The notes below the pieces were generated by a model. The model was not told the DNA's origin. It was given only the letters and a program-made list of their open reading frames with translations, and made no database searches. The position numbers were made by a program, and so were the translations under genes. This document shows, piece after piece, positions 1 through 38,109 of a stretch of 38,109 nucleotides of DNA (positions are counted from its first letter, which is position 1; every line of letters begins with the position of its first letter). Where the stretch lies: the IMG/VR virus record IMGVR_UViG_3300006874_000040, positions 1 through 38,109 of that record; one strand, written 5' to 3'. This DNA is from a virus.

Positions 1-1532
1 GGGAATGTTACAACCGGGTTAACACCGTTTTTATAGAGAGTGTCTCTTTCTGCTTTCTTAGGATTCCAAGCCAGCTTGATAACATTTTTCATGTTACCGC
101 GATTAAATCCAGCTGGTGAGAACCATGGATCCCTAATAGTATCTGTCTGCACCATTAAGCCAGCGGTGTCACCGTTAGCTGGTACATAACGATATACATC
201 ATTATACTTATCGTATTGATACTTCCAAGCACTGTCCATAGTTGCATATGAAGTTGATGGTAGAGAGTCGCGATATGCTACTACATCTTCCGCTTCTTTA
301 CCTTCATATGTTGAGTTATTTACAACAGATGCTCTAGTTGGCGACAAGCATACAAGCAAGTCTTTTCGAACTGCTGCAATATTATCAATTAGGTGCGTTA
401 CTACCGTTTGTCCGTTACCAGCTGCAAGAATAAATGATAGATCAATATCTTCAGTTGATTTAAATCTATCGTAAGCTGTAATTAAATTTGCAGCAGTAGC
501 AGCTGAACCGTCTAAACCATTTACTAATGAATCGGTAAGAGGGGTAGTTGAACCTGTAAATGTAGTGCCACCAGCAGCGTCAGTGTCTGAATTAGTACCT
601 ATACCACTATTGTTAGCCCACCACAAGTAACGTGATTGATTATTAATAACATCTTTGTAGTAGCTAGACCCGCCTTGTTCTGTTTTTCCGTCACGAGCCA
701 TTGAAGCATTTTGGAATACTTCCAGTACTTGGCCTTTCGTTCCGGTCCACAAACCGTCTTCATCTACAACAACCATGTGCATTTCATCAGTGGATGCACC
801 GTTATTAGTTGCCCATTGAGAAGTACCAGGAGCTTTATCTACGTTGCCTGCGTATTCCCATTTACGAGTTAATGAAGTATTAGCTGCAAGAGTATCGCCC
901 GTATAACGACTTTCTAATGTTACAGATGTACCGTTAGCAGCAATTGCTGACACTCTGCGGTCTTGTTTCACCCCGGTCGGTGAACCAATTTCTAAAACAT
1001 CACCAACTGTAAGAACAGAAGCTTGGTTTGCAGAGAATGTTACTGTTGTAGTATTAGATGTAACACTAAATGTGCCTGAGAGCGTAGATGAAAACGCGTC
1101 AGCTGACGGGCAAAGTGAAACTTTTAATGAGTTACCTAAAGCACCGGGATACTTTGCAATAAATCGTCCTACACCTGTTGTACCAGCGCTGTGATTTTCT
1201 TCATAATCGTCATCATTATCAACACGCGTAACAGCAGTATTTGCTGCATTACAATGTGCGTTCATCATAGTTGAATTTTCTGCACGAACCACATACAGAG
1301 CATTACCGTATGCTAAGAAGTTAGCCGCGGTAAAAAAGTCCGTAGCTGTTGCAGAGTTAGGCTTACCGTATTGTTGAACTAAGGCGTCTTCTGTTGAGAT
1401 TAGGGTTTCCTTGTTTACAGGACCCCAACGGAAATGACCTGCGATACCTGCCTCTGTTGTAGAAACGGCAGGGATAACAGTAGTCAGATCAATCTCACTA
1501 ACATTTACGCCCGGTGATACTTGAAATGGCAT
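1..1532 (-). CDS. 18: Tail sheath protein gp18 (3' end cut by window edge)
   Basis: Major contractile sheath subunit: it polymerises around the tail tube and shortens to drive the tube into the host. About 510 residues are visible and the frame stays open to base 1, so only the extreme C-terminus is missing. The N-terminus (MPFQVSPGVNVSEIDLT) and the following GHFRWGPV, YGKP and YGNALYVVRA segments match the start of T4 gp18. The visible C-terminal part has the family signature SPAGFNRG followed by KLAWNPKKAERDTLY, which in T4 gp18 reads SPAGYNRG and RDRLY. The start is set by a strong ribosome binding site (TAAAGGAG, 6 bases before ATG) and a late promoter octamer lies about 37 bases upstream. 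It follows gp17 as in T4. The family call is very secure. Confidence 0.96.
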   Translation of the reverse strand, partial: MPFQVSPGVNVSEIDLTTVIPAVSTTEAGIAGHFRWGPVNKETLISTEDALVQQYGKPNSATATDFFTAANFLAYGNALYVVRAENSTMMNAHCNAANTAVTRVDNDDDYEENHSAGTTGVGRFIAKYPGALGNSLKVSLCPSADAFSSTLSGTFSVTSNTTTVTFSANQASVLTVGDVLEIGSPTGVKQDRRVSAIAANGTSVTLESRYTGDTLAANTSLTRKWEYAGNVDKAPGTSQWATNNGASTDEMHMVVVDEDGLWTGTKGQVLEVFQNASMARDGKTEQGGSSYYKDVINNQSRYLWWANNSGIGTNSDTDAAGGTTFTGSTTPLTDSLVNGLDGSAATAANLITAYDRFKSTEDIDLSFILAAGNGQTVVTHLIDNIAAVRKDLLVCLSPTRASVVNNSTYEGKEAEDVVAYRDSLPSTSYATMDSAWKYQYDKYNDVYRYVPANGDTAGLMVQTDTIRDPWFSPAGFNRGNMKNVIKLAWNPKKAERDTLYKNGVNPVVTF

Positions 1533-1568
1533 GTTATTCTCCTTTACGAGGTTTTGAAAGTTCTCTTT

Positions 1569-1576
1569 TATTTATA
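1569..1576 (-). promoter_or_regulatory. T4-type late promoter octamer upstream of gp18
   Basis: Read on the minus strand this is TATAAATA, the exact T4 late -10 element. It lies in the 56-base gap between gp17 and gp18, about 37 bases before the gp18 ATG, a sensible distance for a late transcript with a short leader. T4 late promoters need gp55/gp33/gp45-type factors, which are not in this window. Assignment rests on sequence match and position only. Confidence 0.75.
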
Positions 1577-1588
1577 ATTTATTGTATT

Positions 1589-3211
1589 TCACAGGTCAGT
1601 CAGTTGTGGCAACGCCCAACGATCTCTTGTTTCATCGATATTTATAATACCGTCTTCTTCGTGACCATCATCTACAAAACCAAAGGGAAGTACATCTTCT
1701 TCTATCATTTTTTGATTTTCTTCAAATAACCTCTGTCTTAAATCATCGTCAGTGATGTCTTTAAAATATTCCTGACGTACTAACCAAGCAAATAAAACAG
1801 AACACATTACTAAATCGTCGTGCATTCCCTCTTCTGCTTCATAACTTTCTTTACGAGACACAAAATTTGAGAGTTCAAAAATATAATCATAATCTTCTAT
1901 AATAAGCTTATCTTGCTCTATCATGTCTTTAAGTGTAGAACAACCTATTCGTTTAACCGACTTAGTAGTCCTTACTCCCATTTGCTGTCTACCAGCAAAT
2001 CCTGCCGAAATATGTTGTGATCCAGCTTTGTAAACTGTACTTAACATATTTTCATATTCTAAGTCTTGATGTAATATATTAGAGACTTGCTCACCAATAT
2101 CATTTACTTCAATCATTACAAAAGCATCATTATATTTTTTTGCTGTATCGTAAATAACATTAGGATATATTAATGGTGAGATATCCTTGCTTCTATACTT
2201 ACCTACAGCTCTGTATGGGTATTCTGTAATATCAAAAACAATAAAGGCAGAATAATCCCCACCGACCCCTCTAGATACGTCACATACTATAATATAATTT
2301 CGTCCAGGTTCAGGCTCATGATAACAATCGAAATTATTTTTTATATAAAGAGGCTGTTTGAACACTAATCTTTTAAGAACAGACGGGTGAATTAAAGTAT
2401 TTGTACTACCTAAAAATTCAGTTTCAAATTCTTGCCTAAACTGTTCTTCTGATGTAGCGCGAATAGTTTCTTCTCGCCATTTTTCATCCCTTCCAGGCAC
2501 ATCAGACCAATGTATTTCTACTCTTTCATAATCATTGCGGCCTTCTTCACTATCAACCCATAATTTATAAAAAAGATTCATTCCATTAGGGGTAGAAGTG
2601 ATTAATACTTTAGAAGATTTACCAGAAGAAATAGTAGGAAAAACTGAAGTAAAAAATTCTTCTTGTAAGTTATTCGGGACGAAGGCAAACTCGTCTAAAT
2701 AAATTAAATTTTGTGAAGTACCTCGAATGGCACTAGAAGATGTAGCAGAAGCAAGTATTTCAGAACCATTCTCTAATCTTATATTGCCTTTATTCCACTC
2801 TACAATACCTTGCTGCATCCATTTGGGTAGATGTTCATACATTAATTGTATACGGCCGAGAATCTCTCTAGCTTGAGCCATCTTATTTGCAAGAATAGCA
2901 ACTGAGTACTGCTCGGTAAATAATACTTTCCATAAAATATAAGCTGCTACTGTAGTGGTTTTACCTACCTGGCGAGGTAACTTACAAATACTAAAACGAT
3001 TATCTTCAAAAGTTTTTACCATTGTCTCTTGGAAATCCCAGAGCTCAAACGGTACTAATCCTTCATCAATACTTACAATTTGTAGATGCTGTTTTATAAA
3101 ATGAATAGGGTTTCGAGCACACTTAAGATACTCCATCACGTTTTCTTGAGTAAACTCAACTTGAACGCCTGAAGCTTTTAAATTTTGATTTCCTAAGTAA
3201 ATTTCTGGCAT
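1589..3211 (-). CDS. 17: Terminase large subunit gp17 (packaging ATPase/nuclease)
   Basis: DNA-packaging motor: an N-terminal ATPase translocates DNA into the prohead at the portal and a C-terminal RNase H-fold nuclease makes the headful cut. Length is 540 aa (T4 gp17 is 610). The Walker A is the T4-like non-canonical PRQVGKTT at residues 79-86 and Walker B is LIYLDE at 169-174, with catalytic E174. The coupling motif TSTP is at 206-209. The nuclease domain starts near 305 and shows the acidic triad candidates D311 (VCDVSRG), E368 (MIEVND) and D465 (MHDDLV). All key residues are present, so the enzyme looks functional. Unlike T4, gp17 does not directly follow gp16: an SNase-type nuclease lies between, and 65 non-coding bases precede its ATG. 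Confidence 0.96.
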   Translation of the reverse strand: MPEIYLGNQNLKASGVQVEFTQENVMEYLKCARNPIHFIKQHLQIVSIDEGLVPFELWDFQETMVKTFEDNRFSICKLPRQVGKTTTVAAYILWKVLFTEQYSVAILANKMAQAREILGRIQLMYEHLPKWMQQGIVEWNKGNIRLENGSEILASATSSSAIRGTSQNLIYLDEFAFVPNNLQEEFFTSVFPTISSGKSSKVLITSTPNGMNLFYKLWVDSEEGRNDYERVEIHWSDVPGRDEKWREETIRATSEEQFRQEFETEFLGSTNTLIHPSVLKRLVFKQPLYIKNNFDCYHEPEPGRNYIIVCDVSRGVGGDYSAFIVFDITEYPYRAVGKYRSKDISPLIYPNVIYDTAKKYNDAFVMIEVNDIGEQVSNILHQDLEYENMLSTVYKAGSQHISAGFAGRQQMGVRTTKSVKRIGCSTLKDMIEQDKLIIEDYDYIFELSNFVSRKESYEAEEGMHDDLVMCSVLFAWLVRQEYFKDITDDDLRQRLFEENQKMIEEDVLPFGFVDDGHEEDGIINIDETRDRWALPQLTDL

Positions 3212-3276
3212 TTTATAGTTGCACTCTCTAACTAATCATATTATAATCATCGTGTAGATGCTAAAAGATAGATATA

Positions 3277-3699
3277 TTAATAACCCTCAGGAAGAGTTAA
3301 TAACTCTCTATTTTTAAGGTGTTGTTCTTGTATATCTTCTTTTGATTGACCGTGATACTCAACACCTATATGTTCGCGGATCATAATATCTTTTACACTA
3401 GTATATCTATCGTTCGCGTGGTCGAAGACAATAAACTCACCAAGGACACGACCGAATTTCCCAGAGCGATCCTTTTGTGTTCGTAATACGCAATCAGTTC
3501 CAAGTGCGTTTTTAAGGAATGCGCTCGCGTATAGTCCGTAACGTTTTTCTGTTTTATTTCTGGTACGGCTTTCGGGAGTGTCGATTCCGTATAACCGTAC
3601 ACGCTCGTTACGTAGCCAGATTCCAAACCCGAGATCGATATCGACATCTACTGTATCTCCGTCAACTACTTTTACTATTTTACATTTATATTCATACAT
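3277..3699 (-). CDS. Staphylococcal-nuclease-like (SNase/thermonuclease) protein
   Basis: A 140-aa protein with the whole SNase (OB-fold, Ca-dependent) catalytic set: VVDGDT at 11-16 with the metal-ligand Asp, RVRLYGIDTPES at 33-44 giving R35, D40, T41 and E43, and FGRVLGEF at 83-90 giving R84 as the counterpart of SNase R87. No signal peptide is seen, so it should act in the cytoplasm of the infected cell, on DNA or RNA. It overlaps the end of gp16 by 8 bases and sits between the two terminase subunits, so it is co-expressed with late packaging genes. A role in degrading host nucleic acid or in packaging is inference. The family call is secure, the substrate is not. Confidence 0.9.
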   Translation of the reverse strand: MYEYKCKIVKVVDGDTVDVDIDLGFGIWLRNERVRLYGIDTPESRTRNKTEKRYGLYASAFLKNALGTDCVLRTQKDRSGKFGRVLGEFIVFDHANDRYTSVKDIMIREHIGVEYHGQSKEDIQEQHLKNRELLTLPEGY

Positions 3700-4108
3700 T
3701 ACTATTATCCTTCAACATCTTTTGCAACTCAGCAGTATTACCAACAAACAATGCATTAGTAACACTATTAGGACCTTTAGATTGCTCTTCTTTTTGTAAA
3801 TCTTTTACTTTTTTCTGAACCTCTAAAAGATCTTTATTTGCATCAGTTAAAGTTTTAATCATTTGGCCTACTATTTCGAAAGCTCTTGGGCTCTGGCTTT
3901 GTTTAGCTAATTCAACTAATTCATCTAAAGCATCAGAACCTCTTTCTATAGCATTGTACAAATTTTCTCGAGCATATTTGTAATCATTTTCTATATCAAC
4001 ATTTCGCTCATTATTTTTTTCTGGTTTAATCACTTGCACCTCATTCACTTTAGGTGATTCTGGTAAATTAAATATTTGCTCCATATTTTTATGAAAATTA
4101 TTATCCAT
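3692..4108 (-). CDS. 16: Terminase small subunit gp16
   Basis: Regulator of the packaging motor that helps gp17 initiate on concatemeric DNA. The 138-aa length is close to T4 gp16 (164). The recognisable T4-like blocks occur in order: an acidic N-terminal tail containing DIENDYKYARENLY, the helical hairpin around SPRAFEIVGQM and DANKDLLEVQKKVKDL (residues about 73-105), and the C-terminal NALFVGNTAELQKML, which corresponds to NATVFMGSPTELMDEI in T4. The gene shares one base with the end of gp15 and overlaps the downstream nuclease by 8 bases, suggesting translational coupling. The family is usually very diverged, so the preserved blocks make this a good call. Confidence 0.9.
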   Translation of the reverse strand: MDNNFHKNMEQIFNLPESPKVNEVQVIKPEKNNERNVDIENDYKYARENLYNAIERGSDALDELVELAKQSQSPRAFEIVGQMIKTLTDANKDLLEVQKKVKDLQKEEQSKGPNSVTNALFVGNTAELQKMLKDNSNV

Positions 4109-4908
4109 TACAAATCACTTATATCTGTTGCAATACCATAGTCGTCATCAACTCTAATTTCATCTACTGGAACAGATAGCGCAGTATTAGATGTAGGATC
4201 ACCTTCCGCTGTAAGAGCTGGTTGTTGGTTTATTGATTCTAAACCGGTTGTTGCTGTTGTATTGTTAAACAAATTAATAATATTACGTCTAATAGTACCA
4301 GTAGTGGATATAGGTCCGAATATATAACCTTTCATTGTAAAAGTTAAATTCCATATCAAAGCTCTTCTAGCAGCAAAATCACCTTCATAAGTATCTTCTA
4401 GACTTACATCATTTAATACACAAGGTACATCATAAACTAAATCCATTTCTGGAATTAGTCTAACATTGTTTGTCCATTCAGGTTGAAAATAAGGTAATAT
4501 TTGTTCTAATATTTGAGTACCATCATCTGCATTTTTAACAAAAGCGGATAAAGTAAAGTTAATGTCATATGGTACAGGTGCATATTGCGATTTTAACTTA
4601 TTTAAATCAGATGAGTCTACTTTAGTGTGTCTGAGTGTGGAGGGCAGCTTCCTGTTAGCAGCGTAGTTCATACCAGTCATTTCGAAACCCAATCGAGGCA
4701 AGCTTACAGCTACATCTTGATCGAGATTTGGGTCTTGAGCCAATCTAACTAAAAACTTTTCTTTGGGACCGTAAGCAATAGGTACTTTAAGCGTTTGTAC
4801 TCTTTCATTGCTAGAGTTAAATCTTTGCACATAAATTCCATTAAACATGTTACCAAAAACTATAACATATTTTCTAACAGTACCGTGATAAAAAGTTCTG
4901 CCAAACAT
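4108..4908 (-). CDS. 15: Tail completion / proximal sheath stabiliser gp15
   Basis: Caps the head-proximal end of tube and sheath and connects tail to neck. It has 266 aa (T4 gp15 is 272). The N-terminus MFGRTFYHGTVRKYVIVFGN parallels T4 MFGYFYNSSFRRYATLMGD. The central ILEQILPYFQPEW (about 134-146) matches T4 VEQILPYFQPHF, and ARRALIWNLTFTMKGYIFGP matches the T4 block SRRRIEWSLTFEVNGWMYPP. The acidic, Thr/Asn-rich C-terminal tail is less conserved, as in relatives. It lies two bases after gp14 and touches gp16, the T4 gene order. Confidence 0.93.
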   Translation of the reverse strand: MFGRTFYHGTVRKYVIVFGNMFNGIYVQRFNSSNERVQTLKVPIAYGPKEKFLVRLAQDPNLDQDVAVSLPRLGFEMTGMNYAANRKLPSTLRHTKVDSSDLNKLKSQYAPVPYDINFTLSAFVKNADDGTQILEQILPYFQPEWTNNVRLIPEMDLVYDVPCVLNDVSLEDTYEGDFAARRALIWNLTFTMKGYIFGPISTTGTIRRNIINLFNNTTATTGLESINQQPALTAEGDPTSNTALSVPVDEIRVDDDYGIATDISDL

Positions 4909-4910
4909 TA

Positions 4911-5762
4911 TTAGTACCTATCTATTTCTGAGAAAGGATTGGTCTCGCTAAAATCAAGAATATTTTCTGACTCAAACTGGAAGAAAGCGTTATTAGCTGA
5001 ATTATCAGTAGTTTCAATCTCATATTCTTGTAACAGCGATCCACCATCTTCTAAGTTTACTATACCAGTTCCGTCTTCTAATGTAAATTCGTAACCAAGT
5101 ACATTCTGAGAGTATGTATCTTCAATTAAATCTATTTCTGTGTTACCAGTATTAATTTGCTCAGAACTATAATCAAACAATTCACAACGAACATCATAAG
5201 TCTGAAGTCTACCTGTTTGATAGAATATCTGTTCATGCTCTACAAATTTAATTTCAAATAATTTTCCAACCATAGGAAAATATATAAGATCACCTTCTTG
5301 GGGACGATTTATTGTATTTGTATAATCATCACCCTCTTGTACAAAACTATCTGTGTCTTGAGAACCTGTTAAATACTGCCTAGATGGGGTTGTTGTACTA
5401 CCATCTTCAAAGATAAGATTGTATCCTACTTCGGTAGTTAATTTTGGTGATGTAATTGCTTGGTCAAAACGTTTTCTAGCTACTGTAAATGTTACACTAT
5501 CTCTAATCTCTAAACCAAATCTAGATAAAAGATCGCCCTCGCCTTCAAAACCTTCCGTATTTTTTATATACATCTCTAAATCAATACCTTCATTAAAAGA
5601 AGAAAGCGTATCCTCTCCAAATAAATGATCAGTATTAACTCTTGTACGGGGCAAATACTTTAAATTGTGCCCATAAATTTTAATGGCTTCAATAGTAAGA
5701 TCTTCAACCAGATCTTGCTCCCGAGCGTAATTAAAATTATTAAAATATTTGTTAGTAGCCAT
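4911..5762 (-). CDS. 14: Neck protein gp14
   Basis: Head-to-tail connector that, with gp13, seals the filled head and docks the tail. It has 283 aa (T4 gp14 is 256). Matching T4 landmarks include YLPRTRVNTDHLFGED at residues 36-51 (T4 YVPREYVSPDLIFGED), the EGFEGEGDLLSRFGLEIRD stretch (T4 EGYEGDKSFFSNFGMQVQD) and TFTVARKRF after it. The C-terminal extension is Glu/Asp-rich. It starts two bases after the stop of gp13 and ends two bases before gp15. Confidence 0.92.
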   Translation of the reverse strand: MATNKYFNNFNYAREQDLVEDLTIEAIKIYGHNLKYLPRTRVNTDHLFGEDTLSSFNEGIDLEMYIKNTEGFEGEGDLLSRFGLEIRDSVTFTVARKRFDQAITSPKLTTEVGYNLIFEDGSTTTPSRQYLTGSQDTDSFVQEGDDYTNTINRPQEGDLIYFPMVGKLFEIKFVEHEQIFYQTGRLQTYDVRCELFDYSSEQINTGNTEIDLIEDTYSQNVLGYEFTLEDGTGIVNLEDGGSLLQEYEIETTDNSANNAFFQFESENILDFSETNPFSEIDRY

Positions 5763-5764
5763 TT

Positions 5765-6508
5765 TTAACCTATCATGTCATGAACTGGCAAGCTGTAACT
5801 CGATATCATTTCGTCTTCTAGCTTACGAATCTCCTCCATAGATTCTTCCCATATTTTTTGACCGTTAAAGGTCAGGCCGCCTGGCATCTGAAGGCCTTCA
5901 AACTTTTTAAGATTTTCACCCCATTGACGTTTAAATAAAGCTGTAGTATATCTGAGTAACCACCGATCAGAATACATATCTGTATTAGCATCTGGATCTA
6001 TAACCTGATAAGAGTCTAAGATAATATAAGAATCAACCGGTATTTTATCCGTCCAACTAGTATCGATATAAACTCTGTTAGTATGTCTATTATAACGTAT
6101 AGGTTGCTTACCAACAAAAGTTTCTTCCAACATATTGATATGAGTCATTGCCATATGATATGGTACAACTGACGATTGTAAAAGATCATAAAGATCATTC
6201 AAATGTATCTGATATCTCACGTTAAATAAATTATTAACTGAATAAGTACCACCTAAAGTAAAGCAACCAGTAACACCGTAAATAGAATCAGGTACTGTTA
6301 AATAACCGTTTGATATATCAGCTGCTGTAGCTTGATGCTTATAAAAAACTCTTTCTGTGCCATCAAAATGATAGTCTCTATAATATTCTATTGCTTCATC
6401 TATTCTATCTTCTAACTGCTCATCGTCAGCATTTATATCGATAACAGGAGCTCCTAAATTACGAAGACAATATGATTTTAATTCTTCTCTTGTTGCTGGA
6501 AGTGCCAT
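5765..6508 (-). CDS. 13: Neck protein gp13
   Basis: Head-completion/neck protein that binds the portal vertex after packaging. It has 247 aa against 309 in T4, so it is a shorter form. N-terminal helix bundle features, TREELKSYCLRNLGAP and DRIDEAIEYYRDYHFDG, are diagnostic of the gp13 family, and YTTALFKRQWGENLKKFEG (about 189-207) is the conserved C-terminal helix. First gene of the neck-packaging-sheath block (13-14-15-16-nuclease-17-18). A GATAAATA late promoter octamer is about 40 bases upstream on the same strand. Confidence 0.92.
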   Translation of the reverse strand: MALPATREELKSYCLRNLGAPVIDINADDEQLEDRIDEAIEYYRDYHFDGTERVFYKHQATAADISNGYLTVPDSIYGVTGCFTLGGTYSVNNLFNVRYQIHLNDLYDLLQSSVVPYHMAMTHINMLEETFVGKQPIRYNRHTNRVYIDTSWTDKIPVDSYIILDSYQVIDPDANTDMYSDRWLLRYTTALFKRQWGENLKKFEGLQMPGGLTFNGQKIWEESMEEIRKLEDEMISSYSLPVHDMIG

Positions 6509-6546
6509 CTGTATCTACCCTATATAATAATGTATGTGGTTTACTA

Positions 6547-6554
6547 TATTTATC
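6547..6554 (-). promoter_or_regulatory. Late promoter octamer (NATAAATA) upstream of gp13
   Basis: Minus-strand GATAAATA located 39 bases before the gp13 ATG, in the short gap between gp13 and the oppositely oriented unknown gene at 6568. It matches the NATAAATA consensus used by T4-like phages and by several other group starts in this window. Confidence 0.55.
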
Positions 6555-6567
6555 ATCTGGAGTTATT

Positions 6568-7221
6568 ATGTTTAAAAAACCTTATATTGAAATAGTCTCC
6601 CCTAAACAATTTTGGGCTGATAATCTAGACGAAATTATTGTGCCTTGTATTAAAAATACTCCAAAAGAATATAAAGAAATAAAGCCTTGGCATGGATTAA
6701 ATGTTAAGCAGCGAATAGAACGACTATTTGAATCTCAAACACAAGCAATGGATAAGACCATAAAACAATGTGATGGCATTATTAAGTTATGGCAAAAAAG
6801 CTTTTTATTAAAATTTCCCTGTGACACTATTATTGATATAAAGAAAGATACAGGTTGGAGATACAGTACATCAAATAGTATTTTTAACATAGGCGGTCAC
6901 AGTAAACAGCAGTATGGTAAAATGATGCCTGATACATGGACGGTTAAATTTACATATAATTTATTTTTAAATAATAATATTGATATATTACCAATGTCAC
7001 CAATATATCATAAAAAACAGCCTTATGAAGTTTTGCCTGGGGTTATATTTCAGCGCCACCGCTCACCTTCAATATTAAATATTATAGCAGCGTTTCCAAA
7101 TACAACAGAGTCTTATCTCTTTAAAAAAGGAGACCCCTTATGTATATTATACACAGGGGCCCCAGTAGTATTAAGATCTAAATTTGATTCGACTGCAGAA
7201 CTAATAATGCCTACATTTTAA
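6568..7221 (+). CDS. Conserved hypothetical protein, reversed inside the late operon
   Basis: A 217-aa protein of unrecognised function. The frame is open further upstream to 6472, but the ATG at 6568 has a Shine-Dalgarno (CTGGAG, about 7 bases upstream) and avoids a long overlap with gp13. It has no signal peptide or membrane helix and is mixed alpha/beta, rich in Ile, Lys and Asn. The C-terminal third carries LPMSPIY, a Gly-Val-Ile-Phe strand and KKGDPLCILYTGAP, loosely reminiscent of DUF6065-type proteins, but this is a weak impression. It lies divergently from gp13 and converges with the DUF4376 gene with a 4-base overlap. It is the only plus-strand gene among 31 kb of minus-strand genes, and low G+C suggests late acquisition with the halogenase cassette. 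Confidence 0.75.
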   Translation: MFKKPYIEIVSPKQFWADNLDEIIVPCIKNTPKEYKEIKPWHGLNVKQRIERLFESQTQAMDKTIKQCDGIIKLWQKSFLLKFPCDTIIDIKKDTGWRYSTSNSIFNIGGHSKQQYGKMMPDTWTVKFTYNLFLNNNIDILPMSPIYHKKQPYEVLPGVIFQRHRSPSILNIIAAFPNTTESYLFKKGDPLCILYTGAPVVLRSKFDSTAELIMPTF

Positions 7222-7841
7222 GCGAAACCAGGAGTATTCCAGTTAGTAAGTAAAGCAATATCGGTGTTAGCATCTACTTTAGCTTTATGATACGACGATG
7301 TCGGCCAACCTGAATCAATTGCATTATTATAGTTGGTAACTAATGTTGTAAGATCCGCAGCTGCGTCAATAATATCATTAATAGCTTTTTCTCGTGAAAA
7401 GCATCCTTGGACGTGAGATAATACTTGATTTTTACGTGATGTAGCATTAGTTAAATTTAAATCTACCCAACCGGTATAATCTTTAAATGATACTACACTT
7501 TCTGTATTGTCTTGCAACCATAAAAAAGCACCATTAATACTTGCTTGAGACATTCTATCTGAAGCTATAATTATATTGTTATTTCCACTATCGATAACAC
7601 CTCCTACTTCATATTTGTATCTCAAGGCGGCGAGTTTATCTTTAAGATTTTTTTTAACAGATGCAAGATCAGTACTGCCCCATGTAGATGTATCCGGATC
7701 ATATGTTAGATTAACATTATTAAGAAACGGTACCATAGAGCTTGGCACACTTATAGCTTTATCTCCATAAGTACCTGAGATATCATCTTCATGTATCTCT
7801 ATTACTTGATTACTATCATTTATTAGAACCCATAAGCTCAT
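7218..7841 (-). CDS. DUF4376-like tail-fibre-associated protein
   Basis: A 207-aa protein. The N-terminal 60 residues are a small beta domain (MSLWVLINDSNQVIEIHE). From about residue 64 to 180 it has the layout of DUF4376: a basic helix (KKNLKDKLAALRYKYE), G-V-I-D and I-I-A-S-D-R strands, a Trp-containing segment, then helices around VLSHVQGCFSREKAI. DUF4376 proteins are usually encoded beside tail fibres in myoviruses and are thought to be fibre tip or fibre-assembly components. Here it is the last gene of the fibre/halogenase block and overlaps the previous gene by 4 bases (ATGA). Function beyond tail-fibre association is inference. Confidence 0.65.
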   Translation of the reverse strand: MSLWVLINDSNQVIEIHEDDISGTYGDKAISVPSSMVPFLNNVNLTYDPDTSTWGSTDLASVKKNLKDKLAALRYKYEVGGVIDSGNNNIIIASDRMSQASINGAFLWLQDNTESVVSFKDYTGWVDLNLTNATSRKNQVLSHVQGCFSREKAINDIIDAAADLTTLVTNYNNAIDSGWPTSSYHKAKVDANTDIALLTNWNTPGFA

Positions 7842-8587
7842 TCTTCTATCTCCGATACAGTAGAATTTTTGTACATTGTCATCATATATTTAGCATCTCT
7901 AAAACTAATAGATCTATTTAAAATTGTCTCCATTATATACCTAGGTGCCATTCTATATGTGCTAATAATTTTTGTTATATCTTCTTTGCTCTTTAACATA
8001 GACTTCAAGCGTATCTGAGCTGTAAGAAATTTTTGTTGATACTCAAAAATCTCAGTACAATAATTATTATATTCTTGTTCTGGTAGCGCTGTTCTTACTT
8101 GTTGATTTATTGATATATTATTTTTAGTTAAAAAATAATTTCTATATATTAACTCATCCATCCATTTGTTAATATTTTTATAAACTTGATCTCTTAAATA
8201 GTTTAAATCAACACTTATCCCGTTATTATCAAATTTATAGTTATCATCTACTAACTCAAAATTAATATCATCGTCAAAAATATTTATTTTTTCACTCCAC
8301 CCATCCTTAGGTAAATAGAGCATTTTTCGATCTTGTAAATCTGATTTATCTAAAAACTCCCCACAATAAAATATAAAAGCACTAAACTCCCAATCTTGAA
8401 ATTCTAAATTTTTGTCAGATTTAAAAATCTCTTCTTCATTATAAATTATTTTCTGTAAAATATGATATTTTGGATTAAAGTTAATAACACCTAAACACCA
8501 CCTAAAACCATCAATTAACTTATCGTGCGTCAACTGGTCGACATGTTCATTTTCATTATTATAAAAAAAGAAAGTAAAATTAGCCAT
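7838..8587 (-). CDS. Hypothetical protein of the halogenase cassette
   Basis: A 249-aa protein I do not recognise. It is mostly helical, very rich in Asn, Lys, Ile, Tyr and Phe, and has no transmembrane segment, signal peptide or obvious cofactor motif. Residues about 125-215 look like long amphipathic helices. The central acidic stretch (INIFDDDINFELVDDN) separates the two halves. It overlaps the halogenase end by 8 bases and the DUF4376 gene by 4 bases, so the three genes are almost certainly translated from one message. Base composition is as AT-rich as the halogenase and unlike the flanking structural genes. A partner or substrate-presenting protein for the halogenase is possible but speculative. 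Confidence 0.7.
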   Translation of the reverse strand: MANFTFFFYNNENEHVDQLTHDKLIDGFRWCLGVINFNPKYHILQKIIYNEEEIFKSDKNLEFQDWEFSAFIFYCGEFLDKSDLQDRKMLYLPKDGWSEKINIFDDDINFELVDDNYKFDNNGISVDLNYLRDQVYKNINKWMDELIYRNYFLTKNNISINQQVRTALPEQEYNNYCTEIFEYQQKFLTAQIRLKSMLKSKEDITKIISTYRMAPRYIMETILNRSISFRDAKYMMTMYKNSTVSEIEE

Positions 8588-10016
8588 TTAAACACTCATT
8601 ATTTGTAATGTTAAATTTTTCACTTAAGTTATATAACTCTCTGTTTAGCTCATCTATTTTTTGATCTTCATCTATTAGCATAGTATTGTTAAATTTTAAG
8701 CTTTCAAACATAATAAACCAGCTGTGAGGTGCAAAAATAATACCGTCATCCATATCCCAATCGTGTATTCCATTATCCACGTAGCTTTTAATTTTATAAT
8801 TTAATGTATCGGTAATTTTTATATTATTCTTAATATGGTTCCAAAAGATAGAGTCTCGTTCATTATTTAAATAATGTAATGCTATAAAATCATATGTCTC
8901 TTCAAATTTTTGTGAAATCCTATTATTTAATATTGCAATATCGGAACTTGTATAATAACCTTTTCTAATCCGACCGGTTAAATGCTCTATAACATCTGTA
9001 GTTAAATGAATACTAGAAGACTCTAAAGGCTCAGCAAACCCGTTTGAAACACCAATACTGATAACATTAGTTTTCCATGTATTTTTATTATAGACTGGTT
9101 TAAATTTAATATGATTAAAATCAGTATTCTTATCTTCTAATCTATCTTCACCCCAATGATTTACTAAAAATTTTTCTGCTTCTTTTTTTGACGTTAAATT
9201 AGAATTATACAGTAACCCCGAGCCTATTCTATCCGCTACTGGTATTTTAAATATCCACCCTAAATCACAAGCTTGTGATATAGTATATGGCGTCATCTCT
9301 TTATTAATGTTATTATATTTAAAACGTCTTGTAACAGCAGCATTACAAAATAACATATCACTTTTATCGATCCACTCATCACCTACAATATTTTTTGAAA
9401 TAGTATTGCGAAAACCAGTACAGTCTATGAAAATAGAAGCTTCTATGTTTTCACCAGTATCTAATTCTATTGAATTAATATAATTATTTTCTACATTAAC
9501 TTTTTCTACATTATTTAAATAGTAGTTAAGTTTATTTACTGTTTTTTTCTTGAGATAATCAGCTAAAAGATTAGCGTCAAAATGATATGATCTATTTGAT
9601 GTAATATAATTATTTTTTACACAGTGTGTGTAATAAGGTATAATTTTTTCTTTAAATACTTCACTGTTGTGTTTATTTACTGAATAATAATCACCTAAAT
9701 GTAGACCATTTTTTAAAGTAGTATTAGCAAACGGGTGCCATATATCTTTACCTTCATTTACCCAATCTTTGAACAAAATACCACATTTAAACGTAGCTTT
9801 TGTCTCTTTCATAAATTCTTCTTCAGAAACTACACCACATCTTTCTAAAAAATCTACAAAGCTAATAAGTGCTGCTTCACCAACACCTAATTTAGGTATA
9901 ATTGGTGATTCAACAAGAGTAATATTATATTGAGGGAGTTGATTAGTTAAGTAGGCAGCAGTAAGCCAACCAGCACTACCACCACCTACTATACATATAT
10001 TTTTCACATAATGCAT
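8580..10016 (-). CDS. Flavin-dependent (tryptophan-type) halogenase
   Basis: A 478-aa FADH2-dependent halogenase of the PrnA/RebH superfamily, which makes hypohalous acid at the flavin and passes it to a lysine. Seen: FAD-binding GGGSAGW at 11-17, VESPIIPKLGVGEA at 35-48, catalytic lysine candidate K77 in TFKCGI (aligned with PrnA K79 in AFKAAI), SYHFDANLLADYLK at 143-156, FIDCTGFR at 196-203, WIFKIP at 254-259 in place of the usual WxWxIP, and EPLESSSI at 329-336 with E332 aligned to PrnA E346. Length is slightly under PrnA (538), with a shorter C-terminus. A related enzyme from cyanophage Syn10 (VirX1) has been characterised as an iodinating halogenase. No flavin reductase is encoded nearby, so reduced flavin would come from the host. 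It follows the glycine-rich fibre by about 20 bases, with an A-rich leader and no clear Shine-Dalgarno. Confidence 0.92.
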   Translation of the reverse strand: MHYVKNICIVGGGSAGWLTAAYLTNQLPQYNITLVESPIIPKLGVGEAALISFVDFLERCGVVSEEEFMKETKATFKCGILFKDWVNEGKDIWHPFANTTLKNGLHLGDYYSVNKHNSEVFKEKIIPYYTHCVKNNYITSNRSYHFDANLLADYLKKKTVNKLNYYLNNVEKVNVENNYINSIELDTGENIEASIFIDCTGFRNTISKNIVGDEWIDKSDMLFCNAAVTRRFKYNNINKEMTPYTISQACDLGWIFKIPVADRIGSGLLYNSNLTSKKEAEKFLVNHWGEDRLEDKNTDFNHIKFKPVYNKNTWKTNVISIGVSNGFAEPLESSSIHLTTDVIEHLTGRIRKGYYTSSDIAILNNRISQKFEETYDFIALHYLNNERDSIFWNHIKNNIKITDTLNYKIKSYVDNGIHDWDMDDGIIFAPHSWFIMFESLKFNNTMLIDEDQKIDELNRELYNLSEKFNITNNECLNG

Positions 10017-10035
10017 AATATTAATTTTTTTTTAA

Positions 10036-11820
10036 TTATTCACCTGTAGCCCAGTCAAAGCGAACATATCCAGAGGCCGCTTGAGCTCCAGCACCAAACC
10101 AGCCTTGAGTGTTACCACCGCCACCACCATAAGAGCCGCCGCCACCGCCGCCAGAGTGGGATGGTGTTGGATCACTGAAAGAGCCTGGACCGCCGCTACC
10201 GCCACCAGGACCGCCACCGGCAATACCTGGGGCGAATGTGCGACCACCGCCACCATTAAACCCTCGACCCTGTGCGTTTGAACCATAAACTACGTTGCCT
10301 GAACCACCTGAGCCAGGGCTACCAGCGACTCCAGGATATGACTGCGACCCGTTGCCGCCGCCACCGCCGCCCCACCAGCCTTGACCTTGGCCGCCAGGAG
10401 CGCTAGTCATAACGCCTGTCCAATTATATCCACCGCCGCCACCACCGGCATAGCCCTGGCCGCCTGCATTTGGTCTATATGAAGGATCTCCATCACCTGT
10501 TCCACCTTTACCACCACTTTGATTGAGTTTTATCTGCCAGTTAGGATTAACTGAAGTGGTGCCTCCAGCTGTGAACGCATAATACTGTTGCGCTGGATTG
10601 TCTGTAGCTTGTCCTCCGCTAGCTGTAATAGTTTCGGATCCATATGTAATAGAAGATTGCCCACCGGTTGCGTTACCACTAGTACTCAAACTTCCATTTT
10701 TATTTCCCACTGTTACACTAATAGATTGACCAGCTGTTACATCTCTTGCAGCTCTCACACCACCGGCGCCACCGCCACCGTGAGATGGTTGACCGTTACC
10801 ACCACCACCGCCGCCAGCGCCTACAACAGTTGCGATTATACGGTTTGTGTTAGGTATTGTAAAAGTATATGACCCTGGAGTTGCATAATAAACCGAAACG
10901 CCGTTATTTGCGACTGTGCCTTGTGAATAAGCTTGACCATCAGATCCAACTGCTGCTAGAGTTGTGAATGATGTACCAGAACTATAATCTGATATATAAG
11001 TAGCTGATCTATATCTAGCACGCCAGTAAAAAGTTCTTGAAGCATCACCTTGAGCTCCAGTAATGACGCCTGCTGGTATTCCAAATGATGTTAATGCTGT
11101 TGTGTTAGCAGTAACGTTAATTCTGGTGTTTGCAAAATTGCTTACAACCGATACCTGCCAGTCTGTAGATACATGAGGCTCTGCATGTCCGATTGTAGTG
11201 TATGCACTCGTTGTAAGTGTTTGAGTAAATGATGCCCCTGTATCACCGTCTGCTGGACTAGAGTTTGTAGGTGTAGAGATAATCGGATTAATAATAGTAG
11301 TCGTAGCTACCGTAATAGTATTAGATAAGTTTCCAGTGCCGTCTATAGCATATGCTCTAACTCTAACATCTTGACCAGCGGTATTTGAAAATGGATGTAC
11401 ATCAATTGATTCATAATGTCGGTTAATTGTATCGTCACCACCAACAGAAGGGCTGGTATAGTTAGCTAACGCAACATTAGCTACTTGTACTTCTGCACCG
11501 TCTTCAGTTACATTTTTGATCAGGAAAATAATATTTTCTGCTCTAACACCGGTAAGCAATGAGTCTGTTGTAACTTCATAATCAATAGTGTTTGAGGAAA
11601 ATTGAGTTGGGTTAGCACTAGTGTTGCTAAGCGCTGTAGGAAAGATTTTCATTACGGTTTTACCACCCGCACCAGCAACCCATTCGCCTGATGAAGCGTC
11701 ATAAACTAGCGCCTGTCTATCACTCGGCGTTCCAGTAATATTAACACCCGATATTAAATTAATTCCAGCTAGCTTTCCGCTGTCATTAATAACAGTGTTT
11801 GAACCGACCTTATATGCCAT
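10036..11820 (-). CDS. Glycine-rich tail fibre / adhesin
   Basis: A 594-aa structural protein probably at the tip of a tail fibre. Residues 1-50 are a short N-terminal module (MAYKVGSNTVINDSGKLAG) of the kind that anchors marine phage fibres. Two beta-sandwich, FN3-like parts follow (about 55-180 and 180-290, the second with FYWRARYRS). From about 310 a Gly_rich_2-type region begins with GSYTFTIPNTNRIIATVVGAGGGG. The rest alternates glycine runs with short beta strands to the end (SGYVRFDWATGE), resembling the polyglycine helix bundles of T2/S16 gp38 adhesins. Trp and Tyr sit inside the glycine runs (465, 467, 482, 483, 564, 574). The alternative-frame ORFs here are by-products of GGN codons. 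It is 3 bases after the S74 fibre gene and directly before the halogenase. Confidence 0.8.
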   Translation of the reverse strand: MAYKVGSNTVINDSGKLAGINLISGVNITGTPSDRQALVYDASSGEWVAGAGGKTVMKIFPTALSNTSANPTQFSSNTIDYEVTTDSLLTGVRAENIIFLIKNVTEDGAEVQVANVALANYTSPSVGGDDTINRHYESIDVHPFSNTAGQDVRVRAYAIDGTGNLSNTITVATTTIINPIISTPTNSSPADGDTGASFTQTLTTSAYTTIGHAEPHVSTDWQVSVVSNFANTRINVTANTTALTSFGIPAGVITGAQGDASRTFYWRARYRSATYISDYSSGTSFTTLAAVGSDGQAYSQGTVANNGVSVYYATPGSYTFTIPNTNRIIATVVGAGGGGGGNGQPSHGGGGAGGVRAARDVTAGQSISVTVGNKNGSLSTSGNATGGQSSITYGSETITASGGQATDNPAQQYYAFTAGGTTSVNPNWQIKLNQSGGKGGTGDGDPSYRPNAGGQGYAGGGGGGYNWTGVMTSAPGGQGQGWWGGGGGGNGSQSYPGVAGSPGSGGSGNVVYGSNAQGRGFNGGGGRTFAPGIAGGGPGGGSGGPGSFSDPTPSHSGGGGGGSYGGGGGNTQGWFGAGAQAASGYVRFDWATGE

Positions 11821-11823
11821 TAT

Positions 11824-13566
11824 TTACCCCTGGTTGTTATCTAATCTGTCTGAAAGCTCTTTTATGGCTTCTACTAAAACAGATACAATTACACTATAAT
11901 TTACAGTTTTGTTTCCATTAACATCAGTATTTATAACTTCTGGAAGTATTGGTTCTACTTGTTGTGCTGTAAAACCTACTGCTTCGTTACCGTTTTCTTT
12001 CCAATTAAATCTAACGCCTTCTAACTGTTTAACTATTTCAAGTGCGTTTTCTAATGGACGAATATTCTCTTTTAATCTTTCATCTGAAGTTGATGTATAG
12101 TTAGCAGCTGAAACATCCCCTGTTACATTAAGGTTAACAGTAATATCTGTATTACCTGTTATTGCAACACCACCATCTTTTGTTCTAAACTTTTCTGAGG
12201 TGTTGTAATAAGCTTTAACATCTGTACCTACAGTAAATTTATTCGCAACAGTTATAGTATTAGCTGTAACGTCTAATCCGCGAATATTTGCTGCTCTAAA
12301 ATGGCCATATTCAAAAGATGAATCACCTGTATCTACCGTACCTGTGCTTTCCGGGTCATATCGGTTATAAATTTTCCACGTGTCATCAGTAGCATCTCTA
12401 AAGATACCCGAGTGAGTATAACCTGTACCATCATTGTAATGACCTTGGATACCATAATCTACTTCAACATTATTTACAGTACCGTCCCAAACATCATTTA
12501 ATGTATGACCTGTAGTTGATTGAAAGAGAATTGATATACCGTTGGAGAGAGCTTGTTCCCCTCCAGTTATACTTACACCAGTTGCTTCTGTAGTAGAGAA
12601 GTTATCTACAGACCAACTAAATGTGTCTGGGGTACCAGCTGCATCAATTTTAACATAAAAAGTTTTAGCACCTGTACCAGTATAATAATTTTTAAAAGTT
12701 AAATCATTCAATCCGGTACCAGTAAATTGAGCATTAGCAATATCGTCGCCAGCGCCCAGATATATGAATGTATTACCAACGTTTAGCCCAGAAGTAGAAG
12801 TAGTCGTCTGTGATCCTAAAATAGTAAGATCGCCGCCAACAGTGAGATTATCTTCTATGTATGCATTATTTCTAACCACAAAGCTTGGTACAGAGTGGTT
12901 TTGCATTTCAACAACTATTTCACCATTAGACGAATCATTGCTAACAACATACCCAATACACATTGGATAGTTCGGAAAAAATGGTGGAACAGTTACTAGT
13001 GTACCAGGAGTATTAGCTGAAACAAAACAACGACTACCAGCTGTTAAGTGAGTTGTATCAAATGGAAATTCAGGAGTACCAGCTACAACACCAGATATAG
13101 TTACAAAACCGTATGTGTTATTAGGAATTAACTTTGATGCTAGCCCAGAAGTATTATACAATGCTTCAGATGATGCATCTGCCTTTTGAGCTGTTGGTGT
13201 AGTAGCATGTAAGCCAGTTAGAGTGACTGGAGCTCCTTTTTCAATATCAACACCAGAATTATTGTAGATGCGCAAATATTCGTTCTGGCCAAGCTCTATT
13301 GGTAAATCATCTACATCTGTATAAAAGTTTAATGTTTTATGTACTTGATCGTAAAAGAGTAAAGCTTCTGCATTTCCAGTAAACGATTGGTGACCTACAT
13401 TAGCGTTCAACTTTAAACCGTCAGGAAAAAGAACACCGCTTATACCGGTATTACCAGTCGATGAAACACCATCATTCATCATCTCATTGATGCGTGTGCG
13501 CTGCGTAGCAAACGTATCTGTTAACTCAACGTTTGCTATAAGAGTGCCAGAATTTCGTAAAGCCAT
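11824..13566 (-). CDS. Tail fibre protein with C-terminal peptidase S74 chaperone
   Basis: A 580-aa fibre or spike protein. The N-terminal part (MALRNSGTLIANVELTD) and following beta modules are typical of marine phage appendage proteins and include a segment near 75-200 that resembles capsid/fibre decoration domains. Residues about 440-490 form the trimer-entry strands. The C-terminal 90 residues are an intramolecular chaperone of the S74 family: SDERLKENI with S494 and K499 as the five-residue-spaced Ser/Lys dyad seen in endosialidase-type domains, then GVRFNWKENG, AVGFTAQQVEPILPEVI and a C-terminal coiled coil. The family trimerises, folds the fibre, then cleaves itself off in front of the Ser. 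A late promoter octamer lies about 35 bases upstream. Confidence 0.88.
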   Translation of the reverse strand: MALRNSGTLIANVELTDTFATQRTRINEMMNDGVSSTGNTGISGVLFPDGLKLNANVGHQSFTGNAEALLFYDQVHKTLNFYTDVDDLPIELGQNEYLRIYNNSGVDIEKGAPVTLTGLHATTPTAQKADASSEALYNTSGLASKLIPNNTYGFVTISGVVAGTPEFPFDTTHLTAGSRCFVSANTPGTLVTVPPFFPNYPMCIGYVVSNDSSNGEIVVEMQNHSVPSFVVRNNAYIEDNLTVGGDLTILGSQTTTSTSGLNVGNTFIYLGAGDDIANAQFTGTGLNDLTFKNYYTGTGAKTFYVKIDAAGTPDTFSWSVDNFSTTEATGVSITGGEQALSNGISILFQSTTGHTLNDVWDGTVNNVEVDYGIQGHYNDGTGYTHSGIFRDATDDTWKIYNRYDPESTGTVDTGDSSFEYGHFRAANIRGLDVTANTITVANKFTVGTDVKAYYNTSEKFRTKDGGVAITGNTDITVNLNVTGDVSAANYTSTSDERLKENIRPLENALEIVKQLEGVRFNWKENGNEAVGFTAQQVEPILPEVINTDVNGNKTVNYSVIVSVLVEAIKELSDRLDNNQG

Positions 13567-13599
13567 GTCTTATTAATTCCTAAACTTTTATTAATATAT

Positions 13600-13812
13600 T
13601 TATTTATCTAACAGCTTAACAAGAAGATTTTTAATTTCATTTATGTCACTTTCTAAGCTATCTAAACGATTATCTATTATTTCTTTGTTCTTTTTACTAT
13701 TTCTAGCTAAAAGATATTGCTGATAACCTGCTCTATCTACATTTAAAATAGCCTTACTATGACCCTCTCGTTGTAAGTTATTATGGTCTTCTACCTTTTG
13801 TTTTTCTATCAT
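13600..13812 (-). CDS. Small coiled-coil protein
   Basis: A 70-aa charged protein (MIEKQKVEDHNNLQREGHSK) of unknown function. The C-terminal half, from about residue 40, shows a heptad pattern (IIDNRLDSLESDINEIKNLL) consistent with a short parallel coiled coil. Its ATG overlaps the stop of the upstream giant gene in a TAATG arrangement, so it is probably translated by re-initiation. Small genes of this type are common between the giant structural gene and the fibres in marine T4-like phages. An oligomeric virion linker or assembly factor is a guess. Confidence 0.75.
   Translation of the reverse strand: MIEKQKVEDHNNLQREGHSKAILNVDRAGYQQYLLARNSKKNKEIIDNRLDSLESDINEIKNLLVKLLDK
13601..13608 (-). 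promoter_or_regulatory. Late promoter octamer before the S74 fibre gene
   Basis: Minus-strand GATAAATA, overlapping the 3' end of the 70-aa gene and about 35 bases before the ATG of the S74 fibre. Part of an AT-rich stretch that also contains AAATAAATAT. It would let fibre genes be transcribed separately from the giant gene upstream. Confidence 0.5.
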
Positions 13813-16800
13813 TATGCAAACGCTATAGCTCTAAAATTCATAGCAGATGGAGCGTTAGCAGTACTAGTTGCATACATAACTATCTTAATAGCAAATTGAT
13901 TAAATGAATCAAACGTTGTACCATCTACGTCGTAAGATATATTATCTGAGTAATATTCATATTCATTAAAATCTAATTTATTTTGACTAACAACTGTATC
14001 TGTTTGACGTCTTGTCATTTGAACCCAGTTACGGTCTTCAAAAGCTCCATCATCAGTATCACTAATAACTTTGTAATACAGCTCTACGATAGCGCCTTGC
14101 GGCATGTTTTGATCTAAAAATACTTTTAACGCGCTGGCTCTAAAGCCTTCTTCTAAAGTAATTTTTCTTGTAATATATCTACCATCAGCGTTACCTCCAG
14201 ACGGTTCAGTTTCCGCAACAAATGTTCCACTAGAAGGTTTAGCCGCAATAACATTTTTAATTAATGTAGCACCAGAAGATTTTAAATCTATGTATGGTGA
14301 TATTGCTGCATCTCTTGTCTTAAAAGTAATCTTCACTTGCAAATCTGTATCTGCTGTAACTTCTTTTGGACCGCTGAAATATATATCATTCTCTGGTAAG
14401 AAAGGCTCAAATGTACCTACTGCACCGCCTTCTGCTTTAGTCTTAATTTCAAACTTAGTGTTTGCTTGTTGCTGTGCTGCGTAAGTAGGCATTTGAATAT
14501 TTAACAGATCAAATTTACCTACTGTATTAGAGGACGCATTATACTTATATCTTTGATCATTGTCAATAGATAGAGTTGCAGTACTCTCTGTAGTAGAGAA
14601 AACACATCTATTTAAGCCGAAGCATATATCTGATTCTTGCTGCGGTGTCCAAGTTCTTGCATTCTGTGATTTAAATAGTGAACCGAGTGTAGGTTGTTTA
14701 CTTACAATATCAGTGCCACCAATAATCTTCTCACCTATAGTAGAGATATAAGTTAGATATTCCAAGCTGTCAGAAAGCAATACGATACCATATTCTCCTG
14801 GCAGCAAGTGTATAGGTGCATCAAACGGAGCATTTGTTTTTACTGGCACTGTTGTATCAGAAGGTATATTAATATCATCAGGTAACAGCGTAATAGTAGA
14901 ACCGGGTATTCTATCTGTAGCACTCGGGAAACCATTTACTGTAGGTCTCAATTCTACTCGCAACGGCAAACCAGATGTATCTTTAGACTTAATGAATAAA
15001 TCTACACTAGAAACAAATATACCATCTGGGAAAAACTCTCTATCAATAAAGAAAGTCTGACACAAAGGATCAGAGCCTTCTAACACACAACCGATATTTT
15101 CAAAATTCTGGAATTCCTCATTGTTATTATAAGCAGCAAATTTCATGTGCTCTAGCAGCTGTGCTTCAGTTTGAGGCCCAGACCAAAAATCTTCATTATC
15201 TTTATATCTCCAAGTTTCAACCCAGTACTCATAACCTGCTTGATCAGGTAGACGGTTGAGAACTTGTGTATAAAATTCGTAAACTTGATCATGCGCAACA
15301 TTTATTTCTGAAACAGAAAGCGGATCCTGCCCTGCAGCAGCTAGACGAGCATTAACTCGAGCTTCTGCTTCTGATCTGGAAGCGTCCGTATCAAGGAACC
15401 ATCTTCCATCTTCACCACCATCACCACCACCAGGATCAACTACTACTGGATCCCATGGGTCACCAGCAGGATCTGCATAACCGGTTGCTTCTGTCCATGT
15501 ACGTGAATCTGATGTTGACTCGCTTCGAGAGTTAGTAACTAACTCATAATTCTTAGTCATCACAACAGTTCTTTGTGTAGTTACTTTACTACCCTTTGAT
15601 GTATATTCTGCAACCGCGTATGTTGAAGAGCTTCTAGGGTTGATAAAGTTATCTGTAAATAGAACTGTAACTGTACCTGCAGGAATATTAATACCTTTGC
15701 CATATCCTTCAGCACCGGTTTCTGTCGCAGCATCGTTAGGAACATAAAAGAAACCTGAAGCTGAACCATTCACATCAGTAGTAATTCTTCTATCTGCTAC
15801 TGTAAGATTTTTTACTTCAGACTCTGATGCCGCACTGCTGCTACTAGGCGCTGCTCTAGTAGAAATATTAATATTATTCATAAAGACATGAATGTCTCTA
15901 TTTGGTCGCATACCAGTTAATTCAAAGTCTACTCTTCTTGAGCGCATGTTATAATAAAATTGATTATTTAAAACACGGGTTGTATCAGATGCGACTCTTG
16001 ACGTTGTACGGACAGACTTAGTTGTAATTTCACGTGTATAATTAGTAATTTCTTCGTATGTATTATTATATTGGTCGCCATGAATTAGTCTTGTTTGAGA
16101 ACCAGCATGTCTCCAATTACCATACTCTGTACCAGCTTGATTTCTCAAATTTATAAAATGATCTAGATCACCATCATTGTTAACTGTGATAGTAGGTTTA
16201 TTATCATAGTCTGCCCAATTGTCTCGTGTAGGATCAAGCTTAGCTGTACCAGCAAACGAAACTACCTGGAATGGATTAATATTAAGATCACTAGTAGCTA
16301 CAGAATTTCTTACAAAACTAGTTTCTGTATACGGTAAGTACAAATAATCACCGTTAGAGGATAGCGTACTGCTAGTAATAATAAATGGACCAACATCACT
16401 CTCAAACGGTGGGTGAATAACACCGAATGTTCTATCCATAGCTATTCTATAATCAGGATTAAAAACATCACCTATACTATGACCAAGGAATGGATCTGCT
16501 ATAAAACCGCTCTTAAATCTAGTATCACCGTTATCATCTAAAAATTGCTGACTATTAACCAGACTTTCTAGAAGGTTTAATGAAGTATAATATTCAACAT
16601 TTTCAATTCTTTTCTCTAAATTACCGATATCTTTCATCGTATAACGAGAATTATCATTAATTACAATCTTAAGATCATTTTGATCATAAGTGTACGGGTT
16701 CATAAAGTAAGTAGCCAGTGTCATCATAGCTGGGTCATCCTCTGGTATCGGAGGATTGTTAAGCTTAGGTGCACCTGACTTTAAATGCAACTTAGCATTT

Positions 16801-19412
16801 TTGTCAATCATTAATTTATGAGTTACTTTTTGATAATAACTATAATCTAATTCGACTTCAAAAGTTTGTGAGTCAACTATTTGATGGTTTGTAAAATCTT
16901 TATCTGTTGTTATAAACACGTTTGCAGATGTGTTAGACGTACGTACTGGTCTAAAATCAATAACATCTCTTAACGGTATATCCTCACCCTTTGCTGATCT
17001 ATGAGTGGGTATGATATTATAATTTGGATAGCTATCAGCAACAAAATAACCAAGACCACCACCATGCGAGTAATAATCGAAATCTACTAAAATTTTACCA
17101 GTAGTGTTGGCTTGTCCAGGTTTTAACTTAAGTGAGCCATGATCATAAAATGCATCTCTCTGACCGTTATCAAATAAGAAATTATTAGTAACTAAACTAA
17201 TGTTTGCATCAGCAGTATTAGATGTAACTACAGAGCTGTTACCTTCATAAACTGCATTAATTTTAATAATATCTGAATAACCTAAAGAATACGTTGTGCC
17301 TTGAATCATCGGCTCGTATGTCTTGGTAGTATTATTAGCAAAAGATTTAACTCTTCTAGAATCAGCAGTAACGTCAATTGCAGCAATAATATCACATGTA
17401 CCGTTGAATGAGGCTTCATCCAGATCAATAGTTGCTGATGCAGCTGCACCAGGTGTCGGTGTTGGTGTTGTTACAGATCTAGATCCAGTAGTTAAATCTA
17501 TGTTTTCACCAGTAGACACAGTACCTGCGCCGCCTGAGCGAACAACTACAATAAAGTTTTCATTAGCTAGCGAGCCTGCACCAGATGAAAATCTCTCTGA
17601 TCCACCGTTAGTTTGAATAGTAGCGGACCCGTTAGTGAAAGTTACTGTGGCAAACTTTCTTTTAAACTTATAATCTACATTAGTTATACCAGTTACATGT
17701 GTATGAGGTAATTTAAAATAAGCTGGTTTAAGATTATTTTCTTGTAATTCAGTTGAATGAAATACTATATCGTGAGATGTATTACTTAAAGTAGCATTAT
17801 TATTAACAGTAATTTCGTCAAGATTAATAGCTGTAACTTGAGTGCGTACAGGGAAATGAGTTGAATCAACAATCTCTTGTCCAATCTTTACACCAGTCGG
17901 GTTAGTAATTCGAATAATATTATTACCGCTAGTAGTACGACCAGATTTATTAATAATTAACTTGGATGTGTCATTAACTAGCGCGTAAGCAGAATAACTA
18001 GTTGGTGTACCTGCGATTATACTTTTTGTAGCATCAAAAGTGAAATTGTTTGACGTAACAGAAGTATTATATAAGAATATTTTGTAAATTCTAGAAGCAC
18101 CTGCCCCAGAATAATATTCAATATTTTGAATATATGCTTCACCTATTTTGGTGTCAGGGCTGTTTACTGGAGTAGTATTAGCATGTAATTCAACTTTATC
18201 TGTTATATTAAACAGTCCCGTATTAATAGTATTGGCAAAAATATAATTACCATATAGACCAGTCATTGTCTGTTCGGTTAAAGATACAGTATCTCTCGCT
18301 CGAGGTATTCTAGCGCTCTTAGAAGTGAGAGTTTTTGCCTCGTACCCGTGTACATAAGCTTTACCTTTAGAGACATTAGTTAAGATATAACTAGAATTCG
18401 CACCAGTATTAGCTGTTGTTACATTAAGACCGTCTACTACATAATGTCCGCTTTCGTCAAAAGTCCTTTTAGCAAATACGTCCGCAAGTCTATTATAGTC
18501 TGGGTCAGATACTCTCTTTACTATCTTACCGTTTTGTACTCGAGCAATCTCAAAAAAGTTTGCTGAGTTTGCTGGCGGGGAATCAATTTCAGCAGCATCT
18601 CTTGTAGAAAGAGTTAGCGTTAATTTAAAACGATCTGCGCCAGGGGCCAAGTAGTTATATGCACCTTGAGCAGGATCAGTTAATGTATCGTCGTTATCAG
18701 AATTAACTAAACTTTCTGTTACTGTATAACCTACAGCTTTAATATGATCTGTATTAGCTGCAATTACTACAGTTTGTTTTTCTGTTGATGCAAATATACC
18801 TTTAGTGTAAAATACACCAGCATCGACATGGAAAAGAGATGAACCTATAACAGCTGCTTCAGTATTTGAACCTGCAATAATTTTCGCAGCTCCGACGTTA
18901 GCAGTTAAGTAACCACTAGAGGTTGGTGCTTGTGCACTAAAGTCTATTACTTCGCCGTCAAATGGAACAGTTCCTGTATTAGCGTTAGGAATTATAATGG
19001 ATGAATTAGCTTTTCTCACAAATTGAGCAAAAACAAGATCTTTTTCTGATCCTGTAGCAGCCTGTACAGCTTTTATTCGATAAAGATTTTCACTGTCACG
19101 TCCACGACCATATAAACCATTGAAATCAGTTACATCAATATTAGAGCCAGCATATGTTGGTTCTAATCTAAAACCTAAAACGGAGTCATTAAATATACTA
19201 GCACCGCTAACCTCTGAACCATCTTTAAAAACATGGCTGCCAAAACGAGAAACTTGCTTCTGCAGTATGGTTTGTAGTTGTGTCAGTTCTCGTGCTTGAA
19301 CAGCATAGCCAGGACGGAACAAAACTCTATAAAAGTTTTTGTCCTGGTCGTAATCGTCATAGTACGGATCGACGTTGAAATTAGTCAGCAACGCGTTGTT
19401 GGCATCTGCCAT
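13812..19412 (-). CDS. Giant DUF4815-family baseplate/tail-fibre structural protein
   Basis: At 1866 aa this is the largest gene in the window. The N-terminus matches DUF4815 proteins of marine T4-like phages (NFNVDPYYDDYDQDKNFYRV followed by RPGYAVQARELTQLQTILQ). The middle is repetitive beta structure. Near residue 1320 is a Pro/Gly/Asp linker (DPVVVDPGGGDGGEDG), followed at about 1370-1440 by a DUF4214-like helical segment (VYEFYTQVLNRLPDQAGYEYWVE in part). Next comes a domain starting at about 1450 (CQTFFIDREFFPDGIFVSSV, RVELRPTVNGFPS) seen in other marine phage appendage proteins. It lies directly after gp8, where T4 has gp9-12, so it likely joins baseplate wedges to fibres or forms a long appendage. 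The exact position in the virion is not shown by the sequence. Confidence 0.82.
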   Translation of the reverse strand: MADANNALLTNFNVDPYYDDYDQDKNFYRVLFRPGYAVQARELTQLQTILQKQVSRFGSHVFKDGSEVSGASIFNDSVLGFRLEPTYAGSNIDVTDFNGLYGRGRDSENLYRIKAVQAATGSEKDLVFAQFVRKANSSIIIPNANTGTVPFDGEVIDFSAQAPTSSGYLTANVGAAKIIAGSNTEAAVIGSSLFHVDAGVFYTKGIFASTEKQTVVIAANTDHIKAVGYTVTESLVNSDNDDTLTDPAQGAYNYLAPGADRFKLTLTLSTRDAAEIDSPPANSANFFEIARVQNGKIVKRVSDPDYNRLADVFAKRTFDESGHYVVDGLNVTTANTGANSSYILTNVSKGKAYVHGYEAKTLTSKSARIPRARDTVSLTEQTMTGLYGNYIFANTINTGLFNITDKVELHANTTPVNSPDTKIGEAYIQNIEYYSGAGASRIYKIFLYNTSVTSNNFTFDATKSIIAGTPTSYSAYALVNDTSKLIINKSGRTTSGNNIIRITNPTGVKIGQEIVDSTHFPVRTQVTAINLDEITVNNNATLSNTSHDIVFHSTELQENNLKPAYFKLPHTHVTGITNVDYKFKRKFATVTFTNGSATIQTNGGSERFSSGAGSLANENFIVVVRSGGAGTVSTGENIDLTTGSRSVTTPTPTPGAAASATIDLDEASFNGTCDIIAAIDVTADSRRVKSFANNTTKTYEPMIQGTTYSLGYSDIIKINAVYEGNSSVVTSNTADANISLVTNNFLFDNGQRDAFYDHGSLKLKPGQANTTGKILVDFDYYSHGGGLGYFVADSYPNYNIIPTHRSAKGEDIPLRDVIDFRPVRTSNTSANVFITTDKDFTNHQIVDSQTFEVELDYSYYQKVTHKLMIDKNAKLHLKSGAPKLNNPPIPEDDPAMMTLATYFMNPYTYDQNDLKIVINDNSRYTMKDIGNLEKRIENVEYYTSLNLLESLVNSQQFLDDNGDTRFKSGFIADPFLGHSIGDVFNPDYRIAMDRTFGVIHPPFESDVGPFIITSSTLSSNGDYLYLPYTETSFVRNSVATSDLNINPFQVVSFAGTAKLDPTRDNWADYDNKPTITVNNDGDLDHFINLRNQAGTEYGNWRHAGSQTRLIHGDQYNNTYEEITNYTREITTKSVRTTSRVASDTTRVLNNQFYYNMRSRRVDFELTGMRPNRDIHVFMNNINISTRAAPSSSSAASESEVKNLTVADRRITTDVNGSASGFFYVPNDAATETGAEGYGKGINIPAGTVTVLFTDNFINPRSSSTYAVAEYTSKGSKVTTQRTVVMTKNYELVTNSRSESTSDSRTWTEATGYADPAGDPWDPVVVDPGGGDGGEDGRWFLDTDASRSEAEARVNARLAAAGQDPLSVSEINVAHDQVYEFYTQVLNRLPDQAGYEYWVETWRYKDNEDFWSGPQTEAQLLEHMKFAAYNNNEEFQNFENIGCVLEGSDPLCQTFFIDREFFPDGIFVSSVDLFIKSKDTSGLPLRVELRPTVNGFPSATDRIPGSTITLLPDDINIPSDTTVPVKTNAPFDAPIHLLPGEYGIVLLSDSLEYLTYISTIGEKIIGGTDIVSKQPTLGSLFKSQNARTWTPQQESDICFGLNRCVFSTTESTATLSIDNDQRYKYNASSNTVGKFDLLNIQMPTYAAQQQANTKFEIKTKAEGGAVGTFEPFLPENDIYFSGPKEVTADTDLQVKITFKTRDAAISPYIDLKSSGATLIKNVIAAKPSSGTFVAETEPSGGNADGRYITRKITLEEGFRASALKVFLDQNMPQGAIVELYYKVISDTDDGAFEDRNWVQMTRRQTDTVVSQNKLDFNEYEYYSDNISYDVDGTTFDSFNQFAIKIVMYATSTANAPSAMNFRAIAFA

Positions 19413-19425
19413 GGGTAAACCTCAA

Positions 19426-20955
19426 TTAATATCTAACGACTATTTTAATATCTTCAATCTGATCAGATGATCTACTAGTAACTGATCTGTTCTCTCTATA
19501 TATGATGTCGCCAGAGTATGGTCTTAATTCTCCAGCTTGAATAGAAGAGACTATTGCTGTTGCTGAAGTTGTATTTCCAGTAATAGTTTCTGCTTCGAAT
19601 GTACCAGAAACATCTACAATTTTCAATACACCAGCAGTACCTGCTGCATTAGTATTAGCAAACTCAACTATTCTACCAATAGCACCATTAGCTGTACCGG
19701 TTATTGTTTCGTCTTGGAAAAAAGGACCGCCAGAAATACTAGAAACAGTAAGTTTAGTTGTTTGATCATAAGCAGCTGCATCTGCTGCAACATCATTAGC
19801 GGTTAATGGGTCCTTAAGAATACCAATAATTCTAAAATCGTTGTTTGTCGGGAAGTTGTTACCCTCTGTACCTGACAACCTAACGTTAAGCATAACATTA
19901 TGTCCACCAAGCTCACCTACCGCATCTGAGCCGTGGCCTCCCGGAGGAGAAAGTCTAGGTACAGCTGTAGCACCAACACCGCCTGTACCAGTAATAGTAA
20001 CATTTGCTTTTGAATAACCTGACCCTATATTAATCATGTTAATATGTGAAACAAGACCTCCAGCTGCGTTAGCATAAGCTTTAGCATTTACACCGTCACC
20101 ATTAATAGTTACTACAGGACCAACATGATATGAACTTGTAGAATTAGGCGTGATTGTAAAAGCAGGTGAAAGTGTTAATGTTTTAGAACCACCTACGTAA
20201 GCAGTAACGTTAGCAAGCTGCCCTGCACCCAAACCAGCTGATATGTAAATGGAAGACCCAGTATAAGCTTCATCAACACCGCTAGCACTAGCATCAAGAA
20301 TTACAACACTAGAGTTAGTAATCGCGCTAAATGTGTTAGCTCTATAAGCATACCCTGATCCAGCACCTGTCACGTCTATAATTTCAATTGCATTATTAAC
20401 AGCTGCTTGTTGAACATCCCATTGTGTTGTACCATCATCTGATGTAAGCGTTTTGACTGGTATAAAACTTGAAGTAACAAACTTAAGAGTGTCTGCAGCA
20501 GAAACTGAGTACATAAATTTCCATTTATAACCGTCACCTGTTTGAAACGTGCTTGAAGAAGTCCCTTCAGGCTTAATAGTAGACGCAGCACCGCCATTAT
20601 TAAACATACATTTATAAACGTTGTAGTCAGTAGTTAACACATAAAAAGCATTATCTTGCATTGTAGTAGAAGTATCATCATATTCTGTATAGACGGTACC
20701 AGAAGTCCAGTTATGTCTGTTTATACAGAAAGAAACATCTGACGCTTGTACACGTTTTGCCGCGATCATATTTCTCCACGGCTCATATCTAGACTCTCTA
20801 ATAGTGTCTGTAGGGGTGGGTGTAACATCACCGTCTGGCCACTCATTAACACGAGCAATAAACAGATACATTTTTGTATCAGCAGCTTCGCTAAAAGCTT
20901 CTTGAAATTGCTCAGCATTATGTATTCTAAATCTTCTAGTTACGACGCCTGACAT
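19426..20955 (-). CDS. 8: Baseplate wedge protein gp8
   Basis: Wedge subunit linking gp7 and gp10-type proteins to gp6. The family resemblance lies at both ends: the N-terminal 150 residues with a Tyr-Leu-Phe-Ile-Ala-Arg strand, a Trp-Pro-Asp loop, the VYKCMFNN strand and GDGYKWKFMYSV at 140-151 (T4 GDGYVWEYLFEI), and the C-terminus YSGDIIYRENRSVTSR followed by SDQIEDIKIVVRY (T4 HSGEMIYMENRPPI followed by TEEINILFTF). At 509 aa it is longer than T4 gp8 (334). The extra residues form a Gly/Ser/Ala-rich beta insertion at about 200-400. A GGAG Shine-Dalgarno precedes the ATG and a late promoter octamer lies about 30 bases upstream. Confidence 0.9.
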   Translation of the reverse strand: MSGVVTRRFRIHNAEQFQEAFSEAADTKMYLFIARVNEWPDGDVTPTPTDTIRESRYEPWRNMIAAKRVQASDVSFCINRHNWTSGTVYTEYDDTSTTMQDNAFYVLTTDYNVYKCMFNNGGAASTIKPEGTSSSTFQTGDGYKWKFMYSVSAADTLKFVTSSFIPVKTLTSDDGTTQWDVQQAAVNNAIEIIDVTGAGSGYAYRANTFSAITNSSVVILDASASGVDEAYTGSSIYISAGLGAGQLANVTAYVGGSKTLTLSPAFTITPNSTSSYHVGPVVTINGDGVNAKAYANAAGGLVSHINMINIGSGYSKANVTITGTGGVGATAVPRLSPPGGHGSDAVGELGGHNVMLNVRLSGTEGNNFPTNNDFRIIGILKDPLTANDVAADAAAYDQTTKLTVSSISGGPFFQDETITGTANGAIGRIVEFANTNAAGTAGVLKIVDVSGTFEAETITGNTTSATAIVSSIQAGELRPYSGDIIYRENRSVTSRSSDQIEDIKIVVRY

Positions 20956-20982
20956 CTATTTTCTCCGAATAATATTTTTAGT

Positions 20983-20990
20983 TATTTATC
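20983..20990 (-). promoter_or_regulatory. Late promoter octamer upstream of gp8
   Basis: Minus-strand GATAAATA in the 35-base gap between the gp10-type gene and gp8, 28 bases before the gp8 ATG. It matches the NATAAATA late consensus and is followed by a GGAG ribosome binding site. Confidence 0.6.
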
Positions 20991-22268
20991 TTAGATTGCA
21001 CTAATATCTTTAATTGTTATTACACCATTCATAGCAGCATGGTTTTGACATATATAAGCAAAGTTGCCGGAAATATTATATGGTATTTGCCAATACAATA
21101 TACCTCCGTATTTTCCTTGAGCATTAGTACCAAATGTTGCTTCACCAGATGTTGTAACATGAATAAGATTATTACTGTAATTAGTACCACCTGAATCTTG
21201 TATTAAAAATGGATGAGCACCGGACACTGAGCTTAAATCGAAAGCTAATGTGGTACCACTAATAGCATATAGTGTTGGATTGTTACCAAGCGCTTCTGGG
21301 TAATGACTGTTAAACAAATAACCACTACTACCATTTGCTGTAACTTTTAAAGTAGCAATTGCTGTATAATTATTAGCTTGATGAATTGTTAATGTGTCGT
21401 TAGTGACAATAGTTTTAATTCCATTGTTACCAGACACAGTTAGTGTATCTGTATCAAGATTAGATGTAGTTGTTCCGCTATCACCAATAATAGTAGAATA
21501 AGAATTTGTAGCAACACCATCTAATGTTACTTTAATTTGATCAGAATCAGGTCTTGTAAATACAATAGTATCATTAGCGTTGTAAAAAGCAATACTAGAT
21601 ATACCCACAGCTTGAGTATTTGATACTTGCATTCTGTCTAATATTAGACTATTCTGAGCATTGTTTGATGATAAAGCAACAGCTTTTGTTTCATATAAGA
21701 TACTAGCATTAGCAACTTGCAACCTGTCATTAGTTAAGTTTTTCAAAGCATTGTTTGATGCTAAAACAGTAGCTTTAGTTGGATACGTCGCATCTGTGTA
21801 GTTTCTTATATTAGTATTTGATGCGCCTATCTCTGCATTTATATACAAAATAATATTATCATTAGATGTTTTAGCTACGTCTTTTGTAACATATAAAACA
21901 GCAGCATTAGCAACTTGTATTCTATCATCTACTAACGCATTAACGTTAGCGACTTGCATTCTATCTAAGTCTTGCTGAGCTACAGTAGATAAAATAGAGG
22001 ATGAATTAGCAGATATTAAAGATCTTAAAATTGTATTTGTTGAATACAATTCAGATTGAATACCTCTTACTACAACATTAGTAGTATGATTCGCTTGTAA
22101 AAAAGTATTTGATACTATAGTTGCTGTGTTTAGGGTAATGTTTGTTGTATTACCTAGATAAAGGTAAATTTCTTCAAACATGCCATTAATTTTTTGACCA
22201 CCGGTTCGGATTGTATCACCGGTGCCGTCATCAGCAACTGTACCTACATTAATTACTTGTTTAGTCAT
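20991..22268 (-). CDS. gp10-type baseplate protein with C-terminal cupredoxin-like domain
   Basis: A 425-aa virion protein. Residues 1-40 (INVGTVADDGTGDTIRTGG then KINGMFEEIYLYLG) closely match the N-terminus of T4 baseplate gp10 (INIGNVVDDGTGDYLRKGG then KINENFDELYYELG), which binds gp7/gp8. Residues about 50-225 form a helical rod with a repeated D-R-x-Q-V-A/S-N motif. The rest of T4 gp10 is absent. The last 120 residues form a beta sandwich with a cupredoxin ligand pattern: H352 in SGAHPFLI, then C407, H410 and M413 in YICQNHAAMNG, spaced C-x2-H-x2-M as in amicyanin. Similar domains occur in other marine phage structural proteins. Whether it binds copper is untested. It sits between gp7 and gp8. 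Confidence 0.82.
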   Translation of the reverse strand: MTKQVINVGTVADDGTGDTIRTGGQKINGMFEEIYLYLGNTTNITLNTATIVSNTFLQANHTTNVVVRGIQSELYSTNTILRSLISANSSSILSTVAQQDLDRMQVANVNALVDDRIQVANAAVLYVTKDVAKTSNDNIILYINAEIGASNTNIRNYTDATYPTKATVLASNNALKNLTNDRLQVANASILYETKAVALSSNNAQNSLILDRMQVSNTQAVGISSIAFYNANDTIVFTRPDSDQIKVTLDGVATNSYSTIIGDSGTTTSNLDTDTLTVSGNNGIKTIVTNDTLTIHQANNYTAIATLKVTANGSSGYLFNSHYPEALGNNPTLYAISGTTLAFDLSSVSGAHPFLIQDSGGTNYSNNLIHVTTSGEATFGTNAQGKYGGILYWQIPYNISGNFAYICQNHAAMNGVITIKDISAI

Positions 22269-22279
22269 CTAATTATCCG

Positions 22280-24535
22280 TTATATGTCTTGCTGAACCTC
22301 ATCAAACGTGAGCGCTGTAGTATCAAATTTAGTATTAGCACTGTCAAATGAGTATGTACCAGTAATAGTAATATTTGGCACACCGATTGTTGTGTTAGTT
22401 ATAGATGTATTTATAATAACTTCATATCTCTTAATTGGATTAAAGAAGATATCCGCATCAGTTACTATACCAACATTTGCAGTAGCGATTATAGTATTTG
22501 AGTCAAATGTCTGGCTATCTACATCTAATATACCATAGATGTAAGACGAAGGCCAGGTAGATGAGTCTGGGTCTGGGCGTAACATAAACTGACTGTTCGC
22601 ATACGCTTCAATAGTAAAGATTGTATCTGTACCTTCCAACACTCTAGTTGTTGTAGTGCCGTGTATTGGAAGATCATCGTACGTCTCAATAACTTCAGTG
22701 CCCCAATCATTAATAGTGTTTGCACTAATAAATCTGGTTGATACGGTACCAGTTGCTTGAATATAGCTTTGATGTAGATCTGAGAATTCAGTTGTGTTAA
22801 CTGTTGTAGCGTCGTAGTCAATTTGATATTCAAGAGCTGGATTGCTAACAACTGCTGTTGATGTAATACCGTCAAACGGTATAGCACCAAATTCTACAGT
22901 AAAGTCGCCAAAGTCAAGAGTTGAGACTATTGCAGATGGCGAAGCAGTAGGTAGTAATTCAAAGTCACCAAATGTTGAAAGCTGTATATAAACATTGGAG
23001 TTAATCGGTACATCAGCACCTACAGTCAACCATGTAAATTGATCAACCCAATAAAGAGTATGACCTCCGCCTTGTATAAATCCAGTATTAACATTTGCTA
23101 CTTCTTGAATAGTAACATCTTGAGCAAGTTCTAGATCATTTATATGAACCGGCTCAATAAGCTTGACAAGGTTAACAGTAATTACTTCATCCGAATCAAG
23201 CACAGCAGAAAGCTGAGTTGCAATAAGTTGAATCTCTACCTGGAAGCCAGTACCAGCTTCTGGTATATCAATATCAACAACAGTTGGTAGAGATTCAATT
23301 TCAAGCTCTGGATAATCGCTAATTGCACCCAGCTCTTCGTGTTGAGTATACTGATCTATATCTGCAGAAACAACATTTGGAATAAATGTGTCTGACGGTA
23401 TAATATCATCTAAGCGAAGAATTGTTTCTCGCTTAATAGTAATAGGGGCATCAATGTTAATATTAATTAAAACGTCACCGAACAACTCTGTACCGGCAGG
23501 ATGCACTACGTTTTTAACTATTTCTCTATAAGTATTAAGAACCTGTGATGACCTTAATACATATGAATATTCTTGATAATATCTATTATCTTGAAGCCTG
23601 TTACTCCAAGAAACAAAACCTTTTACATCAGCATATCTACCTGTATATTGAACAGGCACAGTAACAAGCGGGGCCCCGAGAGCATTAGCAGCTGATCTAG
23701 ATAAGTTTTGAATAGTTACTGGATCTGATCTACTAAAACTGCTGCCAACATTAGTAACAGCTAGTTTTACTATTGATCCGCCACTTGTAATACTAATCTT
23801 ACCTCTACCACCAGAGCCTGAATCGCTGGTAATAGCAACAGTATCATTTCTCTGATGACCTGTACCACCGTCTAATATGATGACACTTTGTAAAGCACCG
23901 GCTTTAGACCTGACAACAGCTGTTATATCGCCAGCTGCGTTTTGAACAATTTCACCGTCTAAAAAAGTTCCTGATATATCAGTAACAAAAATCTCGAAAG
24001 AGTAAATACTATCATCAAATATAGCCTGTACTCTTTCTACTCTTGCTGTTGCACCTGATTCTTGTCCAGTAATCTGGCCGCTTAATTGATCTGGAGCTCC
24101 TACGTAAGGACCAGTGATTCGTATAGATGTCTCTTGCACCCAGCGTCCATCAGACGCTCTCAAAAGATCTTGACCTGGCGTGTAAAACTCTACTTCTTCA
24201 TCGTATAAGATTCTGAAAAGCAGCTTGTATGAAGCTTCTGAACCTTTAGATCTGTACAGATCTTTTATTCTTTTATATACAAGATTTTTATTTGCAACTA
24301 TGTTTTCAGGAAATTGAGATAATATTTCATTTTTAAAATAATTTAAAAATTCCTCAGCAGTTTCATCAATATCTTGATTAGTTAAAAGTTGCTTGGACTG
24401 GTTGGTTGCTTGCCCGGTAGTCTCCATCCATTCATAATAAGCTTTTATGAATGCTTGAAACTTGGGACCTTCTTCCGCGAGATATTCGGGAAGTAAATCT
24501 TCTACTAATAAGGAAGTTTTGTTATCTACAGCCAT
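22280..24535 (-). CDS. 7: Baseplate wedge protein gp7 (short form)
   Basis: Wedge protein that ties together gp6, gp8, gp10 and gp53. Recognised by YRSKGSEASYKLLFRILYDE at residues 94-113 (T4 gp7 has YSTKGIEASYKFLFKVLYNE), preceded by LLPEYLAEEGPKFQAFIKAY, and by VKNVVHPAGTELFG near 340 (T4 VIRFVHPVGFGF). These blocks lie in the C-terminal third of the 1032-aa T4 protein, so this 751-aa protein lacks the large N-terminal beta-propeller part and has instead a long, Thr/Asp-rich beta C-terminus. It shares one base with gp6 upstream. Annotation as gp7 is secure for the core. Confidence 0.86.
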   Translation of the reverse strand: MAVDNKTSLLVEDLLPEYLAEEGPKFQAFIKAYYEWMETTGQATNQSKQLLTNQDIDETAEEFLNYFKNEILSQFPENIVANKNLVYKRIKDLYRSKGSEASYKLLFRILYDEEVEFYTPGQDLLRASDGRWVQETSIRITGPYVGAPDQLSGQITGQESGATARVERVQAIFDDSIYSFEIFVTDISGTFLDGEIVQNAAGDITAVVRSKAGALQSVIILDGGTGHQRNDTVAITSDSGSGGRGKISITSGGSIVKLAVTNVGSSFSRSDPVTIQNLSRSAANALGAPLVTVPVQYTGRYADVKGFVSWSNRLQDNRYYQEYSYVLRSSQVLNTYREIVKNVVHPAGTELFGDVLININIDAPITIKRETILRLDDIIPSDTFIPNVVSADIDQYTQHEELGAISDYPELEIESLPTVVDIDIPEAGTGFQVEIQLIATQLSAVLDSDEVITVNLVKLIEPVHINDLELAQDVTIQEVANVNTGFIQGGGHTLYWVDQFTWLTVGADVPINSNVYIQLSTFGDFELLPTASPSAIVSTLDFGDFTVEFGAIPFDGITSTAVVSNPALEYQIDYDATTVNTTEFSDLHQSYIQATGTVSTRFISANTINDWGTEVIETYDDLPIHGTTTTRVLEGTDTIFTIEAYANSQFMLRPDPDSSTWPSSYIYGILDVDSQTFDSNTIIATANVGIVTDADIFFNPIKRYEVIINTSITNTTIGVPNITITGTYSFDSANTKFDTTALTFDEVQQDI

Positions 24536-26394
24536 TAGTACACCGTTGTTAATACACCATCTTCAGCTATAGACGTAGTTACTCCTTCAGTATTAATAGA
24601 CGATATTGTTGCTACAGTCTTCTTAAGTTTAGTATTAAATAAGTCAATTGAAGCGTCTTTAATAAGTAGTAACTGATTTCTCACCGGAGAGATATCTTCT
24701 TTATCTGGATCAGCTGTTATACGAACCTCTGCTCCATCATAGTCTGTAATTAATAAACTATTTAAAATAATTAAGCCTGTTGAATATGTAACTGTACCAG
24801 CTGTGCTGTTAAGATATGTTCTTTCTCCTGTTGTTGTTGGAGTATAAACACGTATATTACCTAAACCATCATCATCAAAATAACTATTACTATTTCCATC
24901 ATAGGTAAATTTAGATGAAGATATATTAAATGGCTTAGTAGTATCTTCATAATTATGAATTTCATTATTAAATGGTATTCTGTAAGTAGTAGCTGCTGAT
25001 GTATTTGGAGTAAATGTTTTCTCCATCATAGTATCAATCTGTATAGAGGTTATTGCGCTACTTACTGTGTAGATGTCGCGAGTTAATTCTGATTCAATAT
25101 AATCTTGATCAAACAGTCCTATTTTATTTGTTTCATAGTTAATAATAGCATTAGAAATAGCATCGTTTAATTGACCAGACGTCAATGATGTTAACTCTGG
25201 ATTATATTTTACTGTTAACGCAGGCTTAACATACAGATATGAAGGGTCGACAACCTCTGGTTCGATTGTTAATACGCTTTTTTCTAAAAGATAATCTTTT
25301 ATTCTTCTCTTTCTATCATCAGCTAATAATAGTGCTTCTCGTGGTTTAAGAGAAATATAAACTTTACCGTATATTGGTGGGTTATTATCTTCACCACCCC
25401 ACACAGAAACCGCTTGAATATCGGTAAAAAAGTTTGTTATTAGTGCTTGATAATCTTTACGTGTAACAGCGCGATTTTGAGTTTGATAGTTTTTAGGAGC
25501 GTTAAACTTTATCGATTGTATAGTTTCTCGAGAGCCACCAGACTGTGCAGCTGATACCGTATTAACAGCTATTGTTGAATAACCATCTATAGTATCTACC
25601 GCAGTAAATATACTAGCCCCTCTAGTAGCTTCTCCGTTACATACACGATAATCAATATTGATAACTTGACCGTCATTCAGCTGACGGCCTAAAATATTAT
25701 CTCCAAACTTTAATTCATACTTACCATCAATATTTTCATCAATAAAATATACATAGGAATCACCAGTAACGTTTGTTAAATCTGATCCTTCAGTATACGT
25801 TATAACGCTACTATCTTCAGCTGATTCCTGAACAGTAACAACTAAACTATCTAGATCTACGTTTTCATTAGGTATTACATATTTAACTGGATTTACTGTG
25901 CTAACAGTATATTTGTGAGTTAAGGGTCGACCCTCTACTAAGTCGATATTAGTACTAAAAATGCCCTGAGAATCAGCGTTAATTACTTTAGCTTCTGGAT
26001 TTACAAAAATATAATTAACACCGTCAATAGCAGCTCTAAACTTTTTATTCTTGTCTATAGTTATACTGCTAGGCGAATCTGTTGGTGTAATAACAAGCTG
26101 AACGGTAGCAGCTGTTCCTCTCGCACTACGCGGCGTATATCCGAGCATTTTAGCTCTTGAAACAACGTTGTTGCGCAATTGAGCAGAATCTAAGAAGCTT
26201 TCATTAGCTACCATATTAAGATAATAGCTATTCATATATGTATTATATGCAAGTAGATTTAACAGAATTTGCATAGTAGAAGATTCATAATCATAATCTT
26301 CCAGCTCGGTCTGATTCTGTAAAAACGTTTTTAAGTTGTCTTTAATACCATCAAAGTTTATGCTTGATAGCTGAAGTGCGTTATTAGCTGCCAT
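24535..26394 (-). CDS. 6: Baseplate wedge protein gp6
   Basis: Core wedge protein: dimers form the continuous inner ring of the baseplate with gp25 and gp53. It has 619 aa (T4 660). The highly conserved N-terminal segment is present: MQILLNLLAYNTYMNSYYLN at 41-60, then VANESFLDSAQLRNNVVSRA and MLGYTPRSARG (residues 62-93). It is the J-like baseplate protein family, with NRAVTRKDYQALI (about 300-312) as the second landmark. The gene begins one base after the end of gp25 and ends on the start of gp7, an unbroken 25-6-7 translational unit. Confidence 0.95.
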   Translation of the reverse strand: MAANNALQLSSINFDGIKDNLKTFLQNQTELEDYDYESSTMQILLNLLAYNTYMNSYYLNMVANESFLDSAQLRNNVVSRAKMLGYTPRSARGTAATVQLVITPTDSPSSITIDKNKKFRAAIDGVNYIFVNPEAKVINADSQGIFSTNIDLVEGRPLTHKYTVSTVNPVKYVIPNENVDLDSLVVTVQESAEDSSVITYTEGSDLTNVTGDSYVYFIDENIDGKYELKFGDNILGRQLNDGQVINIDYRVCNGEATRGASIFTAVDTIDGYSTIAVNTVSAAQSGGSRETIQSIKFNAPKNYQTQNRAVTRKDYQALITNFFTDIQAVSVWGGEDNNPPIYGKVYISLKPREALLLADDRKRRIKDYLLEKSVLTIEPEVVDPSYLYVKPALTVKYNPELTSLTSGQLNDAISNAIINYETNKIGLFDQDYIESELTRDIYTVSSAITSIQIDTMMEKTFTPNTSAATTYRIPFNNEIHNYEDTTKPFNISSSKFTYDGNSNSYFDDDGLGNIRVYTPTTTGERTYLNSTAGTVTYSTGLIILNSLLITDYDGAEVRITADPDKEDISPVRNQLLLIKDASIDLFNTKLKKTVATISSINTEGVTTSIAEDGVLTTVY

Positions 26395-26814
26395 TTATCT
26401 TGTTCTCTGTATTACAACTTCTAATTCGGTTGGTTCTGCTTGATTAACTACACGAAAGCGAATAGTAACATAAAGCTCATTTTGATCAAAGTTAGCTCTT
26501 ACAATAGTATCTTCAACTATAGCTCTAGGTTCATAATTACTGATTGCCTCTTCAATATCTGCTTTTAATGTTGCTTCTTCTATAGGGTCAAAGTTTTCAA
26601 ATAAACGATTGTAGATATTACAACCATATAAAGGCTCATAAGGACGCTCAAAGCGACTAGTTAATATTAAATTTTTGATAGCACGTTTAACTGCCTCTTC
26701 ATTTTTGAAGACAGGTGGTTTCTTATTAACTGGATGAGCAGTCATAGTGACTCCTAAGTCACTAAACGCTACCTCATTAGTTATTGGATTTACAGCACCT
26801 GACGCCCGAGCCAT
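26395..26814 (-). CDS. 25: Baseplate wedge protein gp25
   Basis: Small wedge protein of the gp25/lysozyme-like family, which nucleates sheath assembly on the baseplate and is shared with type VI secretion (TssE). It has 139 aa (T4 132). Landmarks are FSDLGVTMTAHPVNK, the helix AVKRAIKNLILTSRFERPYE at 41-60, and the EPR motif at residues 95-97 (NYEPRAIVE). It is preceded by a GATAAATA late promoter and an AT-rich leader, and followed immediately by gp6. Confidence 0.95.
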   Translation of the reverse strand: MARASGAVNPITNEVAFSDLGVTMTAHPVNKKPPVFKNEEAVKRAIKNLILTSRFERPYEPLYGCNIYNRLFENFDPIEEATLKADIEEAISNYEPRAIVEDTIVRANFDQNELYVTIRFRVVNQAEPTELEVVIQRTR

Positions 26815-26836
26815 ATTTATTTCCTATTCTTTACGT

Positions 26837-27010
26837 TTATTTATCATTATTTTTTTTATCTTGAATCTCTTGTCTACGAATTTTAGTTAATTTACCTATT
26901 TCAGATAAAGCTTTTCGTGCTCTAGTACCAGCAGCTTTATTTCCGCTTTCAAACTTTTCGTTTTCTGTTAAATAAGTTTCATATAAAGAAATAATTGTTT
27001 CATGTGTCAT
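26837..27010 (-). CDS. Small basic conserved protein (57 aa)
   Basis: Read by hand on the minus strand. ATG at 27010, TAA ending at 26837. The product starts MTHETIISLYETYLTENEKF and contains KAAGTRARKALSEIGKLTK, then RRQEIQ, with a Lys/Asn-rich tail. Basic helical proteins with the AGTRARKAL block occur in the same position in other marine T4-like phages and are sometimes labelled histone-like. The function is unknown. A DNA-binding or assembly role is only suggested by charge. It lies 5 bases after the PAAR gene, fills what would otherwise be a 200-base gap, and its stop overlaps the gp25 late promoter. Confidence 0.8.
   Translation of the reverse strand: MTHETIISLYETYLTENEKFESGNKAAGTRARKALSEIGKLTKIRRQEIQDKKNNDK
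26838..26845 (-). promoter_or_regulatory. Late promoter octamer upstream of gp25
   Basis: Minus-strand GATAAATA, overlapping the stop codon of the 57-aa gene and 24 bases before the gp25 ATG. Same octamer as before gp8, gp13 and the S74 fibre, and on the plus strand before the 196-aa gene. Confidence 0.55.
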
Positions 27011-27015
27011 ATTAT

Positions 27016-27306
27016 TTACCCCGCGTTAACGTTACCTGATCCAGACGCAACAGCTGAGCCGCATGCAACTGGGTCGCCAATTCTTCCTACAGCTTTTCCA
27101 TTAGCTTTAACTGTACCACTACCACCAGACAAAGTAGATCCATGTGGCGGTGCTGGAGATGGAGAGCCGTGTGGTTCCCAAGCGTCACCTTCTCTATGTA
27201 CAGGCTTGCCGTTCACAAATACATTCCCGCTCCCTCCAGTAGAAGCTCTTGGCGGAAATGATCCGTGACCTGTACATTGATCTCCTTTTCTAGTTACTGG
27301 TGGCAT
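27016..27306 (-). CDS. PAAR-motif spike-tip protein (gp5.4-like)
   Basis: A 96-aa protein that should cap the gp5 beta-helix and sharpen the membrane-piercing needle. Features: start MPPVTRKGDQCTGHG, Gly/Pro-rich short beta repeats, and recurring Pro-Ala-Ala-Arg-type turns with potential zinc ligands (C11, H14 at the N-terminus, H in PVHREGD, H in PPHGS, and VACGS near the end). The open frame extends to 27411, but the ATG at 27306 has the Shine-Dalgarno GGGAG and gives the canonical PAAR N-terminus. The longer version would overlap the Ig-like gene by about 95 bases. It follows gp5 and the Ig-like gene. Confidence 0.88.
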   Translation of the reverse strand: MPPVTRKGDQCTGHGSFPPRASTGGSGNVFVNGKPVHREGDAWEPHGSPSPAPPHGSTLSGGSGTVKANGKAVGRIGDPVACGSAVASGSGNVNAG

Positions 27307-27316
27307 AATAATCTCC

Positions 27317-27943
27317 CTAAGGTGCGATATATCCTGGGTCTGTTGGTAAGTATCCTGTATTAGCAGATAAGACAGGATAGTTTTGTGCTTCAATGTATGT
27401 ATTAGCATCAACTAACACACCATCTACTTTAAATGAAAGACCATATTCTGCTGTATAGTCTCGTATAAACTGATCTCTATCTGAGTTATAATTATTTACT
27501 ACTTTTATAGCCATAGCAGTGTTCGCAGTAAAGTCACCATCTGGGTCATCATCAGGCTTAGCACTTACAGTAAAATTAACAACATATTCACCAGCTTTAG
27601 CTGACCCCCATGTACCAAAATTAGAACCATCTTTAGCTATTACAAAATCAGCTGGTTTTTCGTATTCTGTACCATCCCAGTCTACCCATGAATCTAATTC
27701 TTCTACTACACCTGATATTTGTCCCCCGGTAGATAAAGTTAAACCATTTGGCAGCTGCCCACCTGATACCCAAAACTCTAATGTAGCAGTATTACTAAAC
27801 GCAGCATGAGCACTCACATCATGTTCAAAGTTAAATAGCTCTCTTGGATTGACAGATGTTGGATCACCTACAAATTCATTTTCTAAATTTGCTGTAGGAA
27901 CAGACCATGTAATCGAATCAGTTGGTAAGTAAGGGTAAGGCAT
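27317..27943 (-). CDS. Ig-like (He_PIG type) virion protein
   Basis: A 208-aa protein of unknown role between gp5 and the PAAR protein. The centre has the putative-Ig signature FWVSGGQLPNGLTLS followed by GGQISGV (about residues 57-79) and a second strand group ending in YVVNFTVSAK. The C-terminus (YIEAQNYPVLSANTGYLPTD) is aromatic and may dock to another subunit. No signal peptide or membrane helix is visible. Its position within hub genes suggests an accessory hub or spike component. The domain type is reasonably clear, the role is inference. Confidence 0.7.
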   Translation of the reverse strand: MPYPYLPTDSITWSVPTANLENEFVGDPTSVNPRELFNFEHDVSAHAAFSNTATLEFWVSGGQLPNGLTLSTGGQISGVVEELDSWVDWDGTEYEKPADFVIAKDGSNFGTWGSAKAGEYVVNFTVSAKPDDDPDGDFTANTAMAIKVVNNYNSDRDQFIRDYTAEYGLSFKVDGVLVDANTYIEAQNYPVLSANTGYLPTDPGYIAP

Positions 27944-27951
27944 TCTAATCT

Positions 27952-28968
27952 CTAGTTCAGATCAATTGTAGAACCGGTAATAGTAACAGATCCGCCTGCA
28001 GCCATCGTTTTAGAACCGCTTATATTTTCAGTAGCGCTTCCGCCAATTGAGGTTGTTTGATCAGCACTAAAGTTTTCAGTAACAGCCCCTGTTACATTTT
28101 CTGTTTTGGTAGATTCATATGTTTGTGTTACAGTACCGGTTACTTTTTCTTCCAAATTACCTGTAATATTTCTTGTTACATTACCTATTATATTCTCAGT
28201 TAAATTACCTAATATATGTGTAGTGACATCACTATCAACAGTTAGATTTACACTACCTGCTATATGAACATAATCATCTCCAGCGATTAGTTGATACCTA
28301 TCACTAACTATTTTTACTACTTTAACTCCATCTGTACCAGTTTCTTCATAACCACCAGCTGGGTAATATATTACATGGCGACCAGCTGCTTCACCTTCTG
28401 GATCGCCGCTGACTATTTGAGTGATGACACCGCCTTCTGAATTATGTGTTTGAACAAAAGGATACGTAGCGTCTTTTGCTTCCTCTGGCTCTGACCACTT
28501 TACATCATTAACCGGATCTACTATTACATCCTTTGATAAAGGATCTTCTAGAGCTTCTCCTCTACTAGTTGATTGAGAAGGTGGTAAGTTATTAACAGCA
28601 GCATTATCTTTACCAAACTCTACACCAGCTGTCTCTCCTCTACCGAGTGCTGGTATATCTGACTCGCCAGGTGAGTTAAATTTATAACCAGGTATATGAC
28701 CCATTACCATAGGTCGTTGAGCTTTTTCACCGTCTAGGAAAAAACCAAATACCCATGTATCGTTTGGCAAACCGCTAGGTGTTGTGGGCAGTGTAGTAAC
28801 AGGCTGTATAGTCTGAGCCCAGGGTAGCTGCTCAGTAGTAATAGCATCTGGATGCCAGCCAAAACATCTTACTCTCACTCTACCAATATACAGAGGATCT
28901 TTTCTATCCTCTACTTTACCTATAAACCAGGTAAAATTTTGTCCTAAAAATTCTTTATCAAAATTCAT
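27952..28968 (-). CDS. 5: Baseplate hub/spike protein gp5, lysozyme-less form
   Basis: Trimeric spike protein of the hub. Residues 1-120 form the OB-fold (FTWFIGKVEDRKDPLYIGRV, then WHPD and LPWAQTIQPV) that sits on gp27. A linker of about 110 residues follows. The last ~90 residues are near-perfect octapeptide repeats of a triple-stranded beta-helix (GNLTENII, GNVTRNIT, GNLEEKVT, GTVTQTYE, GAVTENFS, GSATENIS), as in T4 gp5 and VgrG. At 338 aa it lacks the ~170-residue lysozyme domain of T4 gp5 (575 aa). No ESxxxD-type lysozyme motif is seen. The 11-base gap to gp27 suggests coupling. The call is secure from fold signatures and context. Confidence 0.9.
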   Translation of the reverse strand: MNFDKEFLGQNFTWFIGKVEDRKDPLYIGRVRVRCFGWHPDAITTEQLPWAQTIQPVTTLPTTPSGLPNDTWVFGFFLDGEKAQRPMVMGHIPGYKFNSPGESDIPALGRGETAGVEFGKDNAAVNNLPPSQSTSRGEALEDPLSKDVIVDPVNDVKWSEPEEAKDATYPFVQTHNSEGGVITQIVSGDPEGEAAGRHVIYYPAGGYEETGTDGVKVVKIVSDRYQLIAGDDYVHIAGSVNLTVDSDVTTHILGNLTENIIGNVTRNITGNLEEKVTGTVTQTYESTKTENVTGAVTENFSADQTTSIGGSATENISGSKTMAAGGSVTITGSTIDLN

Positions 28969-28979
28969 TTTATATCCTA

Positions 28980-30326
28980 TTATGCAGTGGGTACTGGCTC
29001 TTTGTCCATAGACTGCTTAACACCCTGAATTGTTGTATAATAATCACCAGTTGTTTGTTTATAGTTATGCAATACTGCAGTTACTAAAAACTTTGAATTC
29101 TCTTGTCCAAACATTTTTAAATACTTAGTTGCATCGTCTGTTTGAAGAGGTGAGTTTTGAGGTATAAAAATATCTATTACATCACCGCACTTGGCGTTTG
29201 AATTACCAGGTACTGTTATATTAATAGAGTATTGATGTAAACTTTGTAAAAGCGCTACACCATTATGATACCACTTCCATCTTTTACTACTATGAAATCT
29301 ATGCGGGTCAGTTGCTTCTGATATACGATCGCCAAATGTTTGTGAGTTGGGAGTCTCTTCGTCATCATTCCAATCAGCAGCTACCATTCTAGTATGTGCA
29401 ATACCTGGCTTACCAGCATAAAATCCTGGTTGAGGTAGTATTCTTTGACCGCCACCAGGACCTTCAAAATTATCTAATTTATCGAAATCATCAATATATT
29501 TAAATTTAAAAACTTCATATTTTTTCATTAAAGGATCGATATAAGCAACTTGTGTGTCTATCATACCACCTACAACACCTTTTAATATATCAAATGTCTC
29601 ATCAAAAGATAAAGCTGCGATAATTTGATACTGCTTGATACCCCCTTTGTCCCTGGCGAGATCTTTGTCTCCCGCGGGGTCCGCAAAGTAATAAGTCTCT
29701 ACTGGACCTTCACTCAGTAACTTAGCAATTGACTTAAATTTAAAACCAATATGATCTTCATAAAATAAATAATATGAGGAATCAGGAAACTCTTCTGATT
29801 GTGCTTCAGTTGCTACCATGTTGATAAATTCAATAGGATGTTGTCCGGCACTAGTAAAAGTAAGCTTGTTAATTGTAGGCTCCGCTTCTATTGCTTTACC
29901 TGGAATATACGTACCATGTACAGCACTTGCTACTTCATGAGCTTTTAAACCAATATATGCTTCTTCTACTTCAGTAAATAAATTAGCAAATAGCTCAGGA
30001 GATGCACCGTGCAACACATACATGTGCTCTCTTTCTTTTGAAATAGTACGCTTAGAAAGTTTATATGATCTAAAAGTTAAATTAACCTTTTCAGCTGACG
30101 GGTCGGTTTGAAACTCAATAGTAAACGTCTCATCACCAACAATAGGGAATGCCTCAGGCAAGCCTTGAGTATCAACAATTAAAAGATCTGCTTTTAATGT
30201 ACTGCTAAACATGTCTTCATAAACATTAAATTCAGCAACTATATTTTTTATATCGGCTATTTCACCAAGATGATTGGTAAGTACAACACTGTAAAGTATT
30301 GCACCAGGCCTCCAATTTTCTGTCAT
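28980..30326 (-). CDS. 27: Baseplate central hub protein gp27
   Basis: Trimeric hub ring between the tail tube and the gp5 spike. It has 448 aa (T4 391). Start MTENWRPGAILYSVVLTNHL. The N-terminal tube-like domain is followed by YKLSKRTISKEREHMYVLHG and an inserted region. The C-terminal block KFLVTAVLHNYKQTTGDYYT is the characteristic hub-protein end found in gp27/gpD-type proteins. It overlaps the gp53 stop by 4 bases and precedes gp5, the classical 53-27-5 hub set of marine T4-like phages. Sequence resemblance to T4 gp27 itself is weak, so the call leans on this C-terminus and on context. Confidence 0.82.
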   Translation of the reverse strand: MTENWRPGAILYSVVLTNHLGEIADIKNIVAEFNVYEDMFSSTLKADLLIVDTQGLPEAFPIVGDETFTIEFQTDPSAEKVNLTFRSYKLSKRTISKEREHMYVLHGASPELFANLFTEVEEAYIGLKAHEVASAVHGTYIPGKAIEAEPTINKLTFTSAGQHPIEFINMVATEAQSEEFPDSSYYLFYEDHIGFKFKSIAKLLSEGPVETYYFADPAGDKDLARDKGGIKQYQIIAALSFDETFDILKGVVGGMIDTQVAYIDPLMKKYEVFKFKYIDDFDKLDNFEGPGGGQRILPQPGFYAGKPGIAHTRMVAADWNDDEETPNSQTFGDRISEATDPHRFHSSKRWKWYHNGVALLQSLHQYSINITVPGNSNAKCGDVIDIFIPQNSPLQTDDATKYLKMFGQENSKFLVTAVLHNYKQTTGDYYTTIQGVKQSMDKEPVPTA

Positions 30327-30892
30327 CTATTAAAAACCTCTTGAGCTTGACCAACTAACTCAATCACATAGCGTTCATCAAGTAATTTAATTTCTCTTTT
30401 AGCATCGTTAATACGTTGTTCATATTCATAACAATAGACTGTTCTTCTCTCAGCTATATCTAAACTGTTGTAAGTATCTAGATCGATTTCAATATATATT
30501 TCAGGCACAACTGTACCGTCAAAGTTTACTGATTGTTCCTGAAGTATTTGCTCATAATGATGAATAGTGCTTGATGCAAGTCTAACACTACCATACTTGT
30601 CTGTCAAATAATTTTCAAAGCTTCTTCTATCTAACGGCCAATCAAATTGAGGATCTATATATTGATTAGTTAAAAATATAACCCAATCTAAAGATGCGTC
30701 ACCATAATACTTAAAAGCAATAGCATCTGCTCTCTCACCTTCTGGTACATTATAGTTGTAAAAAACTGCTTTCTTTCTTCTCACTAAATCTTGAATTTTC
30801 ATACTTGCAGTGATATTAGGAACAGTAATTTTCTTACCATTCTTTTTAATATCATAATCTACAGTTGGAAAGTTTTTAAAGAAATAATTCAT
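30323..30892 (-). CDS. 53: Baseplate wedge protein gp53
   Basis: Wedge protein that joins neighbouring wedges around the hub. It has 189 aa (T4 196). Conserved block at about 55-85: ADAIAFKYYGDASLDWVIFL with TNQYIDPQFDWPL, matching T4 LANAIYGNPQLYWVLLM with NDNYDPYYGW. The second half is helical and charged. Its ATG overlaps the last base of the gp48-like gene and its stop overlaps gp27, so the genes are translationally coupled. Confidence 0.9.
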   Translation of the reverse strand: MNYFFKNFPTVDYDIKKNGKKITVPNITASMKIQDLVRRKKAVFYNYNVPEGERADAIAFKYYGDASLDWVIFLTNQYIDPQFDWPLDRRSFENYLTDKYGSVRLASSTIHHYEQILQEQSVNFDGTVVPEIYIEIDLDTYNSLDIAERRTVYCYEYEQRINDAKREIKLLDERYVIELVGQAQEVFNR

Positions 30893-31794
30893 TATCTACC
30901 CTCTATTAATATTTCAGATTTAGTAGTAATAGCAACTTCTTGAAACGTCATAGACATTGTTACACTAAACGGGGCATTAGTATCTTCGAAATGATAAGCA
31001 GCTCCTTCGCCACCATAACCCACTTCAAAGTTAGTAAGTACTGAGGTGCCGATATCAAAAAGATAATTACCACCTACAATATCAATATCCCATTGCTCCG
31101 GATAGTCGAAAAAATGCCCGGCTGCTTTATATGCTGGTGACATATGAAATTTAAATGCTCTAATTATTCCTCTAAGTGCACTAGACTCGCCTGCATTTCT
31201 CGCTGTAAATTTATATGAAAAAGTGTGTGACCTAAAATTAGTACCTGTAAACAGAGTAGCTAGATGTGGGTTTCGTGCGACGCCAGCTCCTGCCATAGCA
31301 CCTTTTACAGCTTGTGCTGCGACAGCACCAGACGCAGCTCCTGTTGCACCGCCAATACTACCAGCTACTGCACCGATTGCAGGGTCTGAGGCAGAGGATG
31401 CTAAATTAAGAAGCGCACCTTTAACATCAGCTCCATTATTATTTTCAAACTTATCCACCAGTCGCTGAGCTACTCCTTGCATACCACCACCGCCTTGAGC
31501 AACATCTGCTGCAATCTTTCCTATAGGTCCAATACCTTCTACAGCATACTGAGCATTGTATGTAGTAGAAAGATTACCTGGTAACGGTAAAGCTACTGTT
31601 GCTACTGTGGCTGAGAGGGGTGCTGATGATCTAGTTAACTGAAAGTCTTTTAACGCCCTAAATAGAATAAAGTTTTGGCCATGCCCTCTTAGATCAGACG
31701 GAAAGGTTAATCCTCCGCCGCCTCCAAAAGCAAAAGATGCTAGGCTTGCAAGGGCGCCACCAGCGCTGGCAGAAATACTAATAGATAAAGGCAT
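30892..31794 (-). CDS. 48: Baseplate tail-tube cap gp48-like protein
   Basis: A 300-aa protein, first gene of the minus-strand hub operon. The N-terminal 170 residues are Ala/Gly-rich (MPLSISISASAGGALASLAS, then QGGGGMQGVAQRL) with amphipathic/hydrophobic helices. The C-terminal half looks like a tail-tube-fold domain: HTFSYKFTARNAGESSALRG at about 193-212, FKFHMSPAY and FFDYPEQWDIDIV, and ends with a strand SVTMSMTFQEVAITT. This resembles T4 gp48 (VFTWDLTPRSTEDLMAII, then FTLEITMREI). The alternative is gp54, but the plus-strand 249-aa protein suits gp54 better. Only 14 bases separate it from the divergent gp4. Confidence 0.68.
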   Translation of the reverse strand: MPLSISISASAGGALASLASFAFGGGGGLTFPSDLRGHGQNFILFRALKDFQLTRSSAPLSATVATVALPLPGNLSTTYNAQYAVEGIGPIGKIAADVAQGGGGMQGVAQRLVDKFENNNGADVKGALLNLASSASDPAIGAVAGSIGGATGAASGAVAAQAVKGAMAGAGVARNPHLATLFTGTNFRSHTFSYKFTARNAGESSALRGIIRAFKFHMSPAYKAAGHFFDYPEQWDIDIVGGNYLFDIGTSVLTNFEVGYGGEGAAYHFEDTNAPFSVTMSMTFQEVAITTKSEILIEGR

Positions 31795-31808
31795 TTAATT
31801 TTCTCGTT

Positions 31809-32246
31809 ATGACGTATAAAGGTAAATTTAGACCGAAGTTTCCTAGTAAATATTTAGGCGATCCTACGAACATTATCTATCGAAGTTCTTGGGAGCGTCA
31901 ATGTATGATATATTTTGATAATAATCCTAATATAGTTAACTGGGGCTCGGAAGAAATAGTTATACCATACAAGTCTCCATTAGATGGAAGGTATCACAGA
32001 TATTTTGTAGATTTCATAGTCAAAGCAAAAAAGACTGATGGTACTATCGGTGTTACTTTAGTAGAAGTAAAACCCTTTAAACAAACTCAGCCGCCAATAG
32101 TTCAAAAACGAAAAACACGTCGCTATCTTAATGAGGTTACTACTTATTTAGTTAACGAAGCTAAATGGAAAGCCACACAAGAATATTGCAAAGATAAAAG
32201 ATGGGATTTTCAAATCATAACGGAAAAAGAACTTGGCCGAAAGTAA
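31809..32246 (+). CDS. 4: Head completion protein gp4 (PD-(D/E)XK nuclease fold)
   Basis: Head completion protein needed to make filled heads competent for tail joining. It has 145 aa (T4 150). It matches T4 gp4 throughout: MTYKGKFRPKFPSKYLGDP, YRSSWERQCMIYF (T4 YRSNWEKFFFEW), YHRYFVDFIV, LVEVKPFKQTQPP and RYLNEVTTYLVNEAKWKATQ. The PD-(D/E)XK residues are intact: E29, D68 and E86-x-K88. T4 gp4 has been reported to be a nuclease required for morphogenesis, so this copy should be active too. First gene of the plus-strand operon, divergent from gp48. Confidence 0.93.
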   Translation: MTYKGKFRPKFPSKYLGDPTNIIYRSSWERQCMIYFDNNPNIVNWGSEEIVIPYKSPLDGRYHRYFVDFIVKAKKTDGTIGVTLVEVKPFKQTQPPIVQKRKTRRYLNEVTTYLVNEAKWKATQEYCKDKRWDFQIITEKELGRK

Positions 32247-32254
32247 GATAAATA
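32247..32254 (+). promoter_or_regulatory. Plus-strand late promoter octamer after gp4
   Basis: GATAAATA directly after the gp4 stop codon and 26 bases before the GTG start of the next gene. It matches the late octamers found on the minus strand and would drive the tube-initiator, gp26 and tape-measure genes. Confidence 0.6.
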
Positions 32255-32280
32255 ATAAGAAATTATCTTGAGGACTACAA

Positions 32281-32871
32281 GTGGTAGCTTACGTATTTGA
32301 TAGATTGTTAACAAGAGGTGTGCAGGCTAATCAATTACCTGGTCGTACCCGTGCAGCTAGAGAATGGTATCGTAATGAAGCTGAGCAAATTACTGTTACC
32401 CCAACAAAGTTAATTCGTGAAAGCGGATCAAAAATTGTCAGAGGATATGAGATAGGTGAAATGATGTTATTTAATTATGACCCTAAGCTCAAACAACAAT
32501 TACCATACTATGATACATTTCCATTAGTTTTCCCAATCGAACCGAGAGACAACGGCTTCTTAGGGATAAACTTACATTATCTACCGTTACGTCAAAGAGC
32601 TAAACTAATGGACGCTTTATACTCTTTGAGAAGCAATAATAGATATGATGAGAAAACTAAACTCAATATAAGCTATAAAATTTTAAAAGCTTCTTCAAGA
32701 TATAAATTATTTAAGCCCTGTGTGAAACATTATTTAAATAAACAGATAAAATCAAGACGAATTAAGATAGACTCAGTAGAATGGGACATGGCATTATTTT
32801 TACCGCTGCAAAGATTTCAGAAAGCAAGCGCTGGCCGTGTTTATTCAGACAGTCTTAGGATGGCAAGTTAA
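32281..32871 (+). CDS. Conserved T4-like morphogenesis protein (possibly gp2-like)
   Basis: A 196-aa basic protein with a GTG start preceded by TTGAGGAC as ribosome binding site. The N-terminal third is a charged helix (TRAAREWYRNEAEQIT). A conserved-looking core follows: GEMMLFNYDPKLKQQLPYYD, FPLVFPIE, LGINLHYLPLRQRAKLMDAL (about 60-120) and the C-terminal EWDMALFLPLQRFQKA. I recognise this layout from marine T4-like phages. In T4 the gene next to gp4 is gene 2, whose product caps DNA ends against RecBCD, so a gp2 role is plausible from context. It overlaps the next gene by one base (TAATG). Confidence 0.72.
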   Translation: MVAYVFDRLLTRGVQANQLPGRTRAAREWYRNEAEQITVTPTKLIRESGSKIVRGYEIGEMMLFNYDPKLKQQLPYYDTFPLVFPIEPRDNGFLGINLHYLPLRQRAKLMDALYSLRSNNRYDEKTKLNISYKILKASSRYKLFKPCVKHYLNKQIKSRRIKIDSVEWDMALFLPLQRFQKASAGRVYSDSLRMAS

Positions 32872-33620
32872 TGGCATTTAGCGTATCAGAATTTAGTGGA
32901 CAAATTAACAATAGAGCGGTTGCAAAACAACATAGCTTTGATTCTCTTATTACGTTCCCAGCTCGAATGGCAATTCCGGCCGGCGGAGGAGCAGCTATTA
33001 GCGAATTACGTTTTAGAGTAGACTCAGCCGAGATACCAGGACGCTCTATTCAGACTATTCAAAATAAGCCTTATAATACTGGTCTTACTCACAAAATTGG
33101 TTATGATGTAACTTATCCAGAAGTTACAATGTCTATAACTTGTGGTTCTGATCTAGCAGAAAAGAGTTTATTCACCGCATGGCAAAGTTTAATTATAGGT
33201 AAACATAATACTAACCAACCATATCAAAGAAATATGCGTATCGGCTATTATAAAGATTATGTTTCAACTGTAGAAATAAATCAGTACAACGAAGCCGGGT
33301 CAGTCTCTCATAGTGTAACTTTAGTAGACGCATATCCTGTAACAGTTAACTCAATGCCTTTGAGCTGGGCAAGTGAAGAAGTTCATAGAGTTACTGTTCA
33401 ATTTGCGTATTTACATTTTATTGAAAATAATATACCTGCGTCGTCAAGTTCAACTGCTCCATTTATTAATGATCTTGGCCAGTCTGTGAGAAATGGTATA
33501 TTAGGATTTGCTACTAACTTAGCGCTAGGAGCAGTAAATAGATCAGTGAATAGAGCAACAAACGGAGCAGTAAGTATTGGCTCACAAGGCATTGGTATTA
33601 GAGTAGGTTTTGGTTTTTAA
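32871..33620 (+). CDS. 54: Tail-tube-fold protein, probable gp54 tube initiator
   Basis: A 249-aa protein with a tail-tube-like beta fold: FRVDSAEIPGRSIQTIQNKP at about 47-66, HKIGYDVTYPEVTMSITCGS and NMRIGYYKDYVSTVEINQYN, ending in VTVQFAYLHFIENN. This order is typical of gp19/gp54 proteins, and the last ~55 residues are a hydrophobic Gly/Ala/Asn tail that may insert into the baseplate. In T4 gp54 sits on gp48 and starts tube polymerisation. Because gp19 normally follows gp18, outside this window to the left, gp54 is the better reading here. It follows the 196-aa gene with a TAATG overlap and ends 21 bases before gp26. Confidence 0.65.
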   Translation: MAFSVSEFSGQINNRAVAKQHSFDSLITFPARMAIPAGGGAAISELRFRVDSAEIPGRSIQTIQNKPYNTGLTHKIGYDVTYPEVTMSITCGSDLAEKSLFTAWQSLIIGKHNTNQPYQRNMRIGYYKDYVSTVEINQYNEAGSVSHSVTLVDAYPVTVNSMPLSWASEEVHRVTVQFAYLHFIENNIPASSSSTAPFINDLGQSVRNGILGFATNLALGAVNRSVNRATNGAVSIGSQGIGIRVGFGF

Positions 33621-33641
33621 TTTTATATAAATGGAGGCATT

Positions 33642-34355
33642 ATGGCTTTACCACAAATCGCGGCACCTGAATTTGAAGCGACAATTCCATCAACCGGTCA
33701 GAATATATTTTTCAGACCATTTTTAGTTAAAGAAGAGAAAGCTCTCTATATGGCAATGGAGGGTGGAGAACAAGGGGAAATAATTAACGCAGTTGTTAAT
33801 GTATTATCAGCTTGTATTAAAGATGATATTGATGTTAATACATTATCTTATTTTGATATTGAATATTTGTTTTTAAAGCTACGTGCTAAATCAGTAGGTG
33901 ATGTAGTTACTTTAAGATTTAGGCATGGCGGTGAAGATCCTGAATGCAGGCATGTTCAAGAAATTAACATAGACTTGGACAAAGTTGAATTAGAAAGATA
34001 TGATGATCATACTGATAAAGTTATGATTACTGAAGATGTTGGGGTAAAACTTAAATATCCTAATCTTGATTCAGCTAGACAATTAGGTGGTTTAAACACA
34101 AATAATTTAGATGACGTATTTACTTTTTTAACTGATTCTGTTGAGTATATTTTTGACAAAGAAACTGTATATGAAGATAATACAAAAAGTGATATTAAGG
34201 ACTGGTTAGAGAATTTAAATCAAAACCAATTTGAAAAAATTATGTCATTCTTTAATACTATGCCAAAGCTTGTTAAAGAACTTTCATATACTTGTGATGC
34301 ATGTGGAAAGGAAGAGAGTATTAAGATAGAAGGACTTCAAGGTTTTTTCGGTTAA
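33642..34355 (+). CDS. 26: Baseplate hub assembly protein gp26 (zero-frame product)
   Basis: A 237-aa protein of the T4 base-plate (gp26) family, in the place of the tail-assembly chaperone, directly before the tape measure. A good Shine-Dalgarno TGGAGG precedes ATG. The N-terminus MALPQIAAPEFEATIPSTGQ and FRPFLVKEEKALYMAMEG is the family signature. Potential zinc ligands are C102 and H104 (PECRH) and C218-x2-C221 (CDACGKE). The reading ends GFFG at TAA 34353-34355. The last codons contain a slippery heptamer, so this is likely the more abundant product of a frameshifting pair, as with lambda gpG. In T4, gp26 (208 aa) acts in hub assembly. Confidence 0.88.
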   Translation: MALPQIAAPEFEATIPSTGQNIFFRPFLVKEEKALYMAMEGGEQGEIINAVVNVLSACIKDDIDVNTLSYFDIEYLFLKLRAKSVGDVVTLRFRHGGEDPECRHVQEINIDLDKVELERYDDHTDKVMITEDVGVKLKYPNLDSARQLGGLNTNNLDDVFTFLTDSVEYIFDKETVYEDNTKSDIKDWLENLNQNQFEKIMSFFNTMPKLVKELSYTCDACGKEESIKIEGLQGFFG

Positions 34356-34531
34356 GCCTCGGTCATGATAGCCTGGCTAACCTTTATTATGTTAACTTTG
34401 CGTTAATGCAACACCACAAATATTCATTAACCGAGTTAGAAGAAATGATACCATTTGAAAGAGATATCTATCTAAATATGTTAATACAACACTTAGATCA
34501 AGAACGAGAACGGTTAGCAAAAAATGGCTGA
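33642..34531 (+). CDS. Predicted -1 frameshift product gp26-gp51 (chaperone fusion)
   Basis: Ribosomes slipping back one base on TTTTTTC (34343-34349) would continue through CGG at 34349 for 60 codons to TGA at 34529-34531, giving a 296-aa fusion instead of 237. The added residues begin RLSLGHDSLANLYYVNFALM and include HKYSLTELEEMIPFERDIYL and IQHLDQERERL, a compact helical piece of the type seen in C-terminal extensions of tail-assembly chaperones. There is no other gene in this 168-base stretch, and its only in-frame ATG (34406) has no ribosome binding site. The extension ends 8 bases inside the tape-measure gene. The reading frame is seen directly. Frameshifting and the gp51 equivalence are inferred from gene position and the chaperone precedent. 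Confidence 0.75.
34343..34382 (+). promoter_or_regulatory. Slippery heptamer TTTTTTC plus downstream stem-loop
   Basis: The heptamer reads T TTT TTC in the gp26 frame (34343, 34344-34346, 34347-34349), the canonical X XXY YYZ form, allowing both tRNAs to re-pair after a -1 slip. Directly downstream, GGTTAAGCC (34350-34358) can pair with GGCTAACC (34375-34382), eight pairs with one bulged A. The spacing to the stem is shorter than the usual 5-9 bases, so either the lower pairs open in the ribosome or the stem is not the stimulator. The zero-frame stop is one codon past the slip site. Confidence 0.72.
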
Positions 34532-37500
34532 GGCAACATTACCAAACGTCAACCCAGACGGTAAAAAAATAGTAGACGATACTGAGAAAGTAAAAGAGCA
34601 CGTCTCTGATATCTCTTCTCATACCAAAGAGTCTATTGTTAATGAAATAAATGGTCTGGAAAGATTAAAGACTATTGGTAATTTATTGAATGATATCCAA
34701 GCTTCTTTATCAGAAATGCTTATGTTTTTTCAAGGAAGAGCTGATATTGAAGATGCTAATCGTCGGTTTGATCAAGCACAAGATGCAGAAGACCGTGCTG
34801 AAAGACAGCGTGCTGGAGCAGGTAAATCTTCTGGCCAAGCAAAACCAGTAGCAATTGCTAAAACTGATTTACCAGGATTAGGCGGAATTTTAGGAATCCC
34901 CGCGCTTGCTGCTATTGTTACAAGTATATTTGGTTCAGATGAATATATGCGTATACCAGCATATCTAACTGCTCTTGGTCAATCGATTCGACTCTTTACT
35001 AAAAACTTAATGAATCTTCCAAGAAGATTTGCTGCATTAAGTACTTTATGGGAGAGAGGAACTAAAACTTTTTCAACGTTTATGGGTAGATTGTTTACAG
35101 GTGGGTTTTTTAAACCTCTCGTAACGTCTATGAGTCAAAGTATATCTGGTTTTATTAAAAGTTTTACTAACCAGTTTAGAGTTGCATTTGATCCTAAAGC
35201 TGGTGTATGGCGCAACTTAACTACTGGGCGCTTTATGCAAGCACCAAATGCATTTGTACAAACTATAGTTAGAATAAAAGATTGGTTCGTTAGCATTGGT
35301 AAAATGTTTGCTCCTGTAGGAAAATTATTTGCAAATATCACTAAAGGGGTAGGAGGCTTTTTAGCAGCGATCGGTAAATTTTTAGCTCCAGTTAAAAGCC
35401 TGGCTACTGGTATGCTTCGTTTACTAGGAAAGCTTGCTCTACCTATCACTCTAATATTTGCAGTTATAGATGGTATAACCGGCTTTGTTAAAGAATTTGC
35501 TCGAACAGGATCAGTACTAGAAGGTCTCAAAGGAGCGTTTACCGGTATTGTCGAAGGCTTTGTTAATACATTAATAGATTTTGTAGGTGGAGCTATATCT
35601 TGGCTTTTAAGTAAGTTGGGGTTAGATTCTCTTGCAGGATTTGTAGACCGGCTAACAGAAGATTTTACTAACTCTGTATCTCAAGTAGCTAACGGTGTTG
35701 GGGATTTTATAGTTGGTATATTCCAATTCGATGGTAAGAAAGTTCTCGCAGGACTCGGAGATGTGTTTCAAGGCACATTAGGTTTCTTTGCAAACATATT
35801 AGCTGCTCCTATCGATGCTGCAGTTGCATTTTTAAATGATATATTTGAATTTAGAGATGAAGATGCACCACCATTCAGTCTTGTGGATTTAGTTACAGAA
35901 AAGTTAGGACAGGTCTGGGAATGGTTAGGTGAATTGTTTGATCCTCAAGCAATATTAAGAGCACTTCTACCTGAAGTAGGCTCTGCTGCATCTAAGTTAG
36001 TACCTGATGCATTGTATAGACAAGCTGGAATTAATCCAGAAACTGGTGAAATAGAAACCGAACAGCAAAGAGTAACAAGAGAATCTCAGGCCACGATGGA
36101 TGATGCTCAAGAGCAAATTAATATGCTTGAAGAGTCTAGAAGTAGATTGACAGAAGGGCATGACCAAAATATTGATCGGATAGAGAAAACTATTGAACTT
36201 CTGAAACAGCAAAGAGAGACAGCTCCTGAGACTGGAGGGTTTTTTACTACAACAAAAAGTGATATAGATGAAAAGATTGCTGATAGGGAAAGGGAGTTAG
36301 AGGTTGTACGAGGTACCAGACAACAAGTAGTAAGTAACTTAGACGAGAGAATAGCTGAACAACAAAATATAAGAAGATCAGCTGCTAATAGAATAACTGG
36401 TTTCGGTGATGTACCTCAAGGTAACGGTCAACCAACTGTTAGAGTAATGACCAACGACGGGCTTAAAGATCTAACTGCAGAACAAGTTAGACAAGGCAGA
36501 GAAGACGGTACAATTAAACGTAGCTTAGCTAGTGAAGCACTTCTAGAGCTTGGAGACCAAAGACAGCAAAGTGAAGCAGCAGGTAGTACTCAAAGCACAC
36601 CATTTGATAGTTTACAAGCTGGTGATTATATTACTGAAGATATGTTAGAATATTTGCCTGAAGATGTTATGGGTGGTAATTTAGAGCCAGAGCATATAGA
36701 ATTCATGAAAAGAGAATTCATAAAACGAGTACCATCTGTAAGTGTTGGTAGTAGAGAACTATCTACAGCACAAATTATTAGTACGGTTGAGGATGCTCTT
36801 TCTAATGTACCAGGAGAAAAGAGAGGAATGGATCTCGGTACTACTGATACTTCTGTCAAAGCAGATGGTAAGAGAGGAATGGATCTCGGTACTACTGATA
36901 CTTCTGTCAAAGCAGATGGTAAGAGAGGAATGGAAATTCCCGGTCAAAGCCAAGCTGTACAAGTACCTTCAGAAGAAAGTTCTGATTCAATAATGGATTC
37001 TTTACGAGCTGCTATGCTTCAAAGAGAATCTAGTGGTGATTATACAGATTATAATGTATACGGTTACCAAGGCGGTTATCAATTTGGAGCTGCTGCTTTA
37101 GAAACAATTGGGTATCTAAAAGAAGGCGCTTCAAAGAGGGGTAACAGCGCAATGAAGAACCCAGAGAACTGGACAGGTAAAAACGGTATTAAAAGTCTTC
37201 AAGACTGGCTTGGTGCACCAATGGTGCAAGATATGGCGTTCAATGAACTAGCTGCCTTTAATGAGAAAGAGCTAAGACGTTTAGGTGTTATTGATGAAAA
37301 TACACCACCAGAACAAGTTGCTGGTTATCTTGCTGCTGCTCATTTATTAGGACCAGGCGGGGTAGCAGAGCAAGGCCTTGGTGGTAAAGATGCTTTCGGG
37401 ACTTCAGGTCAAGAATATTATGATCTCGGTGTTGCAGCTGCAAGCGGGGCCCAACCTAGTGCAGACTCTGCTCCGATGCGAATTCGTATTACAGAAGGTA

Positions 37501-38009
37501 CTGAAATTGCACCTCCAGCTGCTGCACCTAGCGCGACTGCTGCGCAAGACAGTACATTTAAATTAGCCGGTATGGACTTTTCTGGTCAGATGGGCTTTAC
37601 TGAAATGTATGATAAGTTTTATGGTGGTGATGGTAATTTGTTTAGTAGTGAAGGTCTTTTTTCTAGAAACCCTCTTTCAGGAAAATCTTTTGAAGAGGCG
37701 TTTGCGTTAACTACAGGACGTAGCATTCAAGAAGTGGATGCCGCTAAAGAAGAAATATACAGACGATATCAAGGCCCTGATGACTTTAGTTTAATGGGCA
37801 AAGCTGTAAATAACGGTTCTACATCTGTTGCAGCTGCAAGAGAGGATAGAATGGGCGGCAGTGCTGCAGTTGTATCAGCACCAACAGATAATAGTACAAA
37901 CGTAACTAATATATCTAATCAGACACATGTCAATTCTGCCAGCCCGAGAGCAACTGAACCTACTATAATGTCTACAATCAATTGTGGATATGGAACTTCT
38001 TTCGGATAA
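34524..38009 (+). CDS. 29: gp29-type tape measure protein with lytic-transglycosylase-like domain
   Basis: A 1161-aa protein directly after the chaperone gene, the position of tape measures. Residues 15-100 are charged helices. Hydrophobic helices lie at about 117-137, 298-323 and 345-370. A long coiled coil runs at about 512-620 and a 17-residue tandem repeat at about 766-800. From about 825 to 960 is a probable lysozyme/transglycosylase domain: MLQRESSGDY with catalytic Glu candidate E835, YQGGYQFGAAAL, a NWTGKNGI segment and AHLLGPGGVAEQGL. The Ser/Asn-rich tail ends NCGYGTSFG. T4 gp29 is only 590 aa, so this is twice as long. It would set tail length and could deliver muralytic activity, fitting the gp5 here that lacks lysozyme. 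Its start overlaps the predicted frameshift extension by 8 bases. Confidence 0.82.
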   Translation: MAEATLPNVNPDGKKIVDDTEKVKEHVSDISSHTKESIVNEINGLERLKTIGNLLNDIQASLSEMLMFFQGRADIEDANRRFDQAQDAEDRAERQRAGAGKSSGQAKPVAIAKTDLPGLGGILGIPALAAIVTSIFGSDEYMRIPAYLTALGQSIRLFTKNLMNLPRRFAALSTLWERGTKTFSTFMGRLFTGGFFKPLVTSMSQSISGFIKSFTNQFRVAFDPKAGVWRNLTTGRFMQAPNAFVQTIVRIKDWFVSIGKMFAPVGKLFANITKGVGGFLAAIGKFLAPVKSLATGMLRLLGKLALPITLIFAVIDGITGFVKEFARTGSVLEGLKGAFTGIVEGFVNTLIDFVGGAISWLLSKLGLDSLAGFVDRLTEDFTNSVSQVANGVGDFIVGIFQFDGKKVLAGLGDVFQGTLGFFANILAAPIDAAVAFLNDIFEFRDEDAPPFSLVDLVTEKLGQVWEWLGELFDPQAILRALLPEVGSAASKLVPDALYRQAGINPETGEIETEQQRVTRESQATMDDAQEQINMLEESRSRLTEGHDQNIDRIEKTIELLKQQRETAPETGGFFTTTKSDIDEKIADRERELEVVRGTRQQVVSNLDERIAEQQNIRRSAANRITGFGDVPQGNGQPTVRVMTNDGLKDLTAEQVRQGREDGTIKRSLASEALLELGDQRQQSEAAGSTQSTPFDSLQAGDYITEDMLEYLPEDVMGGNLEPEHIEFMKREFIKRVPSVSVGSRELSTAQIISTVEDALSNVPGEKRGMDLGTTDTSVKADGKRGMDLGTTDTSVKADGKRGMEIPGQSQAVQVPSEESSDSIMDSLRAAMLQRESSGDYTDYNVYGYQGGYQFGAAALETIGYLKEGASKRGNSAMKNPENWTGKNGIKSLQDWLGAPMVQDMAFNELAAFNEKELRRLGVIDENTPPEQVAGYLAAAHLLGPGGVAEQGLGGKDAFGTSGQEYYDLGVAAASGAQPSADSAPMRIRITEGTEIAPPAAAPSATAAQDSTFKLAGMDFSGQMGFTEMYDKFYGGDGNLFSSEGLFSRNPLSGKSFEEAFALTTGRSIQEVDAAKEEIYRRYQGPDDFSLMGKAVNNGSTSVAAAREDRMGGSAAVVSAPTDNSTNVTNISNQTHVNSASPRATEPTIMSTINCGYGTSFG
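36819..36933 (+). repeat. 51-bp tandem repeat inside the tape measure gene
   Basis: Two identical 51-base units (36819-36869 and 36870-36920) and a partial third (to about 36933). Each encodes the 17 residues KRGMDLGTTDTSVKADG. The copies are identical at DNA level, which indicates a recent duplication. It keeps the reading frame and lies in a flexible linker before the lytic domain. Confidence 0.92.
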
Positions 38010-38012
38010 TCA

Positions 38013-38042
38013 AAAAGGGGGCCTTCCTAGGTGCCCCCTTTT
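38013..38042. terminator. Strong bidirectional hairpin terminator
   Basis: Perfect ten-pair stem AAAAGGGGGC / GCCCCCTTTT with a ten-base loop, starting three bases after the tape-measure stop codon. It has U-tract character on both strands, so it can end transcription from the plus-strand operon and from a convergent minus-strand gene entering from the right. Confidence 0.9.
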
Positions 38043-38109
38043 CTATCTGTTTGTTTCGAAGTACAGCACCCGGCTAGCTTTCCATTCGGTACTAGCGACT
38101 CACCGACCA
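38027..38109 (-). CDS. Possible 3' end of a convergent minus-strand gene (partial)
   Basis: One minus-strand frame is open from the right window edge for 26 codons (reading VGESLVPNGKLAGCC and then TSKQTDRKGGT) and stops at TAG inside the terminator loop. The bidirectional terminator supports a convergent gene ending here. The fragment is too short to identify. The rest of 38043-38109 shows nothing else that I can support. Confidence 0.35.
   Translation of the reverse strand, partial: VGESLVPNGKLAGCCTSKQTDRKGGT

Follow-up and report, generated by a model that had tools for sequence, protein, structure and literature searches.

Introduction

Flavin-dependent halogenases of the PF04820 family have already been documented in phages (PMC3037559, PMC2984593, PMC10452541; VirX1 is reviewed in PMC8407142). 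The bacterial enzymes BrvH and Xcc4156 have no Trp4, the motif by which free tryptophan is held (PMC8269204), and do not act on free tryptophan; their authors proposed from the structures that the substrate may be a peptide or something larger (PMC5945002, PMC7336383). Here, we describe a halogenase gene from a marine T4-like phage and consider the fibre proteins encoded beside it as possible substrates of the enzyme. Since the discovery of prnA in cyanophages, no native substrate has, to our knowledge, been assigned to a phage halogenase. The observations on the cassette presented below narrow this question to one focused claim, which is that the halogen would be placed on fibre proteins. If true, halogenation would represent a previously unrecognised phage route to tailoring host recognition, as well as a source of enzymes that halogenate intact proteins. 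In a literature search of incomplete coverage, no paper was found that connects halogenases of phages with tail fibres or with the exchange of a fibre cassette, and nothing relevant on DUF6065 or DUF6445.

The locus and its genes

The window, meaning the whole 38-kb stretch of DNA analysed, is a virus fragment with 36% GC, and its source is a T4-like marine phage. Its minus strand carries gp53, gp5, gp25, gp6, gp7, gp9/10, gp8, a DUF4815 structural protein and an S74 tail fibre, as well as a glycine-rich fibre, the halogenase, a 249-aa orphan, a DUF4376 protein, gp13, gp14, gp15, gp16, a staphylococcal-nuclease homologue and gp17. As the earlier note had described, the halogenase gene lies within the late structural block, which is T4-like, with fibres and then gp13-17 around it. 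Megablast of the first 25 kb of the window against phage records gave no match; one IMG/VR contig matches the window over 9.6 kb with 99.99% identity. A further gene, with a TnsA-like endonuclease N-terminal domain, was observed at 31809-32246 (+) amid baseplate and tail genes (PF08722, 4.6e-23). The staphylococcal-nuclease homologue is at 3277-3699 (-), between gp16 and gp17, and the nucleotide homology to relatives breaks around it. The genes surrounding the halogenase are as follows.

5765..6508 (-): gp13 neck protein, a conserved boundary of the swapped cassette
6568..7221 (+): DUF6065/phrog_7084-type protein ("HAP"), with a predicted dUTPase-like fold, on the strand opposite to the halogenase
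7218..7841 (-): DUF4376 protein, phrog_10508 "tail fiber protein", 207 aa
7838..8587 (-): 249-aa orphan protein, its start overlapping the halogenase stop
8580..10016 (-): flavin-dependent halogenase, 478 aa, putatively of the open-site (non-free-Trp) type
10036..11820 (-): glycine-rich tail fibre/adhesin candidate, 594 aa, PF21722, upstream of the halogenase
11824..13566 (-): tail fibre with Peptidase_S74 chaperone domain, 580 aa
13812..19412 (-): DUF4815 structural protein, 1866 aa, with about 30% identity in relatives that share a gp8 of about 80% identity
19426..20955 (-): gp8 baseplate wedge, the conserved boundary on the other side of the swapped cassette

These genes are tightly packed. 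A gap of 19 bp separates the end of the glycine-rich fibre from the start of the halogenase, the 249-aa gene shares 8 nt with the end of the halogenase gene and 4 nt with the DUF4376 gene, so that the halogenase and the fibre genes on both sides look like one transcription unit. The earlier note had further proposed late co-expression with the fibres, which the promoter scan did not bear out. The T4-like late-promoter motif TATAAATA was found 4 times against 7.85 expected, fewer than by chance, and we therefore infer the timing of halogenase expression.

The 249-aa gene has no homologue in the phage collection, and its sole counterpart among the viral contigs comes from the same virus, on a contig that is nearly identical; lacking homologues outside the same virus, it was ruled out as a conserved halogenase partner. 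Its comparison by BLASTP with the downstream genes of phages Sf-FP1 and Syn10 was also negative. In both of these phages, the HAP family lies immediately 3' of the halogenase. The model of HAP matches dUTPases (Z 10.1), and HAP was rejected as the missing flavin reductase, as its best model matches are dUTPases with no flavin reductase among them. The position of the dUTPase motif-3 Asp appears to be non-Asp in the window protein (LPGVIFQ), and because this residue is apparently missing, the window HAP is probably not an active dUTPase, judging by sequence and model. A profile comparison of HAP with SapC was negative. HAP is related to another halogenase-adjacent family, "c25" (95.8%, E 7.9e-9), and one or other of the two is found at most five genes from the halogenase in 19 of the 84 viral halogenase loci considered below.

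The halogenase and its predicted structure

The open reading frame at 8580-10016 (-) starts with ATG, contains no internal stop and encodes 478 aa. It matches PF04820 with E 2.7e-94 (317 bits against a cutoff of 21), residues 6-440 being aligned to positions 1-442 of the 458 in the profile, and phrog_2928 "tryptophan halogenase" with E=5.4e-104; its PDB matches include PrnA (E=3.7e-64) and VirX1 (E=7.9e-48). The complete halogenase, the FAD site and the pair of catalytic candidates that had been read from the letters alone are thus all upheld, the pair by its alignment with PrnA and its retention among viral homologues. The motifs are located as follows.

9969..9986 (-): FAD-binding GxGxxG, here GGGSAG, residues 11-16
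9786..9788 (-): candidate catalytic Lys77, aligned with PrnA K79; Lys in 123 of 124 aligned viral homologues, a gap in the other one
9240..9257 (-): WIFKIP, residues 254-259, a variant of WxWxIP
9021..9023 (-): candidate catalytic Glu332, aligned with PrnA E346, in FAEPLESSS; Glu in 122 of 124 aligned viral homologues

Two motifs deviate from the family pattern. WIFKIP differs from WxWxIP by one conservative change, the Phe being found in 14 of 124 viral homologues, and in FxxPxxSxG a Ser takes the place of the Gly, as it does in 25 of the 124. The WxWxIP motif is missing from some active halogenases (PMC8407142). A pattern search found Trp4, by which free tryptophan is gripped, neither in the window enzyme nor in any other viral sequence tested; the same pattern was present in one bacterial homologue, which served as positive control.

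A tree of 193 homologues places the window enzyme in a clade of 47 sequences, all viral, with support 1.0, and a recent capture from the host was ruled out because of this placement. Leaving the same virus aside, its best viral match is about 40% identical. Membership of a defence system was also considered and rejected, PADLOC giving the halogenase no assignment. No flavin reductase is present among the window proteins scanned, in agreement with the earlier note, but this carries little weight because the record is a 38-kb fragment.

The AlphaFold model of the enzyme has a pLDDT of 88.6 and a pTM of 0.89. Its closest folds are the Pseudoalteromonas L11 halogenase and Xcc4156, tied at Z 46.8, with AbeH and SttH within 1 Z unit, followed by BrvH (Z 44.8), PrnA (44.2), VirX1 (38.3) and MibH (38.2). 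The superposition on Xcc4156 covers 461 residues at 2.3 A, but as Xcc4156 is tied with several Trp halogenases, fold similarity alone does not discriminate the class. The window enzyme is intact and probably an active halogenase, its halogenating activity being expected from the family, and its fold and catalytic residues shown by sequence and model. On the same footing, it may belong to the open-active-site class (BrvH/Xcc4156-like), an assignment made tentatively and jointly with the cassette and fibre-substrate reading set out below.

An exchangeable cassette between gp8 and gp13

With gp13 used as bait, 80 loci were recovered, including phages whose gp13 is 94-95% identical to that of the window. 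In nearly all close relatives, nucleotide homology of 78-83% ends at the start codon of gp13 or a few bases from it (window 6487-6508), and gp14 is kept at 90-92% in the relatives with a gp13 of 94-95%. In the records that reach the far side, homology resumes at gp8, at 79-80% in two of them (L166 and L167) and 60% in a third (L168). Between these boundaries, the three relatives have a DUF4815 protein only about 30% identical and an S74 fibre 34-44% identical to those of the window, and the window's glycine-rich fibre, halogenase and 249-aa gene are all absent. The slot is filled in L166 by another glycine-rich protein and a weak DUF4376 relative, with neither 2OG nor HAP, in L167 by a glycine-rich protein and a 2OG-Fe(II) oxygenase, and in L168 by a glycine-rich protein, HAP and 2OG. 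PF04820 was not found in ten of the close relatives' records, which are mostly fragments. A more distant phage (L101, gp13 85%) has in this slot a halogenase that differs from that of the window, at 31% identity. The halogenase of the window therefore sits in an exchangeable tail-fibre/adhesin cassette between gp8 and gp13.

The contents of this slot were also counted in 79 gp13-centred loci picked without regard to halogenases. Tailoring-type genes (halogenase, 2OG, DUF6445, HAP, ferrochelatase-like) at most five genes from gp13 accounted for 55 of the 235 genes upstream and for none of the 328 downstream, a comparison whose p-value is not to be read literally, since many loci are near-duplicates.

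Halogenase neighbourhoods in other viruses and in bacteria

Within five genes of the halogenase in 84 viral loci, a 2OG oxygenase is found in 53, a glycine-rich protein in 25, DUF6445 in 21 and HAP in 17, and 2OG genes make up 31% of the immediate neighbours as against about 6% at a distance of twelve genes or more. These fractions are descriptive, because the loci were chosen by similarity to a small seed alignment, the genes were called by a simple script, and "glycine-rich" is a composition threshold. The arrangement of fibre, halogenase and 2OG is seen in the cultured phages Sf-FP1, Syn10, S-WAM1 and S-SSM7. However, the link between halogenase and fibre is not universal, since the halogenases of S-PM2 and Syn1 lie among tRNAs and metabolic genes, and that of Campylobacter phage CP21 near a DNA ligase, all outside fibre clusters.

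Other arrangements were noted as well. Four viral contigs (L009, L011, L015, L017) carry four to five halogenase paralogues and several 2OG genes, and on the opposite strand three glycine-rich proteins in succession, each about 350-380 aa long. The slot before gp13 in S-SSM7 (L254) contains heptose-type kinases, an isomerase, carbamoyltransferases, a cysteine dioxygenase, a halogenase and 2OG genes.

Eighty bacterial halogenase loci were examined, each neighbour family being confirmed on one representative. A cluster of genes of about 1000 aa, the representative of which is a TonB-dependent receptor, occurs in 48 of them, a SapC-type gene in 22 and a Cupin_8 gene in 19. Arrays combining a TonB-dependent receptor, halogenase, SapC, Cupin_8 and a second halogenase came up repeatedly in these bacterial genomes (L172-L251), for the most part in proteobacteria. 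The bacterial order of surface protein, halogenase and oxygenase-like protein resembles the phage one, and this analogy may be taken as a lead; LacI-type regulators are found near the bacterial loci, and a nutrient-uptake locus would fit too.

Proposed role and alternatives

The reading that we favour, tentatively and at somewhat less than an even chance, is that the halogenase may be a functional FADH2-dependent enzyme that belongs to the adhesin cassette and tailors fibre proteins at their aromatic residues. We infer the step to a fibre substrate from the packing, the cassette exchange, the open site and the recurring 2OG neighbours. A flavin reductase of the host would supply reduced FAD, and FADH2, O2 and halide would yield hypohalous acid (HOX), which would pass through the tunnel to K77/E332, leading to electrophilic substitution on an electron-rich aromatic group held in the open pocket. 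The most likely substrate would be a Trp or Tyr exposed on one of the cassette's own fibre proteins, for which the glycine-rich fibre, its gene 19 bp upstream, is the best candidate; the modification would take place late in infection. The halogenase, alongside the 2OG-Fe(II) oxygenases of the same slot in relatives, would then be one of several alternative adhesin-tailoring enzymes, by which receptor binding might be changed or the tip protected.

The earlier note had suggested modification of a virion component, and this part of its proposal has been strengthened, because the gene is both tightly packed and exchanged with the fibres. The residue composition is mixed in this respect. More Trp would be expected in glycine-rich proteins near halogenases, but it is not enriched there (p=0.19); Tyr is higher (p=0.005), a value obtained on non-independent sequences with two residues tested. 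The pairing of glycine-rich protein and halogenase in just 25 of the 84 viral loci also counts against a fibre substrate. With Trp not enriched and the Tyr result drawn from non-independent sequences, the fibre substrate keeps the tentative standing given above, and a small-molecule substrate, although unlikely, has to be taken seriously.

According to this first alternative, the protein is an auxiliary metabolic enzyme whose target is a small molecule of the host (indole, phenol, pigment or signal), halogenated as infection ends so as to alter or detoxify metabolism or to make an antimicrobial. VirX1 and BrvH do take small aromatics in vitro (PMC8407142, PMC5945002), although such promiscuity is uninformative on the native substrate, and the prnA of cyanophages is usually counted among the auxiliary genes, with antibiotic protection having been suggested for it (PMC2984593, PMC10452541). 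The Syn1 and S-PM2 genes, placed among tRNAs and metabolic genes, would also suit a metabolic role, whereas the window gene is embedded in, and exchanged with, fibre genes, and has no biosynthetic genes nearby.

It is improbable that the enzyme is in practice not a halogenase, but a flavin monooxygenase or maturase oxidising protein-bound Trp in the manner of LodB/GoxB. The second Trp of WxWxIP is thought to prevent monooxygenation, and the window enzyme has Phe at this position and Ser for the Gly of FxxPxxSxG. However, the enzyme retains the Lys/Glu pair needed for halogenation and matches halogenases over its whole chain (Z 41-47), and the weak NCBIfam matches to LodB (25.6 bits) and GoxB (18.2 bits) compare with cutoffs of 400, the far-lower LodB match probably reflecting a shared FAD domain.

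Equally slim is the chance that the gene is a hitchhiker, gathered as cargo by a hotspot upstream of gp13 and functionally untied to the fibres. Residence of a gene in a hotspot need not mean action on its neighbours, and the slot contents vary widely among close relatives, but the cargo is non-random, with 2OG, HAP, halogenase and ferrochelatase-like genes turning up repeatedly and, among the loci tested, on the fibre side of gp13 only. Least probable of all is the modification of a sugar or glycan precursor, or of a glycosylated fibre, within a virion-glycan pathway, for even though the S-SSM7 slot before gp13 combines heptose-type kinases, isomerase, carbamoyltransferases and 2OG oxygenases with a halogenase, and carbamoyltransferases and PfkB-type kinases recur near viral halogenases, the family acts on electron-rich aromatics and not on plain sugars, and the window is without sugar genes.

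Returning to the fibre substrate, a broader picture can be drawn, which we regard as doubtful in its full extent. Marine T4-like phages might possess swappable adhesin cassettes, each with a fibre protein and its own tailoring enzymes (halogenase, 2OG-Fe(II)/JmjC oxygenases, DUF6065-like partners), in which halogenated or hydroxylated tip residues would tune receptor binding. The bacterial TonB-receptor/halogenase/SapC/Cupin_8 loci would then maybe be the counterpart acting on a bacterial surface protein.

Comparison with known systems

Xcc4156 (6Y1W) and BrvH (6FRL) share with the window enzyme the whole fold, the Lys/Glu pair and the lack of Trp4, but they are bacterial, only 28 and 27% identical, and have WxWxIP where the window enzyme has WIFKIP. 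The free-tryptophan halogenases PrnA and RebH belong to the same family with the same catalytic residues, and differ in the Trp4 motif that the window enzyme lacks. MibH, the lanthipeptide Trp halogenase (5UAO), has the same fold (Z 38.2) and is a precedent for Trp halogenation inside a polypeptide, although it is 20% identical and the window has no visible lanthipeptide genes. The most similar bacterial halogenases found stand beside TonB-dependent receptors with SapC and Cupin_8, and not beside fibres.

Among phage enzymes, VirX1, the iodinase of cyanophage Syn10 (6QGM), is of the same family and also phage-encoded, but is more distant (Z 38.3, 27%), and neither by sequence nor by structure is it the closest relative of the window enzyme. 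Syn10 itself has two tandem halogenases between glycine-rich fibre genes and 2OG genes. The halogenase of Pelagibacter phage HTVC008M, likewise a T4-like phage, is about 34% identical; its neighbour is a phytanoyl-CoA dioxygenase, and its place, in the gp16-gp17 region, is across gp13-16 from that of the window halogenase, with no fibre gene directly adjoining. The window halogenase is a new and divergent member of the documented phage halogenases, which include those of cyanophages, HTVC008M and VirX1.

Follow-up and report, generated by a model that had tools for sequence, protein, structure and literature searches.

A conserved slippery site and a gp51-type -1 extension of gp26 point to a frameshifted tail assembly chaperone gene in a T4-related phage

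Judged from its sequence, the gp26 locus described here is almost certainly the tail assembly chaperone (TAC) gene of a T4-related phage, in which a short product, TAC-N, and a long product, TAC-NC, would be made as a pair through -1 frameshifting. The locus lies in IMG/VR record IMGVR_UViG_3300006874_000040, of which the whole stretch from position 1 to 38,109 (38,109 nucleotides) was analysed and is called the window. The TAC-N/TAC-NC reading is preferred because the slippery heptamer is conserved, the -1 frame behind it is constrained, the first conserved Met of that frame lacks a Shine-Dalgarno (SD) sequence, and T4 gp51 has the layout of the corresponding fusion. The initial annotation had proposed that gp26 and gp51 are the T4-like chaperone pair, linked in this phage by frameshifting, and this proposal is supported by a heptamer kept in 135 of 135 relatives and a pN/pS of 0.24 in the -1 frame.

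All parts of the locus are on the plus strand. Gene gp26 (33642-34355), the source of TAC-N, encodes 237 residues in the 0 frame and matches PF12322 (E 3.8e-61) and phrog_150 (E 1.2e-63). The tail tube protein gene (32871-33620; phrog_45, E 1.2e-28, and PF23849, E 1.3e-9) is immediately upstream, and the gene of a putative tape measure protein of 1161 residues (34524-38009), recognized by phrog_1535 (E 3.7e-7) and weaker tape-measure families, is downstream. The resulting order of tube, gp26, extension and tape measure is the position expected of a TAC gene.

The 3' end of gp26 reads GAAGGA CTTCAAGG T TTT TTC GGT TAA. It contains an SD-like GAAGGA (34329-34334), the proposed frameshift stimulator, 8 nt upstream of the slippery heptamer T_TTT_TTC (34343-34349). 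The codon before the TTT TTC of the heptamer is GGT, and a single sense codon, also GGT, separates the heptamer from the TAA stop that ends TAC-N (34353-34355); the initial description, which put the heptamer two codons ahead of the stop, holds when TTC is included in the count. The -1 frame, read from 34343, is open for 62 codons, 60 of them past the two Phe codons (FF), up to a TGA at 34529-34531, which overlaps the tape-measure gene by sitting 8 bases into it (ATG at 34524). The 60-codon open frame ending just inside that gene, as described initially, is thus confirmed, and the long product would have 296 residues (234 + 62). The peptide of this gp51-type extension, TAC-C (34343-34531), has a match to phrog_634, the gp51 family annotated as baseplate hub assembly catalyst (E 3.2e-25), which covers residues 2-59 and starts at the slip site. 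A tblastn search with the extension matched 565 phage records; in 555 the match spanned at least 80% of the query.

Some other features of the window were observed. The tape-measure gene has a 51-bp tandem repeat (36819-36934, 2.3 copies, 100% matches), and residues 820-978 of its product match phrog_27932, baseplate hub subunit and tail lysozyme (E 5.2e-37). An ORF with a PAAR motif (27016-27411, minus strand) begins with TTG and overlaps the same-strand ORF at 27317-27943, and its true start may differ. The ORF at 6472-7221 (phrog_7084, function unknown) is a lone plus-strand ORF amid minus-strand genes.

The heptamer by itself is unremarkable, since the window is T-rich and contains 15 copies on both strands compared with 13.7 expected. 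In the 28 window genes examined there are 54 in-frame X_XXY_YYZ sites, ten of which are T_TTT_TTN, and among these ten only the site at 34343 in gp26 lies within 12 nt of a gene end. Gene gp26 has a second in-frame site, T_TTT_TTA at 34124-34130, distant from the stop. An open run of 60 codons in one given frame was found in 31 of 5000 base shuffles.

Relatives were collected from IMG/VR as seven loci fetched with the gp26 of the window as query, the best 80 of at least 600 candidate stretches from a scan with the extension alignment, and the best 80 of at least 600 from a scan with a gp26-alone alignment, which is blind to the slip site. Six phage-collection records (T4 and five named phages) were added. 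Among the 173 sources, window included, both parts were present in 171, the exceptions being T4, whose gp26 is on the other strand, and L141, which ends just past a normal slip site. The extension is in the -1 frame in 170 of them and in frame 0 in one (L038). All of these 170 loci, a set that excludes L008 (T4), L038 and L141, have an in-frame T_TTT_TT[C/T/A]. After the removal of 35 near-duplicates, it is found in 135 of 135 non-redundant relatives, with C as the last base in 88, T in 40 and A in 7. The heptamer is also present in 80/80 loci of the gp26-alone scan (the best 80 of at least 600 stretches), and its conservation holds at 61 clusters (70% identity) and at 12 clusters (60% identity). 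The codon 5' of it varies among GGT, GAT, GCT, TCT, AGT and AAT, which encode five different residues. Other FF dipeptides in the same genes form the heptamer in only 10 of 143 cases. The heptamer is therefore more than a chance occurrence, and relatives without it, which the initial annotation would have counted against frameshifting, were not met in the panel.

Selection was estimated from 158 pairs among 89 of 126 loci; nine of the 135 loci were left out, one as too short and eight for failing a filter on one conserved extension position, which may tilt the sample slightly toward conserved loci. Between the slip site and the conserved Met, pN/pS of the -1 frame is 0.243 (bootstrap 0.223-0.271) versus 1.26 for the 0 frame and 1.66 for the +1 frame, and past the Met the -1 frame has a pN/pS of 0.19. 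Stops are absent from the -1 frame in 126/126 loci, whereas the other two frames average 6.4 and 5.3. An unconstrained -1 frame, also regarded at first as a sign against frameshifting, is thus not what the stretch before the first Met displays.

In several public annotations, those of P-TIM40 and Mosig among them, gp51 is a small protein of its own whose translation begins at the conserved Met of the -1 frame (34406 in the window), and this Met is indeed present in 114 of 126 loci. However, an SD of at most -4 kcal/mol stands before it in 1/115 loci, compared with 79% of 131 gp26 starts and 6% of 135 random positions. The codons 5' of the Met are themselves under purifying selection (the 0.243 above), and T4-like gp51 is fused in frame to upstream sequence and has Val, Ile or Leu at the Met position in six aligned rows. 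A separate start at the Met, very improbable on these grounds, was rejected. A gp51 translated from a ribosome binding site of its own, named in the initial annotation as a contrary finding, is likewise unsupported in the lineage of the window; T4-type phages do have one, but theirs is a whole gp26-like protein plus the extension. The public records of S-WAM1 (L010), DSL-LC03 (L013), AsFcp_2 (L177) and SenM-2 (L183) leave the extension unannotated, and other records begin it at differing codons.

Termination followed by reinitiation, with ribosomes restarting in the -1 frame at an overlapping TAATG or TGATG after gp26, is slightly less probable still. Such overlaps exist in KVP40, Marzo, RHph_I9, phiM7, D493, GR28A, PhiW-14 and phiD3 and in 9/135 panel loci (TAATG in 6, TGATG in 3), and at least one ATG, GTG or TTG lies between the slip site and the conserved Met in 78/135 loci. 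However, 57/135 loci have no such codon there, and reinitiation leaves the invariant heptamer unexplained. The window itself reads TAA GCC at the gp26 stop, and its -1 frame has no ATG, GTG or TTG before 34406. Stop-start reinitiation was rejected for this lineage. A sequencing error or a disabled gene, formerly in one frame, has practically no chance of being correct and is refuted by conservation, because 170 of the 171 sources that hold both parts share the -1 arrangement, as do named phages from several families, even though one IMG/VR contig (L038) does have a frame break, located earlier in gp26, perhaps as an assembly error, and followed by a normal slip site. Given the purifying selection on the -1 frame, the SD missing at nearly every conserved Met and the start codons absent before it in 57 loci, the simplest reading is that the extension prolongs gp26, beginning at the slip site.

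An SD-like element accompanies the slip site across the relatives. In the 135 relatives, pairing with the anti-SD at some 12 nt 5' of the heptamer has a mean energy of about -6.4 kcal/mol, and the best pairing before gp26 is comparable at -6.1 kcal/mol, though measured slightly differently. The element coincides with a conserved Glu-Gly. Its Glu codon is GAG in 61 of 90 cases versus 749 of 3025 elsewhere (Fisher p 4e-17), and when the 61 clusters are counted, in 30 of 42 (p 5e-10) versus 14 of 50 for other Glu before Gly. Anti-SD pairing is stronger in the real sequences (-6.49) than in synonymous versions (-4.87). The Gly codon shows a smaller bias, which misses significance once the loci are clustered at 70% (p 0.067), and the GAAGGA of the window uses GAA, the commoner Glu codon. 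These codon choices suggest that the SD-like element is under selection, and it may stimulate frameshifting. E. coli dnaX has an internal SD, which the element near the heptamer resembles. A limited literature search found no paper on internal SDs at tail frameshifts, and one may still have been published.

Downstream of the heptamer, predicted folds of the relatives are more stable than those of synonymous controls, with a mean z of -1.53 for +15 to +99 in 57 clusters, versus -0.2 for +75 to +150, and some relatives, e.g. L010, L029 and L031, have a clear stem about 5 nt past the heptamer. RNAalifold on 126 ungapped sequences returned no consensus structure in the downstream region, and a search of 34200-34700 against Rfam at E 1 was negative. 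The stem-loop put forward in the initial annotation (34350-34382) exists as a predicted fold in the window (-12.6 kcal/mol, z -1.8, with 10 of 200 shuffles equally good). It begins immediately 3' of the heptamer, with no spacer between them, and the closest distinct relative, L003, has no such predicted fold, so it is not counted as functional; with that z and without an RNAalifold consensus, it was dropped as a conserved part.

Taken together, the following course of translation is proposed. Most ribosomes would read gp26 to its TAA and release TAC-N of 237 residues, while a minority would pause at T_TTT_TTC, with the SD-like GAAGGA just 5' of it. Both Phe tRNAs would then slip back by one base, from TTT TTC to TTT TTT, and translation would go on for 60 codons to give TAC-NC of 296 residues, with the shifted ribosomes terminating just inside the tape-measure gene. 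By analogy with lambda G/GT, TAC-N may form a coat around the tape measure protein, and TAC-NC may recruit tail tube subunits through its C-terminal extension. T4 would make the same two products from separate genes, 26 for the short and 51 for the long. That ribosomes slip here, at what rate, and with what help from the stimulator is what we infer from these features, and the chaperone roles of both products are likewise presumed from lambda.

The heptamer is not universal, because the Ackermannviridae and near relatives keep the -1 extension and have T_TTT_TTN in 0/11 cases, some of which are near-copies and not independent. The phages inspected are L174, L180, L181, L183, L184, L187, L199, L200, L203, L204 and L207, with L187, L199 and L200 being the three inspected among 16 loci of one retrieved set. 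At the slip position they have G_ATT_TTC, A_ATT_TTC, A_CTT_TTC, G_GTT_TTC, G_GTT_TTT or G_GCT_TTC, of which one, G_GTT_TTC, is identical to the site of T7 gene 10. The initial suggestion that relatives be checked for a conserved slippery site is therefore borne out throughout the panel but not in these distant phages, which have lost it. Outside them, T_TTT_TTN is present in 10/10 other representatives (KVP40, Marzo, RHph_I9, AsFcp_2, phiM7, Astolliot, OLIVR5, Ci1, PhiW-14 and SRB7757), ending in G in RHph_I9.

Both parts of the window pair have family counterparts in T4, through PF12322 for gp26 and phrog_634 for the extension in T4 gp51. In T4 gp51, residues 1-201 match the gp26 family (E 3.9e-52) and residues 147-246 the extension family, phrog_634 (E 1.2e-23). 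The alignment of T4-like gp51 proteins continues from the gp26 domain across the FF junction into the -1 extension. By these matches, T4 gp51 joins a gp26-like domain and the extension in one reading frame. In 19 records, gp26-family genes number two in T4 and Acinetobacter phage Melin and one in the other 17; the extension family was detected in 16, and the three misses (phiA8-29, Marzo and D493) have an extension-like -1 frame by eye only. In a 35-row tree, gp51 forms one group (100/97), a branch with support 93/96, short of the starred level, has T4-type gp26 and gp51 on the same side, and the gp26 of RB43, a long branch, is placed beside gp51 (90/85); the root is a midpoint only. The tree fits a duplication in the T4 line, and the wording of the initial annotation that the pair is "still linked" in the present lineage agrees with the grouping of T4-type gp26 and gp51.

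A structure was predicted for the gp26 of the window with a mean pLDDT of 90.8, and Foldseek gave no match to the PDB at E 0.001. When residues 1-95 were compared by VIA-align, whose own note calls Z of 7 to 8 common, the top rows were 3fgx (Z 8.0, rmsd 3.7, 85 residues), the HK97 tail assembly chaperone 2ob9 (Z 7.5, rmsd 3.5, 83 residues), 3klu (Z 7.2, rmsd 3.9, 85 residues) and 5ir0 (Z 5.6, rmsd 4.1, 81 residues), and the next row had Z 2.5. Only 2ob9 is named a TAC among the four, and 3fgx and 3klu we take to be TAC-type prophage proteins too. Going by the Z gap to the next row, the model leans toward a TAC-like N-terminal domain. The model of a T4-like gp51 (pLDDT 89.4) has a helix across the junction and three more after it, and a second-look fold comparison listed no chaperone for it (best Z 4.7). 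Sequence searches of solved structures gave nothing below E 0.1 for the gp26 of the window and nothing below E 1 for T4 gp51.

There is about an even chance that the T4-like superfamily forms a series in which one chaperone pair is decoded in successive ways. In marine and many other groups a selected GARGG would act with T_TTT_TTN, in some with a stem about 5 nt 3'; in Ackermannviridae-like phages a degenerate N_NNT_TT[C/T] would serve; and in T4-type phages duplication and in-frame fusion would replace the slip. If this series is true, its new element would be an SD, comparable to that of dnaX, which stimulates frameshifting in a tail chaperone gene. The locus also lends itself to studying how frameshifting is stimulated and how gene duplication later takes its place. 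The present results would also correct a recurring annotation error in marine T4-like phages, whose gp51 is given as a separate small gene or omitted, and support the reading of the T4 hub assembly proteins gp26 and gp51 as a tape-measure chaperone pair.

The abstract of the 2022 study by Vladimirov, Gautam and Davidson reportedly covers T4 genes 26 and 51 and frameshifting in several other T4-like groups. Going by its title and by PMC10885494, which cites it, that study identified the TAC genes of T4-like phages and the solution by a short and a fusion gene; PMC10885494 states that some T4-like phages have these two genes in place of frameshifting. The locus of the window appears to be an instance of this TAC type. 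The frameshifted-TAC reading is therefore correct but not new, since the kind is already described. The initial annotation, unaware of the arrangement as standard for T4-type genes, was right in its inference, which had been published before (Vladimirov et al. 2022). The searched literature gave no detailed description of this locus type, and the selected SD-like element and the Ackermannviridae variant were not met in it. What is added to the known kind is the selected SD-like element, the extra downstream folding in relatives and the loss of the heptamer in Ackermannviridae-like phages.

The lambda tail chaperones gpG and gpGT were reportedly described by Levin in 1993 and by Xu, Hendrix and Duda in 2004. 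They resemble the window pair in having a short and a long product, a -1 slip shortly before the first gene ends and a place between tube and tape measure. In contrast, the lambda heptamer is G_GGA_AAG rather than T_TTT_TTC, and the gp26 of the window is larger than its lambda counterpart, with a long region past the first 95 residues. The Vandenendeviridae TAC, known from phage Adele with a GTTTTT motif, is like the window in its conserved -1 frame and in a T-rich slip motif 5' of the tape measure, as described in PMC12846349, but belongs to different phage families and has a different motif. The T4 pair itself shares the domain layout, in which gp26 is short and gp51 consists of a gp26-like domain and the extension. 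In PMC3004832, T4 gp26 and gp51 are listed as hub assembly chaperones, with evidence for gp26 in the hub also cited, and gp51 is described as needed for assembly and absent from the final particle. Cyanophage gp51 is about 20% of the length of other gp51 proteins and alike at the C-terminus, according to PMC3037559, and the KVP40 database record remarks on the same C-terminal likeness. T4 gp26 has no heptamer (its 3' end is GAG TTC TTT GAG TTA CTA TAA), and in RB43 the gp51 gene and a gp26-type gene are arranged in tandem on the same strand. Genes 26 and 51 of T4 are separate and divergent, whereas the window has a single locus that is very probably frameshifted.
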